From assembly GCA_951813575.1 (NCBI GenBank), contig OX638375.1, positions 992,001 through 1,056,000 of the forward strand: 64,000 nucleotides of DNA. The letters run 5' to 3'. A program made the position numbers and the translations under genes. This document shows, piece by piece, positions 1 through 64,000 of the stretch. Every line of letters begins with the position of its first letter. Within the stretch, counting starts at the first letter, position 1. The notes below the pieces were generated by a model. The model saw only the letters and a list, made by a program, of their open reading frames with translations. It ran no database searches and was not told the DNA's origin. The DNA comes from Candidatus Binatia bacterium (GTDB lineage Bacteria; Desulfobacterota; Binatia; UBA9968; JAJDTQ01).

Positions 1-573
1 GGTGCCTCCGCCGATGTCCACGTTCATGCACGCGACCTCGCCGTCACGGGTCGACGCCTCCACCGCGCCCGAGCCGTACGCGGCCAGGATCGCCTCGAGG
101 TTGTGACCGGCGGTGGCGCAGACGAACTTGCCGGCCTCCTCCGCGAACAAGGCCGCGATGGCCTCGGCGTTCTTCTTCTTGGCGGCCTCGCCGGTAACGA
201 TCAGCGCGCCCGTGTCGATGTCGCTCCGGGTAAGGCCGGCACGGGCGTAGGCGTCGTGTATGAAGTCGTTCAGCTTCTCCGTATCGATGGTCAGCTTGTC
301 GACGTACGGCGTAAGCAGGATCGGCGACTCGTGGACGATCTCCCGCTTGATCACGACGAAACGGCTGGACAGGGAGATGCCCTGCCGGCGGAGGATCAAC
401 CGGGAGAAGATGAGATGGGAAGTGGACGAGCCGATATCGATGCCGACGGAGGTCAGCGAGATGCGCTCGGACCGCCACATGGGGTGGTCTTCATCAGGCA
501 AAGGCGCATCGTGGTCGTCGTCTTCGTGTCCTTCGTGACAGACGAGGGGCGTTTCCGTAAAGTCGCGGTCCAT
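1..573 (-). CDS. eutA: Ethanolamine ammonia-lyase reactivating factor EutA-like, partial
   Basis: The minus strand is open from an ATG at 573 to the left edge: 191 codons, C-terminus missing. The translation has an acidic N-terminus rich in Asp and His, then VGIDIGSSTSHLIFSRL near residue 43, the actin/Hsp70-type phosphate-binding segment characteristic of EutA, and ends in NVDIGGGT, the second phosphate loop. EutA reactivates B12-dependent ethanolamine ammonia-lyase by ATP-driven exchange of damaged cobalamin. An AAGGA Shine-Dalgarno sits about 8 nt before the start. The gene is divergent from the DUF4175-like gene; eutB and eutC, if present, would lie beyond the left edge. A hydantoinase/oxoprolinase-type ASKHA protein is the alternative, but the SSTSHLIFSRL string favours EutA. 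Confidence 0.8.
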   Translation of the reverse strand, partial: MDRDFTETPLVCHEGHEDDDHDAPLPDEDHPMWRSERISLTSVGIDIGSSTSHLIFSRLILRRQGISLSSRFVVIKREIVHESPILLTPYVDKLTIDTEKLNDFIHDAYARAGLTRSDIDTGALIVTGEAAKKKNAEAIAALFAEEAGKFVCATAGHNLEAILAAYGSGAVEASTRDGEVACMNVDIGGGT

Positions 574-693
574 TCAGCAGAGTCCTTTCAATGTTTTCAA
601 CGGCGGGCCTTGCGGGGAGTGCAGGCAAGGCAACGTTAATAGCACAAGCCCCGGCGGGTTGCCAGATTGGCCGCCGGAGCGGACTCGGTGCGC

Positions 694-721
694 TTGTGAA
701 TACGAAAAAAAGCTCTAAAAT
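694..721 (+). promoter_or_regulatory. Putative sigma70 promoter of the DUF4175-like gene
   Basis: TTGTGA (694-699) and TAAAAT (716-721) are 16 nt apart in an A-rich patch of otherwise GC-rich DNA. The start codon at 785 would leave a leader of roughly 57 nt. Consensus match only. Confidence 0.4.
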
Positions 722-784
722 GGGTCAGACGACACTGGGTATAAACAGGTGTTCCACAACGGCCGCCGCGGTGAGGACCCTCCA

Positions 785-3700
785 ATGCACGAAGAAGACT
801 ACCGTCCGATAGACGATTTCCTTCAGCGGTTCGTGAACCGGCTCCGACGGATCCAGGGCCTGGAAGCCTTGTGCCTCGCCGGCACGGCGCTGGCAGTGCT
901 GGCGGCCCTGGGCATGGGCGTCGACGCGGTCAAGGAGCTCCTGCCCTACGCTCCCCTGGCATTCAGCGTGCTTTCCATCGCCACCGTGCTGGTGGTCGCG
1001 ACGGTCGTGTTGCTGCGTTTCCTGCGGTCCCGGAGCCTTTCCTGGGCGGCGCGGACCATCGAGAGCCAACGGCCGGAGCTCCGCAACAATCTCATCAACT
1101 CGCTGCAGCTTTACCCCCAACTCTCGGACTCCGCGCGGACGGCCGGCTCCTCGGCCCCCATGATCCTCGCGCTCATCCGCCAGACCCGCGAACAGATTCG
1201 CCGCATCGAGCCCGCATCTCTGGTGGACGGCCGGCCGCTGCGGGCCAAGGCCCGGCTGCTGGCGCTGGCGGCCGCGCCGGTGCTCGCCCTGGCCGTGTGG
1301 CAGCCGGACTTCCCCGGCCGCACGCTGGCGCTGGTGGCGAATCCGCTGGAACACCTGCCGCCGGCGGACATCTTCATCCACGTGGCAACCCGGGACGTGC
1401 GCGTCATTCGCGGCGATGCGGTGCCGGTCCGGGCCGCCACCTCCGGAGCCCGCCCGGATCGCGTCGAGCTCGTTTTCAAACCCGCCGGTTCCGGGGAGAC
1501 GGCCGAGGCGACGCAGACCGTCGCCATGGACAAGGTTGAAGACGGCCGGTACGCGGCCACCGTTCCGGAGGTTTCGGAAGACCTCGTCTACCAGGTCGTC
1601 ACCGGACCGTTCGAATCCCCGTGGTACACGATCACCGCGGTGGAACGGCCGGCCGTCACCGACCTCAAGGTGACTCTCTACCCGCCCCACTACACGGGCC
1701 TTGCCGACGAGACCTTCAACGGCGGCAACATCCGCGGCGTCAAGGGTTCGACCCTGAGCTTTTCCGCCGCCACCAACAAGAACATGGCCCATGCCGTCAT
1801 CGCCCTGGGGGACGGCCGGGAAGTCCCGCTGAAGGTCGCCGGCGATACCGCGCAGGGGAGTGTCGTGCTGTTCCGGTCGCAGCCGTACCGCATCCGCCTG
1901 GAGGATGCCTTCGGCTTCGCGAACCTGCCGGTTACCTACGAGATGGTGGCCGTGCCCGACGGCTTTCCGCTGGTGGAGGTGCTCAAACCGACGGAAGATC
2001 TGGAAGTGAACGGTGACGAGAGGCTGGCCCTGGAGTACCGCGCCGGCGACGACTACGGGATCCGGAAAGTTACCCTGGTGGCTGTGGTCGGAGAGCGCGA
2101 AGAACGCATCCCGGTTTGGCGCGACGAGGTTGCCCGCACCCTCCAGGAAACCTTCATCTGGGATCTGGACACCATCCGCCTCGAGGAAGGCGACGTCGTG
2201 GTCTACCACCTCGAGGTGCTGGACAACGACACCATCTCGGGCCCCAAGCTCGTCAAGTCACGGCCCCTGAGCCTCCGCCTCAAGAACCTCAAGGCCGAGC
2301 ACCGCCAGGTGGCCGAGATGATCCGCGACATCTCGGACAAGATGGTGGACCTGCTGGGCGACCACCTCGAAGCGCCGCCCGACGAATCCACCGAGGGCGA
2401 TCCGACGCAACGGCTGGCGGAGGGCCTCGACCGGATGATGCAGCGCGTGGACGAAGCGATGCAACGCACCCGCGCGGACCGCATCAGCGACTTCGCCACC
2501 TGGTCCGACCTCGAGACCCTGAGGAACAACCTCGAACACGCGCGGACCGATCTCATGGAAGGGATGCGGCAGGCGGCTTCGCCGGAACAGCGTGAGCAGG
2601 CCCACGACGCCATGGCGACGGAGCTCGAACGGCTGTCGATGCTCAGCGAGGACGTGAGCAAGCGGCTCGCCGGCCAGGACATGGCGGCCACCGCCAGGGA
2701 CATGGTCAAGGACCAGCAACGCTTCCTGGACTCACTGGAGAAGCTGAGAAGCGGCAACAAGGAGCTGGACGAGGTGCTGAAGGAACTGTCGAAGCTCTCC
2801 CGGCAGCTCCAGGAACTGCAGGCCTCGCTTATGCAGTTCGCGAGACAGGTCCCGGACCAGTTCATGAATCCCGCCAACCTGCGCAACATGCCGTTCTCGG
2901 ACATGCGCTCCGCGATGGACCAGATCCGTCAGAAGCTCCGGGAAGGCGACATCGAGGGCGCCATGCAGCTCGCGCGGGAGTTGTTCAACCAGATGGCGCA
3001 ACTCGCGGCTTCCCTCCGGAGCGGGCAGCAGCAGGCCCAGGGTTCCATGATGTCCCGCATGCAGGGGGCCATGAACCGATCCAACGACGAACTGCAGCAG
3101 ATCCTCCGGGAACAGCAAGAAATCCTCCTGGGAACCGAGAGCACCCACAAGGACAACACTCGAGAGATCGACGAGCAGCACGAACGGGCCGTTCATCAGT
3201 TGGCGGCAAGCGCCCAGGCCGACATGTCCGTGCTGGCCCATCTCCTCGCCCCTCCCAACCTGGAAAGCGACCGGGCCCGGCCGCACGCCGAACGGGAGCG
3301 GAACGCGGCCATCCGGGGGCTGTTGTCGGGCCTGCGGGACATGATCGAGAACCGGGACTTCGACACGTTGTCGAAGCAGGTGGGGCCGGTGACCGAAGAG
3401 CTTGCGGAACTCGGCGCCCTGGACGAAGCGCAGAAAGCGGCCCTGGCGATGCTGACGGCGCTGGCGCGGGAGTACCGCGCCATCGAAAGACTGCCCTACC
3501 CGGAGCTGACCCCGCCCCAGAAGGAGGAGGTCCGGGAGCTCGCCACGCGGGAGGACGTGCTGGCGACCCGGACCCGGGACCTGGTCGAAAGGCTGCGGTA
3601 TCTGTTCCAGCTCTTCCCGTCGCTGGATCCGAAGATCGTCAACAACATCGCCGAGGCGGGCGAGTTCATGGGAGAAGCCACCCACGAACTGGGCTCGCTC

Positions 3701-4075
3701 CGCCCGGGACAGGCCATTCCGCCGGAACAGGAAGCCGTCAACCGCCTTTCCCAATCGGGCCAGCAGATGCAGCAAGCCATGCAGCGGCTGGCGCAGCGGG
3801 GCCGGTTCGGGCGGGTGCCGCTGGTGCACGTGTTCCGCCGGGGCCGGTTCCTGCCTTCCGGGCAGTTCCTGCCTCCGACCGGGACGCCGCAGTTCCCCGA
3901 CCACGACATCGACGAGAACCTCACCGGCCTGGATACGGAGAAGTTCAAGCTCCCCGGCAAGGACGACTACAAGCCCGAGCGGTTTCGCCAGGAGGTCCTT
4001 GAGTCGCTGAAGCAGGGCGTGCCGGACCGCTACAAGGAACAGGTCGAACGCTACTTCAAGGAGCTGTCGCAATAG
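785..4075 (+). CDS. DUF4175-like membrane protein with long coiled-coil region
   Basis: This 1096-residue protein has two hydrophobic segments near the N-terminus (the second around LVVATVVLLRFL), a large extracytoplasmic Ig-like part, then about 500 residues rich in Gln, Glu, Leu, Arg and Met that look coiled-coil. The architecture matches the DUF4175 family, usually encoded with MoxR/DUF58/vWA clusters; the biochemical role is unknown. I prefer ATG 785 over an in-frame GTG at 749 because GAGG lies 8 nt before it. Its stop overlaps the next start by one base, so it heads an operon with the metallopeptidase and probably MoxR. The repeated MQxxMQ and QQMQQAMQRL tracts near the C-terminus are low complexity. 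Confidence 0.75.
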   Translation: MHEEDYRPIDDFLQRFVNRLRRIQGLEALCLAGTALAVLAALGMGVDAVKELLPYAPLAFSVLSIATVLVVATVVLLRFLRSRSLSWAARTIESQRPELRNNLINSLQLYPQLSDSARTAGSSAPMILALIRQTREQIRRIEPASLVDGRPLRAKARLLALAAAPVLALAVWQPDFPGRTLALVANPLEHLPPADIFIHVATRDVRVIRGDAVPVRAATSGARPDRVELVFKPAGSGETAEATQTVAMDKVEDGRYAATVPEVSEDLVYQVVTGPFESPWYTITAVERPAVTDLKVTLYPPHYTGLADETFNGGNIRGVKGSTLSFSAATNKNMAHAVIALGDGREVPLKVAGDTAQGSVVLFRSQPYRIRLEDAFGFANLPVTYEMVAVPDGFPLVEVLKPTEDLEVNGDERLALEYRAGDDYGIRKVTLVAVVGEREERIPVWRDEVARTLQETFIWDLDTIRLEEGDVVVYHLEVLDNDTISGPKLVKSRPLSLRLKNLKAEHRQVAEMIRDISDKMVDLLGDHLEAPPDESTEGDPTQRLAEGLDRMMQRVDEAMQRTRADRISDFATWSDLETLRNNLEHARTDLMEGMRQAASPEQREQAHDAMATELERLSMLSEDVSKRLAGQDMAATARDMVKDQQRFLDSLEKLRSGNKELDEVLKELSKLSRQLQELQASLMQFARQVPDQFMNPANLRNMPFSDMRSAMDQIRQKLREGDIEGAMQLARELFNQMAQLAASLRSGQQQAQGSMMSRMQGAMNRSNDELQQILREQQEILLGTESTHKDNTREIDEQHERAVHQLAASAQADMSVLAHLLAPPNLESDRARPHAERERNAAIRGLLSGLRDMIENRDFDTLSKQVGPVTEELAELGALDEAQKAALAMLTALAREYRAIERLPYPELTPPQKEEVRELATREDVLATRTRDLVERLRYLFQLFPSLDPKIVNNIAEAGEFMGEATHELGSLRPGQAIPPEQEAVNRLSQSGQQMQQAMQRLAQRGRFGRVPLVHVFRRGRFLPSGQFLPPTGTPQFPDHDIDENLTGLDTEKFKLPGKDDYKPERFRQEVLESLKQGVPDRYKEQVERYFKELSQ

Positions 4076-5679
4076 TGGAGGGAGAGGCCCTGAAGCGCGC
4101 CTGCCGAGCCCTGTGGCCGGCGGTGCTCCTTGCTCTGGTCGTCGCGGCCCCCGGACTCGCCGAGGTCCCGGCGCCCGACGGTTCCGGCGTCGAGACGGCG
4201 CGAGAGCTGCTGGGGGAGTGGCGGGTCGAGGACGCCCGCCCGGTCATCGAACAGCTTCTGGAGACGCAGCCGCAATCGGTGGACGCGCTGGATCTGGCGG
4301 CGCTGCTGGCCTACTACGAGGGTTCCTACGCCGAAGCCCTGGCCACGGTGGAGAAGGCCCTGGCCATCGATGCCGAGAACGAGCAACGGCAGGCCCTGCG
4401 GCTGCTGTTGCAGCAGACGCACGACGTCACCCGGCACTTCAAGCGTTACGAGAGCGACCACTTCGTGCTTCACCTGCACGAAGAGAGCGACGGAATCCTG
4501 GCGGAACCCGCGCTGGCGGCGCTGGAACAGGCGCACCGGGAGGTGGAGCGCGCGCTGGGGCACCGGCCCCGCGACAAGGTGCGGATCGAGATCGCCCCGG
4601 ACGTGCGGTCCTTCACCGCCATTACCACCTTCACCCAACGGGACATCGAGGAGACCGGCGCCATCGGGCTGTGCAAGTTCAACAAGGTCATGATCATCTC
4701 GCCGCGGGTGATGGCCCACGGCTACCGCTGGCTCGACTCCCTGGTCCACGAGTATATCCACCGGGTCATCGTCAACCTGACGCGGAACAAGGCGCCCATC
4801 TGGCTGCACGAGGGCATCGCGCGGTACTACGAGACCGTGTGGCGGAACCCGGTGCAGGGAGAGCGGCCGGACTACCTCACCCCGGCCAACGAGACCCTGC
4901 TGGCCACGGCCGTGGAGCGGCAGGAGTTCGTCAGCTTCAAGGACATGGAACCGTCCCTGATCCGCCTGGACACGCCGGAGCAGGTCCAGCTCGCCTACGC
5001 CGAAGTGGCCTCGGCCGTGGACTACATCGCCCGGCGCAAGGGGCCCGGGGGCATCCGGGACGTACTGTCGCTGGTGAACCGGCTCTCCACCGCAGAGGCC
5101 ATCGAAGAGGTCATGGGCGTGCCGCTGGACGGCTTCGAGGCGGATTGGCGGCGCTTCGTTGAAGGCCAGGGACTCAGGGTCGTGCAGGGCAGCCGCTTGC
5201 GCCGCTTCAAGGTGGCGGAGCAGGGAGACCAGCCGGTTTCCGTGGACCTGACCGAGATCCGGTCGGAGATCGCCCGGAACCGCACCCATCTGGGAGACCG
5301 GTTGCGCGAGCGCGGCCGGCTGCGGGCCGCCGGTGCCGAGTACCGGCGGGCGCTCCGCGCCGGGCCCGAATCCACCGTCATCCTCAGCCGGCTGGGCGAG
5401 ACCCTGATTCAGTCCCGACGCTACGACGAGGCGCTGCCACACCTGGAGAAGGCCCGGTATCTCGACCCCGACGCCGTGCATACCTATTACCTGACGGGGC
5501 GGCTCCACCACGAAGCCGGCGACCCCGCACGCGCCCGCGGCGCTCTGCTGGAGGCGCTTCAGATCAATCCGTTTCACCCGGGCGTGTACCGGGTCCTGGT
5601 CGGTGTCTACGAGGCCATGGGAGACGACGCGGGAGTGCGCAAGACTCGTGAGGTCATGAGGAGGTTGCGCGCTTCGTAG
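4075..5679 (+). CDS. Secreted TPR-containing zinc metallopeptidase-like protein (peptidase MA type)
   Basis: The 534-residue product starts with a signal peptide (hydrophobic LWPAVLLALVVAAPGLA). TPR-like helices follow (residues 40-115), then a peptidase MA-like domain with the zinc motif HEYIH at about 225-229 and a second HEG motif about 16 residues later that could supply the third ligand. C-terminal TPR repeats (about 400-530) suggest protein binding. The GTG start overlaps the upstream stop by one base, with AGGAG 11 nt upstream. It lies between a DUF4175-like protein and MoxR, so it probably acts in the periplasm with that envelope complex. Substrate unknown. Confidence 0.75.
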   Translation: MEGEALKRACRALWPAVLLALVVAAPGLAEVPAPDGSGVETARELLGEWRVEDARPVIEQLLETQPQSVDALDLAALLAYYEGSYAEALATVEKALAIDAENEQRQALRLLLQQTHDVTRHFKRYESDHFVLHLHEESDGILAEPALAALEQAHREVERALGHRPRDKVRIEIAPDVRSFTAITTFTQRDIEETGAIGLCKFNKVMIISPRVMAHGYRWLDSLVHEYIHRVIVNLTRNKAPIWLHEGIARYYETVWRNPVQGERPDYLTPANETLLATAVERQEFVSFKDMEPSLIRLDTPEQVQLAYAEVASAVDYIARRKGPGGIRDVLSLVNRLSTAEAIEEVMGVPLDGFEADWRRFVEGQGLRVVQGSRLRRFKVAEQGDQPVSVDLTEIRSEIARNRTHLGDRLRERGRLRAAGAEYRRALRAGPESTVILSRLGETLIQSRRYDEALPHLEKARYLDPDAVHTYYLTGRLHHEAGDPARARGALLEALQINPFHPGVYRVLVGVYEAMGDDAGVRKTREVMRRLRAS

Positions 5680-5744
5680 AGACGGGCGGCGGACACGGAG
5701 CCCGGCCGATCGAGGCTCCAAGCAACGGAAGGAAGCTTTCCACA

Positions 5745-6773
<1,029 letters not shown>

Positions 6774-6815
6774 ACCACAGACCCGGTGTCCCCAGGACAC
6801 TCGTGTCTTGTCCGC

Positions 6816-7445
6816 ATGCTGCTCCATTTCGACTACGACGGCGTCCTCGTCGATTCCTTCGACCAGCTCCTGGGCGCCTTCCGGCGGACGGCCGTGGATA
6901 CCGGGCTGGGGCGGCCGCCTACCCGGAACGACTTCGAGACCATCGAAGACCTGAACGCCGCCGGCTTGGCGGCGCTGCTGGGGGTGCCGGAGCCCGACAT
7001 CGAACGCTACACCCGCCGGACCCACGCGTTCCTGGAAGAGGACGGCTACGAGCCGGCCATGTTCCCGGGCATCGCCGATCTCCTGAGAACCCTGTCCGAG
7101 CGGCATACCATCGCCATCGTGACCTCCAACTACGAACACCTGGTAAGACAGAGCCTCGCCCGCAACGGGGTGGACGGGTGCGTCTCCCTGGTGCTCGACG
7201 CGCGACAACCCGGCACCAAGGGCGAAAAGATCGGCCACGCCCTGACACGCTTCCGCGTCCCTCCGCACGAAGCGTTCATGATCGGCGACACCCGCGGAGA
7301 CATCCGCCACGGCCGGGCCGGCGGCGTCCGGACCGTCGGCGTCACCTGGGGCTATCAGAGCCGGGCCACGCTTGCGAAGGAAGCCCCCGACTACATCATG
7401 GATTCGCCCGGCGAACTGCTCCGGTTGCTGGCGGAAGCCCGATGA
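6816..7445 (+). CDS. HAD-superfamily hydrolase, phosphoglycolate-phosphatase-like
   Basis: The 209-residue protein has all four HAD motifs: I in HFDYDGVLVDS near the N-terminus, II in IVTSNY, III the Lys of KGEKIGHAL, and IV in MIGDTRGDIRHG. The alpha-helical cap sits between I and II. Substrate is unknown; phosphoglycolate phosphatase or a beta-phosphoglucomutase-like activity is possible. ATG 6816 puts the nucleophile Asp close to the N-terminus as in the family; an in-frame GTG at 6786 would add ten residues. It is the first gene of the 10-kb cargo separating moxR from the DUF58 gene and may be cotranscribed with moxR. Confidence 0.85.
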   Translation: MLLHFDYDGVLVDSFDQLLGAFRRTAVDTGLGRPPTRNDFETIEDLNAAGLAALLGVPEPDIERYTRRTHAFLEEDGYEPAMFPGIADLLRTLSERHTIAIVTSNYEHLVRQSLARNGVDGCVSLVLDARQPGTKGEKIGHALTRFRVPPHEAFMIGDTRGDIRHGRAGGVRTVGVTWGYQSRATLAKEAPDYIMDSPGELLRLLAEAR

Positions 7446-7464
7446 CGGTGACGCACGAATTGTA

Positions 7465-7868
7465 ATGCACCCGAAGCTGGTCACTCACGCCGACTGGAGC
7501 AAGAACCCCGAGAAACGCTGGGACGCGATTGCCGTTCTGGACTCCCACGGTCTCTACGAAGCCGATGCTCCGGAGTGCGTAGGGAACCTAAGCACGTACT
7601 TCGATCGACTGGACGTGCCGGCGCGGACGCCCTGCAGGACTGGGCGCGCACCAACCGTGTGCGTCTAACGCGTCGACTTCAAGCCGAGATCGTGGATGGC
7701 TTCGGTGCGGGCAAGGACGGCGAAGACCGTTTCGATGCCGTTGTCGGCCTGCTCGGTATGCTCGATGTCGTCCTGGGCAACCGGCCTCCCGGAGAGCCCG
7801 AGGACGACACGACGCGAATCGAAGGCTGGATCCTCGGTCAGCACTCGACAACCCGTGCGTGGCCCTGA
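7465..7868 (+). pseudogene. Remnant of a DUF429-like (RNase H-fold) protein, internally deleted and frameshifted
   Basis: An ATG at 7465 opens a frame reading KLVTHADWSKNPEKRW and EAPECVGNLS-type sequence, like the N-terminus of DUF429-like predicted nucleases. It loses homology near 7615. A different frame then encodes a plausible C-terminus of the same family: ALQDWAR, GEDRFDAVVGLLGML, and a final RIEGWILGQ. The central third of a normal protein of about 250 residues is absent and the halves are out of frame, so I call it a decayed gene with an internal deletion. The 3' end overlaps the stop of the convergent PIN toxin gene. The family assignment is from memory of sequence patterns. Confidence 0.55.
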
Positions 7869-8251
7869 CCGGCGTATTTCAGGATCTCGGCGTCACGCGT
7901 CGCGAGCACGTACCCGTAGGCGCGTGCCGTCGCGATGATGATGCGATCCACCGGGTCGTGAGGAGGCGTACCCGGCAGGGTGGTCGATGCGACCAGCACG
8001 GATACTGGCATCGCAGCCAGCGTTACCGAAGGCAGCGCACAGAAGCGCTCGAACCATAGGCCCGTTTCCTGGGCTAGCGCGATCTTTCCTTTCGCGACGA
8101 GCATCGCGATCTCCCACGCTGTGATGGGAGACACGAACAACCGCGCCCCGCGCCGGTACGCGTCCTGCAGTTCGCTCGCCGCCGGCTCGCGCAAGGGATC
8201 GTTGTGTGCGGTCCAGATGACGGCGCACGTGTCGAGCAAGTAGTCAGTCAC
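7838..8251 (-). CDS. PIN-domain ribonuclease toxin, VapC-type
   Basis: The 137-residue protein has the PIN acidic residues: Asp in YLLDTCAVIW, Glu in ITAWEIAML, Asp in HDPVDRIIIATA and Asp in LATRDAEIL, so a magnesium-dependent RNase is expected. The pattern is of the Sll0205-like PIN subgroup. The GTG start lies 7 nt beyond the stop of the upstream antitoxin, so the two form an operon (antitoxin first). The target RNA cannot be read from sequence. Confidence 0.88.
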   Translation of the reverse strand: MTDYLLDTCAVIWTAHNDPLREPAASELQDAYRRGARLFVSPITAWEIAMLVAKGKIALAQETGLWFERFCALPSVTLAAMPVSVLVASTTLPGTPPHDPVDRIIIATARAYGYVLATRDAEILKYAGQGHARVVEC

Positions 8252-8258
8252 GTAGCGG

Positions 8259-8663
8259 TTACCGCGCGGCGTCCCAGTCTTCGTCGATCGGGTCCGTAAG
8301 ATTCGTGCCAGGCGATATCGTCACGGTATCCTTCAGCGCGCCGAAGATGTCTGCGAACGAACCGCTACGTTCGGCCGTGGATGAGTCGCCGCCGGCATCT
8401 GGGGTCAGGGCATCCGGTACGGCCTTCCGAAATACGAGCTTGCGCTTCTCCATGTCCACCTTCTCGGTCTCGTATCCCGCCGCGAGCCAAGCCTTCGTCA
8501 TGACCCAGTTGCCAGGGTTGTTGGACCACAATGCACGGTGCTTGAAGGCTGCCGGCGGCAGCCGCAGGCCGACAACGTGCTCGATCTCGCTGAACGTCAT
8601 GGGCACGTGTGAGCGGCCGGAATCACGCAGGTGCGATTCGAGCGGGGCGTATTTGCTGTTCAT
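8259..8663 (-). CDS. Antitoxin with DUF7662-like N-terminus and VapB-like tail
   Basis: The 134-residue product precedes the PIN toxin. Residues 1-75 (YAPLESHLRDSG, SEIEHVVG.LP, ALWSNNPGNW) resemble the DUF7662 type found at the N-terminus of uncharacterised proteins, not the AbrB or RHH fold common in VapB proteins. The last 30 residues (FADIFGALKDTVTI, then LTDPIDEDWDA) look like the toxin-wrapping C-terminus of antitoxins paired with Sll0205-type PIN toxins. The likely reading is a DNA-binding domain swapped onto a standard toxin-binding tail. AAGGA lies 10 nt before the ATG. Confidence 0.65.
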   Translation of the reverse strand: MNSKYAPLESHLRDSGRSHVPMTFSEIEHVVGLRLPPAAFKHRALWSNNPGNWVMTKAWLAAGYETEKVDMEKRKLVFRKAVPDALTPDAGGDSSTAERSGSFADIFGALKDTVTISPGTNLTDPIDEDWDAAR

Positions 8664-8685
8664 GATGATGTGATCCTTCTCACTA

Positions 8686-8721
8686 CCTACGTAGGCTAAG
8701 AGTTGTGCAACTAGTTGTCAA
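8686..8721 (-). promoter_or_regulatory. Promoter with two palindromic operators upstream of the toxin-antitoxin pair
   Basis: On the minus strand TTGACA (8716-8721) and TAGCCT (8693-8698) are 17 nt apart. A perfect 10-bp palindrome CAACTAGTTG (8708-8717) overlaps the -35 box, and a second, CCTACGTAGG (8686-8695), overlaps the -10 box. Their centres are 22 bp apart, about two helical turns. The arrangement suggests autorepression by the antitoxin, but the two palindromes differ in sequence. Confidence 0.6.
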
Positions 8722-8824
8722 GTCTTTCCCAAGACGGCCTCCGTAGTCCGTCGAAATCCGGTTTACAGATGGTCGCCGAAAGTCCTACGATGTGGGGAAA
8801 ACCATATCCCGAAGGGAGTTTTCC

Positions 8825-9751
8825 ATGGAAGAGCGCACGGCATACGTCAACGGCGAGTTCCTGCCCGAGAGTCGGGCGAGCGTTTCCATCTACGATCGGG
8901 GGTTTCTGTCGGGTCTGGGCGTGTTCGAGCGGACGCGGACCTTCGGCGGCGATGTCTTTCAACTGGACCGGCACATCGCCCGGCTCTACCGGTCGCTCAA
9001 GGCGGTGAAGCTGGATGCCGGCCTCACGGCGGACGAGATGCACGAGACCACCGTGGAGCTGGTGAAGCAGAACAAGGGGCTGCTGGGGGCGGACGAGGAC
9101 TACTTCGTGGGCCACTACGTCACCCGCGGACCGGACAAGGCCGGCCGGGCCACGGTGGTGATCCTGTGCGAACCCATCGCCTTCAACAAGTTCGCCCACC
9201 ACTACATCTACGGCGGCCACGTCATCACCACGCACATCCGCGCCATCCCCACCCAGGTGTGGGACCCGAAGATCAAGAGCACCAGCCGGATGCACCTGTG
9301 GCTGGCGGAGCAGCAGGCCCAGTTGGTCGACCCCGAGGCCTACGCCCTGCTGTTGACCCTGGACGGCAACGTCACCGAGCTCACCGCGGCCAATTTCTGG
9401 ATCGTGCGCAACGGGACGCTGGTCACCGCGCCGGTCCAGACCATTCTCTCAGGTGTCACGCGGGGCGCCGTGCTGGAGATCGCCCAGCACCTCGATGTCC
9501 CGGTGGAAGAGACCGACTTCCAGCTTTACGACATCATGAACGCCGACGAAGCGTTCATGACCACCACTTCCCGCTGCGTGCTGCCGCTCACCCGCATCAA
9601 CGGCAACGCCATCGGCGAGGGCAAGCCCGGACCCGTGGTGGGCAGCCTGCAGAAGGGCTGGACCGAGGTGTTCGGACAGGATTTCGTCGTTCAGGCGCTG
9701 AAGCACCTCGACAAGGACAAGGTGCCGGAGGGCGAGGCCGTACCGCTGTAG
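8825..9751 (+). CDS. Class IV PLP-dependent aminotransferase (branched-chain/D-amino-acid type)
   Basis: The 308-residue protein follows the class IV fold: VNGEFLPESRASVSIYDRGF at the N-terminus, Lys151 in DPKIKSTSR as Schiff-base lysine, and the signature around Glu185 (GNVTELTAANFWIV) that contacts the PLP ring nitrogen. The C-terminal domain carries GVTRGAVLEIA, which binds the phosphate. Substrate could be branched-chain amino acids, D-amino acids or 4-amino-4-deoxychorismate. ATG 8825 is chosen over an in-frame start at 8792 because AAGGGAG lies 6 nt before it. Transcribed away from the toxin-antitoxin pair. Confidence 0.88.
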   Translation: MEERTAYVNGEFLPESRASVSIYDRGFLSGLGVFERTRTFGGDVFQLDRHIARLYRSLKAVKLDAGLTADEMHETTVELVKQNKGLLGADEDYFVGHYVTRGPDKAGRATVVILCEPIAFNKFAHHYIYGGHVITTHIRAIPTQVWDPKIKSTSRMHLWLAEQQAQLVDPEAYALLLTLDGNVTELTAANFWIVRNGTLVTAPVQTILSGVTRGAVLEIAQHLDVPVEETDFQLYDIMNADEAFMTTTSRCVLPLTRINGNAIGEGKPGPVVGSLQKGWTEVFGQDFVVQALKHLDKDKVPEGEAVPL

Positions 9752-9797
9752 CGAGGCCGCTTGTCGCGGCGGGGGCCAGCGGCCGGGGTGCTTCCGG

Positions 9798-10808
9798 TCA
9801 ACCGGCCATCCCGCCGCCCAACGCCCTCAGCGCGGACTCCCGGTCCTCGCCGTAGACGTTGACGATGAGCTGGCTGAGGCCGTCTACTCGTCTCAACTCG
9901 GCGATCTTGCGGGCGCAGTCGCCGGGCGTGCCCACCAGGGTCATCTCCCTGAACAGGTCGTCACCGAGAGCAGCCCGCATGGTCTGCGCCAGATCGTACT
10001 CGTGGTCCTGACGCGTGGCTTCTTCCAGCACCTGGGCGCGCAGCTCGGCGGAAAGCAGCGGCTCGGATGCGCCCAGGACCTCCGGAGGAATCCGCACCGC
10101 GGCCTTCACCAGGGTCCGGCCCACCTCGGGAGCCAGCGCGTCCATGGCCTGCTCCGTGGTCTCGCCTACCACGCAGTGGGTCCACGCGCAGACGTGCAGG
10201 GCTTCCGGATCGCGCCCCGCCCTCACCGCTCCCTCGCGAATCTTGCCGATGGCGTAACCAAGGAACCGCGGCGAACCGCCGGGGCTGATGATGGCGCCAT
10301 CAGCGGCAGCGCCGGCAAAGTCGAAGGTTCGCGGCCCCTCCGCCGCCAGCAAGAGCGGCGGCTTCACCTCCGGCACGGCGGGAAGCGCCAGCCGCCGTCC
10401 GTTGTAGGACACGCGCTCGCCCCGAAGAAGCCCCTGCACCACATCGACGCTTTCGCGGAAGGCGTCGAAACGGTGCGGCTTCCTGCCGATGAACTTCACG
10501 GCGCTGTCGCCGAGCCCGAGACCGAGCTTGACCCGTCCCCCGGTGAGGATCGCGAGCGTGGCGAAGCTGTTGGCCACCACCGTGGGATCCCGGGTCAGCG
10601 TGTTGGTCACCGCCAGACCCACGACCGCGCGTTTGGTGGCCATGGCGCAGTACGGCAGGGAGACGTAGGGCTCGGCGCAACGCGGCGAATCGTACAGCCA
10701 GATGTGGTTGAACCCCGCCTCCTCCGCCTGCCGTGAATGCTCCGCCAGCATGGACGGATGCCGCGCCCGCAAACCCAGGCCGAAGTCGAGTCCGCGGCTA
10801 GGGTCCAT
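9798..10808 (-). CDS. LLM-class flavin-dependent oxidoreductase (F420- or FMN-dependent)
   Basis: The 336-residue protein has luciferase-like barrel features: LDFGLGLRARHPSMLAEHS at the N-terminus, KRAVVGLAVTNTLTRDPTV, GGRVKLGLGLGDSAVK and the C-terminal VGTPGDCARKIAELRRVDG. This spacing resembles F420-dependent methylenetetrahydromethanopterin-reductase-like members. Its ATG lies within the last 11 bp of the upstream sulfatase gene, so translation is probably coupled. It is one of four LLM genes in the window. Substrate unknown. Confidence 0.87.
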   Translation of the reverse strand: MDPSRGLDFGLGLRARHPSMLAEHSRQAEEAGFNHIWLYDSPRCAEPYVSLPYCAMATKRAVVGLAVTNTLTRDPTVVANSFATLAILTGGRVKLGLGLGDSAVKFIGRKPHRFDAFRESVDVVQGLLRGERVSYNGRRLALPAVPEVKPPLLLAAEGPRTFDFAGAAADGAIISPGGSPRFLGYAIGKIREGAVRAGRDPEALHVCAWTHCVVGETTEQAMDALAPEVGRTLVKAAVRIPPEVLGASEPLLSAELRAQVLEEATRQDHEYDLAQTMRAALGDDLFREMTLVGTPGDCARKIAELRRVDGLSQLIVNVYGEDRESALRALGGGMAG

Positions 10809-12393
10809 GGTGGGTGGCCAGGGGGCTCGTGTCGGTAAGCGCCATCATCTTGCGGGCCAGCGCCTCGGTGAGCTCCGCCCGGCGGGAGCCCGGCTCCTCC
10901 CACAAGTTTCGCATCTCGTCAGGGTCGTTTTCGAGATCGTAGATCTCGCCCCAGCCGGCGCCTTCGTAGAGGGTCAGGCGCCGGTCCGGCGTGATCAGGG
11001 TGCGGGCCCGGAAGTTGTTGTCGAAGCCCATGTAGCCCCGGCGCTGGTGCTCCTCGATGAGCAGCGAGTCGTGGCCCGTGCCCGAGCCGTCCATGGCCGG
11101 CTGGAGGCTCACCCCCTGCATGCCGTTGGGTCCTTCCAGGCCGGCCCTGTGCAGGATCGTGCTTGGCAGGTCCAGGGTGCCGCACAGGCCGCCGTTGACC
11201 ACTCCCCTGCCCGCCTGCTCCGGGTCGGCCCAGATGAACGGCACCCGCACCAGCCCGCGATAGTGGAGCGCACCCTTGAGGAGGAGCTGGTGGTCGCCCA
11301 TGAAGTCGCCGTGGTCGCTGGTGAAGACGATGACCGTGTCTTCCGCCAGCCCCAGGGCCTCGAGCCGCGCCCGGATGCGGCCGATGGCGTCGTCGATCAT
11401 GGTGATCATGCCGTAGGTCAGGGCGATGGCTTCGCGCGCTTCCCGCTCCGTGATGGCGAAGCCGCGCTGGCCGTCGCGGTTGGCCTCGCCCCGGTCCCGC
11501 TCCTCGTAGAGCCGCGCCAGATGGGGCAGCACCGGATGTTCCCCGCGATGAAACGAAGCCGGCAGCTCGATCTGTTCCGGGTGGTAGAGGTCCCAGTACC
11601 GGCCGGGGGGCGTAAACGCGTGATGCGGATCGGGAAACGAGCACTGGAGAAAGAAGGGCCGATCCCGTCCCGAGCGCGCGTGCTCCTCGAGAAACGCCAT
11701 GGTGCGCTCGGCCACGTAGCTCGTGGGGTAGAGTTCTTCGGGCACCCGGGTGCGCCATGCCTGCGGCGCCCGGCAATCGTTGCCGGGAAGCTGGTTTTTC
11801 GCGCCGCGCAGCGAGTCGGGATCCGGATGGCGCGCCCGCAACCAGCGCTCGTAGTGTCCCACCACCTGATCGGCGTGCTTGATGCACAGCTCCACGTGCT
11901 GGAACCCGTAGTAGGGAAACACCGGCTCGAACTCCGGGTCCCGCGCCCAGTTGGAAGGCAACTCCTGGTCGTAACGCGCGCCGGTGCTCTTCCATGCCTC
12001 GCGGAGGCGCTCGGGCGGCCGGGCACGCTGGGGATCCGGCTCCGGCATGCCGATGACCGGGAGATCGTCCTTGATGCTCTGGAGGTGGCACTTGCCGATA
12101 AGCGCCGTATGGTAGCCCGCCGCGGCCAAGACGTCGGTGAAGGTGGTGGCCTCCAGGGAAAGCGGGATGCCGTTGTGCCTTACGCCATGGAGCGACGGCA
12201 TCCGGCCGGTCATGAGCGTCGCGCGATTGGGCATGCAGATGGGCGTCGCCGTGTAGAACCGCTCGAAGCGGGTGCCTGCCGAAGCCAGCCCGTCGATGTG
12301 CGGCGTCTGCACCACCGGATTGCCGTAGCAGCCCAGGTGGTCCGCCCGGTGCTGGTCGGTGATGATGAAGAGGAAATTAGGTCTGTCTGTCAT
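10798..12393 (-). CDS. Type I sulfatase (arylsulfatase/phosphonate monoester hydrolase family)
   Basis: The 531-residue protein starts MTDRPNFLFIITDQHRADHLG, where the early Asp residues bind calcium. Cys53 in ICMPNRATLMTGR fits C-x-P-x-R, the site converted to formylglycine, so an FGE or anaerobic maturase is needed elsewhere. TSDHGDFMGDH supplies further metal ligands. No signal peptide is seen, so it is probably cytoplasmic, as in choline-sulfatase or phosphonate monoester hydrolases. ATG 12393 is preferred over an in-frame start 69 nt upstream because that extension is Arg-rich and GGAG precedes the ATG. It overlaps the LLM gene by 11 bp. Confidence 0.9.
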   Translation of the reverse strand: MTDRPNFLFIITDQHRADHLGCYGNPVVQTPHIDGLASAGTRFERFYTATPICMPNRATLMTGRMPSLHGVRHNGIPLSLEATTFTDVLAAAGYHTALIGKCHLQSIKDDLPVIGMPEPDPQRARPPERLREAWKSTGARYDQELPSNWARDPEFEPVFPYYGFQHVELCIKHADQVVGHYERWLRARHPDPDSLRGAKNQLPGNDCRAPQAWRTRVPEELYPTSYVAERTMAFLEEHARSGRDRPFFLQCSFPDPHHAFTPPGRYWDLYHPEQIELPASFHRGEHPVLPHLARLYEERDRGEANRDGQRGFAITEREAREAIALTYGMITMIDDAIGRIRARLEALGLAEDTVIVFTSDHGDFMGDHQLLLKGALHYRGLVRVPFIWADPEQAGRGVVNGGLCGTLDLPSTILHRAGLEGPNGMQGVSLQPAMDGSGTGHDSLLIEEHQRRGYMGFDNNFRARTLITPDRRLTLYEGAGWGEIYDLENDPDEMRNLWEEPGSRRAELTEALARKMMALTDTSPLATHHGP

Positions 12394-12478
12394 CTCGCTC
12401 CATCCGTGTCCTGGGTCGCGCTGTGCAACGTCCTCGTGTCTTCGAGACCGGCGGCGAATCACCCGGCCTGCGATATCC

Positions 12479-13027
12479 CTATGTATCCAGGGGCTTCTCG
12501 CCCTCCTTCGGCTCCACCTCCATGGCGTTCAGGACGCAGGCAAGCAGCACATAGTATCCGATGAAGGCCGAAAGCTCCACGCACGCCGTGGCTCCCAAGG
12601 CCTTCTCAACGGCGGCGAAGGTGGGCTCGCTCACGCGATGGGAGCGCAGCAGCTCCTGCGTGAACCGGCGGAGGTCCGCCTCCTCCAGCGTGAGCCCCGG
12701 CGGCTCCCGGCGCTCTCGCACCGCCTCGATGCATTCGTCCGAAATACCCGCCGCCCTGGCGTGTCCGGCGTGCACCGACCATTCGAACAGACAATCCACC
12801 TCCCGCGCCACGGTGAGGATCACCAGCTCCTTCAGCTTCTGGGGAAGCTCCATCTCGAAACGGACGAGGCTGCCGAGGTGGGCCACGCGGGCGGCCAGCT
12901 CCGGACTGTGCAGCAGCATGGTAAACGGCCCCTGCACCGCGCCCCGGCTCTGCGCGATGGCATCGAACACCGCATGGTGCTCCGGGCCCAGATCTTCCTT
13001 CCCCTTGATACTCGCGATACGCGCCAT
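12479..13027 (-). CDS. Carboxymuconolactone decarboxylase/AhpD-fold protein
   Basis: The 182-residue all-helical protein has LKELVILTVAREVDCLFEWSVH followed by AGISDECIEAV, the CMD core. Peroxidase-active AhpD members carry CxxC here; this one has a single Cys (VDCLFEWSVH), so it is more like gamma-carboxymuconolactone decarboxylase-type members and peroxidase activity is unlikely. Same strand as the sulfatase and LLM genes, 85 bp upstream of the sulfatase start. Role uncertain. Confidence 0.82.
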   Translation of the reverse strand: MARIASIKGKEDLGPEHHAVFDAIAQSRGAVQGPFTMLLHSPELAARVAHLGSLVRFEMELPQKLKELVILTVAREVDCLFEWSVHAGHARAAGISDECIEAVRERREPPGLTLEEADLRRFTQELLRSHRVSEPTFAAVEKALGATACVELSAFIGYYVLLACVLNAMEVEPKEGEKPLDT

Positions 13028-13095
13028 GTGAACGCCCTCCTCTTGTGTGTTGTTCCTGCAGTGCCGTGCAGCCCCGGCGGAGTTGGAACCCGCCG

Positions 13096-13854
13096 CTACA
13101 TCAGCCCTTCAGCCGGGTAGTCCCAGCACTTGAGATACCAACCATCCCCCTCCACCGCCAACGCCGCCTTGTAGCCCTCGCCCCCGTCCAGCGCGCACAT
13201 GGACCACCTCGCCACCTCGCGCGGGTCTCCCTCGAATCGCAGCAGGGCCGCGGGCTCGCCCGGCCGCAGGGTCACGTCGAACCGGCTCAGCCCCAGCGCG
13301 ATCCCCTCGCCATGGGCCTTGATGAATGCCTCCTTCCGCGTCCAGCAATTGAAGAACGCCTCCCGCCGCTGTCCCGCGGGGAGACTCGTCAAGGCTTCCA
13401 CCTCCGCCGGTGAGAAGGAGTGCCGGGCGACTCCCATGATGTCGGTGTCCGGGCGCACGCGCTCGACGTCGACGCCGACTTCGCGGCCGATGGCGAAGGC
13501 ATGTACCGCCCACCCGTAGGAATGGGACAGGTTGAAGCGCACGTCCCTGCCCCCAGGGGTTTCCGCGAGCGACGGCTTGCCATGGGTGCCGTAGCGGAAC
13601 CCGAGGGCGGCAGGCTCCACATCGAGATAGCGCGCCAGGAGGCTTCGCAACACCCCCCGGGCCACCGTGTACCGGCGCCTGTCCTCCTCGTAGAGGAACC
13701 GGCCCGCCCGGGCGCGCTCGTCGGGCGCCAGCAGCCCGTACAAGGGAGCCACTCGGGAAGCCGGCACCTCGGTGGCCGCACGCCAGACGTGGACCGTATC
13801 GTGCCCCAGCGCCAGGTTGGCCACCGGAGGCGACCAATGGGCCGTGGGCGTCAC
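13096..13854 (-). CDS. Sfp-type 4'-phosphopantetheinyl transferase
   Basis: The 252-residue protein carries the three PPTase signatures: KPSLAE with RFNLSHSYGWAVHAFA, GVDVERVRP (magnesium site) and FNCWTRKEAFIKAHGEGI (WxxKEAxxKxxG). It transfers phosphopantetheine from CoA to carrier-protein serines. The length fits the Sfp class that serves polyketide or peptide synthetases. The GTG start at 13854 overlaps the TGA of the MFS gene in a 4-bp GTGA junction, indicating tight coupling. A longer open frame upstream is only a shadow of the MFS gene. Confidence 0.9.
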   Translation of the reverse strand: MTPTAHWSPPVANLALGHDTVHVWRAATEVPASRVAPLYGLLAPDERARAGRFLYEEDRRRYTVARGVLRSLLARYLDVEPAALGFRYGTHGKPSLAETPGGRDVRFNLSHSYGWAVHAFAIGREVGVDVERVRPDTDIMGVARHSFSPAEVEALTSLPAGQRREAFFNCWTRKEAFIKAHGEGIALGLSRFDVTLRPGEPAALLRFEGDPREVARWSMCALDGGEGYKAALAVEGDGWYLKCWDYPAEGLM

Positions 13855-15065
13855 CGTCCCGAACCCCTGTAGAGCCGCAGGGGCGCAATCGCGGCCGCGG
13901 CCGCCAGCAGGAAGCCCCCGGACAGGTAGAACACCGAGCTCATGCCGTAGAACCCGACCATGTATCCGGCGATGACCGGACCGGGCAGAGTGAACAGGCT
14001 GTTGGAGAGAAACGTGATGCCCAGCGAGGTGGCCTGTATGCGCGAGCCCGCCACGTCCACCACGGCGGCGGCGGTTATGTTGCTGAGGGTGTAGAAGAAC
14101 AGGCTGATGAGGGTCACCACGATCCCCAGGGGAATCCCCGGACGCACCAACGGAATCAACGTGTAGAGCACCGCCAGCACCACGAACGCCGGCAACAGCA
14201 CCGCCTTCCGGCCCAGGCGGTCCGAGAGGTAGCCCAGGACGGGCTGGGACACCGTGCCGAGCACGTGCAGCAGCGCGTAGTAGTAGCCCAATCCGGTGGA
14301 GCCGTAACCGAGGGTTTCCTGCACGTAGAGGGGGAAGAAGGTGATGATCAGTATCCGGCCGGCGTTCATGAGGCCGTTGGCCAGCGCCACGCCCAGAAAG
14401 GCGGGATTTCGGAGGAACTCGGCCAACCCGGACGCCTGCGCGCTCCCGCTCCCCGACCCGGGCGGCGGCGCGGCAAAGATGCCGCGCAAGCCGAGCCACA
14501 AGGGAATGCTCAGCGCCACGGCCAGCAGGAACTGCAACGCCATGATATTGCGCCAGGGATAGAGGCCCAACAGGATGCCGACGACCACCGGCGTCAGGGT
14601 GTCGCCGGTGGTCGCGCCCATGCCGTGGATGGCGAACGCCGTGGCCCGGTGCTCCGGGAATCGGCTCGAGAGCGACGCCATGGCCGTGGGATGCCACAGG
14701 GCGATGCCCACCCCCACCAGCCCCGCCGCAGCCAGCGCGTAGAGGTAGCCGGGGGCGAGTCCGAAGGTGAGGTATGCCAACCCGAAGACAAGCAGGGCCG
14801 AGGTGAGGATCGCGGTCCGGTGACGCGCTAGGCGGTCCCCCAGAAACCCCGCGGGCAGGTTCGTGAGCCCGGTGGTCAACTCCCGCGTGGTGGTCAGGAA
14901 ACCCACCTGGACGTAGCTCAGGCGCAGGGCCACCTCCAGGGGGTGCAGGATCATGGGAAAGAGCTGCCCGAACCAGTGCACCGCGAAGTGCCCGCCGGTG
15001 ACGTAGCCCAGGAGCGCCAGCCGGTCCCTGCCGATGGCGCGAAGTCCGCTGTTCAGTTTCACCAC
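13851..15065 (-). CDS. MFS transporter, fosmidomycin-resistance-like
   Basis: About 404 residues with 12 predicted membrane helices. The motif GFLGDRLARHR is the MFS A-type loop between helices 2 and 3; GYLSDRLGRKA is its counterpart in the second half. The order resembles FSR/NNP-like efflux proteins. GTG 15065 (or 15062) is chosen because AGGGAAAG precedes it; a TTG at 15110 would add 15 polar residues. The coupling to a PPTase gene suggests export of a carrier-protein-derived product, but this is inference; no synthase gene is visible here. Confidence 0.82.
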   Translation of the reverse strand: MVKLNSGLRAIGRDRLALLGYVTGGHFAVHWFGQLFPMILHPLEVALRLSYVQVGFLTTTRELTTGLTNLPAGFLGDRLARHRTAILTSALLVFGLAYLTFGLAPGYLYALAAAGLVGVGIALWHPTAMASLSSRFPEHRATAFAIHGMGATTGDTLTPVVVGILLGLYPWRNIMALQFLLAVALSIPLWLGLRGIFAAPPPGSGSGSAQASGLAEFLRNPAFLGVALANGLMNAGRILIITFFPLYVQETLGYGSTGLGYYYALLHVLGTVSQPVLGYLSDRLGRKAVLLPAFVVLAVLYTLIPLVRPGIPLGIVVTLISLFFYTLSNITAAAVVDVAGSRIQATSLGITFLSNSLFTLPGPVIAGYMVGFYGMSSVFYLSGGFLLAAAAAIAPLRLYRGSGR

Positions 15066-15439
15066 GACATCTTTCCCTACGACCGTCTGTCTTGCGGTGC
15101 TCGCGCGCAAGGCGCCCGCCGCCCGTCGTCAGGGGCCAACCGTAACCCATCGCTACGGAATTATCCAAAACCCCGGCGGGTACCCAAAAAGCGGGTACCC
15201 AAGTGGTCAGGGTGCCCGTTTTTATTTGGGGTACCCTAAAAGGGTACCAAGATGCAGTTACATAGTGACTCCCTTCAGCGCGGTTCCATAGTCGTACCAT
15301 GGGTGCTCGATCCCCAAAACGACCTTGACTTGTAAGCGTAGGTGCGCTTCTGATCTCCGGGTGTTCAGTTGTATCCTCATCTCCCTTGATTTCCCGAGTC
15401 GTGCATTCCGCGTGATGGAATAAAGAGGCTGTGTCAATC
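15066..15439. repeat. Intergenic region with clustered GGGTACCC palindromes
   Basis: This 374-bp gap between divergent MFS genes contains no convincing gene. The palindrome GGGTACCC occurs at 15178-15185, 15193-15200 and 15229-15236, with a near copy at 15242-15249. The first two copies and the segment 15210-15236 form an imperfect inverted repeat: GGTACCC-A5-rich-GCGGGTACCC on the left, GGGTGCCCG-T5-rich-GGGTACC on the right. It could fold as a large hairpin. It may be a decayed small mobile repeat, an operator cluster, or a terminator-like structure. Confidence 0.55.
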
Positions 15440-16699
15440 ATGTTGCGTCCTGAAGTCCCATTCCGTCCAGTCAGTTTCTACGGGCACGCAATCCTATTCC
15501 TTTGCTTCCTCAATATGTTCATGATGGTCGGGATTGGCAATTCGACGATATTCTTCAGCACCGGCCCAGTGGATGCCTTCGGGTGGTCCCGTGGTGTGGC
15601 CACGATCCTTGTCTTGATCAACGGCGTCCTACATACCGCCGCTCCCCTGATGGGTTGGTGCTATGATCGTTTCGGCCCGCGTATCGTCATGTCCCTTGGC
15701 GCCATAGCGATAGGCATTGGACTCGTGTTGTCCGGTCAGAGCACGTCGCTATCGCAGTTTCTCTTCTACGGTTTCCCGACAAGTCTTGGCTTGGTCTGCA
15801 TCGGGGCAGTGACCACGACGGCATTGCTGTCTCACTGGTTCCGCGAACGTATCGCCACCGCCATCGGTATTGCTACCATGGGACTGCATCTCGGGATTCT
15901 GTTCGCCGTGCCCGTCGTGGAGAACCTGATCTCGGCCCTTGAGTGGCGTACGACGTATACCCTCATCGGCGTGGTGACACTCGTCCTGCTGGTGCCCTTG
16001 AACGTCCTACTTCCCAAGCGGCGGCCGCAGGATGTCGGACAACTCCCAGACGGCCGCCCGATTGAGATTGCAGAGCCCATGGCGAGAGTCGACGATGATT
16101 TCCAGTCCAAGTCCGAAGACCCCAACGTATGGACTCTGAAGGAGGCCGTCATATCCATCCCCTTCTGGGTGATTACAACAGGTCTTTGCGCGTCGGCGGC
16201 CGGTCTGTCACTCATGCAAGTACATGGGGCGGGCGGTGTCGCTGCGACGCACTATCTTAGACTCATCAGCCTGACGCGATGTGTGGGCTCCGGACTCTGG
16301 GGGGTCGCCTCGGATCGGCTGGGGCGTAACCGCGCGTATGCATTGGGCACTTTGGTCACTCTCGGCGGCATTGGATTGATCTTGGCCTCACCTTCCAACC
16401 CATCCACATGGTGGCTCGATGCGTTCGCCTTGTTATACGGTCTGGGGACAAGTGCAAACACCCCGACCTACGGTGCCATGATAGCCGACATCTTTGGCGG
16501 CAAGAACATCGGGGTCATCCTCGGATTTCTTCAGATCCCTTCGTTGATCGGCGCGGCATTCGGACCAGTCCTTGGCGGAGTCGTCTACGATACTACAGAT
16601 TCCAATGCCGGCGTCTTGGTCGCTGTAGTGTTGCTGTTCTCGGTGGCGTATCTTTGCATCCAGTGCACTATGCAGTATCGTCAACGGCAAGGTCATTAG
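15440..16699 (+). CDS. MFS transporter, monocarboxylate/oxalate-formate-type, probably horizontally acquired
   Basis: The 419-residue protein has 12 predicted helices. It has the loops GWCYDRFGPRIVMSLG and GVASDRLGRNRAYALG and a C-terminal half with ADIFGGKNIGVILGFLQIPS, patterns seen in OFA-like/MCT-like families (MFS_1). Base composition is clearly lower in GC (about 50-58% by eye) than the flanking genes and codon choice is more mixed, suggesting acquisition from another genome. ATG 15440 is preferred; an in-frame GTG at 15431 sits too close to AGAGG. It lies next to the palindrome-rich gap and just before the resumed envelope cluster. Confidence 0.82.
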   Translation: MLRPEVPFRPVSFYGHAILFLCFLNMFMMVGIGNSTIFFSTGPVDAFGWSRGVATILVLINGVLHTAAPLMGWCYDRFGPRIVMSLGAIAIGIGLVLSGQSTSLSQFLFYGFPTSLGLVCIGAVTTTALLSHWFRERIATAIGIATMGLHLGILFAVPVVENLISALEWRTTYTLIGVVTLVLLVPLNVLLPKRRPQDVGQLPDGRPIEIAEPMARVDDDFQSKSEDPNVWTLKEAVISIPFWVITTGLCASAAGLSLMQVHGAGGVAATHYLRLISLTRCVGSGLWGVASDRLGRNRAYALGTLVTLGGIGLILASPSNPSTWWLDAFALLYGLGTSANTPTYGAMIADIFGGKNIGVILGFLQIPSLIGAAFGPVLGGVVYDTTDSNAGVLVAVVLLFSVAYLCIQCTMQYRQRQGH

Positions 16700-16800
16700 T
16701 ATTTGCATTTGCTGGCCACGCAACCGTCGCGAGGACTTCGTGAAGCTAGCAGCACACTTGGGCGGGCGCGCAGGACCGACGAACTGAAACCCCGGCCGTC

Positions 16801-16829
16801 TTGAGTTCAACGCACGAAGGTGGTTAACT
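16801..16829 (+). promoter_or_regulatory. Weak candidate promoter before the DUF58 gene
   Basis: TTGAGT (16801-16806) and TTAACT (16824-16829) are 17 nt apart, upstream of the ATG at 16861. The match is weak, but a promoter is needed here because the gene is cut off from moxR. The rest of the 160-bp gap shows nothing else. Confidence 0.25.
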
Positions 16830-16860
16830 GACGCCGTATTTCACTACCGCTTCGGCGTTC

Positions 16861-17751
16861 ATGGCCACCCCCGAACAAAGCTACTTCGATCCGGCGGTGC
16901 TGGCGAGGCTCTCGAACCTGCACCTGAAGGCCCGTTGGGTCGTGGAAGGCGTCATGGCCGGGCTCCATCGGAGCCGCGCCAAGGGCTTCAGCGTCGAGTT
17001 CGAGCAGCACCGCGAGTACGCCCCCGGTGACGAGATCCGGCGCATCGACTGGAAGGCCCTGGGCAAGTTCGACCGCTACTTCATCAAGGAGTTCGAGGAC
17101 GAGAGCAACCTCAAGACGCACCTGCTGCTGGACGTCAGCGGCTCCATGGACTACGCGTCCGGCGAGGTCACCAAGTTCCAGTACAGCTGCATCCTGGTGG
17201 CGTCGCTGGCCTACCTGATCCTGAGGCAGCAGGACGCCGCCGGCCTGATCACCTTCTCCGACCGCATCGACTCGCAACTTCCGCCCAAGGCCACCCGCGG
17301 CTACATGGTGGAGCTGCTGCAACAGCTCGAAGGCGAGACCACCCGGGGCGAGACCGCCGTGGGCAGGATCCTGCGGGAGGTGGCCGGCGGCATCCGGCGG
17401 CGGGGCCTGGTGGTGCTGGTTTCGGACCTGCTGGACGACGCCGAGTCGGTGCTCCAGGGGTTGCGCCTGTTCCGCTACAAGGGCAACGACGTGCTGGTCT
17501 TCCACGTGATGGACGAGGCTGAGCGGACGCTCCCCTTCTCCGGCAACACGCGGTTCGAGGACATCGAGGATTCCAGGCTCCGGGTCACCGCCGATCCCAA
17601 GGCCATTCAGGCCGAGTATCGCCGGGTGGTGGAGAACCACATCGACACCCTCCGGTCGGGCTGCCACGAGTACGCCATCGACTACCAACTGGTCTCCACG
17701 GCCACGCCGCTGGACCAGGCGCTGGTGAGCTATCTGAGCTGGAGGAAGTAA
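16861..17751 (+). CDS. DUF58 protein (vWA-like, MoxR partner)
   Basis: The 296-residue protein contains the DUF58 hallmark REYAPGDEIRRIDWKALG and a vWA core with the MIDAS-like DVSGSM near residue 91 and SDLLDDAE further on. DUF58 proteins are partners of MoxR ATPases in Bat-type clusters. No clear Shine-Dalgarno precedes the ATG. A GGAGG 6 bases before its stop serves the following gene. The protein is normally encoded directly after moxR; here about 10 kb intervene. Confidence 0.9.
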   Translation: MATPEQSYFDPAVLARLSNLHLKARWVVEGVMAGLHRSRAKGFSVEFEQHREYAPGDEIRRIDWKALGKFDRYFIKEFEDESNLKTHLLLDVSGSMDYASGEVTKFQYSCILVASLAYLILRQQDAAGLITFSDRIDSQLPPKATRGYMVELLQQLEGETTRGETAVGRILREVAGGIRRRGLVVLVSDLLDDAESVLQGLRLFRYKGNDVLVFHVMDEAERTLPFSGNTRFEDIEDSRLRVTADPKAIQAEYRRVVENHIDTLRSGCHEYAIDYQLVSTATPLDQALVSYLSWRK

Positions 17752-17753
17752 CC

Positions 17754-19853
17754 CTGGCGTTCCTCTACCCGCTGTACCTGGCGGCCCTGGCCGCCGCCGT
17801 GATTCCGCTGGTGATCCACCTGCTCAACCGGCGGCAGCAGAGACGCCTGCGCTTCCCGGCGGTGCGCTTCGTGCTCATCTCGCAACGGCGCGTGGCTCGC
17901 ACCTACAACCTGCGCAACTGGCTGCTGCTGGCGGTGCGGACGTTGGCGGTCATCTTCCTGGCACTGCTCATGGCGCACCCCCTGTGGGAGACCGGGGCGG
18001 GTCTGTCGGCCCGCGGGGCGCCGCTCTCCACCGCCATCATCGTGGACAATTCCCTGAGCATGCAGGTACGCGAGGAAGGCGCGCCGTTCAGGGAAGCGAA
18101 GCAGGCCGCGGGACGGATCCTGACAGCGCTGGGCGACGGCGACCGGGCGGCGGTGATCCCCACCAACCCGGTGGGACGGCGAGAGCCACGGCTCAAGGAC
18201 GCGCGGGAAACCGTCCTCAAGGACCTCGACCCGCTGGTGGTCACGGCGGGCACCGCGGACTTCACGGCCGCGCTGCGCACCGCCTACGGACTGCTGCGGG
18301 AGACCGGGGGCCAGAAGGCCCTGTGGGTGGTCACGGACCTCGGATTGTCCGGATGGGACCGCCTGTCGCTGCCGGCCGTGGGCGAGTACGATCCCACCGT
18401 CCCGGTAAAGATCATCACCGTGGGCTCGTCCGAAGCCGTGCCCGGCGCCACCATCGACGCCCTCGCGTCCCCGGCCCTCAACATCGCTCCCGGACTGGAT
18501 ATCGGACTGGTGACTTCCCTCGGGGCCTCCGTCGCCGGAGCCGGCCTGCCGGTGGCCGCCCGGCTCCACATCGACGGCAAGGTCCGGGACGAGAAGCAGG
18601 TGACCCTGTCGGGGGACGCCGAGTCCACCGTGGACTTCCAGTTCAAGCTGGACCGGCCGGGCAGCCACTCCGGCTACGTATCGCTCCACGGGGAAGGCTT
18701 GTCGGAACACCTGCGGCACTACTTCACCCTCCACACCCGGGAACGGTTGAACGTCCTGCTGGTGGACGGCGACCCCCAGCGGGCGCTGGTGGCCAGCGAG
18801 ACCTTCTTCCTGAGCCGGGCGCTGAACCCCGCCGGAGACGTGGCCAACTCCGTGCTGCTGCCGGAGGTGATCCTCTCCGGCGCGCTGGGAAAGGTCAACC
18901 CGGAGGGCTACCAGGCCCTGGTGCTGGCCAACGTCGCCACCCTGCCGCCGCCTTTCGTGGCCCGGCTTGCCGCCTTCGTCGAGGGCGGCGGAGGCCTGTT
19001 GCTGTCGCTGGGAGACCAGATCGTGGCCGAAGACCACAACCGGGCGTTGTGGAACAACGCCTGGCCTCTCCTTCCCGGCCCGCTCGGGGAACGCCGGCGA
19101 GTACCCCTGGACCGGAACGTCACCGTCGGCGAGGCGGATCTCTCGCACCCGGCGCTGGAGGCCTTCGGCGACCGGCGCCTGCTGGATTCGTTGCGGTCGG
19201 CGAAGGTATCGTCGTATTTCCAGGTGGCCCCGGTCGGCGGACGCACCCTGATGCGGCTGAGCAACGGCGACCCGCTGCTGGTGGAGAAGGAAGTGGGCAA
19301 GGGCCGGGTCCTGCTGTGGACCTCCACCGCCGACAGCGCCTGGAACAACCTCCCGCTCAAGACCGGCTACGTGCCCTTGGTGCAATCCCTGGTGACGCAC
19401 ATGGCGGGTGGAAGCAGCGGCTCCATCGATACGGGGATCGTCGCCGGGACGGAGAAACGGTGGTCCACGGACACGGCCCACGCGGGGAAGCGGTTGCGGG
19501 TGGTGGACCCCCGCCGCACGGAACGGGAAGTCACGCTGGTGGCCGCCGACGGAAAGGCTTCCGGGTCCTTCGACGGGAACCACTTCGCAGGAGTCTACCG
19601 CGTCGTTCCTCCCGGCGCGGACCTGGACATCCCTTCCCTCTACGCCGTGAACCCGCCGCCCCTGGAAACGCGCCTGGAGCGCATGGACGCCCAGGAGCTT
19701 GCGCGGAAGTTCGGACCGGTGGAGCACGAGGTCCTGTCCGCCGGCGCCCTGTCCGACGGCGGAATCCGTACCGACCTGGCGCTGGCCCTGGTGGTGGTGC
19801 TGATCCTCACGCTGCTGTTCGAGGGTTGGCTGGGACAACGGAACTATGAATAG
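17754..19853 (+). CDS. BatA-like membrane protein with vWA domain, apparently CTG-initiated
   Basis: The product begins with a BatA-type N-terminus: a hydrophobic helix (LAFLYPLYLAALAAAVIPLV) leading into IHLLNRRQQ, then a second helix, a vWA domain with VDNSLSM near residue 98 and a C-terminal helix (LALALVVVLILTLLF). The first GTG in frame, 17799, would delete most of helix 1. CTG 17754 restores it and has GGAGG 8 nt upstream, directly after the DUF58 stop; no ATG, GTG or TTG is available nearby in this frame. From CTG the protein has 699 residues. It overlaps the DUF4159 gene by 8 bp. Confidence 0.8.
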   Translation: MAFLYPLYLAALAAAVIPLVIHLLNRRQQRRLRFPAVRFVLISQRRVARTYNLRNWLLLAVRTLAVIFLALLMAHPLWETGAGLSARGAPLSTAIIVDNSLSMQVREEGAPFREAKQAAGRILTALGDGDRAAVIPTNPVGRREPRLKDARETVLKDLDPLVVTAGTADFTAALRTAYGLLRETGGQKALWVVTDLGLSGWDRLSLPAVGEYDPTVPVKIITVGSSEAVPGATIDALASPALNIAPGLDIGLVTSLGASVAGAGLPVAARLHIDGKVRDEKQVTLSGDAESTVDFQFKLDRPGSHSGYVSLHGEGLSEHLRHYFTLHTRERLNVLLVDGDPQRALVASETFFLSRALNPAGDVANSVLLPEVILSGALGKVNPEGYQALVLANVATLPPPFVARLAAFVEGGGGLLLSLGDQIVAEDHNRALWNNAWPLLPGPLGERRRVPLDRNVTVGEADLSHPALEAFGDRRLLDSLRSAKVSSYFQVAPVGGRTLMRLSNGDPLLVEKEVGKGRVLLWTSTADSAWNNLPLKTGYVPLVQSLVTHMAGGSSGSIDTGIVAGTEKRWSTDTAHAGKRLRVVDPRRTEREVTLVAADGKASGSFDGNHFAGVYRVVPPGADLDIPSLYAVNPPPLETRLERMDAQELARKFGPVEHEVLSAGALSDGGIRTDLALALVVVLILTLLFEGWLGQRNYE

Positions 19854-20604
19854 GCGGAGCTTCCTGCAATGCCTCCTGGGGGCCGCCGCCTTCGGGTTGC
19901 CCGGAACGGTGCCGGCGGCGGAGCCCGGGCGGCGGATTCAGTTCGTCTTCGCGCAAGTGCGCTACCGCGGCGGCGACTGGGACCCGCGTCCGCGCGCCGT
20001 GACCCCGCTCATGGAAGAGCTCATGCGCCGCACCAGCGTCACGGCCGCCCCGGAACGCCGGGTGGTGGGACTGACCGACCCCGAGCTGTTCTCTCACCCG
20101 TTTCTGTACATGGCCGGAAAGTACGACTTCCAGCCGTTCTCCGAGGAGGAGGTCCGGAACCTGAGGCGCTTCCTCTCCTTCGGCGGGTTCCTGCTGGCCG
20201 ACAACACCCTCGGGCAGCTTGGATACGGCTTCGACCGGCGCTTCCGGGCGGAGATGCAACGGGTGTTGCCCGGGCGGGAAATGGGAAAAGTCCCCCTGAC
20301 CCACGCGCTGCTGCGGAGCTACTACCTGCTCCGCCGGGTGGGCGGGCGGACGGCCACCAGTTCCTATCTCGAGGGAATCCAGCTCGGCGAGACCACGCCC
20401 GTGGTCTATTGCCACAACGACCTGGCCGGGGCCTGGGAACGGGACGGGCTCGGGCGCTGGAGCCACCCCTGCGTTCCCAATGGCGAAGAACAGCGGCGCG
20501 ACGCCTTCCACCTCGGGGTGAACCTGATCCTCTACTCCATGACCGGCAACTACAAGCAGGACCTGATCCACGTGCCGTTCATCCGCCGGCGGCTCACGCA
20601 GTAG
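19846..20604 (+). CDS. DUF4159 protein with Tat-like signal
   Basis: The 252-residue protein starts with MNRRSFLQCLLGAAAFG, a twin-arginine-like signal with a short hydrophobic stretch. It continues with FVFAQVRYRGGDWDPRPRA, then FLSFGGFLLADN, the DUF4159 pattern related to the glutamine-amidotransferase-like fold without an evident catalytic Cys. It overlaps the BatA-like gene by 8 bp, consistent with cotranslation. It probably is a periplasmic component of the Bat-like complex; no activity is known. Confidence 0.85.
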   Translation: MNRRSFLQCLLGAAAFGLPGTVPAAEPGRRIQFVFAQVRYRGGDWDPRPRAVTPLMEELMRRTSVTAAPERRVVGLTDPELFSHPFLYMAGKYDFQPFSEEEVRNLRRFLSFGGFLLADNTLGQLGYGFDRRFRAEMQRVLPGREMGKVPLTHALLRSYYLLRRVGGRTATSSYLEGIQLGETTPVVYCHNDLAGAWERDGLGRWSHPCVPNGEEQRRDAFHLGVNLILYSMTGNYKQDLIHVPFIRRRLTQ

Positions 20605-20610
20605 GATGCC

Positions 20611-22848
20611 ATGACGGGACTCTCGGACATCGTTCTCGGCGGCGGCGTTCCCTGGTGGTTGGCCGCGGCACTGGCGCTGGCCGCGGCGGGTTTCCTGGCG
20701 CACCAGTTCCTGTTCCTGCGCCGCAGCCTGGGACCCGGCAAGGCCTCGCTGCTGACGCTGCTGCGCGGCGTGGTCTACCTCCTGCTGCTGCTTTTTCTGC
20801 TGGGACCCGTGCGCACGGTGGAGGCGCCCACGTCCTTGCGGCGCCCGCTGGTGGTGCTGCTGGACACCTCCGAGAGCATGGCGCTCCCCTCCGGGAGCGG
20901 CGAGGCCAGCCGGCTCGACGCCGCGAAGGAAGTGCTGGCGGCCCCGGGCCTCGCGCTGGGACTGGCCGGGAAATACGACCTCAAGCTCTACTCCTTCGAC
21001 CGTGAGACCGCCGCGCGGGAGCCGGACGGGCTGGCGGCCCTGGCGCCGGCGGGCGACGCCAGCCAACTCTTCCATGCCCTGGAACAGGTGGCGGAACTTG
21101 AGCCGGAAGCCGCCGGGGTCGTCGTGGTGTCCGACGGCATCGTCAATCCCGCAGATGCCCTCGAAGCGTTCCCGGGACATCCCCGACCGGTCTTCGCCGT
21201 GGCGGTCGGACAGACGGCCGGCTTCAGGGATCTGCGCATCGCGGGCCTGCGGGTCCCGGAGCTGGCCTTCCGGGGCCGCGCCACCACCATCGACTTCACC
21301 ATCCAGGCGTTCGGCATGGCCGGCGTCCGGGTGCCCCTTTACTTCAACCTCGGGCGGAACCTCATCTCCACGCACCCCATCGCCATCGACCGGGACGTCT
21401 ACGAAAACCGCGTCACCCTCAGCTACACCCCGCGGGAGTTGGGCGCCCACGGCTTCACCCTGACGCTGCCCGAACAGGACAGTGAAAGCATCGCTGCAAA
21501 CAACCGCAAGGCATTCCGCATGGAGGTGCGCCGCGACAAGATCCGGGTGCTGACCCTGTCGGGGTCTCCGTCGTGGAACTACCGGTTCCTGCGGTTCGCG
21601 CTGAAGCAGGATCCGTTCCTGGACCTGGTGTCGTTCGTCTTCCTGCGCACGCCCAGCGACGTGGTGGACGTGCGGGAGAACGAGTTGAGCCTGATCCCGT
21701 TCCCCATCGACGAGATCTTCGTCGAGGAGCTCAAGAACTTCGACGTGCTCATCCTCGACGACTTCTCGCACCGCACCTACTTCAACCCGCTCTACTTCGA
21801 GAACATCCGGGACTTCGTGCGGGACGGCGGCGGCCTCGCCATGCTCGGCGGGTCCCGGGCCTTCGACCGCGGCGGCTACCACGAGACCGCCTTGAACCCG
21901 GTGCTGCCCGTGAAGCTCGACGGACGCGGCGCCTTCCGGACCGGCATCGCCGCCCGCGCCAGCCTGACGTCCGCCGGAAAAGCTCATCCCTTGACACGGG
22001 TGTTCGCGGACCCTGACGCCAACGAGGAGGCCTGGAGCGCGCTGCCGCCTCTCACCACCCTCAACGAGGTGGCACAGGCCAACGGCGAGGTATTGCTTTC
22101 GGCGCGGGTGGGCTCCCGCCAGGCGCCCCTGCTCACGGTGGGCCGGCACCACGACGGCCGGACGCTGGCTTTCGCCAGCGACGACCTCTGGCGCTGGAAC
22201 TTCGACGCGGTGGGCCGCAACCAGAACCCCCAGATCCATCTGAAGCTCATTCGGAACGGCGTGCGCTGGCTGGCGCGGGAGCCGGCCTTCGACCAGGTGC
22301 AGATCCTGGCGGTGGGGGGCTCGCGCCGGCCCGGAGAACCGATCGAGTTCCGCATCCGGGTGCTGCGGGACGACCACGGACCGGCCACGGACCCGACCCT
22401 CCAGGTGGTGGTGCGGGGCCCCGAGGGCGAGCGGACGCCGCTGGAGGCCGCCGCCACCGGGCAGGCCGGCGAGTACCGGGTGGAGTTCACGCCGCGCCTG
22501 GAAGGCTCCCACCGTATCGAGGTCCGGGCGGCATCGTCAACGAAGCCCTTGGGGAGCGCCGCCGCCAACTTCCTGGTGGCGCTGCCGTCGGAGGAGAACG
22601 ACGACGGCCGCCCGAGACCGGAGCTGTTGGAAGCCGTGGCGGCCCGCAGCCAGGGAATGTTCACGACGACCGGCTCGTTGACGGACGCCCACTGGCCGGA
22701 GTTCGAGCAGTTGATGGAGCGCGCCGCGCCCTCCAGCATCGTTGCCAGAAGCCGCGTGGCCCTCTGGAACGAACCGCTGCTGTTTACCCTCGTGGTGCTG
22801 CTGCTGGCGGCGGAGTGGTGGTTGCGCCGCACCTGGGGCCTCGTGTGA
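20611..22848 (+). CDS. Membrane protein with vWA and GATase1-like domains
   Basis: The 745-residue protein has two N-terminal membrane helices (about residues 15-35 and 50-65). A vWA domain with LLDTSESM follows, then a beta-rich part, a GATase1-like domain (VREDGG-type segment FVRDGGGLAMLGGSRAFDRGG) and a C-terminal helix (LLFTLVVLLLAAEWW). This closes the DUF58-BatA-DUF4159-vWA cluster. The start lies 6 nt after the previous stop with AGGA just upstream. Such proteins are thought to form a cell-envelope complex worked on by MoxR. Confidence 0.83.
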   Translation: MTGLSDIVLGGGVPWWLAAALALAAAGFLAHQFLFLRRSLGPGKASLLTLLRGVVYLLLLLFLLGPVRTVEAPTSLRRPLVVLLDTSESMALPSGSGEASRLDAAKEVLAAPGLALGLAGKYDLKLYSFDRETAAREPDGLAALAPAGDASQLFHALEQVAELEPEAAGVVVVSDGIVNPADALEAFPGHPRPVFAVAVGQTAGFRDLRIAGLRVPELAFRGRATTIDFTIQAFGMAGVRVPLYFNLGRNLISTHPIAIDRDVYENRVTLSYTPRELGAHGFTLTLPEQDSESIAANNRKAFRMEVRRDKIRVLTLSGSPSWNYRFLRFALKQDPFLDLVSFVFLRTPSDVVDVRENELSLIPFPIDEIFVEELKNFDVLILDDFSHRTYFNPLYFENIRDFVRDGGGLAMLGGSRAFDRGGYHETALNPVLPVKLDGRGAFRTGIAARASLTSAGKAHPLTRVFADPDANEEAWSALPPLTTLNEVAQANGEVLLSARVGSRQAPLLTVGRHHDGRTLAFASDDLWRWNFDAVGRNQNPQIHLKLIRNGVRWLAREPAFDQVQILAVGGSRRPGEPIEFRIRVLRDDHGPATDPTLQVVVRGPEGERTPLEAAATGQAGEYRVEFTPRLEGSHRIEVRAASSTKPLGSAAANFLVALPSEENDDGRPRPELLEAVAARSQGMFTTTGSLTDAHWPEFEQLMERAAPSSIVARSRVALWNEPLLFTLVVLLLAAEWWLRRTWGLV

Positions 22849-22915
22849 ACGAAGGCCCCCGGGGTCCTGCGCGACCTGCTTCCCGTCCGTCCCGCAACAC
22901 ACTGGAGTCTCGGTC

Positions 22916-23839
22916 ATGACCACACACGTCTTTTCCGGTAATCCTCTGGACCGCGGCGACGTACAGCGCCGGGACGAGGACTGGCTCACGCAGGCGGCCC
23001 GGGACCCCCGTTCCCGCTTCCTGCCGCTGTGGCAGCTCGACATCCTTCTGCGCAATGGCGACCGGGCGGAGCTCGGTTGGGTGAAGCCCGCGAACATCGA
23101 GGGGATGGGGCTGGACGGCCCGCCGGTGTTTCTCGGCCTCATGGACGGCGCCGCCCACTTCGCGGTGGACGTCTCCCCGGTTTCCGAGCCGCTCCGGGAG
23201 CTCAACCTGGAGGAACCGTGGAGCTTCGTGGAAGCCCGGGCCGCGGCGGCCCAGCTCATGCCCCAGGACGTGGGCATCCTGGCCCAGAGCAAGGCCCAGG
23301 TGGACTGGCATCGACGGCATCGGTTCTGCGGCGTGTGCGGCGGCGCCACCGAGCAGGGGCGCGGCGGCCAGGTGCGCAAGTGCATGGCCTGCAACGCCGA
23401 GCACTTTCCGCGCACGGATCCCGTGGCCATCATGGTCGTCACCGACGGCGAACGCGCCCTGCTGGGCCAGTCCCGCGGACGGCTGGCGCGCTCCGGACGC
23501 TACTCCGCCCTGGCGGGCTTCATCGACCAGGCCGAGTGCATCGAGGAGGCGGTGCGCCGGGAAGTGAAGGAGGAGGCCGGCATCACCGTGGGCGAGGTGC
23601 GCTATCACTCCTCCCAGCCCTGGCCCTTCCCCTCGTCGCTGATGATCGGCTGCCACGGCAAGGCCCTGACCACGGACATCGCCAAGGATGACGAGGAGAT
23701 GACCGACGTACAGTGGTTCACCCGGGAGGAGGTGCTCTCTTCCTTCGCCGGCCAGAACCCCAACCTGCGCCTCCCCGATCCCGTGGCCATCGCCCACCAC
23801 CTGATCCGGGCGTGGGCGGAGGGAGAGGTGGTGTTCTAA
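22916..23839 (+). CDS. nudC: NAD(+)/NADH diphosphatase NudC
   Basis: The 307-residue protein has the NudC layout: N-terminal domain, a four-Cys zinc ribbon (FCGVCGG and KCMACNAEHFPR), the Nudix box GFIDQAECIEEAVRREVKEEAG, and the NudC-specific SQPWPFPSSLM. It hydrolyses NADH or NAD+ to NMN(H) and AMP and may remove NAD caps from RNA. ATG 22916 has GGAG 8 nt upstream; the longer open frame is a shadow of the preceding gene. Confidence 0.95.
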   Translation: MTTHVFSGNPLDRGDVQRRDEDWLTQAARDPRSRFLPLWQLDILLRNGDRAELGWVKPANIEGMGLDGPPVFLGLMDGAAHFAVDVSPVSEPLRELNLEEPWSFVEARAAAAQLMPQDVGILAQSKAQVDWHRRHRFCGVCGGATEQGRGGQVRKCMACNAEHFPRTDPVAIMVVTDGERALLGQSRGRLARSGRYSALAGFIDQAECIEEAVRREVKEEAGITVGEVRYHSSQPWPFPSSLMIGCHGKALTTDIAKDDEEMTDVQWFTREEVLSSFAGQNPNLRLPDPVAIAHHLIRAWAEGEVVF

Positions 23840-23887
23840 CGGCCAGCCGGACCGACCGGACGGTGCATGCCACAGGGGGATGATTCG

Positions 23888-25480
23888 ATGTCCAAGCCAC
23901 GCATAGCGGTATTCTCGGGTCCGCGCGCCACCATCGCCAATACACCGTCGCTCGTTACCAGCAACAAGGGGCGGGACGAAGGCGAACGGCAACTGGAAGG
24001 ACGGTTCGACCACCTGGTTCCACAACGCCTGCACGAGCCGGTGCGGGTGCGCATCGAGAAGTTCAGCGCGCACCCGCTGGAATCCGATGCCGCCGAGGTC
24101 TACCACGACGACGGGAAGCCGTACTACGAGGTGGAACTACGCCCCGAGGACGGCGCGTATCCGCTGCCGTACATGGCGCGCCGCGGCGACGGCTCCGCGG
24201 ACGGCACGCCCTTCGAGGACGGCGACCAGCGTGATGCAAGCATCGGCTACGGCGGGAGACAGTCGTACTTCCCCGATGCGTCACGGCTGTTCGAGGATAT
24301 CGACCGCGGGTTGAGCGGGCGGGGCCACGACGGCGCGGCCAGCGAGCTGGACCGGCTCGCAGAGTTCGACTTCGTGCGCGTGCTCCCTCCGTCGGGCTAC
24401 ACGAAACAGGGCGAGGTGGGCGGCCGCGACTTCTTCCCGTACAGTCCCCGGCCCCTGGGCAAGTTCCCGCCCAATGCGGCCATGGCCCGCGCGCTCAACA
24501 TCGTCCAGCAAACCGTCGACTCGGGCCGCTACGACGGCTTCATCTGGCTGGAAGGCAGCCCGCACGTGGAGGAGACGCTCTACTGGCTGAGCCTCGTCGT
24601 GGATACGGACCTGCCCTTCGTGGGCATTTCGTCACAGCGTCCCCACGGAGCGCTCGCCAACGACGGCGACCGCAACATCGTGGATGCGACGCGCTACATC
24701 GCGTCGGGCCTCGGGACGGGGCTGGGGGCGGTGGGCATCGTCGACGAGCAGATCTTCGCGGCGCGCGCGTTCAAGAAGGGCGACGCGCGTCCGGGCGGCT
24801 ACCGCGCCACCGGCGGACACGGCGGCGTGCTCGGCAGCGCCGGCCACGAGGTGCGCGTGTGGTTCCGTCCCGCCTACCGGACCACCGGCACGTCCGCGGT
24901 TGCGGCGGCAAGGCTGCCCGCCGAGGCCACCTTTCAGGAATACGGCGACAGCCCCGCGACGGCGACTATCTCCGTCAAGGACGGCGACGGCTCGCTGCGG
25001 GGCGATGTCATCGCGCCGGTGCACGTGGTGAAGTACGGCCACTACATGGCGGAGGAAGACACGGCGGACCCGGAGGCGGAAGTGGATATCATGGCGCGCA
25101 TCGAACGCGGGCTCGCGCAGGAAGCGTCCACGGAGCCCGGCGCGCCGAAGTTCCACGGGTTCGTGCTGGAGGGGGCCGCGGGCACCGGCTCGGCCCTCCA
25201 CAGCCAGATGGCCGCCCTCGCCGTTGCCGCCTGCAACGGCATGCCGGTGGTGCGGGTGAGCCGCGGCGACCCGGAAGGCGCCCTGCCCTCCAATCCCAAC
25301 GACCTCACCATCGAGGGAAACAACCTGGACGCCACCAAGGCGCGGGTGCTGCTGCGCGCGGCCATGCTGCGCCTGGGACGTCTGCCCAAGGCCCGCGACC
25401 CCCGCAACCCCACCGCGCTGGAGCGGGAGGCGTCAGTCGCGGCGATTGCGCGTTACCAGGAGATTTTCGACACGCACTAG
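23888..25480 (+). CDS. Asparaginase/glutaminase-like protein, divergent
   Basis: The 530-residue protein resembles the type I/II asparaginase fold: VFSGPRATIANTPSL at the N-terminus in place of the usual TGGTIA, then FIWLEGSPHVEETLYWLSL in place of HGTDTMEET, VGISSQRP.GALANDGDRN, and a C-terminal FHGFVLEGAAGTGSA. The first catalytic Thr region is altered and DT of the HGTDT motif reads SP, so normal asparaginase activity is doubtful. It is longer than usual (530 versus about 330) because of an inserted middle region. Start 23888 has GGGGGA 8 nt upstream. A diverged copy of its last 23 codons lies at 26980-27051. Confidence 0.7.
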   Translation: MSKPRIAVFSGPRATIANTPSLVTSNKGRDEGERQLEGRFDHLVPQRLHEPVRVRIEKFSAHPLESDAAEVYHDDGKPYYEVELRPEDGAYPLPYMARRGDGSADGTPFEDGDQRDASIGYGGRQSYFPDASRLFEDIDRGLSGRGHDGAASELDRLAEFDFVRVLPPSGYTKQGEVGGRDFFPYSPRPLGKFPPNAAMARALNIVQQTVDSGRYDGFIWLEGSPHVEETLYWLSLVVDTDLPFVGISSQRPHGALANDGDRNIVDATRYIASGLGTGLGAVGIVDEQIFAARAFKKGDARPGGYRATGGHGGVLGSAGHEVRVWFRPAYRTTGTSAVAAARLPAEATFQEYGDSPATATISVKDGDGSLRGDVIAPVHVVKYGHYMAEEDTADPEAEVDIMARIERGLAQEASTEPGAPKFHGFVLEGAAGTGSALHSQMAALAVAACNGMPVVRVSRGDPEGALPSNPNDLTIEGNNLDATKARVLLRAAMLRLGRLPKARDPRNPTALEREASVAAIARYQEIFDTH

Positions 25481-25498
25481 CGTCCCACCCCGCTTGTA

Positions 25499-25528
25499 TT
25501 GACAGTCCCACCGCATCTAAATTATAAT
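25499..25528 (+). promoter_or_regulatory. Near-consensus sigma70 promoter of the AAA/DUF4143 gene
   Basis: Perfect TTGACA (25499-25504) and perfect TATAAT (25523-25528) are 18 nt apart in an AT-rich island. This is the closest match to consensus seen in the window. The GTG start at 25570 follows with GGAGG 6 nt before it. Confidence 0.75.
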
Positions 25529-25569
25529 TTTCACCGGAACTCTAGCGCTATTTTACCCCGGAGGCGCCC

Positions 25570-26850
25570 GTGCCCGATGAACGGACCATCCTGCCACGCC
25601 ACCTGAGCGCGGAATTGAAGGACGCGCTCACCTACGCGCGCGTGGTCAACGTCTTGGGCGCCCGGCAGGTCGGAAAGACGACACTCGTTCGGGACATCCT
25701 CCAGACCGGGCGATTCATCACCCTGGACGACGAAACGGTGCTCGATGCCGTCGAAAACGATCCATGGGGCCAGTTGCAGCGGCTCACGGAAGAGACCGTC
25801 GGCGTCCCGCTGATCATCGACGAAGCGCAACGATCAAGAAACCTCGCGCTGGCTATCAAGCGCCTCGTCGACTCCAGCAACCGAAAGGGACAGTTCGTTC
25901 TCACCGGCTCCTCCAACATCTTCTCGACGCGACATGTGGCCGACTCGCTCGCCGGGCGCATGTTGACGCTCATGCTGTGGCCGTTGACCGCGGCGGAAAC
26001 CCTCTCCCGCGGCCCGACGAGAGTCCTCGACTGGGCTGTCTCCGCTGATCCGGATCTCGGGGACTTGCCGGCGCCGGAGCCTGCAACCCGCGCGGAATAC
26101 ATCGACCGCGTCCTCAAGGGAGGCTTTCCCGAGGTCCGCGACCTCGACCACCGCCGGCGGCAAAGGGTCTACCGCGAATACGTCGAGTCCATGGTGGATC
26201 GCGACGTCGCCGACATCGTCCGCATCCGGAGAAACGATGCACTCCGGCGCCTGATCGATCAACTCGCGGTCCGCACCTCAGGCGAACTCAACATCGCGGA
26301 ACTCTGCGGGATTGTCGGCGCACAGCGAAACACGGTGGAGCAGTATCTCGATGTGCTGATGCGGCTGTCCCTGGTGGTCAAGCTCGGCGCGTGGACTTCC
26401 GGCGAATCCCGCCGCGAGATCAAGAACGCGAAGCACCATTTCGCGGACCCCGGCATCGCGGCCGCGCTTCGCAGCCTGACGCCTCGCTCCTTCGATCCCG
26501 ATGCCGACCCCACGGCGTTCGGCGGCCTGCTTGAAAGCTTTGTCTTCGCCGAGCTGCTGCGCTCCGAGCCGTATCAAACCAATGGTTTTCGTTTCTATCA
26601 CTGGCGCGACCAGCGCGGGCGCGAGATCGACCTCCTGGCAGAGAGCGCCCACCATCTGGCCGCAATGGAAGTCAAGGCCTCCGCATCGGTGAGCCGCGGG
26701 GATTTCAAACACCTGCTGTGGTTCGCGCAAGAAGGTCCGGGCAAGGCTCGAAGCGTTACCTCGATCATCTTCTATCTGGGCGAGCACAAGCTTCAGTTCG
26801 GGGAACGGCTTTACGCTCTGCCGGTAAGCTGCTTGTGGGGAGTTGTGTAG
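25570..26850 (+). CDS. AAA ATPase with DUF4143 domain, copy 1
   Basis: The 426-residue protein has Walker A GARQVGKTTL near residue 31, Walker B LIIDEAQRSRN, a sensor-like FVLTGSSNIF and a C-terminal DUF4143 domain with a PD-(D/E)xK-like pattern (YHWRDQRGREIDLLAE then MEVKAS). This common family often behaves like a mobile accessory gene; function is unknown. It has a strong own promoter and lies between an intact asparaginase-like gene and the tail of a second one, suggesting insertion or replacement. A paralogue lies at 34225-35379. Confidence 0.88.
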   Translation: MPDERTILPRHLSAELKDALTYARVVNVLGARQVGKTTLVRDILQTGRFITLDDETVLDAVENDPWGQLQRLTEETVGVPLIIDEAQRSRNLALAIKRLVDSSNRKGQFVLTGSSNIFSTRHVADSLAGRMLTLMLWPLTAAETLSRGPTRVLDWAVSADPDLGDLPAPEPATRAEYIDRVLKGGFPEVRDLDHRRRQRVYREYVESMVDRDVADIVRIRRNDALRRLIDQLAVRTSGELNIAELCGIVGAQRNTVEQYLDVLMRLSLVVKLGAWTSGESRREIKNAKHHFADPGIAAALRSLTPRSFDPDADPTAFGGLLESFVFAELLRSEPYQTNGFRFYHWRDQRGREIDLLAESAHHLAAMEVKASASVSRGDFKHLLWFAQEGPGKARSVTSIIFYLGEHKLQFGERLYALPVSCLWGVV

Positions 26851-26979
26851 CAGCACACCTTCACGCGCTTAGCGTCGGAGCAGGAGAAGCTACCCCCCAA
26901 AGTGCTACCCTCAAAGGCCCTGACTATTTCCTTGTCTGCGGGACTCCGGCCGCGCCGGCACGGGCGAGGATGTCCCCCA

Positions 26980-27051
26980 CCCACCGCGCGGGAGCGGGAG
27001 GCGTCGGTGGCGGCAATTGCGCGGTACCAGGAGATATTCGACACGCACTGA
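26980..27051 (+). pseudogene. 3' remnant of a second asparaginase-like gene
   Basis: These 72 bp encode the tail REREASVAAIARYQEIFDTH plus TGA, matching residues at the end of the gene at 23888-25480 (LEREASVAAIARYQEIFDTH plus TAG). About six bases differ, nearly all at third codon positions, so this is an old paralogue kept under selection before being lost, not a recent copy. Upstream sequence (26860-26979) shows no clear continuation. Nothing else was recognised in the 217 bp between 26851 and 27067. Confidence 0.75.
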
Positions 27052-27067
27052 CTGGACGGTTGGTGGA

Positions 27068-27766
27068 TCAGGGCAGGACGCGCCAGTTCTCTTCGCCATA
27101 CACGAGCCAGGCATTCACCCGGCGCCCGTCCCAGCGATAACACAGAAGGCGGCCCGGGACCGGGGTTCCGACCACATCGGGCCAGAATGCAGCCACGGCT
27201 TCGCCACCGGGCCGGCGGACGCTCGGATAGACGACGCCGTTGCCGGGCTGTTGGCCGCGCAATTCCGCGGCCAACGCCTGCGCGGCGGTGTAGTCATCGG
27301 GGTCCAGCGCGGCTCTGAGAGCTTCCGCGCCGCGCAGGTCGTGGAACTCCGCGTCGATGCCGCGCACGAGCTCCCGGTAGTCTGCGGAGGCAGGCTCTTC
27401 CTCCGTCGCTGCCATGAAGCGCTCGAAATGGTACACCGTCTCCGCCAGGGCCACCTCGAAACGGTTGCCCGCATAGTAGACCCCGTAGCTGCCATCGCTG
27501 AACCGGGTCCGGCGGTCACGCGAGACATGGCAAAACGGCGCCATCACCCAACTGGCGCCGGGACCCGAAACCCGACGTGCGGGCGGCACCAGATGGATGG
27601 CACCGATGTCGTCTCGGACCCTCGGATTGGTCTTGGCTTCCGCTTCCGCCAGCAATTCCCAGTCCGCTGGATCCGCGATGTCCTCGAACAGGTTCACCGG
27701 CGGATAGATGGTACGGATCAGACGGTACGCCCGTTGCCAACGGATCCGGCTCAGGGGCGGGATCAC
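27068..27766 (-). CDS. RES-domain toxin (ParT/MbcT type)
   Basis: The 232-residue protein has the RES pattern: RAYRLIRTIYPP near the N-terminus, FSDGSYGVYYAGNRFEVALAET in the middle, and a C-terminal NGVVYPSVR. The conserved Arg, Tyr and Glu residues are present. RES toxins consume NAD+ or ADP-ribosylate targets. The GTG start at 27766 overlaps the antitoxin TGA (GTGA), giving antitoxin-first coupling. A longer open frame upstream is a shadow. Confidence 0.87.
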   Translation of the reverse strand: MIPPLSRIRWQRAYRLIRTIYPPVNLFEDIADPADWELLAEAEAKTNPRVRDDIGAIHLVPPARRVSGPGASWVMAPFCHVSRDRRTRFSDGSYGVYYAGNRFEVALAETVYHFERFMAATEEEPASADYRELVRGIDAEFHDLRGAEALRAALDPDDYTAAQALAAELRGQQPGNGVVYPSVRRPGGEAVAAFWPDVVGTPVPGRLLCYRWDGRRVNAWLVYGEENWRVLP

Positions 27767-28182
27767 CAGCCGCCGCGCTCCGCGTCGAGATAGGCGCGAA
27801 CTGCCACCAGGTCGGGGATGGAGCCGGCCAGCAGCCGGTCCAACGCCGATGCGCCGCTGAATGCCTGGTTGGGCCTGCGCAGCCACTCATAACCACGCAA
27901 CGGTTCACGGAACAGATGGCGCAGGCTTGTGTGAATGCCCATCAGCATGGACAGGCGCTCGCGTGTGTCTCGCGAGATGCGCGACGGTTCCACCTGCCCG
28001 GTCTTCCAACGGGCATATGTCCTGGCCGCGGGATCGCCCACCAGAATCCGGCCCTCGCGGTCGTTGAGCTGCCAATGCTCCGCCAGATTGAAGAAGGCTC
28101 GGAGCATGGCCAGGGTCTCCGCGTCGGATATTTCCGGCCGGACGAGCGGCGCGCTGCCGGGCACTGGAACGGGCTTCGCCAT
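27763..28182 (-). CDS. Xre/MbcA/ParS-family antitoxin
   Basis: The 139-residue protein has an N-terminal helical part with LAMLRAFFNLAEHWQLND, the RTYARWKTGQVEP segment and a C-terminal LFREPLRGYEWLRRPNQAFSGASALDRLL, the DUF2384 toxin-binding tail typical of RES antitoxins. It neutralises the RES toxin and represses its operon. The ATG lies in GCCATATGGC with no Shine-Dalgarno. Confidence 0.88.
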   Translation of the reverse strand: MAKPVPVPGSAPLVRPEISDAETLAMLRAFFNLAEHWQLNDREGRILVGDPAARTYARWKTGQVEPSRISRDTRERLSMLMGIHTSLRHLFREPLRGYEWLRRPNQAFSGASALDRLLAGSIPDLVAVRAYLDAERGGW

Positions 28183-28218
28183 ATGGCAACTTTAAACTGG
28201 CTTATTGCCTTTCGTCAA
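28178..28218 (-). promoter_or_regulatory. Promoter and palindromic operator of the RES/Xre operon, apparently leaderless
   Basis: On the minus strand TTGACG (28213-28218) and TTAAAG (28190-28195) are 17 nt apart. The antitoxin ATG follows only 7 nt after the -10 box, so the transcript would start at or next to the ATG. A perfect palindrome GCCATATGGC (28178-28187) spans the start codon and could be the antitoxin operator. Confidence 0.5.
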
Positions 28219-28324
28219 GATCGGCGGTCTGGCTCCAGGGGCTCTTTCCTTCTCCAAAACGAACCACATCTATCCTTGTCGGCAAACGTCCCGCAAACTA
28301 TAGTTACGGCGTAGGAGGTGAACC

Positions 28325-29257
28325 ATGACCACCACGCTCCGTTTCAGCGGCGCCATCCCGGCCAACCTGCTCCCCTTCAACGACGACTTGTCGTTCGACG
28401 AGGTCAACTACCGGAGACATCTCTCGTGGCTGGCTGCCGTGGACGGCGTGAGCGCTATCGTCTGCAACGGGCACGCCGGCGAGGTATCGTCACTGAACCG
28501 GGAGGAACGGCGCCGGGCGCTGGCCATCGCCGCCGACGAGGTAGGCGACCAGGTGGAGCTCATCTCCGGCATCTACACCGACAACACCCTGGAAGCCGCC
28601 GAACTTGCGAAGGACGCCAGGGCCGATGGCGCGGCCGGGCTTCTGGTCTTTCCGCCGACGCTCTTCATGTGGGGCGCCCGGCTCCGGCCCGAGATGGCGA
28701 TCACCCATTTCGAAACCATCGCCGAGGCGACTGATCTACCCTTGATCGTCTTCGAGTATCCGCCGGCCAGCGGCATCGGCTACAGCCCCGAGACCCTGGC
28801 GCGTCTGGTGGAGATCGATCACGTGGTGGGGGTCAAGGACTGGAGCAACGACATGGTGGCCCTGGAGGCCAACCTGCGCGCGCTGCGCGGCACCGGCCGG
28901 CCCGTGGCCATGCTGAGCAGCTACACCATGTCGCTGTTCGGAAGCTACGTGCTCGGAGCCGACGGCTCCATCTCCGGAATGGGAAGCGTCACCGCCGATC
29001 TGCACGCGGAACTCTTCCGGGCCGTCCAGGCCGGGGACCTGGAAGCCGGCCGTCAGATCAACGACCGGCTGGCGCCGCTGGTGGAGGTGTTCTACGCGCC
29101 GCCCTTCGTGGACATGCACAACCGCATGAAGGAAGCGCTGGCGCTCCTGGGACGAATCGACAAAGCGGTGGTGCGCCCGCCCCTCAAGCGCATCGGCGAC
29201 GAAGAGCGCGAGCGTATCCGGCGGGCGTTGCTCAAGTCGGGGCTGCTGCTGCCCTGA
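28325..29257 (+). CDS. Dihydrodipicolinate synthase/N-acetylneuraminate lyase family aldolase
   Basis: The 310-residue TIM-barrel protein has the Schiff-base Lys in VVGVKDWS and the family Tyr in IVFEYPPASG; GHAGEVSSLN replaces the GTTGE loop of true DapA. It therefore cleaves or forms C-C bonds in a 2-oxoacid, but probably not lysine biosynthesis. A strong AGGAGGT lies 6 nt before the ATG. Convergent with the ferritin-like gene; the neighbours suggest catabolism. Confidence 0.88.
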   Translation: MTTTLRFSGAIPANLLPFNDDLSFDEVNYRRHLSWLAAVDGVSAIVCNGHAGEVSSLNREERRRALAIAADEVGDQVELISGIYTDNTLEAAELAKDARADGAAGLLVFPPTLFMWGARLRPEMAITHFETIAEATDLPLIVFEYPPASGIGYSPETLARLVEIDHVVGVKDWSNDMVALEANLRALRGTGRPVAMLSSYTMSLFGSYVLGADGSISGMGSVTADLHAELFRAVQAGDLEAGRQINDRLAPLVEVFYAPPFVDMHNRMKEALALLGRIDKAVVRPPLKRIGDEERERIRRALLKSGLLLP

Positions 29258-29272
29258 CCGCCTGATGCCCGG

Positions 29273-29920
29273 CTACGACCAGCTATCCTGGTAGACCCAG
29301 CGGTCGAGATTGTCGAAGAACTGGCGCCGGAGCATGAGGCTCATCTCCACGGCGCGCACGATGCGGTCCTGGGTCTCGGGGTCGGTGGCGTACTTGACGA
29401 GCAGCTCGAAGGGGTAGTTGCCGTGCTCTTCCTCGTCGTCGTGGATCTTCTGGTAGGGGCCGGTGACCCACTCGGGCACGGTGCCGGCCTGGAGACTCTT
29501 GCCGATGAGGTAGTCGGCCACGCCCTCGCCGGCGAAGGGAAACGCGGCAATGCGCTCACAGGTACTGATCAGCGCCTCGAAGCCGTTGAACATTGCCATC
29601 TGCGCGGGTAACGGCTTGTAGTCGTAGGGCACCGCCCCCTTGCTCTTCAGGGCTTCGGAAAGATACTCGGCGTGGACGAATTCTTCGTAAATGGCTTCCG
29701 CCAGAATCGCCTTGACCTCCAGCTCGGGGGTGGTCTTGAGCCAGGTGCCGAAGACCTCGGCGGCGCGCACCTCGTTGAAGAGCCGGCTCTGCATCACCTT
29801 GATGCGCATCTCGTCGGTGGTGAGCGGGATGTAGCTGTAGGCGGGCAGGTTGTCGTCGAGGCCCTTGCAGAACTCGGCCACCCGCGACTGTACCTTCTTG
29901 GCAAACTCGTGACTGTCCAT
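29273..29920 (-). CDS. Ferritin-like diiron protein, putative oxygenase
   Basis: The 215-residue helical protein has paired metal-binding motifs: EVRAAE then EEFVHAEYL, and CERIAAF then DDEEEHGNY, the Glu...ExxH repeat of ferritin-like diiron carboxylate proteins. Phenylacetyl-CoA oxygenase-like (PaaA/PaaC-type) proteins have a comparable pattern. ATG 29920 is preferred over 29977 because GGGAG lies 6 nt upstream. Substrate unknown. It is followed on the same strand by nothing related. Confidence 0.7.
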   Translation of the reverse strand: MDSHEFAKKVQSRVAEFCKGLDDNLPAYSYIPLTTDEMRIKVMQSRLFNEVRAAEVFGTWLKTTPELEVKAILAEAIYEEFVHAEYLSEALKSKGAVPYDYKPLPAQMAMFNGFEALISTCERIAAFPFAGEGVADYLIGKSLQAGTVPEWVTGPYQKIHDDEEEHGNYPFELLVKYATDPETQDRIVRAVEMSLMLRRQFFDNLDRWVYQDSWS

Positions 29921-30054
29921 GAATGCTCCCTGTCCGGAACGCTCCGGCTCGGTTTGATTGCCGGAAATTGATAACAACCGATAGGGTCAGCGTCAACCAA
30001 ACATCGTGACGGCAGCGTCCGGGACAGGGGCCGCGGCGTTCTTCCGGTGTCCGG

Positions 30055-31116
30055 CTATTTCTTCATGCCCAGGAACTTCCTGTATTGGTCGACGATCTCC
30101 GGCGGAGCCCCGGTCATGAGCCCGATGATGCGGGCAACCTCCTTCCCCGAGCGCGGGGCGACCCTGATGCCCTGGCGCTTGGCTTCGCTGATGAACTTGG
30201 GGCTGGCCAAGGCCTTGAGGAAGGCTTCCTGCAGCACGTTGAATCGATCCGGCGGCGTCCCCGGCGGAATCGCGTACAGCCGGAGGATGCTCCAGCTCTG
30301 GATCAGGAAATCGGCAAGCTTCCGCTGGTCGGAGCTGAGGGTCAGGTCCTTCAGGGTTGCCACTCCGGCCGGCGCTTCCGCCCCCGGACCCGTCCCGATG
30401 GCCAGGAACGGCCGGAGGGTGCCGTTCTCGATCAGGTGGCCGTAACGGTCCTGAACGAAGTGGAGGGACAGGTTCATGCCCTCCAGCTCTTTCCGTTCCA
30501 GCGCCGCGAGGATGCCGGTGGAGCCCTTGTAACCGAAGACCACCTTGACGTTGAGGCCCAGAGTACGCTCGAACTCCCCCATGATGGCGGCGGACTGGCC
30601 GACACCCGTCGCCCCCACGGCGAGCGGTTCTTTCCTGTTCTTCAGGTCCGCGAGCGTGCGGATCGGCAGGTCGCCCCGGACCCACAGCACCCTCGGCAGG
30701 GCTGGAAGGGAGGGATCGCCCAACCACATGTATTTCATGGGGTCGAACTTGACCGCGGGATCTCCCATCAAGGCCTGCAGGACGATTCCGGTGGCGAAGT
30801 TGACGATGGTGAGCCCGTCTCCCGGTTGTTCCGCGTAGATCCTGTTGGCCGCTACCAGGCTGCCCGCGCCCGGCATGTTCTGCACGATGAACCTGGGATT
30901 GCCCGGTATGTACTGCGGCAGATGCCGTGCCAGCATGCGCGCGAAGGTGTCGAAGCCGCCTCCCGGGCTGAGGCCGACGATGATCTTGACGGTCTTGCCT
31001 TCGTAGAACGGGGCCGTGGCCCCATGTGCCGTTGCACCGAGGTGAGACCCGATGCAGAGGGCGACTGCAAGAGCGAACAGGGTTATCCTGGTGGGTGCTC
31101 CGGATTGGCGGTTCAT
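30055..31116 (-). CDS. Tripartite tricarboxylate transporter substrate-binding protein (Bug/TctC type)
   Basis: The 353-residue protein has a signal peptide (RITLFALAVALCIGSHLGATAHGA) and Bug motifs: KTVKIIVGLSPGGGFDTFARML, NMPGAGSLVAANRIY and VGATGVGQSA. These proteins bind carboxylates, aromatic acids or amides in the periplasm. No tctA or tctB membrane subunits lie beside it, as often seen for Bug proteins. ATG 31116 has GGGAGG 5 nt upstream. Confidence 0.87.
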   Translation of the reverse strand: MNRQSGAPTRITLFALAVALCIGSHLGATAHGATAPFYEGKTVKIIVGLSPGGGFDTFARMLARHLPQYIPGNPRFIVQNMPGAGSLVAANRIYAEQPGDGLTIVNFATGIVLQALMGDPAVKFDPMKYMWLGDPSLPALPRVLWVRGDLPIRTLADLKNRKEPLAVGATGVGQSAAIMGEFERTLGLNVKVVFGYKGSTGILAALERKELEGMNLSLHFVQDRYGHLIENGTLRPFLAIGTGPGAEAPAGVATLKDLTLSSDQRKLADFLIQSWSILRLYAIPPGTPPDRFNVLQEAFLKALASPKFISEAKRQGIRVAPRSGKEVARIIGLMTGAPPEIVDQYRKFLGMKK

Positions 31117-31298
31117 ACACACCTCCCTTGGCGCATGTTCGAATAACGCGGAACCCATTGAATTTTCGGACACTACGATGGGGCCGGAAACATTGTCAAC
31201 CGGAGAGCCGGCGCTTCCGCCGGCCCGTCAAGCACCGCTCGGGAACGGGAGTTCATCTCTGTTGACACGCCTGAAGGGTTCGAAGTAAGGGAGTTGCC

Positions 31299-31967
31299 AT
31301 GGCAAACGAAGCCTTCGTCGACTCCATCACCAGCGAGATCATCGAACCCGGCATCGGGCAGTTGATGGAGAGCCGCTACTTCTCCGAGCTGAGAGAAGGG
31401 CGACTGTCGGTGCGGAGACTCCAGGGGTGGTCGCTGCAGCACTACCTGCACAACGTCGTCCTGTTGAAGGGCTTTGCCCTCTGCATGGTGAAGAACGCCC
31501 ATGACAACCGGCTCTACAACCACTTTGCTTACCAGTTCGAAGAAGAGAGCACGCATCCCGACCTGGCCAAGCGTTTCGGCCTGGCGCTGGGGCTCGGCGA
31601 AGAGGACTTCGCCGATGCCACGCCGGTGTTCGGCTGCCTGGTCCACACGAGCCGGATGATCCATGGGATGCTGTTGGGCTCACCCGCGGAAAACCGGGTG
31701 GGTGCCCTGGTCGACGAGAGCATGGTCCGGCGCTACTCGGAGGAGTTCAACCGCTACGCGCGGAAGCACTACGACCTCGGCGACGAAGCCTGTGAGTTTT
31801 TCACGGTCCACATGGTGGCGGATGAGGAGCACACCGCCATGGCCTCCGAGGTGATCGCCCGCATGGCCGAGACACCCCGGGAACAACAGTTGGTACGCGA
31901 AGCCGCGCAGCACACGGTGCGCCTGAAACTGGGCAAGTTCGACAGCATCTACGAAAGCTATGCGTAG
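31299..31967 (+). CDS. TenA/PqqC-like heme-oxygenase-fold protein, putative iron oxidase
   Basis: The 222-residue all-helical protein has the PqqC/TenA-like layout with candidate metal ligands: the Glu and His of QFEEESTHPDLA and the Asp, Glu and His of MVADEEHTAM. The family now includes heme-oxygenase-like diiron oxidases (HDO) that oxidise amines, fatty acids or amino acids. GGAG precedes the ATG. It starts 30 bp before an LLM oxidoreductase gene with which it may form a pathway. Confidence 0.7.
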   Translation: MANEAFVDSITSEIIEPGIGQLMESRYFSELREGRLSVRRLQGWSLQHYLHNVVLLKGFALCMVKNAHDNRLYNHFAYQFEEESTHPDLAKRFGLALGLGEEDFADATPVFGCLVHTSRMIHGMLLGSPAENRVGALVDESMVRRYSEEFNRYARKHYDLGDEACEFFTVHMVADEEHTAMASEVIARMAETPREQQLVREAAQHTVRLKLGKFDSIYESYA

Positions 31968-31996
31968 GCGCACGCGCCGCCTCGGAATGGGGACCG

Positions 31997-33124
31997 ATGA
32001 AGATATACAACTTCGACCTTCTCGCCTATCCGCACGTGCCCATGGACATTCCGGGCACGCCCCTCCCCAGCAATCTGTTCGATCCGGCCGAAGGCACTCG
32101 CAATTACGAGGACCATTTCTACGAAATGGAGCATTGCGAACAGCTCGGCTTCGAGGGGGTCCTCTTCAACGAGCACCACTACAGCGCCTATGGCACCATG
32201 CCGTCGCCCAACCTGGTCGCCGCCGCGCTGAGCCAGAGGACCAGTACGATCAAGATCGGCGTGCTCGGCAACGTGCTGCCGCTCCGTCACCACCCGGTCC
32301 GGGTGGCGGAAGAATACGCCATGGTCGATTGCATGTCGGGTGGCCGGCTGATCGCGGGCTTCGTGCGCGGCATCCCTCCCGAATACCTCTGGTACAACAT
32401 CGATCCGAGCGAATCGCGCGGACGTTTCGAAGAGGCCTTCGAGCTGATCTTGAGGGCGTGGACCGAGCCCACCTGGAGCTACCACGGCAAGTTCTTCCAT
32501 CTCGAGAACTGCGCCACGTGGCCGCGCCCGGTCCAGCAGCCCCACCCGCCGGTGTGGGTCGCCGCCCGCAGCGCCGAGTCCGTCGAGTGGTGCGCCGGGC
32601 GCCGCATCCCCATCGCCCAGGTCTACCAGACCACCAGCCAGATCGAGGATACCTTCAACTACTATCGCAAGGTGGCCCGGGACGGGGGCTGGGAAGCCGA
32701 CGACGGGCAGTTCGTTCTATGCCGGCACATCTACGTTGACGAAACGGACGAAAAGGCGCGCGAGGTTGCCGAGCCGGCATTGCGCTATTTCTTCACGCTA
32801 CTCAATCGCGGGTTCAAGCAGACGGCCAGCGAGGCGGGCGCGCGCGTGAGGGAGGCCCTCTACACCGACAAGTCCTTCAACTACTTCCGCGAGGAGAACC
32901 GCCAGCGGTACGACTTCTCGTCGCTCGGTTGGGAGGACCTGCAGAAGGTCGGGTATGTCTTCGCCGGAAGCCCGGACACGGTCGCCCGGCAACTCAACCA
33001 ACAAATGAGCGACGTGGGCGCAGATCACTTCATGGGAATGTTCCACATCGGCAACCTTCCCCACCGCAAGGTCATGGATTCCCTGAACCTCTTCCACAAA
33101 CAGGTGATGCCGCAGTTGAAGTGA
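31997..33124 (+). CDS. LLM-class flavin-dependent monooxygenase, bacterial luciferase-like
   Basis: The 375-residue barrel protein has FEGVLFNEHHYSAYG, IGVLGNVLPLRHHPVRVAEEYAMVD and SGGRLIAGFVRG, typical of two-component alkanal-type FMN monooxygenases. A reductase is not encoded nearby. It follows the heme-oxygenase-like gene by 29 bp and precedes the bicupin by 31 bp, so an oxidative operon is likely (31299-34196). Substrate unknown. Confidence 0.88.
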   Translation: MKIYNFDLLAYPHVPMDIPGTPLPSNLFDPAEGTRNYEDHFYEMEHCEQLGFEGVLFNEHHYSAYGTMPSPNLVAAALSQRTSTIKIGVLGNVLPLRHHPVRVAEEYAMVDCMSGGRLIAGFVRGIPPEYLWYNIDPSESRGRFEEAFELILRAWTEPTWSYHGKFFHLENCATWPRPVQQPHPPVWVAARSAESVEWCAGRRIPIAQVYQTTSQIEDTFNYYRKVARDGGWEADDGQFVLCRHIYVDETDEKAREVAEPALRYFFTLLNRGFKQTASEAGARVREALYTDKSFNYFREENRQRYDFSSLGWEDLQKVGYVFAGSPDTVARQLNQQMSDVGADHFMGMFHIGNLPHRKVMDSLNLFHKQVMPQLK

Positions 33125-33155
33125 CGGACGCGAGTCCGACCTCGGGAGACCGCCA

Positions 33156-34196
33156 ATGACAGGCACCGGACGGATACCCGACCTGAAGGCCCTCGACGAC
33201 CTGCTCGAGAGCGAGTCCATGCAGGGATTGTGGGTCGGCGAAGACAGGCACATCGTCGAGCCCCGACCTTTCGGCGCTCCCAGGCTGTGGAAGTGGTCGA
33301 AGATCCGGGAGGGGCTGGACGCGGCCGCGAGGCTCGTGCCGACGAATTTCAAGGGCTCCCGCAGGGCCATCACGCTGGTCCATCCGGATATCGGCCGGGG
33401 CACCAGCAACACCCTGGTGATGGCGGTCCAGTTGGTCAAGGCCGGCGAGGCGGTCTACGCCCATCGCCACACGGCGGCGGCCATTCGTTTCATCCTCGAA
33501 GGCGGAGAAGATACGTACACCATCACCGACGGCGAGAAGTGCGTCATGGAAATCGGCGACCTCGTCGTCCAGCCGAACTGGAGCTGGCACAACCACGTCA
33601 ACGAATCCGAGCGGGATGCGGTCTGGATCGACGCGCTCGACGTCGGCCTGATGGCCCACCTGCGCACGATGTTCCAGGAGCCGCACCCGGCGGAGGACGT
33701 CAGGCTCTTCAACAGCGCCACGGACACCACCGTCCGCAACCCCGGCAGCCTCTCACCTCCCGGCAGAAGCCCCAAGGGTTTTGTCTACAAGTGGCGGGAG
33801 ACCCTGCCGGCCTTGAACGAGATGCTGGAGGCGGACAAGAGCCCCCACGACGGGCGTTGCCTCGAATACCGGGACCCGGCCACGGGCGGGCCGACATTTC
33901 CGACGTTCTCGTGCTGGATTCAGATGCTCGACCCGGGGGAGCGGACGTCGCCGCACCGGCACACCGCCAACCACCTGTATCATGGCTTCCGCGGCTCGGG
34001 CGTCATCGAAGTGGAGGGTACGGAGGTGGCGTGGGAGCAGGGAGATTTCGTGGTCGTCCCCAACTGGAGCTGGCACCGGCACCGAAACAGCTCCGAAGAA
34101 GAACCGGCCATCCTCTTCTCTGCCACGGACCGCCCGCTGCTGGAGTTGCTCGGGCTCTACCGCGAAGAAGCACGCAACGGCAAGAGCGCGCGCTGA
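33156..34196 (+). CDS. Gentisate 1,2-dioxygenase-like bicupin
   Basis: The 346-residue protein has two cupin domains: YAHRHTAAAIRFILEGGEDTYT in the first, and SPHRHTANHLYHGFRGSG in the second, each with His ligands and a following LVVQPNWSWHNH or FVVVPNWSWHRH motif. Iron(II)-dependent cleavage of gentisate or a related hydroxylated aromatic acid is likely; salicylate 1,2-dioxygenase and 1-hydroxy-2-naphthoate dioxygenase have the same fold. It is the last gene of the HO-like/LLM operon. Confidence 0.82.
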   Translation: MTGTGRIPDLKALDDLLESESMQGLWVGEDRHIVEPRPFGAPRLWKWSKIREGLDAAARLVPTNFKGSRRAITLVHPDIGRGTSNTLVMAVQLVKAGEAVYAHRHTAAAIRFILEGGEDTYTITDGEKCVMEIGDLVVQPNWSWHNHVNESERDAVWIDALDVGLMAHLRTMFQEPHPAEDVRLFNSATDTTVRNPGSLSPPGRSPKGFVYKWRETLPALNEMLEADKSPHDGRCLEYRDPATGGPTFPTFSCWIQMLDPGERTSPHRHTANHLYHGFRGSGVIEVEGTEVAWEQGDFVVVPNWSWHRHRNSSEEEPAILFSATDRPLLELLGLYREEARNGKSAR

Positions 34197-34224
34197 TCCG
34201 CCATTGTAGTCCTCCGCGCACCCG

Positions 34225-35379
34225 TCACTGCGAGAATTGCCGCCAGGGAACGATGTCGGCGTCGGTGCGCTGCTGCGCCTGATCGCCGCCATACACGATG
34301 ACCGGCCGGCCGGCGGCGTCCCCGGCCAGCTCGCGCCAGCGGCGCAGGGCCCGCAGCCAACCCGGAGCCACCGTTGCGCCCGACTTGATCTCGACCGGCG
34401 CCAGCAACTGGCCCTGCTCCAGGACCAAGTCGATCTCCAGGCCGGCGTGGCTGCGCCAGAAGAACAGGTTCGACTGTTTGCCCTCGTTCCAGCGCCGTTT
34501 CAGGAATTCGGTGATGACCCAGTTCTCGAACAGTGCACCGCGTAGCGGATGGGTCCGCATTTGGGCGGCCGACTCGATGCCGATCAGCCGGGCGGCCAAA
34601 CCAACATCATAGAAATAGAGCTTCGGCGTCTTGACCAACCGCTTGCGAAAGTTTCGTTGATGAGGCTGCAAGCGGAACAGGATGAAAGAAGCCTCCAGCA
34701 CATTGAGCCAGGCGCGGACCGTTTTCTGGTCGACGCCAGCATCGTTGCCGATGCGGGTCAGGTCGGCGAGCTGACCGACCGCCGCCGCGCACAGGCGCAA
34801 CACCAAGTGGAAGGTCGGCAGATCCTGGATATTGCGCAGTTGCCTGACGTCGCGCTCGACGTACGTGCTGAGATAGGCATTGTACCAGCGTTCGGGAGCT
34901 GCCGGCATGTCGAAGATCGGCGGATAACCGCCACGCAGCAGCGCCTCGTCGAGGGAGTCGGCCAGCCAGTCGGCCGAGTACAATTCCCGAGCCGAGAACG
35001 GCAACAGATTGATGAAACCGACCCGACCCGCCAGGGACTGCGTAATGCGCTGCAACAACCCGAAGTGCTGAGAACCGGTAAGCACGAACTGGCCCGGCGC
35101 GTGGTGCCGATCAACGACCCCTTGCAGGTAGGAAAACAACTCGGGGCAACGCTGCGCTTCGTCGATGACCGCGCCTTCAGGAAACTGGTCGAGGAAGCGG
35201 CGTGGATCCTCCTGCGCAAAGCGGAGGAGGTCCGGATCCTCGAGACTGGCGTATGGCTTGGCGGCGAAGACGGCCTTCGCCAGCGTGGTCTTTCCCGACT
35301 GGCGCGGCCCGACGACCGCTACGACCTTGAACTCTCGCGCCAGAATACGAGCCAGCGGCTCCGCATCCCGTGGGACCAT
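34225..35379 (-). CDS. AAA ATPase with DUF4143 domain, copy 2
   Basis: The 384-residue protein has Walker A GPRQSGKTTL near residue 24, Walker B VIDEAQRCPE, the FVLTGSQHFGLL sensor and a DUF4143 C-terminus with FFWRSHAGLEIDLVLEQG and VEIKSG, a nuclease-like arrangement. It is clearly paralogous to the gene at 25570 but diverged and on the other strand. It lies convergent to the bicupin gene. Function unknown; the family is scattered and often accessory. Confidence 0.86.
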   Translation of the reverse strand: MVPRDAEPLARILAREFKVVAVVGPRQSGKTTLAKAVFAAKPYASLEDPDLLRFAQEDPRRFLDQFPEGAVIDEAQRCPELFSYLQGVVDRHHAPGQFVLTGSQHFGLLQRITQSLAGRVGFINLLPFSARELYSADWLADSLDEALLRGGYPPIFDMPAAPERWYNAYLSTYVERDVRQLRNIQDLPTFHLVLRLCAAAVGQLADLTRIGNDAGVDQKTVRAWLNVLEASFILFRLQPHQRNFRKRLVKTPKLYFYDVGLAARLIGIESAAQMRTHPLRGALFENWVITEFLKRRWNEGKQSNLFFWRSHAGLEIDLVLEQGQLLAPVEIKSGATVAPGWLRALRRWRELAGDAAGRPVIVYGGDQAQQRTDADIVPWRQFSQ

Positions 35380-35385
35380 GCCACT

Positions 35386-35414
35386 ACTCTACACGCCCAG
35401 CACTCTCCTTGCAA
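35386..35414 (-). promoter_or_regulatory. Candidate promoter of AAA/DUF4143 copy 2, nearly leaderless
   Basis: On the minus strand TTGCAA (35409-35414) and TAGAGT (35386-35391) are 17 nt apart. The ATG follows 6 nt after the -10 box, and no Shine-Dalgarno fits in between, so initiation on a leaderless transcript is possible. The boxes match consensus only 4 of 6 each. Confidence 0.35.
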
Positions 35415-35509
35415 ATACGGAATTGAGTTCCGGAATATCCTATATCGAGAGGCCGAGATGCCTGCACCATCGCCGACCGCGAAAATGCACCATGGAGCGA
35501 GGCGACCTG

Positions 35510-36196
35510 TCAGGTCCCGGCAGGCAACATCCTCACCACGGCCACAAAGATCTGCGACTGCGGGCGGATCTGGACCGTGGACACCAGGGAGAAGCCGGCT
35601 TCGGCCAGCAGCCACTTCCAGTCCTCGGCGGTGTACTTGTTGTGGAACGGGAACATGCGGAGCCAACCGGCGCGCTGGCCGTCCGGCGGCGTGCCGCGGT
35701 GGCGGGGCCGGTCCTGGACGTACTGCGCCAGGGGCATGCGCACCCAGTCGTCGAGCAGGAACACGCCGCCGGGGCGAAGCACCCGTTGCGCTTCCGCCAG
35801 CACCCCAAAGGGATCGTCCAGGACGTGAAGCACCCCCGCCATGGAAACGAGGTCCACGCTGCCGGCGGCCAGCGGCAACGGCTCCTTTTCGACGTCCTGC
35901 ACCGCCAGGGTCGGCGGCGCGGCGGGGTAGCGCAGGCCGCGGGCGTGGTCGATCATGGCCGCACTGGCGTCGAAGCCGTAAAGGCGGCTGTCCGGGTGGC
36001 GTTCGGAGAGGTCGCGCAGGTACAATCCCGGGCCGCAGCCCAGGTCCGCGATGGCGGGCTCGGCGGGGAGATGCCGCCCCACGTTGGCCCTGAAGACGGA
36101 CCAGTACTGGTCGTTGAAGCGTCGCGGATAACGCTCCACCATGCGCTCGACGAACTCCGCGTCGGACGCGCCGCTGATTTCCTGTTGGGTCGGCAT
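35510..36196 (-). CDS. SAM-dependent class I methyltransferase
   Basis: The 228-residue protein has motif I IADLGCGPGLYLRDL, motif II YGFDASAAMI, the LVSMAGVLHVLDDP segment and LRPGGVFLLDDW, the type-11 methyltransferase pattern. It resembles small-molecule or UbiE/COQ5-like enzymes. The ATG at 36196 is the sensible start in a much longer open frame. It lies 47 bp downstream of the Pht5-like gene on the same strand. Confidence 0.85.
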   Translation of the reverse strand: MPTQQEISGASDAEFVERMVERYPRRFNDQYWSVFRANVGRHLPAEPAIADLGCGPGLYLRDLSERHPDSRLYGFDASAAMIDHARGLRYPAAPPTLAVQDVEKEPLPLAAGSVDLVSMAGVLHVLDDPFGVLAEAQRVLRPGGVFLLDDWVRMPLAQYVQDRPRHRGTPPDGQRAGWLRMFPFHNKYTAEDWKWLLAEAGFSLVSTVQIRPQSQIFVAVVRMLPAGT

Positions 36197-36243
36197 GGAT
36201 GGTCGAAGGTTCGGGAACGCCGCACTCGCGGCATCCCTCCGTC

Positions 36244-37215
36244 TCAGGAATCCAGCGTCGATTCCACGAACAGCTCGTCCACCGCCACGGCCTTGTCCAT
36301 GAGCCCCTGGTCGTGGGAGTAGCCCATGAAACGCTCCAGGTTGGCGCGGTTGCGCTTGAGACCGTAGGGCCAGTAGTCCTCGCCCAAAGCCTCTCTTTCC
36401 TCTTCGTAGAGGTGCCGGGTCCACACCAGGCTCGACCAGTTGGGATCCGAGTAATACTCGAAGCAAGCCGCCTTGGCGTTCTCGAAGGCGTCCATGACGC
36501 TTTGCACGGCGAAGGGATGCTTCTCCAGCACCTCGTTCTTGAAGGCGACGACGTGCATGATGGGGTAGAAACCGTTCTTGCGGTAGTACTTGAGCTCTTC
36601 GCCGCGGGGATCGCGGAACAGCCGGCGGATCTTGTCCGAGCCGTCCACCACCTCGTCCGGCGGATGAGGCATCATCAGGGCGTCGATCTCGCCCCGCTCC
36701 AGCATGGCGCCGATGCTCTCGCCCTTCTCGAGGTAGCGGATGCTCACCCCTTCGGCCGTGATGGGCAGCGCCTCCGGCCGGTCGATGACCCAGTTGATCT
36801 CCCGCCAGGGCACGTCGTACTCGCTCTGCAGGTCGCCCTTGGCGAGCACGGAGAGGGTCGTCTGGAAGGTGCTCAGACCCACGGTCCTGCCGACGAGGTC
36901 CCTGGGCGACTCGATGCCCGCGTCCACGTTGACCCACATCTGCGACAGGCTGAACAGCCGCCGCGGGAACACCGGGATGGCCTTGATGGGCATGTCGCGG
37001 CTCTGGGAGATGAGATACGACGACAGCGACAACTCGCCGATGTCGAACTCGCCCTGGAGCATGCGCTCGTGGCGCCGGGAACCGTGCCTCAGCGGGTGGG
37101 ACTGGCCGACCTCCAGCACTTCGAGGTCCAGGCCCTCCGCGGTCACGCTTCCGTCCAACAGCGGCACGTGCCTGTCGTAGTGGGACACGGCCATGGTCAG
37201 CTTGGGATCCGGCAT
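36244..37215 (-). CDS. Pht5-like (4,5-dihydroxyphthalate decarboxylase/ABC-binding-type) protein, copy 1
   Basis: The 323-residue protein starts LTMAVSHYDRHVPLLDGSV and has FDIGELSLSSYLISQSRD, AIPVFPRRLF and VGRTVGLSTFQTT, then YRKNGFYPIMHVVAFK and a final DELFVEST. This matches proteins annotated as 4,5-dihydroxyphthalate decarboxylase or NMT1/THI5-like binding protein. It has no signal peptide, so a cytoplasmic enzyme is more likely than a transport protein. ATG 37215 has AAGGAG 9 nt upstream. Paralogues lie at 49514 and 56368. Confidence 0.82.
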   Translation of the reverse strand: MPDPKLTMAVSHYDRHVPLLDGSVTAEGLDLEVLEVGQSHPLRHGSRRHERMLQGEFDIGELSLSSYLISQSRDMPIKAIPVFPRRLFSLSQMWVNVDAGIESPRDLVGRTVGLSTFQTTLSVLAKGDLQSEYDVPWREINWVIDRPEALPITAEGVSIRYLEKGESIGAMLERGEIDALMMPHPPDEVVDGSDKIRRLFRDPRGEELKYYRKNGFYPIMHVVAFKNEVLEKHPFAVQSVMDAFENAKAACFEYYSDPNWSSLVWTRHLYEEEREALGEDYWPYGLKRNRANLERFMGYSHDQGLMDKAVAVDELFVESTLDS

Positions 37216-37334
37216 GTGATCGTCGCTCCTTCCTTGAAAGGGTTGCACCGTGAATTGAAACGAGACTATACACTACCCCTATCGGCACAGCCAAACCTGA
37301 CCGGCGCCCACCGCCGCACAAAGGAGGGACGGAC

Positions 37335-38123
37335 ATGGCCAGGATCCGCTACGTGGCCACCTTGAGCCGCGACCCCGACGCACTGGCGGGCTTCTACACC
37401 CAATACATGGGGATGAGTGAGTTGGGGCGCTCGCCGGAGGGCGACGTTTCCCTCACCGAGGGCCTCTACAACCTCACTCTGTTCCGCAAGCGGCAATCCC
37501 TGGGCGAGTTCCACATGCGTCACGGGCTGCATCACATCGGCCTGCAGGTGGAGGATCTCGGCGAGGTCCGGGCGCGCTACCAGAGGTTCAACCCCAGGGG
37601 CGTGGTAGTGACCGAACCCGGGGGCCTGCACCACGGCGCCATCCGCATCTTCGATCCCGAGTGCAATCCCGTGACCCTCTCGGAGGGGAGCTTCGGCGTG
37701 GACGAGGAAGGCGGGTACCCGCGCATCGCCCACGTCGCCTTCAACGCCCTGGACCCCGAGGTGATGCTCAACTTCTACGTGCAAGTGCTGGGGCTCCGGG
37801 AGGTGGAGAGCAGCTACAAGCGGCGGCGCAGCGGCCTGCTCAACCGTTTCGCGGGCGACGGCTCCACCAACCTGGCCATCCACCCGTTCTTCAACTCCAC
37901 CGTGGGCCACGAGCGCCGCTTCGGCGTGAACCACATCGGCTTCCTCGTAGACGACCTGGCCCAGAAGCTGGACGACCTGGGGAGCGTGGTGGCGGTCAAG
38001 GCGCGGCCGCCGGACCGGCCCTACGCCGAGTTCCGCTTCCGGGATCCCGAGGAGAACGCACTGGACCTGTCCCAGAACAAGGGATGGGAAGTAGACATCG
38101 ACAAGTGGGAACGGGCCGCCTGA
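37335..38123 (+). CDS. Two-domain VOC family protein, extradiol-dioxygenase-like
   Basis: The 262-residue protein has two vicinal-oxygen-chelate domains, each with an early His-containing strand: LHHIGLQVEDL in the first and AHVAFNALDPE and VNHIGFLVDDL in the second, with Glu in DPEENALDLSQ. The two-domain plan is that of type I extradiol dioxygenases, although the overall length is slightly short. GGAGG lies just before the ATG. It is the first of three genes (VOC, cupin, selenoprotein). Confidence 0.83.
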   Translation: MARIRYVATLSRDPDALAGFYTQYMGMSELGRSPEGDVSLTEGLYNLTLFRKRQSLGEFHMRHGLHHIGLQVEDLGEVRARYQRFNPRGVVVTEPGGLHHGAIRIFDPECNPVTLSEGSFGVDEEGGYPRIAHVAFNALDPEVMLNFYVQVLGLREVESSYKRRRSGLLNRFAGDGSTNLAIHPFFNSTVGHERRFGVNHIGFLVDDLAQKLDDLGSVVAVKARPPDRPYAEFRFRDPEENALDLSQNKGWEVDIDKWERAA

Positions 38124-38196
38124 TAAATGATTACTAAATTACCGATTGTCCGAAAAACGATCACAAACAGCGCTTGCTTCTAAAAAAGGAGAACAA

Positions 38197-38625
38197 ATGG
38201 CCATCGAAGTCATGGATCTGATGGACAAGGGGCGCAAGGACCTCAAGCGCGAGGTGGTGTTGAACACCAAGCGCTTCCACACCTGGGTGCACGTCTATCG
38301 CGAGCCCGGGGACAGGGACGACATGCATTGCCACAACGCCGACCAGAGCTTCTACGTCATGGAGGGCGAGTGCACCATGCACTTCCCGGACGGCGGCAAG
38401 GCGGTGATGACGCCGGGCATGGTGGCGCTCATCCACGGCGGCGAGTTCTACCAGCTCGAGAACACAGGCGCCGGCCCGATGATCCTCATGGGCAACCGGT
38501 CGGGGCCGTCCGAGGACATCAAGCACATCAACTACGAGCTGCGCAAGGACATCAAGGAGTTGCCCAAGGAAGACCGGCAACGCATCGGCAAGGGCGGCCC
38601 GGTATACGTCACCAAGGCCGGCTAG
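38197..38625 (+). CDS. Small cupin protein
   Basis: The 142-residue single-cupin protein has the first motif DMHCHNADQSFYVMEGECTMHF and second motif PGMVALIHGGEFYQLEN, with conserved His and Glu ligands. A cupin-type isomerase or dioxygenase is possible. ATG 38197 has GGAG 6 nt before it. The short AT-rich gap upstream (38124-38196) shows no clear promoter. The stop is separated from the next gene by 2 nt. Confidence 0.8.
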   Translation: MAIEVMDLMDKGRKDLKREVVLNTKRFHTWVHVYREPGDRDDMHCHNADQSFYVMEGECTMHFPDGGKAVMTPGMVALIHGGEFYQLENTGAGPMILMGNRSGPSEDIKHINYELRKDIKELPKEDRQRIGKGGPVYVTKAG

Positions 38626-38627
38626 AC

Positions 38628-39422
38628 GTGGCTCTCGACTACCTGCCCATTCTGGCGGAAAACGCGGCCCCCAGGCCGCCGCGCAAGCTGTACCGCGCAC
38701 CCCGCATCGGGTGGCAGCCCCTTGCGCGACCGCTGAACGAGATGCGCGTGAGCCTCGTTACAAGCGCGGCCATTCGCCACACCAACCAGCGCGCCTTTAC
38801 CGCGGGGGGCGACGCGAGCCACCGCCGCATCGCCGCGGATCCAGCGGTGGAGGTCACCGTCGACCATCACTCTCCCGTCGGCGCCGATGTGCGCAGGGAT
38901 GCCGCAGTGGTCTTTCCCAGGCGGGCGTTGCAGGAGCTGGCGCGAAAGGGTGTCATCGGTAGCGTGGCCCCCGCGCACTTCTCCATCTACGGCGGCATCG
39001 GCGACCACGCCGCCATCACCGAACGGTTGGCGCCCGAGTTGGCGCGGAAGCTCGCGGCCATGCGCGTGGACCTGGCGTTGATGGTCCCCTACTGACCCTA
39101 CTGCCACGAGACCGTGAGTCTCGTCGCCAACCTGGTGGAGGCCTCGGGCATGCCGACGCTGCTGATCGGCACGGTGCGCGACATCGTGGAGCGCGTCAAG
39201 CCCCCGAGGGCGGTATGCGTGGACAACCCCGTGGGCCGCACCTTCGGACGTCCCCGGGCGAGCCGCCGGCATGAAGCGCTGTTGGCCAAAGCCCTTGGAC
39301 ACGCCTACGGGTTCAAGCGCAAGGGGCAGATCATCGACCTGCCGGGCAACTGGACCGACCGCCCCGGGGCTTCGTGGCAAGATATGGTGCGAAGGGAGAT
39401 CCTGCGGCTGCCGCGCCGCTGA
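38628..39422 (+). CDS. GrdB/PrdB-like selenoprotein with in-frame TGA (Sec)
   Basis: Read through one TGA at 39093-39095, the frame gives 264 residues with selenocysteine at position 156 in VPYUPYCHETVSLV. The same position is usually Cys in the motif CPxCHQTV of the glycine/sarcosine/betaine reductase selenoprotein B-like family. N-terminal SLVTSAAI and PLARPL and the C-terminal VDNPVGRTFGRP fit the family. No other stop interrupts the frame. A 7-bp hairpin (39106-39112/39118-39124) starts 10 nt after the TGA. Start GTG 38628 lies 2 nt after the cupin stop. The TGA would otherwise be a nonsense mutation making two fragments (stop at 39095; restart GTG 39114). Confidence 0.78.
39093..39124 (+). 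promoter_or_regulatory. Bacterial SECIS-like hairpin with its TGA codon
   Basis: The TGA at 39093-39095 is followed after 10 nt by the stem ACGAGAC (39106-39112), loop CGTGA (39113-39117) and GTCTCGT (39118-39124). All seven pairs are Watson-Crick. The loop lies 18-22 nt after the codon and has a G as second base. These values fit the known bacterial SECIS pattern: stem directly 3' of the UGA, small loop with early G. Confidence 0.72.
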
Positions 39423-39503
39423 CGAAGACCCGTCGTCCGGTGGGTGCTGACGGGCTGCACGAATCCGCTTCCAAGCTGTACCGTCGCTTCGGTGCCCCAA
39501 CGC

Positions 39504-39640
39504 CTGGACCCCGGCTCAAGGCCGGGGTGACGTCCGGGTCAAGCCCGGGGTCCAGAGGCGCCCCTCCCCGTCACCCCGGCCTTGACCCGGGGTCCAGAGG
39601 CCCCCTCCCCGTCACCCCGGCCTTGAGCCGGGGCCAGAGG
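39504..39640. repeat. Tandem REP-like palindromic repeats
   Basis: The gap holds four related units built on TGGACCCCGG/TCAAGGCCGGGGTGACG: one in plus orientation (39504-39532), a variant (39533-39558), and two nearly identical 41-bp units CCTCCCCGTCACCCCGGCC...TTGA...GGGTCCAGAGG (39560-39600 and 39601-39640). Each folds as a GC-rich hairpin. A related copy lies at 49411-49451. Extragenic palindromes of this kind are dispersed repeats or RAYT-associated REPs. Confidence 0.8.
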
Positions 39641-39653
39641 ATTGGCTGATCCG

Positions 39654-40604
39654 CTACAACCTCTGCACCGAACGCGAGTCCTTCAACGCCTCGTAGGCCC
39701 GAAGGCCCACGGCCAGGTCCATGATCCCCAAGCCCTGGAGTTTGAACAGGGTGACCTCTTCCGGTCCGGTCCGGCCGGGGGCGTTGCCGAGGACCACATC
39801 GCCCAGTTCGCTTACCCCGTCCCAGTCGAGCACGCCGTCCCGCACCGCCCGGAACAGGTCGCTCTCGTTGGCCTGCACCGTTGCCTTCGACGTGACGCAC
39901 ACCCTTGCGGCCCGGCGGATGGTGTCTCGGTCGATCTCCTCGCGCACGCGGGTCTTGTCGCCGTTGGCGATGGAGGTGACGTGCATGCCGGGACGGAGGC
40001 TTCGGCCTTCGAACACCGGACGCTGTGCGTTGGTGGCGGTGATGACGATATCGGCCGTTTCCAGCGCGGCCTCGGCGCTCTCCTCCGCCGTGACGTCGAG
40101 ACCGAGCTTCGCGCGCACGCGATCGGCGAATTGAACACGGTGCGCCGGAGTCGGGCTGAAGACCCTGACACTATCGATGGCCCGCACCGCGCACACGGCC
40201 TGGAGCTGAGTGAAGGCGTGCTTCTCGCTGCCGATGACCGCCACCCGTCTGGCGCCGGGGGGTGCCAGGTGCTTGGCGCCGACGCCGCCGGCCGCGCCGG
40301 TACGAAGCTCGTTGATGGCGCAGTCCTGGAACAGGATCAGCGGTTCGCCGGTCTCGACGCTGTAGAGGATCACGGTCTCGTGGTGGATGGCGCGGTCCCG
40401 GTCGGTCTGCAGGTAGGCTCCCATGGCGCCCTTGACGGAGCCCGGCAGCACCCCGAACAGCATCCGGTTGGCATGATGGATGCGCCGGCGCGGCAGCACC
40501 ACGGCGTTGCCCCGGGATGTCTCGGCAAGGCTCTCCTCCACTGCCTCGATGGCCTGCGACATGGGGATGATGGTCTCCACCGGCATCTCTTTCAGGAACA
40601 GCAT
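39654..40604 (-). CDS. Ornithine cyclodeaminase/mu-crystallin family protein
   Basis: The 316-residue protein has a Rossmann fold with VAVIGSEKHAFTQLQA, VRVFSPTPAHR and ADIVITATNAQRPVFEG, plus the family segments AYLQTDRDRAIHHETVILYS and INELRTGAAGGVGAKHLA (the Lys/Arg substrate site). Members act as ornithine cyclodeaminase, alanine dehydrogenase or ketimine reductase; which one is not resolvable. The ATG has GGGAGA about 6 nt before it. Convergent to the selenoprotein operon across the REP-like repeats. Confidence 0.86.
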   Translation of the reverse strand: MLFLKEMPVETIIPMSQAIEAVEESLAETSRGNAVVLPRRRIHHANRMLFGVLPGSVKGAMGAYLQTDRDRAIHHETVILYSVETGEPLILFQDCAINELRTGAAGGVGAKHLAPPGARRVAVIGSEKHAFTQLQAVCAVRAIDSVRVFSPTPAHRVQFADRVRAKLGLDVTAEESAEAALETADIVITATNAQRPVFEGRSLRPGMHVTSIANGDKTRVREEIDRDTIRRAARVCVTSKATVQANESDLFRAVRDGVLDWDGVSELGDVVLGNAPGRTGPEEVTLFKLQGLGIMDLAVGLRAYEALKDSRSVQRL

Positions 40605-40825
40605 GGATGGGTCTCCCGTTTCCGTCTGCGAGCCGCCGGCAACACTGGGACCGCGGCCCGCGGGCCTGTCCGGCGCAGTCTGCCATCCCTTGAACTGCCC
40701 GTCCAGGAGCGCTATTCAACACCTTGACCGCTTGTCGTTTCGGCGGACCGTCGAGTCCGGGCCAATGCCACGGCCCGGTCCACTATCGGGCCGGTGCCCG
40801 CTGCCATCGAAACAGGAGGAATCCC

Positions 40826-41908
40826 ATGGCCATTAACGGTACCAAGGTCATCGACCTGGACAGCCACCTGGTGGGCGACGTGGGCAACTGGAAGCATTGC
40901 ATCGAGGAGGCATGGAGGGATCGGTTGCCCCGCCCGCTTCCCACCAAACCCGACGAAAGGCGCAAGACCCTGGTGGGCTCGCGCATCATGGTGGGCTCGG
41001 AGGTGACCCGGCAGAGCGGCGAGAAGCCTGAATGGCACAAGGCGGAAGACCTGGCGGCCGGGGGCCGGGTGCGGAACCTCGACAAGGACGGCATCGACGT
41101 GGCCGTGCTCTCGCCCAACTCGCCCGCGCTGGACCTGGTGTGGTTCCCCGAGGACCCGGAGCTGGCGGCGGCCTATTGCCGCGCCGAGAACAACTACATG
41201 CAGCAGTACGCCGGCGAGTTTCCGGAACGGCTGCAATGGGCGGGCGTCATCCCTTGGCAGGACGTAGACCTGGCGGTCAAGGAGCTGCACCGCATGGCGG
41301 ACATGGGCAACCAGGCCCTCAACATGAAGGCGGTGCCGGTGGCCGGACGCCTGTGCTGGGACCCCTACTACGATCCCATCTACGCGGAACTGGAAAACCT
41401 GAACTGGCCGATCATCGTCCACGACACCAAGCACGAGTCCATGGGCCAGGAACGGTTCGCGGACAACTTCTTCTTCTCGCACATGGTGGGGCGTGTCTTC
41501 GAGTCCATGGTGTGCATGATGTCGTTCATCTGCGGCGGGGTGCTGGAACGGTTCCCGAAGCTGAACCTCGTGTGCCTCGAGACCGGCGCCTCCCAGATGC
41601 CTTGGTGGCTGGGGCGCATGGACGAGCACTTCGAGAAGCTGCCGCACTTGGTGCCGTGGCTCAAGATGAAGCCGAGCGAGTACTTCATGCGGCAGGTATA
41701 CGTGGGCTGCGAGCCGTTCGAGGACGAGCACTTCGAGGTGGCGGTGGAGATGCTCGGCGATGACAACCTGGTGCTGGCCACGGACACGCCGCACTGGGAC
41801 TCTTCCCCTCCCGGCACGGTGACCCGGCCAATCCTGGAGAGCGACAAGCTCACCGACGAGAACAAGCGCAAGATCCTGGGCGCCAACGCGGCCCGGATAT
41901 TGAACTAG
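40826..41908 (+). CDS. Amidohydrolase-2 family metal-dependent hydrolase, copy 1
   Basis: The 360-residue protein begins VIDLDSHLVGD and contains LNLVCLETGASQMPWW, PIIVHDTKH, and VLATDTPHWDSS, the amidohydrolase-2 pattern with decarboxylase/hydratase-like members such as ACMSD. The first HxH is replaced by DSH, common in this subgroup. GGAGG lies 7 nt before the ATG at 40826. It precedes the molybdopterin subunit gene by 47 bp, possibly one operon. Confidence 0.85.
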   Translation: MAINGTKVIDLDSHLVGDVGNWKHCIEEAWRDRLPRPLPTKPDERRKTLVGSRIMVGSEVTRQSGEKPEWHKAEDLAAGGRVRNLDKDGIDVAVLSPNSPALDLVWFPEDPELAAAYCRAENNYMQQYAGEFPERLQWAGVIPWQDVDLAVKELHRMADMGNQALNMKAVPVAGRLCWDPYYDPIYAELENLNWPIIVHDTKHESMGQERFADNFFFSHMVGRVFESMVCMMSFICGGVLERFPKLNLVCLETGASQMPWWLGRMDEHFEKLPHLVPWLKMKPSEYFMRQVYVGCEPFEDEHFEVAVEMLGDDNLVLATDTPHWDSSPPGTVTRPILESDKLTDENKRKILGANAARILN

Positions 41909-41955
41909 CACCCTGAGTCAGCATCCACGCAAAGCGAACCAACCGGAGGTGAACC

Positions 41956-44202
41956 TTGGCCTATCAGACAGTCGGAAAGCCCATGCCCCGCATCGAGGGC
42001 GCGGATAAAGTCACCGGCGCCACCCGCTACGCCGCCGATCTGCCCATCCCCGAATCCCTCTACGCCAAGGTGCTCCGCAGCCCGCTGGCCCACGCGCGAA
42101 TTCGCAAGATCGATACCGCCGCGGCCAAGGCGCTGCCGGGCGTCCACGCGGTTCTGACCGGCGCCGATCTGCCCGAGGTGTACGTCGGACTGCGGATGAA
42201 GGACATGCCCGTGCTGGCAACGGACAAGGTGCGGTTCGTGGGCGACCCGGTGGCCGCGGTGGCCGCGGATACGCCCGAGATCGCCGAGGCGGCGCTGGGC
42301 CTCATCGAGGTCGACTATGAGGAACTGCCCGGGGTGTACGACCCGCTGGAGGCGGTCAAGCCCGGTTCTGCGGCGCTCCACGACGCGCCGCGCGACTACA
42401 AGAACGCGCCGCCGCTCGCGGAGGGCGTCGACCCGGACCGGCCCAACGTCCAGTCCCACAGCATCTGGCAGAACGGCGATACCGACGGCGGCTTCGACAA
42501 CGCCGACCGGGTGTTCGAGGGCACCTTCGCCACGCAACTGGCGCACCACGGCTACCTGGAGCCCCACTCCTGCACCGTGGCGGTGGACGATTCGGGCAAC
42601 GTGGAGGTGTGGGCCTCCAACAAGGGGCCGTTCGCGCTCAAGAACCGGCTTGCCCAGGACCTCGGAATCGAGCCCGAGAAGGTCAACGTCCACATCCTTT
42701 CGGTGGGTGGGGATTTCGGCGGCAAGGCTTCCATGATCGACACCCCGGTGTGCTATTTCCTGGCCAAGGAAACAGGCCGGCCGGTTCGCATGGTGCTCAC
42801 CTACACCGAGGAGATCGCCACCGCGGCCCACCGCCATCCGGCGGTGGTGACGCTGCGGGCGGGGGTCAAGAACGACGGCACCCTCACGGCCATCGAAGGC
42901 ATAGTCACATTCGCAGGCGGCGCCTACGCGGCCTGGAAGGCCAACCCCGAGATCACGGTGTTGGGCGCAAAGCGGCTGGCCAGTTACTACCGGGTGCCGG
43001 CCATCCGCATCGAGACGGTGTGCGCCTACACCAATCAGGTCCCGTGCACACAGACCCGCACCCCGGGGAGCCCGCAGATCGTCTTTGCCGTGGAATCACT
43101 GATGGGCCAGATCGCCAGGGAAATGGACATCGATCCCGCGGACTTCCGGCTGCAAAACCTGCTGGACCCCGGCGACACGTCGCCTCTGGGCGCCAAGTGG
43201 GACGGCATCCTGGCCAAGGAAACCCTGGAGAAAGCGGTGGAGGCGTCGGGGTGGCGCACCAGCCCGCCGGGACCCAACCGCGGCCGCGGCATCGCCCTCT
43301 ACGAGCGCGGCGCCGGCGGCGGCAACGCCAACGCCGGCATCGACCTGGATGAAGACGGCACGGTGACGGTGCGCGTCGGCGTGCCGGACGTAGGCCCCGG
43401 AATCCACACCGCCATCGTACAGATCGTCAGCGAGACTCTGGGCACCGAGCCCGAAACCATCCGCATCCAGGTGGAGGACACCGACAACTCGCCCTGGGAT
43501 CCGGGCACCGGCGGCAGCAAGTCCACCAACACCACCGGTCACGCCGCTCACAAGGCCGCCCGGGAGGTCCACGAGCAACTGGTGGCGTGCGCCGCCCGGA
43601 AGCTCGGCTGTGAGCCCGACCAGGTGGGCCGGTTGGACGGACGCTTCGCCGCCCCCGAGGGCCGCGAGATGTCGTTCGCGGAGGTGGCCCAGGCCGCCAT
43701 CGCCGAGGCCGGCGGGTCGTTCCACCACGACACCGTCTTCGCCCCCGAGGGCCAGCCGCCCATCACGTCTTTCGCGGCCCAGATCGCCGAGGTGGAAGTG
43801 GATCCCGAAACCGGCCAGGTCACGGTCACCCGCATGACCACCGCCCACGACTCCGGCAGGATCCTCAACCACCTGACCTACCAGGGCCAGATCGACGGCG
43901 GCGTGGTCAACGGCGTGGGCTTCGCGCTGATGGAAGACAACCCCATGTCCGACGGCAAGATCACCACCCTGAACCTGGGCGACTTCAAGCTGCCCTGCGC
44001 CAAGGACATCCCCCGGCTCGACACCGTGTTCGTCGACCAGGGCGAAGGCCCCGTCCCCTTCCAGGGCAAGGCCATCGGCGAGCTCCCCAACGTGCCCACC
44101 GCCGCCGCCATCGCCAACGCCGTGGCCGACGCCACCGGCGCCCGCGTGTACGACCTGCCGCTCACGGCGGAGAAGGTGTACGCGGCGCTGAACGAATCGT
44201 AG
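41956..44202 (+). CDS. Xanthine dehydrogenase/CO dehydrogenase family molybdopterin-binding large subunit
   Basis: The 748-residue protein has the ALDH-type N-terminal domain (KVTGATRYAADLPIPESLYAKV) and the MoCo-binding domain with VGGDFGGKASM, QTRTPGSPQ and GVPDVGPGIHTAIVQ. The catalytic Glu lies in GKAIGELPNVPT near the C-terminus. It starts with TTG at 41956, supported by GGAGG 6 nt upstream. The FeS (small) and FAD (medium) subunit genes normally beside it are absent here, so electrons must leave by partners elsewhere. Substrate unknown. Confidence 0.88.
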   Translation: MAYQTVGKPMPRIEGADKVTGATRYAADLPIPESLYAKVLRSPLAHARIRKIDTAAAKALPGVHAVLTGADLPEVYVGLRMKDMPVLATDKVRFVGDPVAAVAADTPEIAEAALGLIEVDYEELPGVYDPLEAVKPGSAALHDAPRDYKNAPPLAEGVDPDRPNVQSHSIWQNGDTDGGFDNADRVFEGTFATQLAHHGYLEPHSCTVAVDDSGNVEVWASNKGPFALKNRLAQDLGIEPEKVNVHILSVGGDFGGKASMIDTPVCYFLAKETGRPVRMVLTYTEEIATAAHRHPAVVTLRAGVKNDGTLTAIEGIVTFAGGAYAAWKANPEITVLGAKRLASYYRVPAIRIETVCAYTNQVPCTQTRTPGSPQIVFAVESLMGQIAREMDIDPADFRLQNLLDPGDTSPLGAKWDGILAKETLEKAVEASGWRTSPPGPNRGRGIALYERGAGGGNANAGIDLDEDGTVTVRVGVPDVGPGIHTAIVQIVSETLGTEPETIRIQVEDTDNSPWDPGTGGSKSTNTTGHAAHKAAREVHEQLVACAARKLGCEPDQVGRLDGRFAAPEGREMSFAEVAQAAIAEAGGSFHHDTVFAPEGQPPITSFAAQIAEVEVDPETGQVTVTRMTTAHDSGRILNHLTYQGQIDGGVVNGVGFALMEDNPMSDGKITTLNLGDFKLPCAKDIPRLDTVFVDQGEGPVPFQGKAIGELPNVPTAAAIANAVADATGARVYDLPLTAEKVYAALNES

Positions 44203-44216
44203 CGGGACCCCACTCC

Positions 44217-44244
44217 GGACCCTGTGCCGCTCGGCGCAGGGTCC
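44217..44244 (+). terminator. Strong hairpin after the molybdopterin subunit gene
   Basis: GGACCCTG (44217-44224) pairs with CAGGGTCC (44237-44244), and the interior adds GCCG/CGGC, giving about 13 bp with a two-base loop. There is no immediate T-run; TATTTT lies about 13 nt later. It lies 14 nt after the stop, so a terminator or mRNA-stabilising hairpin is likely. Confidence 0.55.
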
Positions 44245-44360
44245 CACTTCACAGCCGTATTTTCGGTAACCCGTAGGTCGGATTAGAGAAGCGCAATCCG
44301 AGGGACACGCCCGCACCACTGATCGATTATTTATTGTCCGAATGATACAATATCGACTGC

Positions 44361-44570
44361 ATGCCCAAGATCACCATCGACATTGATGAGAATCTGTTCC
44401 AGCAGGCGCGCCGCGTGCTCGGTACATCTTCCGTCGAAGAGACCGTCGATGCCGCGTTACGCAAAGTCCTGTCCACCGACGCACGACAGCAAGAAGTCCG
44501 GGTGCTCGCGGAAATGGCCGGGCTAGAACTCGCCAACCGTGAGGTCATGGCGAAAGCCTGGCGTTCGTGA
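44361..44570 (+). CDS. VapB-like antitoxin, without visible toxin
   Basis: The 69-residue protein starts MPKITIDIDENLFQQARRVLG, then VEETVDAALRKVL, the ribbon-helix-helix type of the VapB/DUF2191 family. No PIN toxin follows; the next gene is a RelE-like toxin 76 bp on with its own antitoxin. It may be an orphan whose toxin was lost, or act in trans. ATG follows 9 nt after TACAAT (44346-44351), and TATTGT/ACAATA (44332-44337 and 44347-44352) is a perfect inverted repeat that could be its operator. Confidence 0.78.
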   Translation: MPKITIDIDENLFQQARRVLGTSSVEETVDAALRKVLSTDARQQEVRVLAEMAGLELANREVMAKAWRS

Positions 44571-44599
44571 ATTGGTCACCAAGGTCAAGACGGTGATGC

Positions 44600-44640
44600 T
44601 TGAGTTTGCCCCTCACATTTGGTAACCTATGCGTTACCAA
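44600..44640 (+). promoter_or_regulatory. Promoter with 8-6-8 inverted-repeat operator of the HigBA-type operon
   Basis: TTGAGT (44600-44605) and TAACCT (44623-44628) are 17 nt apart. A perfect inverted repeat TTGGTAAC (44619-44626), spacer CTATGC, GTTACCAA (44633-44640) overlaps the -10 box and probable start of transcription. Repression by the downstream antitoxin is expected. Confidence 0.55.
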
Positions 44641-44646
44641 TGGTCG

Positions 44647-44976
44647 ATGATCCGGATCAAAGAGTACATCGATGCCGACGGGCGCAGCCGTTACGCCGAA
44701 TGGTTTCAAAGCCTTGATGCGCGCGCCGCCGCGAAAGTCGCCACCGCGTTGGTCCGGATGGAGCAGAGAAACTTCTCCAATGTCAAAGGTGTCGGGAGTG
44801 GGATTTTCGAATACCGTATCGACTTCGGTCCGGGCTATCGGATCTACTTCGGGAAAGACGGAGATGAATGGGTTATCCTGCTTGGAGGCGGAACGAAACG
44901 CCGGCAACAGAGGGATATCGAAACCGCCCGAAAGTTATGGCGAGAGTACAGGAAGCGCAAGACACGGGAGGATTAG
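44647..44976 (+). CDS. RelE/HigB-like toxin
   Basis: The 109-residue protein MIRIKEYIDADGRSRYAEW, with FEYRIDFGPGYRIYFG and LLGGGTKRRQQRDIETA, matches the type II RelE/HigB family (addiction module killer protein). These cleave mRNA on the ribosome. ATG 44647 is chosen because ATG 44629 sits inside the operator repeat and no Shine-Dalgarno serves it. It abuts the antitoxin, toxin first, as usual for higBA. Confidence 0.85.
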   Translation: MIRIKEYIDADGRSRYAEWFQSLDARAAAKVATALVRMEQRNFSNVKGVGSGIFEYRIDFGPGYRIYFGKDGDEWVILLGGGTKRRQQRDIETARKLWREYRKRKTRED

Positions 44977-45294
44977 ATGGTCCTGACACGAGATTTCAAG
45001 GAAACCATCCGAGAGCGCGTTGAACGGGACCCAGCCTTTCGGGAGGCCCTCCTCACTGAGGGGATCGAATGCCTTCTCGCCGGCGACATAGACACCGGTA
45101 AGGCCGTCTTACGCGACTACATCAACGCAACGATCGGCTTTCATAAGCTCGGCGGACTGACTCACAAATCTCCGAAGAGCTTGATGCGTATGTTCGGTCC
45201 CGGTGGCAACCCCCAGGCCCACAACCTGTTCGAGATCATCGGCCAACTCCAGACACGTGAAGGGGTACAACTCAAGGTTCAGGCAGTCAGGTGA
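44977..45294 (+). CDS. HigA-like antitoxin/transcriptional regulator
   Basis: The 105-residue protein has FREALLTEGIECLLAGDIDTGKAVLRDYINATIGF, then LTHKSPKSLMRMFGPGGNPQAHNLFEII, the helix-turn-helix-like pattern of antitoxins paired with RelE/HigB killers. GGAGG lies 5 nt before the ATG and the start is the base after the toxin stop. Likely binds the inverted repeat at 44619-44640. Confidence 0.85.
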   Translation: MVLTRDFKETIRERVERDPAFREALLTEGIECLLAGDIDTGKAVLRDYINATIGFHKLGGLTHKSPKSLMRMFGPGGNPQAHNLFEIIGQLQTREGVQLKVQAVR

Positions 45295-45352
45295 CGGTAG
45301 CCATCTGGTGTGGTGTCTCAAGACATATGGCCCCCACGTCCCCTGTACAGAA

Positions 45353-45802
45353 TCACGTCAGATTCGCCAGAATTTCCTCGTCGGCGGCAGTGAGATCAAC
45401 AGGCTTCCGGAACGGCTGGGGCCAGTCGATGCCGGTGGGCCAGTACACTTCCACGGTGTTGCCGTCTGGGTCGGCGAAGTAGATGCCGACGGCGTTGCCG
45501 TGGCTGGCGACGCGCTCGATGGGGACGCCGCGCTCGAGGAAGTCGCGGTGGAACGCTTTCAGCTCGGCCAGGCTTTCGCACCGGAAGGATATCTGCTGGA
45601 TCAGGTTCCCGCCGTCTTCCCGGCCTGGGCGTAACTGGAGCTCGTGGTGCTCCTGGTCACGGGCTTGGGCGGTCATGAAGACCGTGCCGGTGTCGCTCTC
45701 GTCGCTGACGGTCAGGCCCAGCACGTCACGGTAGAACGCCTTGGACCGCTCGATGTCGTGGACCGTCAGGCCTATGTGGCCCAGTGAAGAGACCTTCGGC
45801 AT
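45353..45802 (-). CDS. VOC family protein (catechol-dioxygenase/glyoxalase-like)
   Basis: The 149-residue protein carries one VOC fold: LGHIGLTVHDIERSKAFYRDVLGL with the first His ligand, HHELQL and YFADPDGNTVEVYWPTG with the last Glu ligand. It resembles catechol 2,3-dioxygenase C-terminal-like or lactoylglutathione-lyase-like proteins. GGAGG precedes the ATG at 45802. Same strand as the amidohydrolase that ends 42 bp upstream of it. Confidence 0.85.
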   Translation of the reverse strand: MPKVSSLGHIGLTVHDIERSKAFYRDVLGLTVSDESDTGTVFMTAQARDQEHHELQLRPGREDGGNLIQQISFRCESLAELKAFHRDFLERGVPIERVASHGNAVGIYFADPDGNTVEVYWPTGIDWPQPFRKPVDLTAADEEILANLT

Positions 45803-45844
45803 GATGGATTTCCTCCTGTCGGCTCCTCCCTCCGGCCGCTTTCC

Positions 45845-46873
45845 TCAGCCGTTGTAGAACCGCTCGGCGTTGGCGTAGAGCACCTTGTGCTTCTGGGTGT
45901 CCGAGAGGTCCTCCCGGGCGTTCAACTCGTCGATGTCGCCGTAGAACTCGCCCTTGTGGCGCTCGTGGGGGTAGTCCGAGGCGAAGAGGATCCGGTCCTC
46001 GCCCACGAGCTGCAGCACGGTGGGCAGGGTCCTCTCCTCCACCTCGCAACTGAAGTAGATGTTGCCGTCGCGTACGTAGTCGCTGGGGCGCTTGGTGAGC
46101 ACCGGGCACCACTTCCTTCGTCGCTCGTAGTTCTCGTCCATGCGGTCCATCATGTAGGGGGCCCAGCCGGCGCCCGCCTCCAGGAAGGCGAAGCGCAGGT
46201 CGTGGAACCGCTCGAACACGCCCTCGGTCATCATGTCGGTGAACTGGATGAGCTGGGACAACGGGTGCTCCAGCGTGTGGGTCTTGAAGAGGTTGTCGGA
46301 GTTGTCGATGCCGATGCGCTGACTCACGGCGCCGTGAATGGCCAGACAGCACCCGAGCCGTTGGGCTTCCTCGTAGAGGGGGTCGAAGTCGCGGTGGCCG
46401 TAGTGCTTGCCGGCGGCGGTCACGGACGGCAGCATCGCCCCGGGCATGCCCAGCTCGGTCACCGCGGCGCGAAGCTCGGTGACCGCTTCCGGTATGTTCT
46501 GGGCCGGGATCAGCGCCACCGCGCGCAGGCGCTCGCTGGCCTGCATGAACTTCGCGTGCACCCAGCGGTTGTAGGCCCGGGCGATGGCCGCGGCGTAGTC
46601 CCGGTCCTGGATCATGCCGCTGGCCAGGCCCACCGACGGATACAGGTAGGAGGCCTCGATGCCGCAGCGGTCGAGAAACTCCACCCAGCGCTCGGCGTTG
46701 GGATCGTCGTCTTCGGTGAGACGCGAGAAGCCGCGGACGAAACCGTCCACGCTGGGAAACAACGAGTAAACCGTCCAGGGCAGTTGGTTGTAGGGCGGCT
46801 CGAAGAACTCCTTGATCTCTCCGGGATGCTCCATCACGTGGCCGTCCGCATCGACGGCGCGGTAGTTGCTCAT
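45845..46873 (-). CDS. Amidohydrolase-2 family protein, copy 2
   Basis: The 342-residue protein starts AVDADGHVMEHPGE and has LAIHGAVSQR, LRFAFLEAGAGWAPYMMDRMD and ILFASDYPHERH, typical of amidohydrolase-2. The paralogue at 40826 is related only distantly. GGAG lies 9 nt before the ATG. Followed by a VOC gene on the same strand, possibly a ring-fission or decarboxylation step. Confidence 0.85.
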   Translation of the reverse strand: MSNYRAVDADGHVMEHPGEIKEFFEPPYNQLPWTVYSLFPSVDGFVRGFSRLTEDDDPNAERWVEFLDRCGIEASYLYPSVGLASGMIQDRDYAAAIARAYNRWVHAKFMQASERLRAVALIPAQNIPEAVTELRAAVTELGMPGAMLPSVTAAGKHYGHRDFDPLYEEAQRLGCCLAIHGAVSQRIGIDNSDNLFKTHTLEHPLSQLIQFTDMMTEGVFERFHDLRFAFLEAGAGWAPYMMDRMDENYERRRKWCPVLTKRPSDYVRDGNIYFSCEVEERTLPTVLQLVGEDRILFASDYPHERHKGEFYGDIDELNAREDLSDTQKHKVLYANAERFYNG

Positions 46874-46997
46874 CTTGCCTCGTCTCCTTCCGTAAACCCT
46901 GCCGCTTGGGGCTTTCGTTCATCGTAGTACCCCGTCCGTACCTTGACAAGGTCCGGCTCATGTGGCCATCTAGCAGCCACCAAAGGAGGTTTCTTTC

Positions 46998-48251
46998 ATG
47001 GCACCACAGTACGCATCCAAGCTCATCTACGGCAACGAGATATCGGACTGGCAGGAGCGGCTGAACACCGACCGCATGCGCCGGGAGCGGGCCGAGCGTG
47101 CCAAGCGGATCATGCGCGAGCACGGCATCCCGGCGTTGCTGGAAGCCAACTCGGCCAACATCCGCTACCTCACCGGCCTCAAGGGCTTCAACTACCCCAT
47201 GTGCCGTTACACCCTGTTTTTCGCCGACCACGACCCGGTCATGTACGAGCACAGCGGCCACTTCCACCAGATGCCGGACCAGGCGCCGTGGATCACCGAG
47301 TGGCGGCCGGCGCGGGCCTGGCTCACCGCGGCCTGCGGCATCGAGGCGGCCAAGGACGAGGCCCGGCAGTTCGCCGCCGATATCCACGACGAGCTCAAGA
47401 GCCGGGGACTGCTGAACGAGAAGATCGGCTTCAGCGCCTTCGACGGTATCGCGCGCGAGGCCCTCACCAACGCCGGGGTCAAGAACCTGGTGGACTTCAG
47501 CCTGGTGATGAAGGAGATCCGCAAGATCAAGACGGCCGACGAGATCGACTGCCTCAAGACCGCCGCGGCCATCGTGGAGGGCGTCTGGTACAGCATCTGG
47601 GAGAACGCCAAGCCAGGCGTCCGCGACACCGAGCTTTCGGGCATCGCCACCAAGGCGGGCTATGACATGGGCGCGGAGTCGGCTCCGCCCGGAGGCTGGC
47701 GCTCCGGGCCCAGCACCTTCGACCGCGGCTTCCATCAGTCCAGCCGGCTGCTGCAGACGGGCGACCTGCTGTACGGCTCGCTCTGCGGCCTCACCTACCA
47801 GGGTTACGCCACCTGCACCTACCGGACCTTCATCGTCGGCCGGAAGCCCAACGCCCAGGAGCTGGACTGGTACAAGCGGGTCAAGGACAGCATCGACGGC
47901 GTCATCGACGCCATCAAGCCGGGCGCCACCACCGCCGATGCCGCCAAGCACTTTCCGCCGGCGTCGAGCTGGGGCTATGACGAGGAGTGCGAGGTGCTCG
48001 CCAGTGAGATCGGCCACGGCATCGGCCTCACCCAGGGGAGCACCAACTACGACATCCCGATCATCAACCGCCAGTGGTCCCTCAACTACCCGCAGGTGTT
48101 CGAGGAGGGCATGACCATCGCCATCGAGAGCCGTGAGGGTGAGACCCGCGTGGGCGGCGTGCGGCTGGAGAACATGGTGGTGGTGACCAAGGACGGCGCC
48201 GAGATCATGGACCACTTCCCGAGGGAAGAGATTCTGGTGGCGCCGCGCTAG
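46998..48251 (+). CDS. M24-family (Xaa-Pro peptidase/creatinase-like) protein lacking metal-binding Asp residues
   Basis: The 417-residue protein has the N-terminal creatinase-like domain and a pita-bread catalytic domain with SEIGHGIGL (His), IAIESREGE (Glu) and RLENMVVVT (Glu). The two Asp ligands expected in the IDFG and SDxTRT segments are replaced: the sequence reads LLYGSLCGLTYQGY and TCTYRTF. This resembles creatinase, DoeA and other metal-independent members more than metal aminopeptidases. GGAGG lies 8 nt before the ATG. It is divergent from the amidohydrolase and followed by the Asp-box protein. Confidence 0.8.
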   Translation: MAPQYASKLIYGNEISDWQERLNTDRMRRERAERAKRIMREHGIPALLEANSANIRYLTGLKGFNYPMCRYTLFFADHDPVMYEHSGHFHQMPDQAPWITEWRPARAWLTAACGIEAAKDEARQFAADIHDELKSRGLLNEKIGFSAFDGIAREALTNAGVKNLVDFSLVMKEIRKIKTADEIDCLKTAAAIVEGVWYSIWENAKPGVRDTELSGIATKAGYDMGAESAPPGGWRSGPSTFDRGFHQSSRLLQTGDLLYGSLCGLTYQGYATCTYRTFIVGRKPNAQELDWYKRVKDSIDGVIDAIKPGATTADAAKHFPPASSWGYDEECEVLASEIGHGIGLTQGSTNYDIPIINRQWSLNYPQVFEEGMTIAIESREGETRVGGVRLENMVVVTKDGAEIMDHFPREEILVAPR

Positions 48252-48300
48252 AAGGCGGCGCCCTTACAGGCCATTAGTCCAACCGCAGGAGGAGAGACCG

Positions 48301-49377
48301 ATGCGCGATTCACTCCGCTTCTACGTGGCGTTCAACGGCGGGCTCACCGTCTACGAGGACCGCGGCGGTGGGTTGGAGGCGTGCGGCGAGCATTTTCCCG
48401 GACAGACCGTCGACGGCCTGGCAGCCTGCAGGACCCGGCCCGAGCGCGTCTTCGCCGCCGTGCCCTTCGACGGCGCCTACCGCAGCGACGACGCGGGCAA
48501 GAGTTGGAAGAGGGTCATCGAAGGCGACGCCCGCTGCTTTGGGGTTGATCCTCACGACGACCGCGTAGTCTATGCCGGACTCGGTCCGGTGCAGCTCATG
48601 CGCAGCGAGGACGGCGGGGATACGTGGGAGAACCTGGAAAGCCTGCAACAGATGCCGGAGGAGGTCCAGAACCAATGGTGCGTCCCGGGACCGTACGTAG
48701 GCGTGCAGTTCCCCCACGTCTGCAACATCTTCATCCACCCGGACGACGCCGACCTCCTGCTGCTGACGCTGGAGCACGGCGGCGTCGTGCGCAGCGAGGA
48801 TCGGGGCAAGACCTGGGAGGACGCCAGCGCGGGCATCGACTACCTCGACATGCACCACCTCTACAACTATCCGGGAAGCAAGGACCGCTACTACGTGTCG
48901 TGCGCCCGGGGCTTCTTCCGCAGCGACGACCGCGGACGCCAGTGGCGCCGGGTGGAGGACGGCATGCCGTGGGGTTACACCGAGAAGTACAGCTACACCC
49001 ACGACTGGTACTTCCTGCCCGGCGACACCCCCCGGATGATGGTGTGCGGCGGGCGCGGTTCCCCCGGAGTCTGGCGCGGCGAGAGCACCCATCCCCACGG
49101 CGTGATCCTGCTGAGCGATGACGAGGGCGCGACCTGGCGCACCGCCACCAACGGCCTGACGGAGATGATGCCGTACATGCCCTGGACGCTACAGCGCCAC
49201 CCGGAAGACCCGGACACCGTCTTCGCCGCCATGGGCGACGGCTCCCGTGGCTTCGGGTTCGATCCCAAGGACCGGGGCATCGGCGCCCTTTACGTCACCC
49301 GCGACCGCGGCGACTCCTGGGAGCCGGTGCTGCCTGAGCTTCCGTCGGTGCTGACCGCCTGTGTGACGGCGCAGTAG
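48301..49377 (+). CDS. Asp-box (BNR/VPS10-like) beta-propeller protein
   Basis: The 358-residue protein has at least six Asp-box motifs: SDDAGKSWKR, SEDGGDTWEN, SEDRGKTWED, SDDRGRQWRR, SDDEGATWRT and TRDRGDSWEP. They suggest a six-or-more bladed propeller as in sialidases and VPS10/sortilin-like proteins. The catalytic residues of sialidase are not recognisable, and no signal peptide is seen, so it may be cytoplasmic or lack enzyme activity. GGAGGA precedes the ATG. It starts 49 bp after the M24 gene, probably cotranscribed. Confidence 0.82.
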   Translation: MRDSLRFYVAFNGGLTVYEDRGGGLEACGEHFPGQTVDGLAACRTRPERVFAAVPFDGAYRSDDAGKSWKRVIEGDARCFGVDPHDDRVVYAGLGPVQLMRSEDGGDTWENLESLQQMPEEVQNQWCVPGPYVGVQFPHVCNIFIHPDDADLLLLTLEHGGVVRSEDRGKTWEDASAGIDYLDMHHLYNYPGSKDRYYVSCARGFFRSDDRGRQWRRVEDGMPWGYTEKYSYTHDWYFLPGDTPRMMVCGGRGSPGVWRGESTHPHGVILLSDDEGATWRTATNGLTEMMPYMPWTLQRHPEDPDTVFAAMGDGSRGFGFDPKDRGIGALYVTRDRGDSWEPVLPELPSVLTACVTAQ

Positions 49378-49410
49378 CGGAGCCGGAATACCCACGGTCA
49401 CAGCTCCTCC

Positions 49411-49451
49411 CGGACCCCGGGTCAAGCGTGATCCGGAGTCCGGGGGTGACG
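49411..49451. repeat. REP-like palindrome, diverged copy
   Basis: CGGACCCCGGGTCAAGCGTGATC followed by CGGAGTCCGGGGGTGACG is a degenerate relative of the units at 39504-39640. It lies just downstream of the propeller gene and before the next Pht5-like gene. Confidence 0.6.
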
Positions 49452-49513
49452 GGCCGGGGTCGCACTCAACTGTGCGCCGAAATCGCCCGCACGACTCTCA
49501 TAGACACGCGACA

Positions 49514-50524
49514 ATGAAGAAGCTTCAACTCAGCCTGGTCTCCTCTCGGTACGAACGCATCGCCCCCCTCCTCGACGGCACCATACCGGTGGAGGGGGCC
49601 GAACTCGTGTGGACCCACTCGAACCCCTCGGAGACGTTCTGGCGGCAGCTCAGGTTCGGCGAGTTCGACGTGGCCGAGATGTCCATGTCCTCCCTGCTCA
49701 TCGCCAAGGCAAGGGGCCACGACATGGTGGCCATCCCGGTCTTCCCCTCCCGGCGCTTCATGCACGGGGCGCTGTATGTCCACAGGGATTCCGGCATCCA
49801 TCGGCCGGAGGAGTTGGCGGGGAAGCGCATCGGCGTGGGCGAATACCAGCAGACCGCCGCGCTTTGGACTCGCGGCACCCTGGAGCACGACTTCGGCGTG
49901 TCCCAATACGGCGTCGACTGGTACATGGAGCGCAGCGAGGCGCTGAGCCACGGCGGCGCCACCGGGTTTACCCCGCCGGAGGGCATCCGCTTTCACCGGA
50001 TCCCCGAGGACAAGAGCCTTATTTCCATGCTGGTCGACCGCGAGCTCGACACGGCCATGCTGCTGAGCACCTTCCATGCCGAGCCCAACGTCATCGACCG
50101 GTCCACCGGAGATCGCCGAGAGGGCGACGAAGACCTGGTCCGGCCGCTGTTCCCGGACATGATGGCGGAAGGCAGGCGATACGTGGAGACCCACGGCTTC
50201 GTCCCCATCAACCACTGCTACGTGATCCGCGGCGACGTGCACGAAAGACACCCCTGGCTCGCCTTCAACCTCTTCGCCGCCTTCAACAAGGCCAAGGAGC
50301 ACTGGCTCCGGCAACTGCCACGGTCCATCCCGTCGGACCTCTTCTTCGGCCCGGCGTACCTGGAGCAGACCCGCTCCATCGTGGGGCAACACCCCTTCCC
50401 TTACGGCATCCGGGACAACGCCGCCATGATCGAGACCCTCATCGACTACTCCCTCGAGCAGAAGCTCACGCCACGGAAGCTCGCGCTGGACGAGATATTC
50501 GCGGCCAGCACGCTTGACCTTTGA
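49514..50524 (+). CDS. Pht5-like (4,5-dihydroxyphthalate decarboxylase-type) protein, copy 2
   Basis: The 336-residue protein starts LQLSLVSSRYERIAPLLDGTI and has FDVAEMSMSSLLIAKARG, AIPVFPSRRFMHG and GKRIGVGEYQQTAALWTRG, then HGFVPINHCYVI. It shares the family features of copies 1 and 3, with no signal peptide. A further in-frame start at 49472 gives an unlikely polar extension. No clear Shine-Dalgarno before 49514. Followed by an aldo/keto reductase gene 28 bp on. Confidence 0.82.
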   Translation: MKKLQLSLVSSRYERIAPLLDGTIPVEGAELVWTHSNPSETFWRQLRFGEFDVAEMSMSSLLIAKARGHDMVAIPVFPSRRFMHGALYVHRDSGIHRPEELAGKRIGVGEYQQTAALWTRGTLEHDFGVSQYGVDWYMERSEALSHGGATGFTPPEGIRFHRIPEDKSLISMLVDRELDTAMLLSTFHAEPNVIDRSTGDRREGDEDLVRPLFPDMMAEGRRYVETHGFVPINHCYVIRGDVHERHPWLAFNLFAAFNKAKEHWLRQLPRSIPSDLFFGPAYLEQTRSIVGQHPFPYGIRDNAAMIETLIDYSLEQKLTPRKLALDEIFAASTLDL

Positions 50525-50552
50525 GCAGCCCCGCGCAAGGCACAACCACACC

Positions 50553-51545
50553 ATGGAATACGCGATCTTCGGCAACACCGGCGAGAAGCTGTCGCGCGTC
50601 GGGCTCGGCTGCTTCTCCATGTCGGGGGCGTACGGCGCGGCGGACGACGCGGAATCCATCGCCACCATTCATCGGGCCATCGACCTCGGCGTCACGCTGC
50701 TGGACACGTCCGCCAGCTACGGGCGCGGACACAACCACCAGCTCATCGGCAAGGCGCTGAAGGGCGGGTTGCGCAGTAAGGTCTTCATCCACTCCAAGAC
50801 CGGCACCATCCGGGCCGACGACGGCGCGTCGGTGGCGCAAGGCAGCGGCACGCCGGACCGGCTACGCCAGGTGTGCGAGACCAGCCTCGGGAACCTGGGC
50901 ATCGAGACGCTGGATGCTTTCTGCCTGTCGCGGGTCGATCCCACCGTGCCCATCGAGGAAACGGTGGGCGCCATGGCCAGACTGGTGGAGGAGGGCAAGA
51001 CCCGCTTCATCGCCCTATCGGAAGCGGCGCCGGGGACCCTGCGCCGGGCAGTGAAGGTCCATCCCCTGGTATCGCTGCAGTACGAGTACTCGCTCTGGAC
51101 CCGCGACGTCGAGAGCGGACACCTGGCGGCGTGCGACGAGCTTGGCCTCGGGCTGATGGCCTATGCGCCGCTGGGGTACGGGTTCCTGGCCGGGACGGTG
51201 GCCGGCCGCGACGCGCTGGAGGAAGGCGATACCCGCCACAAGTTTCCGCGCTTCTCGGACAGGAACGCCGGGGCCAACCGCGAACGCGTGGCGGCCATCC
51301 GAAAGGTCGCCGATGCGCACGGCGCGACGCCGGCACAGGTCTGCATCGCGTGGGTGCTGGCCCGGGGCGGCAACGTGTTTCCCATACCCGGCTGCAAGAG
51401 CCGCGCCCACCTGGAAGACAACCTCAAGGCCATGGACGTCGCGCTCACGGCCGAAGACCTCGCCGCGCTGGATGCCGCCTTCCCGCCGGGCGCGGCGGCG
51501 GGCGACCGCTATCCGCCCGACGGCATGGCGCGGGTCAATCTGTAA
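50553..51545 (+). CDS. Aldo/keto reductase with altered catalytic site
   Basis: The 330-residue barrel protein has LLDTSASYGRGHNHQLIG (Asp and Tyr), VFIHSKTG (Lys) and the NADP site GCKSRAHLEDNL near the C-terminus. The usual tetrad His, expected in YYQHRVDP, is replaced: the sequence reads FCLSRVDP, with Ser. Activity towards normal aldehydes may thus be reduced or the protein may serve another function. An earlier in-frame ATG (50514) overlaps the upstream gene; 50553 gives the standard N-terminus. Confidence 0.83.
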   Translation: MEYAIFGNTGEKLSRVGLGCFSMSGAYGAADDAESIATIHRAIDLGVTLLDTSASYGRGHNHQLIGKALKGGLRSKVFIHSKTGTIRADDGASVAQGSGTPDRLRQVCETSLGNLGIETLDAFCLSRVDPTVPIEETVGAMARLVEEGKTRFIALSEAAPGTLRRAVKVHPLVSLQYEYSLWTRDVESGHLAACDELGLGLMAYAPLGYGFLAGTVAGRDALEEGDTRHKFPRFSDRNAGANRERVAAIRKVADAHGATPAQVCIAWVLARGGNVFPIPGCKSRAHLEDNLKAMDVALTAEDLAALDAAFPPGAAAGDRYPPDGMARVNL

Positions 51546-51563
51546 TCTCTCCGGGCCGGCAAA

Positions 51564-52577
51564 TCACCGGAACGCCGGCATGACTTCCCGGGCGAAAAGC
51601 CTCATGGACTTCTTCACTTCCTCGTGCGGGAGGCCGCCGAAGTTGAAGTTGTGGGTCAGGGTGTCGAAGTGGTAGTGGCGCGAGGCGTTTTGGATGATCT
51701 CGATGCACTGCTCCGGGGTGCCGTAGAGGTTGCGGCCGGTCTCGAGCATCTCCCTCCAGGGGTACACGTAACCCGGAGGAGGCGGCGCCTTGCGCTGTAT
51801 CCGTGAGATTTCCTCGTAGCGCGCTATCGCCTCCTCTCCGGTCTCCCGAGCGGTCGCCGCGTTCTCGTCGACGTACGTGCGGAGGTGGTACTGGCAGTGG
51901 TAGTCCGCGGGGTCGCGGCCCGAGGACACAAGACCCTCGCGCCAGGCCTCCACGCCCGCGCGCACCTTGTCCGGCGGATGGGGATGTCCCACGGTCATGA
52001 TGTGGTAGCCGTTCCGGCCCGCCCACCCAAGTCCCTCGGGTGAGGTCCCGGCCACCCACATCACCGGCAACGGCTGCTGCACCGGCCGCGGATAAAGCGT
52101 GATCTCCTCGAACCGCCAAAACTCCCCCGCGTGGCTGAAGCGCTCGTGGGTCCACGCCTTGACGATGATGTCGTGGGCCTCCTGGTAACACGAGCGTCCC
52201 TCGGCTTGCGGCACCTCGTAGACGCGGTAGTCCAGGGCGGTGTTGCCCAGCCCGATGCCGAACTCGAGCCTCCCCCCGGATATGGCGTCCACCATGGCGT
52301 AGTCTTCGGCCACCTGGAGCGGGTGGCGCACGCTCAGGATGGCGATGCACGGCCCCAGGCGAATTTCGGACGTTCTGGCCGCGGCGGCGGCCAGCATCAC
52401 CGCCGGATTGGCGATGAGGCCGCCATAGCCGAGGAAATGGTGCTCGTTGAACATGAAGCACTCGAACCCAAGCTCCTCGGCCAACTCGATCTGTTCCAGC
52501 ATTTGCCGGTAGTAGACCTCGTAGGGAGGATCGAGATCGGGGTAGTAGGTCGAAAGAATGTTTATGTAGAATCTCAC
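51564..52577 (-). CDS. LLM-class flavin-dependent monooxygenase, copy 3
   Basis: The 337-residue protein VRFYINILSTYYP, with CFMFNEHHFLGYGG, CIAILSVRHPLQVAEDYAMVD and GRLEFGIGLG, is a luciferase-like FMN monooxygenase. GTG 52577 overlaps the stop of the upstream LLM gene as GTGA, so translation is coupled; the longer open frame adds a polar extension. It resembles the gene at 31997. Confidence 0.88.
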   Translation of the reverse strand: MRFYINILSTYYPDLDPPYEVYYRQMLEQIELAEELGFECFMFNEHHFLGYGGLIANPAVMLAAAAARTSEIRLGPCIAILSVRHPLQVAEDYAMVDAISGGRLEFGIGLGNTALDYRVYEVPQAEGRSCYQEAHDIIVKAWTHERFSHAGEFWRFEEITLYPRPVQQPLPVMWVAGTSPEGLGWAGRNGYHIMTVGHPHPPDKVRAGVEAWREGLVSSGRDPADYHCQYHLRTYVDENAATARETGEEAIARYEEISRIQRKAPPPPGYVYPWREMLETGRNLYGTPEQCIEIIQNASRHYHFDTLTHNFNFGGLPHEEVKKSMRLFAREVMPAFR

Positions 52578-53569
52578 GCCCGAAACTCCGGCATGACTTC
52601 CCTGGCCAACGTCTCCACCGTCTCTTCGTACACGGCCCGGGCGGGAGTCAGCATCACGCGCTCGACGCCGGCGTCGGCCAGTTCTTCCAGCCGCGCGATG
52701 CACTCTTTCGGAGTGCCGGCGATGGCGAACCGCCGCACGAGGTAGTCGGTCAACAGCGCGGGGTCCGACCGCTCCTCCATGGGCTTGGACTGATCGAAGG
52801 CGGCCATGAATCTCTTGACGCTCTCAAGCTCTTCTTCGGGAACGGTTTCCATGGTGGCCTGGAAGTTGTGGTGCACTCGATTGGCGATGCGGCGGCGTAC
52901 GAGCCGGCGCGCCTCCTCGCCGTCTTCCTTGATGCACACCATGCCGGCGGCCAGGGTGGTGATCTCGTCCGGCGAGCGCCCGGCCTCGGCGGCGCCCTCG
53001 GCGATGCGCGCCAGCGCCCAACCCACGGCCCGGGGCTCCACTCCGCTCGCGAGAAAGACGCCGTCGGCCGCGCGCCCGGCCAATCGCAGGCCCCGGGGGC
53101 CCTCGACGGCCAGGTACACGGGCGCCGGCACCAGCCGGTAAGTCACCCGGACGCGGCCCGTAGGAGTCACCATCTCGCCGCCCTGGAGCAGGTTGCGGAT
53201 GGCGCGGATGCCCTCCTCGAAGTCCTTCATGCGGGTGGCCCTCCGGCCCAGGGCGTAGACGGGGCCGTCGCCGGTGCCGAGGCCGAGGACGGCCCTGCCG
53301 TCGGAGATCTCGTTCAGGGTGGCCGCCGAGCCCACCAGCACCGTGGGTTCCTGATACACCATGTTGGTCACGCCGGTACCGAGCTTCAGACGGGTCGTGG
53401 CCATGGCGCAGGTGGCCAGCACCTGGAAAGGGTCCAGGGTGCTGAGCTGGCTGCAGCCGAGAAAAACGCCCTCGAAACCGAGCTCCTCCGCGTGCACCAC
53501 GCGCTCCCGTATTCTTGCTACTTCCTTCACGCCCCCGTTGGGACTGTGGAGACTGAACTGCATCTGCAT
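52574..53569 (-). CDS. LLM-class oxidoreductase, F420-dependent-reductase-like, copy 4
   Basis: The 331-residue protein has MQFSLHSPNGGVKEV, FEGVFLGCSQLSTLDPFQVLA, LKLGTGVTNMVYQEPTV and DGRAVLGLGTGDGP, plus a C-terminal IAGTPKECIARLEEL. Its plan is that of mer-like or F420-dependent enzymes and of the gene at 9798. GAGG lies 6 nt before the ATG. It is coupled to the second LLM gene by a 4-bp GTGA overlap, so the pair may form a heteromer or act in sequence. Confidence 0.87.
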   Translation of the reverse strand: MQMQFSLHSPNGGVKEVARIRERVVHAEELGFEGVFLGCSQLSTLDPFQVLATCAMATTRLKLGTGVTNMVYQEPTVLVGSAATLNEISDGRAVLGLGTGDGPVYALGRRATRMKDFEEGIRAIRNLLQGGEMVTPTGRVRVTYRLVPAPVYLAVEGPRGLRLAGRAADGVFLASGVEPRAVGWALARIAEGAAEAGRSPDEITTLAAGMVCIKEDGEEARRLVRRRIANRVHHNFQATMETVPEEELESVKRFMAAFDQSKPMEERSDPALLTDYLVRRFAIAGTPKECIARLEELADAGVERVMLTPARAVYEETVETLAREVMPEFRA

Positions 53570-53721
53570 GATGGACCTCGCATCCCGGGTGTTGAACCTT
53601 GCAGTTTCAACCCGACTTTGAAAAGCTCCCCCAATCCGACGGACGATGTCGTCCGCGCATCCGCATCATATCCGCCGCAAGGGGCCGATGCAAAAACGGA
53701 GTGGTGCCAGGAGAAGCGCGG

Positions 53722-54624
53722 TCACGCCGCGTCACGCAGGACGGCGGCGGTGGTCGCCCGCGTCGCGGCCGAATAGCCGTTTGCGGTGACGGCCAGATGG
53801 CCGCGAAGAACCTCGTGGAACGCCGGCAGCTTGTGGAACGGCACCGCCGGATAGGCGTGATGCTCGACATGGAAGGGCATGTTCCAGGCGATGAAACGCA
53901 CCAGCGGAGTGGTGAGGGTCGTGCGTGTGTTCTCCAGCATGTTGGGGACATGCCGGCAGCCGGTGTGCTCGGCCAGCAGATAGGTGCGCAGGAAGGGCTC
54001 GCCCAGAAGCGCCGGCAGCAGCCAGAGCCACCACAGGAGCGCGCTGCCGAAGAAGACCGAAGCCCCCGCCGCGGCGAGGTAGAAACCGAGGAACCACCGG
54101 GCTTCCCGCGCCACCGCGGCCCGCGCCGGCGGCGGGACGAATGCATCGCGGTTCCGGCCGGCGGCATTGACCAGCAGCGTGCGCGTCTGGCCGATCCAGT
54201 AGGGACCGCCGGAGATATGCCAGGCGAGGCCCGCCTTCGACCGCGGCAACGGCCGGGCCAGCTCCGGGTCACGGGCCGGATCGTGGGTGTAGCGGTGATG
54301 GTCCATGTGGAAATGCTGAAACCAGACCGGCGGCAGCAGACGGACAAGCCCGGCGCCCCAGGCCGCCGCCGCATTGAGCCCGGCGCCGCGGAACGGCGTC
54401 TTGTGCACCGCCTCATGCTGCAGGCAGAACAGGAAGATCAGCAGGATGCCGTGGAGCGGCAGCACGAGCGGCCAGCCGGGCGCCTCGAGGGCGATGAAGG
54501 TCCCCGTGGCCCCAAGCGCCGCCAGATGGCCGGCAAGGTGGAGCAGCCCCTTGAGATTGGAGCGCTGCAGCAGGCCGCGCCGTTGCTCGCGGCCCAGCCC
54601 GGCGACGATACCGTAGTGATCCAT
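53722..54624 (-). CDS. Membrane fatty-acid desaturase
   Basis: The 300-residue protein has the three His boxes: QHEAVHKTPF (HxxxH), HMDHHRYTH (HxxHH) and FHVEHHAYPAVPF (HxxHH), with four hydrophobic segments. It is of the acyl-lipid or beta-carotene-type di-iron desaturase family. ATG 54624 has GGGTGG 5 nt before it. The IS element begins only 14 bp upstream of the ATG, so the native promoter is displaced and expression may depend on the IS. Confidence 0.85.
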   Translation of the reverse strand: MDHYGIVAGLGREQRRGLLQRSNLKGLLHLAGHLAALGATGTFIALEAPGWPLVLPLHGILLIFLFCLQHEAVHKTPFRGAGLNAAAAWGAGLVRLLPPVWFQHFHMDHHRYTHDPARDPELARPLPRSKAGLAWHISGGPYWIGQTRTLLVNAAGRNRDAFVPPPARAAVAREARWFLGFYLAAAGASVFFGSALLWWLWLLPALLGEPFLRTYLLAEHTGCRHVPNMLENTRTTLTTPLVRFIAWNMPFHVEHHAYPAVPFHKLPAFHEVLRGHLAVTANGYSAATRATTAAVLRDAA

Positions 54625-54638
54625 TGGCGCCACCCATA

Positions 54639-54658
54639 TTAACCCGATTGTTGCAAAA
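54639..54658 (+). repeat. Left terminal inverted repeat of the IS element
   Basis: TTAACCCG, three variable bases, GTTGCAAAA; 17 of 20 bases agree with the reverse complement of the right end. Confidence 0.8.
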
Positions 54659-54677
54659 CGGTGGATGATTTGGTGTC

Positions 54678-56054
54678 TCAGGCGGCGGCGTTGAGGGTAG
54701 CGAGGGCGTGACGCAGTTCTGTTTCGAGTTTGGCATTGGTGTTCATCGAAAGGATGAGGGTGCCAGCGGGGCGAAGGATGCGCCCGGCGCGTTGAATGAG
54801 GGTTCGGCGAAGGGTTCCGATTTCGCGGAAGCACCAGAGGGCGGCGCGTTTGGCTGTAGTACGACGGCAGGGCGGGTTGATGCGCATCTGGAGTTCGTGT
54901 GTGAGGTTGTGAGCGAGGATGCCGGCGAACATGTACAACTGATTGCCGACGCGGGTTTTGACGGGCACGTAGCCCATTTGGCAGTGGGTTTTCAACTCGG
55001 CGAAGATGCCCTCCTGGGAGCCCCGTCCTTCGTGGAAGAGAACGACCTTGCGTGGGTGGATTGCCTTGTTGGTGACGATGACCTTGAAGTCGTACCCATA
55101 GACAACGGGCTCAAAGAGGCGGAGTTGGATGGGTTCCTTGATCTGGTGTCGGACCTGTTTTCTGATGAAGAGGAAGCGATAGGGGGTGTTCCAGGACTGG
55201 GGCTTCCAGCGGGTCTCGAAGTAGGCAAGGCCGCTGGCCATGGGGCGCCATCGTTGTCTGCCTTGGACCATTCCCTTGAGTTCGGCAAAGCGCTCGAAGG
55301 GCACCGAGACGGTGAAGGTGACGCCCAGGGAGTGAAGGCGTTCGACGATGACCTCGTTGAAGAAGGCGCTGTCGATGCGCACCTCGATTCTTGCCCGCGG
55401 CAGGCTCTCGCGCACGGTGCGGACACAGCGCTCGATGAAGGCTGAGGCGCCGTTGGAATCGTGGACGTTTCCCGGCCGATGGTGCACGTCGAGCACCTGG
55501 TCGGTCTGGGCGACGGTGCAAAACAGGGGGTAGTAGCTGCGCGCGCCTTTCTTCTTCTTGTTGAACCCCACGGCCGTGCCTTCGGCGTGGCGCCCGGTGC
55601 TCAAGACCGACCCGTCGAAGTCGAGGGTGACGCTCGCGAACCTTTCGGCCACCATGCGCTCGATGACCACCGTTCTCGACTCGGCGCGGACTTTGCCGAC
55701 GCTGCTCGCGTCGGCACTGCTGAGCGAGCGGCTCACGGTCGACACGTCCGGCAATCGTTTCACCCCAAGCACCCGCTTGACCAGTTCATCATCCCGGTAG
55801 TAATCCAGATCTCGCAGTCGTCGATGGCCGATGATGAGATGCACCACCAGCAGCATCACCACCACGTGGTGACCGTAAATCGGTTTGGCTTCCAGGTGGC
55901 GGAAGCACCGCCACAGCCGCTCCTTGATGCCCATGAGGGAAAAGAAGTGCTGAAACAGGATGAGACCTGAATACGACGTCAGACGCTGCGTCTCGAATCG
56001 GACTTCCATGCCCAGCGTGGCTTTACCTCGAACAGCGGCTTTGCTAAGTTTCAT
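54678..56054 (-). CDS. IS1380-family DDE transposase
   Basis: The 458-residue protein has the DDE triad pattern: Asp in TLDFDGSVLS, Asp in RIDSAFFNE and Glu in GSQEGIFAELKTH, the IS1380 hallmark with the final QEGIFAELK block. The N-terminal part has the helix LILFQHFFSLMG. ATG 56054 has GGAG 7 nt upstream; other in-frame starts (56072, 56165) are less supported. No frameshift is evident, so it may be functional. About 235 bp between its start and the right end (56055-56289) hold no other gene. Confidence 0.93.
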   Translation of the reverse strand: MKLSKAAVRGKATLGMEVRFETQRLTSYSGLILFQHFFSLMGIKERLWRCFRHLEAKPIYGHHVVVMLLVVHLIIGHRRLRDLDYYRDDELVKRVLGVKRLPDVSTVSRSLSSADASSVGKVRAESRTVVIERMVAERFASVTLDFDGSVLSTGRHAEGTAVGFNKKKKGARSYYPLFCTVAQTDQVLDVHHRPGNVHDSNGASAFIERCVRTVRESLPRARIEVRIDSAFFNEVIVERLHSLGVTFTVSVPFERFAELKGMVQGRQRWRPMASGLAYFETRWKPQSWNTPYRFLFIRKQVRHQIKEPIQLRLFEPVVYGYDFKVIVTNKAIHPRKVVLFHEGRGSQEGIFAELKTHCQMGYVPVKTRVGNQLYMFAGILAHNLTHELQMRINPPCRRTTAKRAALWCFREIGTLRRTLIQRAGRILRPAGTLILSMNTNAKLETELRHALATLNAAA

Positions 56055-56289
56055 CCGTGGTCTCCGTTTCATCGGGTGTTTGGCGATACCAACGATGATT
56101 ATAGCATCTTCGGAGACCACATCCCTCCACTCATATCGTTTCTGTTCGCAAATACGCCACCGCAAATCCCTCGATTCCAGATCATCAGTGGCTGTGGCTT
56201 AGCTTCACAGATGGTGAGCCTGAACTACTGGCCGCACGGGACCGAAAACCCCTTGTATGTCAGCCTCAATTCCCTCTTCAAGACAGATT

Positions 56290-56309
56290 TTTTGCAACTG
56301 ACGGGTTAA
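56290..56309 (-). repeat. Right terminal inverted repeat of the IS element
   Basis: Reverse complement reads TTAACCCG, TCA, GTTGCAAAA, matching the left end at 54639-54658. Confidence 0.8.
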
Positions 56310-56367
56310 CGCAACTGGCAACGCGATCAACCGGCCGCGACCATCCTGTCACAGGGAGGAAACAACC

Positions 56368-57360
56368 TTGGGAAATCTCTCGCTGACTCTGGCCACCGGG
56401 CCGTACGACCGGGTCGAAGCCATCGCCAAGGGCGTGGTCCAGCCCGAGGGCATCGACGTCACCTGCCTGCAGATCCAGTCGCCGCCGGAGATCTTCACCC
56501 GCATGATGAAGACCCGGGCCTTCGACCTGTGCGAGATGTCGCTGTCCACCTACCTGACCCGACGCTCGCGGGGCTCGTTCCCGTTCATCGCGCTGCCGGT
56601 GTTCCCGTCACGAGTGTTTCGGCATGCGTACATCTACGTGAACCGGAAGCAGGGCATCGCCGAACCCAAGGATCTCAACGGCAAACGTGTCGGGGTCCAG
56701 GAATACGGCCAGACCGCGGCCGTATGGATCCGCGGCATCCTTCAGCACAGGCATGGAGTCGATCTCTCCACCATCCACTGGGTGGAAGGCGGCGTGAACA
56801 CGCCGCGGCCGCCCGACGAGGACATGGACCTGCGGCCGGCCGGGGCGCTGGAGATCGATCCCGCGCCGGCGGACAAGTCCATCAACGACTTGTTGCTGGA
56901 GGGCGACATTGCCGCCTACCTGGGCGCGCGGCAACCCGACGCCCTCGGGACTCACCCGGACATCGTGCGGCTGTTCCCGGACTACCGCCGGACGGAACGG
57001 GACTATTTCCGGGAAACCGGCATCTTTCCCATCATGCACGCCATCGTGATGCGGGAGGAGCTCCATAGCCGGCACCCATGGATCGCCGAGAGCATGTTCA
57101 AGGCGTTTCAGGCGGCCAAGGCATGGGTGCTGGAGCACATGCGCTTCAGCGGCGCCATGTTGTACATGGTCCCGTGGCTCAACGCCGAGGTGGACGAGAT
57201 CCGCGAGCTGTTCGGCGGCGACCCCTACCCCTACGGCGTGGAGGCCAACCGCGACAACCTGGACACGTTCATGCAGTATCTCGTGGAGCAGGGGTTCGTG
57301 GCGGAACCGAGGCCCGCGCTGGAGGACCTGTTCACGCCCATCGTGGGGTGGGCCGAGTAG
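56368..57360 (+). CDS. Pht5-like (4,5-dihydroxyphthalate decarboxylase-type) protein, copy 3
   Basis: The 330-residue protein has LSLTLATGPYDRVEAI, FDLCEMSLSTYLTRRSRGS, ALPVFPSRVFRHAYIYV, GKRVGVQEYGQTAAVWIRGI and GIFPIMHAIVMREE. It lacks a signal peptide. The TTG start at 56368 has GGGAGGA 7 nt upstream. It is followed at 118 bp by a cupin gene and the TRAP genes; a shared substrate is possible but unproven. Confidence 0.85.
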   Translation: MGNLSLTLATGPYDRVEAIAKGVVQPEGIDVTCLQIQSPPEIFTRMMKTRAFDLCEMSLSTYLTRRSRGSFPFIALPVFPSRVFRHAYIYVNRKQGIAEPKDLNGKRVGVQEYGQTAAVWIRGILQHRHGVDLSTIHWVEGGVNTPRPPDEDMDLRPAGALEIDPAPADKSINDLLLEGDIAAYLGARQPDALGTHPDIVRLFPDYRRTERDYFRETGIFPIMHAIVMREELHSRHPWIAESMFKAFQAAKAWVLEHMRFSGAMLYMVPWLNAEVDEIRELFGGDPYPYGVEANRDNLDTFMQYLVEQGFVAEPRPALEDLFTPIVGWAE

Positions 57361-57478
57361 CCGGGGCCGGGCACCATCCGGCTTGACACCCTCGCGACGG
57401 AAGGCGTAGAAGGATTCCAATATGCGGGTTCTCGTGTTGTACGGCGAGCCCAAACTTTGTTTCCGAAGGAGTCGTATC

Positions 57479-57979
57479 ATGAGCCACACGCTGGAACGGT
57501 TTGCCGCGGATTGTCATCGTATCCTCAAGGCGGAGCCCGGGCCCGAGGGGCGCCAGAAAGTCGTTTCGCTGGTCGAGAAAGTCTGCCAGGACGAGGAATT
57601 CATCGCCCAGCACATCGAAGAGGATCAGCCGGAACGGAAGGTGATCTACGAGGATGAAGAGCTGGGTTTCTGCATCCTGGCCCACCACAACAAGGGCTCC
57701 AAGGGCAGCAATCCCCACGACCACGGTCCGGCCTGGGCCATCTACGGCCAGGCCGCGGGCGAAACCGAGATGACGGACTGGGAAAAGGTCGAGCCCGCGG
57801 ATGAAGGCAAGAAGGGCAAGGCCCGCAAGCTGCGCACCTACACCCTCAAGCCGGGCATGGCCCATCTCTACAACGAAGGAGACCTTCACTCGCCCTGGCG
57901 CGCCGACACCACCAAGCTGATCCGCATCGAGGGCAAGAACATGGCGAAGGTGAAGCGCTATCCCTACGAGGCGATCTGA
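57479..57979 (+). CDS. Cupin protein, cysteine-dioxygenase-like
   Basis: The 166-residue protein has NPHDHGPAWAIYGQAAGETEMT, a cupin motif I with two His and a Glu, and LKPGMAHLYNEGDLHS for motif II. The HDHG pattern recalls cysteine-dioxygenase-like or acireductone-dioxygenase-like proteins. ATG 57479 has AGGAG 8 nt upstream; an earlier start at 57422 is less supported. Function unknown. Confidence 0.72.
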   Translation: MSHTLERFAADCHRILKAEPGPEGRQKVVSLVEKVCQDEEFIAQHIEEDQPERKVIYEDEELGFCILAHHNKGSKGSNPHDHGPAWAIYGQAAGETEMTDWEKVEPADEGKKGKARKLRTYTLKPGMAHLYNEGDLHSPWRADTTKLIRIEGKNMAKVKRYPYEAI

Positions 57980-58031
57980 CCGTTCTTTTCGGGGGAAACA
58001 ACCCCCACCACAGTACTACTGGAGGTAACCG

Positions 58032-59048
58032 ATGCGTATGAAGTCCTTTGCGGGCGGTTCGCTGCTCGCCCTGTTGCTGGCCGTTCCGGTGTGGACCCTC
58101 ACCGCCGCCGCGCCGGCCGACGCCAAGGAAGTGGTGATCCGGGCCATCTCGGCCTGGCCGCTGAGCATCGACGGCAACACCTGGTACAAGAACTACATCA
58201 AGGAAGTGAACAAGCGGGGCAAGGGCGTGGTGCAGATCCGGCTCCTGGGCGGCAACGAGGTAGCCTCCGCGTTCGAGCAGTTCCAGGCCCTGCGCACCGG
58301 CATCGCCGACATGACCAATTCCGCCCCGGCGTACTACGTGGGCGAAACGGTCGAAGCCGCGGCCATGAGCCTGATCGCGCCCGACAGCCTGGAGAAGTAC
58401 CTGGAGGCCCTGCGCAAGAGCGGCGCCATGGAGATCATCAACAAGGCCTACCGTGAAAAGTCGGAGATGCGCTTCCTGGGCATCACGGTGGCAGGCACCG
58501 GCTTCCGATTCCTCATGGCCAAGCCCATCAAGGACCTCGACGGGCTCAAGGGTAAGCGCATCCGCGCCTCGGGCGCCCAGGATGCCGCCGCCATCCAGGC
58601 CCTCGGCGGCTCGCCCCAGACCCTCCCGGCCAACGAGCTGTACACGGCGCTGCAGCGTGGCGTGGTGGACGGCGCCTACCGCGCGCCCAATGACGCCTGG
58701 AGCTTTGGCGAGCACAAGGTCTACAAGGCCATGATCGCGACGCCCATCCAGTTCGCGCCGGGCGGCGTCTACATGCCGACACGGTCGTGGGACAAGCTGC
58801 CGGACAACGTGAAGAACGTGCTGGAGGGGACCATCATCGATATGGAGCCCGGGATCCTCAAGTACTTTCAGACCAACGACAACGCCGCGATCAAGCGGCT
58901 TGAGAAGAACGGCATGAAGGTCATCGAGGTGGACGACGCCGCCAAGAAGCGGCTGGGCGAGGCCCGCAACGCCTACTGGCCCGAGTTGCTCAAGCAATCG
59001 CCCAAGTACGGCGCGCAGATCCAGAAGGCCTTGGCGCCTTACAACTGA
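58032..59048 (+). CDS. TRAP transporter solute-binding protein (DctP family)
   Basis: The 338-residue protein starts with a signal peptide (SLLALLLAVPVWTLTAAAPADA), followed by a DctP fold with KDLDGLKGKRIRASG and GVVDGAYRAPN, including the Arg expected to contact a carboxylate (KGKRIRAS). GGAGG lies 5 nt before the ATG. It is the first of a complete TRAP set in order P-Q-M. Confidence 0.9.
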   Translation: MRMKSFAGGSLLALLLAVPVWTLTAAAPADAKEVVIRAISAWPLSIDGNTWYKNYIKEVNKRGKGVVQIRLLGGNEVASAFEQFQALRTGIADMTNSAPAYYVGETVEAAAMSLIAPDSLEKYLEALRKSGAMEIINKAYREKSEMRFLGITVAGTGFRFLMAKPIKDLDGLKGKRIRASGAQDAAAIQALGGSPQTLPANELYTALQRGVVDGAYRAPNDAWSFGEHKVYKAMIATPIQFAPGGVYMPTRSWDKLPDNVKNVLEGTIIDMEPGILKYFQTNDNAAIKRLEKNGMKVIEVDDAAKKRLGEARNAYWPELLKQSPKYGAQIQKALAPYN

Positions 59049-59127
59049 TCCGGGTCGTCCGGACCCGATTCGCGGCGGCTGCCGGCCTGCATGGCAGGCA
59101 CCCGGCAGCCGCCGCCCTCACCCCTCG

Positions 59128-59643
59128 ATGCTGAATACGCTGAACCGCGCATTCGACCGGACGAACCGCGCGCTGGGCTACGTCTCCGCCGCGTTCGTCG
59201 TGGTCATGGCGGTGACCGTCTTGTACGACGTGCTCGCCCGCATGCTCTTCGCCGCACCCACCATCTGGGTCCTCGACATCAACGAATACCTCCTGGTGTA
59301 CCTCTGCTTCGTTCCGGCCGCGTGGATCCTCATGAACGACCACCACGTGAAGGTGGAGATCGTAACCGCACGGCTCGGCCCAGCATCGCAAAGCAGGCTG
59401 CGCGTCGTCACCGACTTCCTGGGGTTCATCTACTGTATCGTCCTCGCTTGGCAGGGCTGGGTGGTGGCCTGGCACGCGTTCGAGAACGGCTACCGGTTCT
59501 CCACCGCGCTCAACCTGCCGAAATTCCCGGTGTTGGTGATCATCCCCATCGGGGCCGCGTGGCTGGGCCTCGCCTTCATAGTCAGAATCCTCACTGGATC
59601 GCGCGCGCACGCTGCGACGGCTTCCGAGAAGGGAGGCCTCTGA
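59128..59643 (+). CDS. TRAP transporter small permease (DctQ family)
   Basis: The 171-residue protein has four predicted helices and the DctQ pattern VLYDVLARMLF, WVLDINEYLLVYLCFVPAAW and HVKVEIV. No clear Shine-Dalgarno precedes the ATG. Its TGA overlaps the CTG of the DctM gene as CTGA. Confidence 0.88.
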   Translation: MLNTLNRAFDRTNRALGYVSAAFVVVMAVTVLYDVLARMLFAAPTIWVLDINEYLLVYLCFVPAAWILMNDHHVKVEIVTARLGPASQSRLRVVTDFLGFIYCIVLAWQGWVVAWHAFENGYRFSTALNLPKFPVLVIIPIGAAWLGLAFIVRILTGSRAHAATASEKGGL

Positions 59644-60956
59644 TCTTCCTCGAGTGGTGGATCGTTCTGGTCATCATGTTCGGCGCCCTGATCGTGCTCA
59701 TGGCGTCGGGCATCCCGATCGCGTTCGCGTTCGGCGTGCTGAACCTCGGGTTCCTTTACGTGCTGGTGGGCCCGGGCGCCGTCCAGGCCATCGCCCTCAG
59801 CAGCTTCACGAGCATCGGCACCTTCGCGTTCATCGCCTTGCCGCTGTTCGTGCTCATGGGCGAGCTGGTGCTCCATTCGGGTCTGGCCGCTCTCGCCATC
59901 ACCTCCATCGGCAAGTGGCTGGGCAAGGTGCCCGGCCGCCTCGCGGTGCTGGCGGTGCTCGCGGGCACGGCCTTCGGCGCCGGCAGCGGCTCCAGCATGG
60001 CCAGCTCCGCCACTCTCGGCACCATCCTGGTACCGGAGATGCGCAAGCAGGGCTACGACACCGGCCTGGCCGTGGGCACGCTCGCCACCTCCGGCGGGCT
60101 CGCGGTGCTGATCCCTCCCAGCGCGCTGATGGTCATCTTCGGCGGCATCAGCCAGCTTTCGGTGGGGGATCTCCTGATCGGCGGGATCCTGCCCGGGCTG
60201 CTGCTGGCGACCCTGCTATTCGGCTACATCGTCATCATCTGCTCCGTCCGGCCGGACCTGGCGCCGGCCGTGGAGCTGGAGAAGGTGTCCTGGAGCGAGC
60301 GCCTGAACGCGCTCTTGTACTTCCTGCCGCTGGTGGTGCTGGTGCTGGTGGTGTTGGGGTCGATCTTCATGGGCATCGCCACTCCCAGCGAATCCGCCGC
60401 CATGGGCGTTGCCGGAGCTTTTTGCCTGGCGGTGGCCTACCGCCGCCTGTCGTGGGAGATCCTGCGCAAGGCTCTGCTGGGGACGGTGGAAGTCTCGGGA
60501 TTCGCCCTGCTCATCGTCACGAGCGCCACCGCCTTCAGCCAGATCCTCGCCCATTCCGGCGCCGCCATGGGCCTTTCGATGTTCGCCACCGAGCTGCCGG
60601 TGTCGCCGTGGATCATCATCGCCGCCATGCAGATCGTCATCCTCATCATGGGAGCGTTCATGGAGCCCATCTCCATCATGCTCATCACGGTGCCGATCTT
60701 CTTCCCGGTGATCCGCTCCCTGGGACTCGACCCCCTGTGGTTCGCCATCGTCACCATGGTGAACATCGAGCTCTCCCTCATCACTCCGCCCTTCGGCATG
60801 AACCTGTTCGTGCTCAAGGGCGTCTCCCCGCCGGACGTCACCCTCGGCGCCATCTACCGCGGCGTCATCCCCTTCGTCCTCATCAACATCATCGCCCTCG
60901 CCCTGGTGATGCTGTTCCCGCCGATTGCCATCTGGCTGCCGGGGTTGATGCGGTAG
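59640..60956 (+). CDS. TRAP transporter large permease (DctM family), apparently CTG-initiated
   Basis: The 438-residue protein has about 11-12 helices with DctM motifs: AFGAGSGSSMASSATLGTILVPEM, LATSGGLAVLIPPSALMVIFG and MEPISIMLITVPIFFPVI. The first helix needs the sequence LIFLEWWIVLVIMFGALIV, which includes CTG 59640, overlapping the DctQ stop as CTGA with GGGAGG 3 nt before it. The first ATG, 12 codons in, would cut the helix. No ATG, GTG or TTG exists nearby in frame. Confidence 0.85.
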   Translation: MIFLEWWIVLVIMFGALIVLMASGIPIAFAFGVLNLGFLYVLVGPGAVQAIALSSFTSIGTFAFIALPLFVLMGELVLHSGLAALAITSIGKWLGKVPGRLAVLAVLAGTAFGAGSGSSMASSATLGTILVPEMRKQGYDTGLAVGTLATSGGLAVLIPPSALMVIFGGISQLSVGDLLIGGILPGLLLATLLFGYIVIICSVRPDLAPAVELEKVSWSERLNALLYFLPLVVLVLVVLGSIFMGIATPSESAAMGVAGAFCLAVAYRRLSWEILRKALLGTVEVSGFALLIVTSATAFSQILAHSGAAMGLSMFATELPVSPWIIIAAMQIVILIMGAFMEPISIMLITVPIFFPVIRSLGLDPLWFAIVTMVNIELSLITPPFGMNLFVLKGVSPPDVTLGAIYRGVIPFVLINIIALALVMLFPPIAIWLPGLMR

Positions 60957-61014
60957 GGCTCTCGGGTTTGCACGGCAGGGCTCCCTACGCCTATTATTGC
61001 GGTAGGTGGACAGC

Positions 61015-61323
61015 ATGAACGCAAGTCTGAACATCCCACAAGACCGGCTTGCCGAGTTTTGCCGCGCCAACGGCATCGTGAGCCTCGCCATCTTCGGCTC
61101 CGCGTTGCGCGCCGATTTCGGACCCACGAGTGACGTCGACCTGCTAGTCGAGTTTGCACCCGACCGCACACCGGGTCTCCGTTTCGTAGACATCGCTGAC
61201 GAGTTATCCCACCTGTTCGGCAGGCCCGTAGACGTGGTAACGCGCTCAGCGATAGAGCGAAGCCCGAACTTCATCCGGCGTAGAGCTATCCTCGAATCCG
61301 CCCAGGTTGTCTATGCGAGGTGA
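61015..61323 (+). CDS. MNT-type nucleotidyltransferase (MntA-like antitoxin)
   Basis: The 102-residue protein has AIFGSALRADFGPTSDVDLLVEF, the GSx10DxD motif of the minimal nucleotidyltransferase family. It is expected to AMPylate the HEPN partner and neutralise it. ATG 61015 is chosen over GTG 61006. It overlaps the HEPN gene by 11 bp. Confidence 0.88.
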   Translation: MNASLNIPQDRLAEFCRANGIVSLAIFGSALRADFGPTSDVDLLVEFAPDRTPGLRFVDIADELSHLFGRPVDVVTRSAIERSPNFIRRRAILESAQVVYAR

Positions 61324-61678
61324 TGACGCCTACCTGCTCGACATGCTGGTGGCGGCACGCAAGGCCGTCGATTTCGCGGCGCAACTCACCTATCGACGGT
61401 TCGCTCGTAGCGATCTGCACCAGAACGCAATCCTCAAGGTTTTGGAAGTCATCGGCGAAGCCGCTTCACGCGTAAGTGATGACTTCAAAACGGCCCATCC
61501 AGAAATTCCTTGGCGGCAAATCGTCGGGTTTCGGAACCGCATCGTCCACGTCTACTTCGAAGTCGACCTCGGCATTGTCTGGCGCGTTGTACAAGAAGGC
61601 GAGCGCAAGGCCGGAGCATTTTTGCGACTGAAATCACCTATCCAGAATTCGCCCAAAGCGACTTGTACGAGAACGTGA
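61313..61678 (+). CDS. HEPN-domain RNase toxin (HepT-like)
   Basis: The 121-residue protein has the RX4HXY active motif at R74, H79 and Y81 (RNRIVHVY) and the HEPN four-helix pattern. The Tyr is a known site for AMP addition by MntA partners. ATG 61313 lies within the MNT gene. The last 20 residues differ from family expectation, perhaps from a recent sequence change. Confidence 0.86.
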   Translation: MRGDDAYLLDMLVAARKAVDFAAQLTYRRFARSDLHQNAILKVLEVIGEAASRVSDDFKTAHPEIPWRQIVGFRNRIVHVYFEVDLGIVWRVVQEGERKAGAFLRLKSPIQNSPKATCTRT

Positions 61679-61746
61679 TACTCGACAAACTGCTAGGCTT
61701 CTCGTTCGACCTTGTAAAGGCAGATGATTTCGAGTGGCAGATTTAG
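61627..61746 (+). pseudogene. Fragment resembling the middle of a HEPN protein
   Basis: The frame reads ITYPEFAQSDLYENVILDKLL, then DDFEWQI, resembling LTYRRFARSDLHQNAILKVLE of the intact HEPN gene at 61313. The similarity is about 65% at the DNA level in the aligned stretch. It overlaps the 3' end of the HEPN gene and may be a remnant of a paralogue or of a duplication. Beyond it 61747-61890 shows no gene. Confidence 0.4.
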
Positions 61747-61890
61747 TGGATGATCCCATTGGTCGAGGAAGAGGGAGTGAATGCGGCGATGAAGGAAACT
61801 AGGCAGGGATGGGACTCCACACAGTGATCACGGGCGAAACGCTGCTAGGGAGTCAAGTAAGTCATTCCGATTCCAAAGACGCAACAACAG

Positions 61891-62838
61891 TCATCGTCGA
61901 GGGATCTCTCTTCCTTTAACTAGAACTTCCTGACCGGTTTCCAGCCTGTACGATTCGGGGAAAAAATAAAGTAGCCATTGCTTGACTATGCGCCAAATCT
62001 GGTCGTAGTCAGCAATGCCTCCGGGGCCACCACTGAGATGAGCGGATAGGAACTCTTGAGCCTTCGTGTCGGTCAAGCCAGTTAAAGCCAGTTTGTCTAT
62101 TTCGGTGAGCAACGGCATCTGCCGAAGTATTCCAGCTACATATGCTGTGAACAAGTTCTCGGTTAACCCCTGCGGTGGCAACAGTGCGGCGAGGTCATCC
62201 TGGGCCGCGTTGAATGCGCTGCTGACCATAGTATCGGCACCGCGACCGCGATAAACTTCCCAGAGTTGCTCCGGAACTGGACATTGCGGCACCCAGAGCG
62301 TCGCTTCTTCCTCTCTTGTCTCGTCTTCTACTTCGGGAGGATGGTGCATTGGGCGAGTTTGTTTGAGTTGGTCCGCCTGCGCACGAATTTGCATACGGAG
62401 TTGCGCAGTGGCGTCGACGGCCGAATCCAATAGGGCTGACTCCCAGTCAAGCAGTCCCGGAAAATCGGCGGGTAGCGCAACGAGCAACTCCACGTTTGAC
62501 GGTGTGTGCCAGCCGAGGCCGCGCGAGGTCAGATTGGCAGAACCTACGAGGGTTCTCTCACCATTCGAATAGTATTTTGCATGCAGGTGCGGGTGTACCA
62601 AGAGCCGGCCACCCTTTACCTGCGTGATATCGTCGAAGATTTCGAGATCGCAGACGCCCGAAACAATATCTTCGGGCAGCCAACGCGTGATGCAGGTGCA
62701 TTCCGCGACTGTGTCGGGAAGTGTTTTGAGAAGGCGGCGAATGGTCTCTGATTTGATGTACGGCGCTGCAATAACGACCCGGCTCGCCGCATTCTGCATA
62801 AGCTCAAGAACTGCGTCGCCTGGGAACACAACCGTCAT
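61891..62838 (-). CDS. Phospholipase-D-family nuclease-like protein
   Basis: The 315-residue protein has one HKD motif: HLHAKYYSNGERTLVGSANLTSRG, with H86 and K88, and VVIAAPYIKSETI at the N-terminus. One HKD per chain suggests a dimer, as in Nuc- or BfiI-type nucleases. The C-terminal half is unassigned. It starts one base after the stop of the GHKL-like gene, so the two form an operon. Composition is lower in GC than the left part of the window. Confidence 0.78.
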   Translation of the reverse strand: MTVVFPGDAVLELMQNAASRVVIAAPYIKSETIRRLLKTLPDTVAECTCITRWLPEDIVSGVCDLEIFDDITQVKGGRLLVHPHLHAKYYSNGERTLVGSANLTSRGLGWHTPSNVELLVALPADFPGLLDWESALLDSAVDATAQLRMQIRAQADQLKQTRPMHHPPEVEDETREEEATLWVPQCPVPEQLWEVYRGRGADTMVSSAFNAAQDDLAALLPPQGLTENLFTAYVAGILRQMPLLTEIDKLALTGLTDTKAQEFLSAHLSGGPGGIADYDQIWRIVKQWLLYFFPESYRLETGQEVLVKGREIPRR

Positions 62839-62839
62839 G

Positions 62840-64000
62840 TCATTCTTCTTCTTGTTCAGTCAGGAAAAAGCGCGCCATCTTTCCCCATTCCTGCCGCATC
62901 TCGAACAGCCGGTTCTGCTGTCGCACCTCTTCCATTTCGTAGCGAGCCCAGGCTGCGAACAGCAATTCCAGCGTGTCGGCAGCCTTATGAATCCGGTCGA
63001 TCAGGTCGGCATCCGACTCGTCACCGATTTCGGGTTCGAGTGCCTCCATCAGTTGTTCATAGAACGGGTGATTGGTATTGAAGACGATAGCGGTTAGCCC
63101 GCCTTGTTTGTGCTCGACGTTGAAGAAGGCGTAGCCTTCCATCGCTTTGGTGACGAATACGACCTTGCGCTTGCGCCTAAGCGTCGCGTTTGCGATTTCC
63201 TCCGCGACGTTCTCTGAGTAGTGCTTGTCCTCCCTCAAGTCTTTCTCGAAGCTCTTGCGGTCCTCCTCGGTGAATTCCGTTTTGTCCGCATCCGTCGGAT
63301 GCCCCTCTTCCGCGCGCTTCCGGAACTTCGTCGTCGCCAGATCCTCGACGGTAGGCTCGTCGTGCCTCTCCGGTTTCGACCGACGACCCGCCGTTTGCTT
63401 CTTGAGACGCTTGCGCACTTCCTGTATCTGCTGCCGGATGTGATCGACGACGGGTAACAGAAGCGCGCGAGGGTCCCCCTCGCTCTGGATACGATCACGA
63501 AACTCCGACATCGACTCGCCAGGTTCGGCTTCGCTACGCCACTCGAACTGAGCCATATGGGAGAAGATCGTCGCGTTCTGCTTGGTATTGGTAACACCGA
63601 ACACCTCATCGAGGGTCGAGGGAAACTCGACCTCTACTCCCCACCACCGCTCGGTTGGGTCGTAGCTGTTGGTCCAGGACGGGTCGAGGTCCAGTTCGCG
63701 ACCTTCTCGGACGATCGACAGTCCAATGTTCTTGGCTGCATGCTTGCCATGGGGTTTGGCACCGCGGTCGCTCCTGTCCTCGGGTACAGTCTCTTGGCGC
63801 GCCCAGCTCATCCGCACGACGATTTCGTGCGTCGAGCCGTCATAGTCGATTGAAAACACTTCCTCCTCGCTGCCCCAGAGCTGGAACATCGGCTCGGCGT
63901 CAAACGGGGTCGGGGTTGAGGAATTGGGCATTAGGTAGAGCGGATCGTTGACGCGAACGAACTCGTTAAAAGTCGGTTCGTCTTCTCCTTCGACCAAGGC
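62840..64000 (-). CDS. C-terminal part of a GHKL-ATPase-like protein, partial
   Basis: The frame is open to the right edge: 386 codons before the stop, N-terminus missing. The sequence has KNIGLSIVREGRELDLDPSW, WWGVEVEFPSTLDEVFGVTNTKQ and a long charged part (EVRKRLKKQTAGRRSK). These segments resemble the region after the ATP-binding fold in MORC/HSP90-like GHKL ATPases paired with PLD nucleases in antiphage loci. The ATP-binding motifs themselves would lie beyond 64000. The link to defence is inference. Confidence 0.6.
   Translation of the reverse strand, partial: ALVEGEDEPTFNEFVRVNDPLYLMPNSSTPTPFDAEPMFQLWGSEEEVFSIDYDGSTHEIVVRMSWARQETVPEDRSDRGAKPHGKHAAKNIGLSIVREGRELDLDPSWTNSYDPTERWWGVEVEFPSTLDEVFGVTNTKQNATIFSHMAQFEWRSEAEPGESMSEFRDRIQSEGDPRALLLPVVDHIRQQIQEVRKRLKKQTAGRRSKPERHDEPTVEDLATTKFRKRAEEGHPTDADKTEFTEEDRKSFEKDLREDKHYSENVAEEIANATLRRKRKVVFVTKAMEGYAFFNVEHKQGGLTAIVFNTNHPFYEQLMEALEPEIGDESDADLIDRIHKAADTLELLFAAWARYEMEEVRQQNRLFEMRQEWGKMARFFLTEQEEE

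Follow-up and report, generated by a model that had tools for sequence, protein, structure and literature searches.

The D-proline reductase of C. sticklandii works through two unlike subunits: D-proline is bound by the pyruvoyl group of PrdA, after which the selenol of PrdB attacks the alpha carbon of the substrate (PMC3091704). Kindred selenoproteins occur in the reductases for glycine, sarcosine and betaine (GrdB, GrdF and GrdH) and in fluoroacetate reductase (FarB; PMC10838667). Cleavage of the C-F bond of fluoroacetate by GrdB/GrdE homologues has been proposed (PMC10838667), and the superfamily may break bonds besides C-N. The selenocysteine (Sec) form of PrdB, with its UxxC motif, was reported in 2005 and 2008 to be among the most abundant marine selenoproteins (PMC1088965, PMC2398784). 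It outnumbered the Cys form by 42 to 1 in the Sargasso Sea survey (PMC1088965) and by 235 to 110 in the GOS survey, whose table assigns it to pfam07355 (PMC2398784), and Sec-PrdB is present in current selenoproteome lists.

The window that we analyzed, a stretch of 64,000 nucleotides, contains on its forward strand (positions 38628-39422) what is, on the evidence of comparative sequence analysis, a genuine selenoprotein gene of this kind. The gene begins with GTG, ends with TGA and has a predicted product of 264 residues with Sec at residue 156, the first position of a UPYC motif, encoded by the TGA at 39093-39095. When TGA is translated as U, this codon is the sole stop between the GTG at 38628 and the terminator at 39420-39422, and 108 sense codons lie between the two TGAs; the single in-frame TGA and the open frame beyond it that the preliminary description reported are thus borne out. 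So is its expectation that plain open reading frame calling would split the gene, as standard calling returns a TTG-initiated frame at 38328-39095 and a GTG-initiated frame at 39114-39422. The start at 38628 is supported by three relatives (L024, L027 and L029) that have ATG at the matching codon.

The product had been described as GrdB-like, an assignment that we now correct. Its best profile is that of PrdB (TIGR04483; 132.2 bits, E 2e-38, residues 25-242), which is matched by all 49 aligned members of the family, although the score of the window protein does not reach the equivalog cut-off of 300 bits. The GrdB profile PF07355, in contrast, gives 18.8 bits against a cut-off of 22, and TIGR01918 gives 33 bits against a cut-off of 65 and covers residues 80-215 only, which places the protein outside full-length GrdB. 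What it does share with the PrdB/GrdB superfamily in the broad sense is homology in the Sec domain, with the UxxC motif in the form UPYC. The nearest described protein is PrdB, which is short, has a single domain and is related to the C-terminal part of GrdB; by profile and motif the product falls within the PrdB branch of the superfamily, with a predicted selenol-thiol pair. It is homologous to C. sticklandii PrdB over nearly the full length, with UxxC in both, and its Sec, at 156 of 264 residues, is close to the position in that protein, 152 of 242 (PMC3091704). It differs from PrdB proper in falling below the equivalog cut-off, in coming from a genome with no prdA above cut-off and in having no prd gene among the neighbors scanned. 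GrdB, GrdF and GrdH (PF07355, TIGR01918) and FarB belong to the same superfamily, use a Sec nucleophile and are matched by the window protein in their C-terminal Sec region, but they have about 430 residues, an STUG motif and a GrdE or FarE partner, whereas the window protein has UPYC and no adjacent partner.

An AlphaFold model built from the 49-row alignment (pLDDT 94.4) flanks Sec156 with a strand (149-153) and a helix (157-172); a model built from the single sequence (pLDDT 34) was discarded. Foldseek, run with the model against the PDB, returned no structure at E<=0.001, and searching the PDB by sequence brought up no credible match. As there is no solved structure like the model, its catalytic interpretation depends on analogy with PrdB and GrdB.

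Taking all of the evidence together, we consider the best explanation, with a probability of roughly 0.85, to be that the gene encodes a Sec-containing protein of the PrdB branch that acts independently of PrdA within a catabolic operon of VOC and cupin genes. Sec156 would be the nucleophile and, by analogy, would attack the carbon of a C-N or other C-X bond, or else a peroxide or a disulfide. Cys159 would then resolve the intermediate as a selenenylsulfide, which would be re-reduced by a cellular dithiol system. Unlike D-proline reductase, the protein would, judging from co-occurrence, work without a pyruvoyl PrdA subunit, and in the genus it would probably carry out one step of the catabolic operon. 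If no pyruvoyl PrdA is needed, the substrate would not be D-proline bound as a pyruvoyl Schiff base. A partner acting in trans is nevertheless possible in this organism because the pyruvoyl-subunit family PF09338 has four members in its genome, including one orphan.

The two genes that precede the selenoprotein gene, on the same strand, encode a VOC protein (glyoxalase/extradiol-dioxygenase-like; 37335-38123; PF00903, 67.5 bits) and a cupin-domain protein (38197-38625; PF07883, 38 bits), the latter ending 2 nt before the GTG. In genus relatives that carry the selenoprotein gene the cupin gene is adjacent, collinear and 85-94% identical, and the order VOC-cupin-PrdB is kept; the three genes therefore probably belong to the same operon. 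The suggestion that VOC and cupin might share a pathway with the selenoprotein thus gains from synteny within the genus, but the link is lost beyond it. The other neighbors are, upstream, a divergent gene for an NMT1-type binding protein and, downstream, an ornithine-cyclodeaminase-like gene, an amidohydrolase gene and a molybdenum hydroxylase gene. Among order-level relatives, in seven genomes (L140-L146), a tandem pair of paralogs follows the PrdB-like gene; both encode TctC-like solute receptors of about 340 amino acids, and the two are about 50% identical to each other. On these grounds a catabolic role for the window gene is plausible.

Two further features of the window may be recorded. 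The intergenic region just downstream of the gene (39504-39640) contains palindromic repeats rich in GC (CCCCGGCCTTGANCCGGGGTCCAG and the reverse complement of that sequence); there are two exact copies, whereas chance would give none in the window. At 44629-45294 a gene for a Gp49/HigB-like protein (PF05973, 28.8 bits) is immediately followed by a 105-amino-acid open reading frame with no Pfam match, and the two are possibly a toxin-antitoxin pair.

The kind of reaction is a sub-question of the preferred explanation, for the selenoprotein reading is the same and only the chemistry differs. Rather than cleaving a carbon substrate reductively, the protein could have a detoxifying or redox role, as a peroxidase or disulfide reductase with a thioredoxin-like UxxC pair on a different fold. 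Such a role would suit both the UxxC pair and the want of an obligate partner gene, no neighbor is common to most of the approximately 85 loci compared (the largest cluster contains 13), and peroxidase activity has been reported for GrdB, according to the title of a work cited in PMC3091704. The neighbors conserved at genus and order level are nonetheless of catabolic or solute-binding type, which suggests a specific small-molecule substrate, and we regard a purely redox role as possible but somewhat doubtful.

Does the protein instead serve as a true D-proline reductase subunit, paired with a pyruvoyl subunit of PrdA type whose gene lies elsewhere? Its best profile is, after all, that of PrdB, its size and Sec position are near those of the C. 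sticklandii protein (PMC3091704), and a candidate partner exists. Three of the four PF09338 genes sit beside genes for GrdB-type selenoproteins and none adjoins the PrdB-like gene, but the fourth is the orphan (C1:2819676-2820977; L148:7677-8978), which has no GrdB-like gene nearby and is 82-90% identical in six genus relatives, the same six also carrying the PrdB-like gene. Against this stand the TIGR04483 score of 132 bits, far from the equivalog cut-off, and the result for PrdA itself (TIGR04480), a pyruvoyl proprotein whose gene normally shares the operon of PrdB and for which the genome has nothing above the cut-off (25.6-38 bits against 700). Among the neighbors scanned, no prd genes (PrdC, PrdF racemase) were identified. 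Moreover, the orphan scores 210 bits with GrdG and 101 bits with FarE, both above its score with PrdA.

Co-occurrence argues in the same direction. A genome of the same order (G018) has a PrdB-like gene at 45% identity and no PF09338, whereas G012 presents the converse, with three PF09338-like matches and only a distant PrdB-like match. Of 28 genomes that encode Sec-PrdB relatives, most of them near-complete, 27 (G018 included) lack PF09338, which argues that the PrdB-like protein does not generally depend on a pyruvoyl partner; in the majority of these genomes identity to the window protein is no more than 33-45%, and clades could therefore differ in function. A partnership with the orphan GrdE-like gene is therefore unsupported by co-occurrence, and we set it aside. 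From these comparisons D-proline reductase function is unlikely for the window protein, and the version with a distant PrdA-type partner seems to us quite improbable; what the protein would be instead, we infer, is a stand-alone UxxC selenol reductase.

The PF09338 genes and their companions deserve mention in their own right. There is no invariant cysteine common to the four PF09338 paralogues, which casts doubt on whether some of them form a pyruvoyl group from Cys. The three GrdB-type genes (G000:C1:1377173, 768276 and 2588712; L151, L152 and L153) encode full-length proteins (TIGR01918, 435-491 bits) with one in-frame TGA each, in the motifs STUGTS, STUGTC and SAUGTC, and each lies beside its GrdE-like PF09338 gene; one of them is followed by a gene for a TctC-like receptor.

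We now turn to the evidence that the TGA at 39093-39095 is read as Sec. A search of 193 related genomes gave a match in 117, and among the matches listed nearly every full-length one has exactly one internal TGA. The nearest named record, at 84% identity, carries the label Candidatus Binatia bacterium. We also scanned contigs with the peptide pattern P[FVY]CH[EQ][TS]V[GS]L, which excludes the Sec position, and obtained 80 loci, labeled Candidatus Binatia, Acidimicrobiia, Gammaproteobacteria, Acidobacteria, Chloroflexi, Myxococcota, Rokubacteria and others. Together with 30 loci found earlier these make a set of 110 homologous loci carrying the motif, and TGA stands at the Sec codon in every one of the 110. 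The preliminary description had supposed Cys to be the family's residue here (CPxCHQTV), which we could not confirm: no full-length Cys version was seen among the matches listed for the 193 genomes or among the 110 loci. An exact TGY-pattern search of 395 genomes of the phylum, strict enough to miss divergent Cys forms, gave one match, CPECHQT, rejected as a Cys homologue because it has the look of a zinc-type CxxC motif that arose by chance. Three distant homologues have a second in-frame stop (G070:C13:15900-16604, two TGAs; G163:C30:12534-13244, TGA and TAG; G172:C120:7332-7928, TGA and TAA); these are possibly decayed copies or, for G070:C13:15900-16604, a double-Sec form.

The sequence beyond the TGA behaves as coding sequence. 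Among seven genus relatives, the changes after the TGA numbered 9-17, 2-7 and 28-36 at the first, second and third codon positions, respectively, over 106-108 codons, and this dominance of the third position indicates that amino-acid constraint continues past the TGA. The invariant residues in this part include C159, H160, G203 and G207.

Within the coding sequence, at 39106-39124 on the forward strand, lies a predicted bacterial SECIS hairpin with a perfect 7-bp stem (A39106-C39112 paired with G39118-T39124) and the loop CGUGA at 39113-39117. Counted from the TGA, the stem starts after 10 nt and the loop falls at 18-22 nt, exactly as the preliminary description stated. A scan with Rfam matched no SECIS model at the gathering threshold, and the isolated 61-nt segment folded no better than shuffled sequences (z -0.44). 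With so ordinary a fold energy the hairpin alone proves nothing, and it is the comparative evidence that is decisive. We therefore compared eight nested hairpin pairs over 99 distinct sequences, and the core 5 bp of the stem proved to be intact in 97 of them. In 1000 shuffles in which synonymous codons were exchanged within each column, the protein sequences being held fixed, the corresponding count had a mean of 40.7 and a maximum of 54; because shared ancestry stays in, these figures should not be taken as exact probabilities, but compensatory changes recur in many lineages. Likewise, 95% of stem cells are paired in the true register, as against 12-46% when the 3' arm is slid. The codon pairs that face each other across the stem are CAG-CTG (75), GAG-CTC (16) and CAA-TTG (6), for Gln or Glu with Leu, and TCC-GGA (46; Ser-Gly), ACC-GGT (28; Thr-Gly) and ACC-AGT (13; Thr-Ser, the form in the window). 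As judged from this alignment, the pairing is held by compensatory synonymous changes.

The machinery for Sec insertion is complete in this genome, a single contig of 4.21 Mb. The genes selA (585 bits), selB (378 bits) and selD (374 bits) lie side by side at C1:2675632-2679930, and selC (73 bits) specifies a tRNA-Sec with the anticodon UCA; the possibility raised earlier, that selA, selB, selC and selD might be missing, can be dismissed. SelD is itself a predicted selenoprotein, as its gene within this cluster (G000:C1:2675632-2676558) has an in-frame TGA near the N-terminus. SelB, bound to a SECIS hairpin, delivers Sec-tRNA(UCA) at UGA. In the window gene, SelB on the hairpin at 39106-39124 would bring that tRNA to the UGA, and because of this delivery Sec156 would be inserted and the full protein of 264 residues made.

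The central claim of a Sec-encoding UGA with its SECIS element is therefore supported by the invariant TGA, by the covariation of the stem and by the presence of all four sel genes. That the gene is a pseudogene, or that a sequencing error or an ordinary stop at 39093-39095 simply ends translation, is exceedingly improbable: the organism does use TGA as a normal stop, this same gene ends with one, and the local fold energy is unremarkable, but the codon is kept in every homologue across several phyla, the sequence after it is constrained and includes invariant residues, the stem covaries and the Sec machinery is complete.

Finally, we consider what the window gene says about its family. The "proline reductase PrdB" family of the surveys (PMC1088965, PMC2398784) resembles the family of the window protein in being Sec-dominated, in having UxxC and in being abundant in environmental bacteria, and judged by these shared features the two are very probably the same. 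The family is thus not new, Sec-PrdB having been described in 2005-2008, and the window gene is a further member of it; what is added to the surveys is a complete genome, operon context, a SECIS element tested by covariation and a test for the partner subunit. In the passages of the literature consulted, we found no statement that most PrdB carriers lack a pyruvoyl subunit. We think it likely that environmental "PrdB" selenoproteins are misnamed and form a separate, stand-alone lineage with no pyruvoyl subunit and a substrate other than D-proline, of which the window gene would be one instance. The label "proline reductase" implies a fermentation that most of the tested carriers cannot perform, since the pyruvoyl subunit is absent, and standard gene calling breaks the protein in two. 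With three GrdB-type selenoproteins beside GrdE-like genes, the lineage looks rich in Sec-dependent reductases. A widespread selenoenzyme is thereby opened to direct test: the gene is named, its operon context is described and there is a defined negative prediction, namely that the enzyme would not reduce D-proline.
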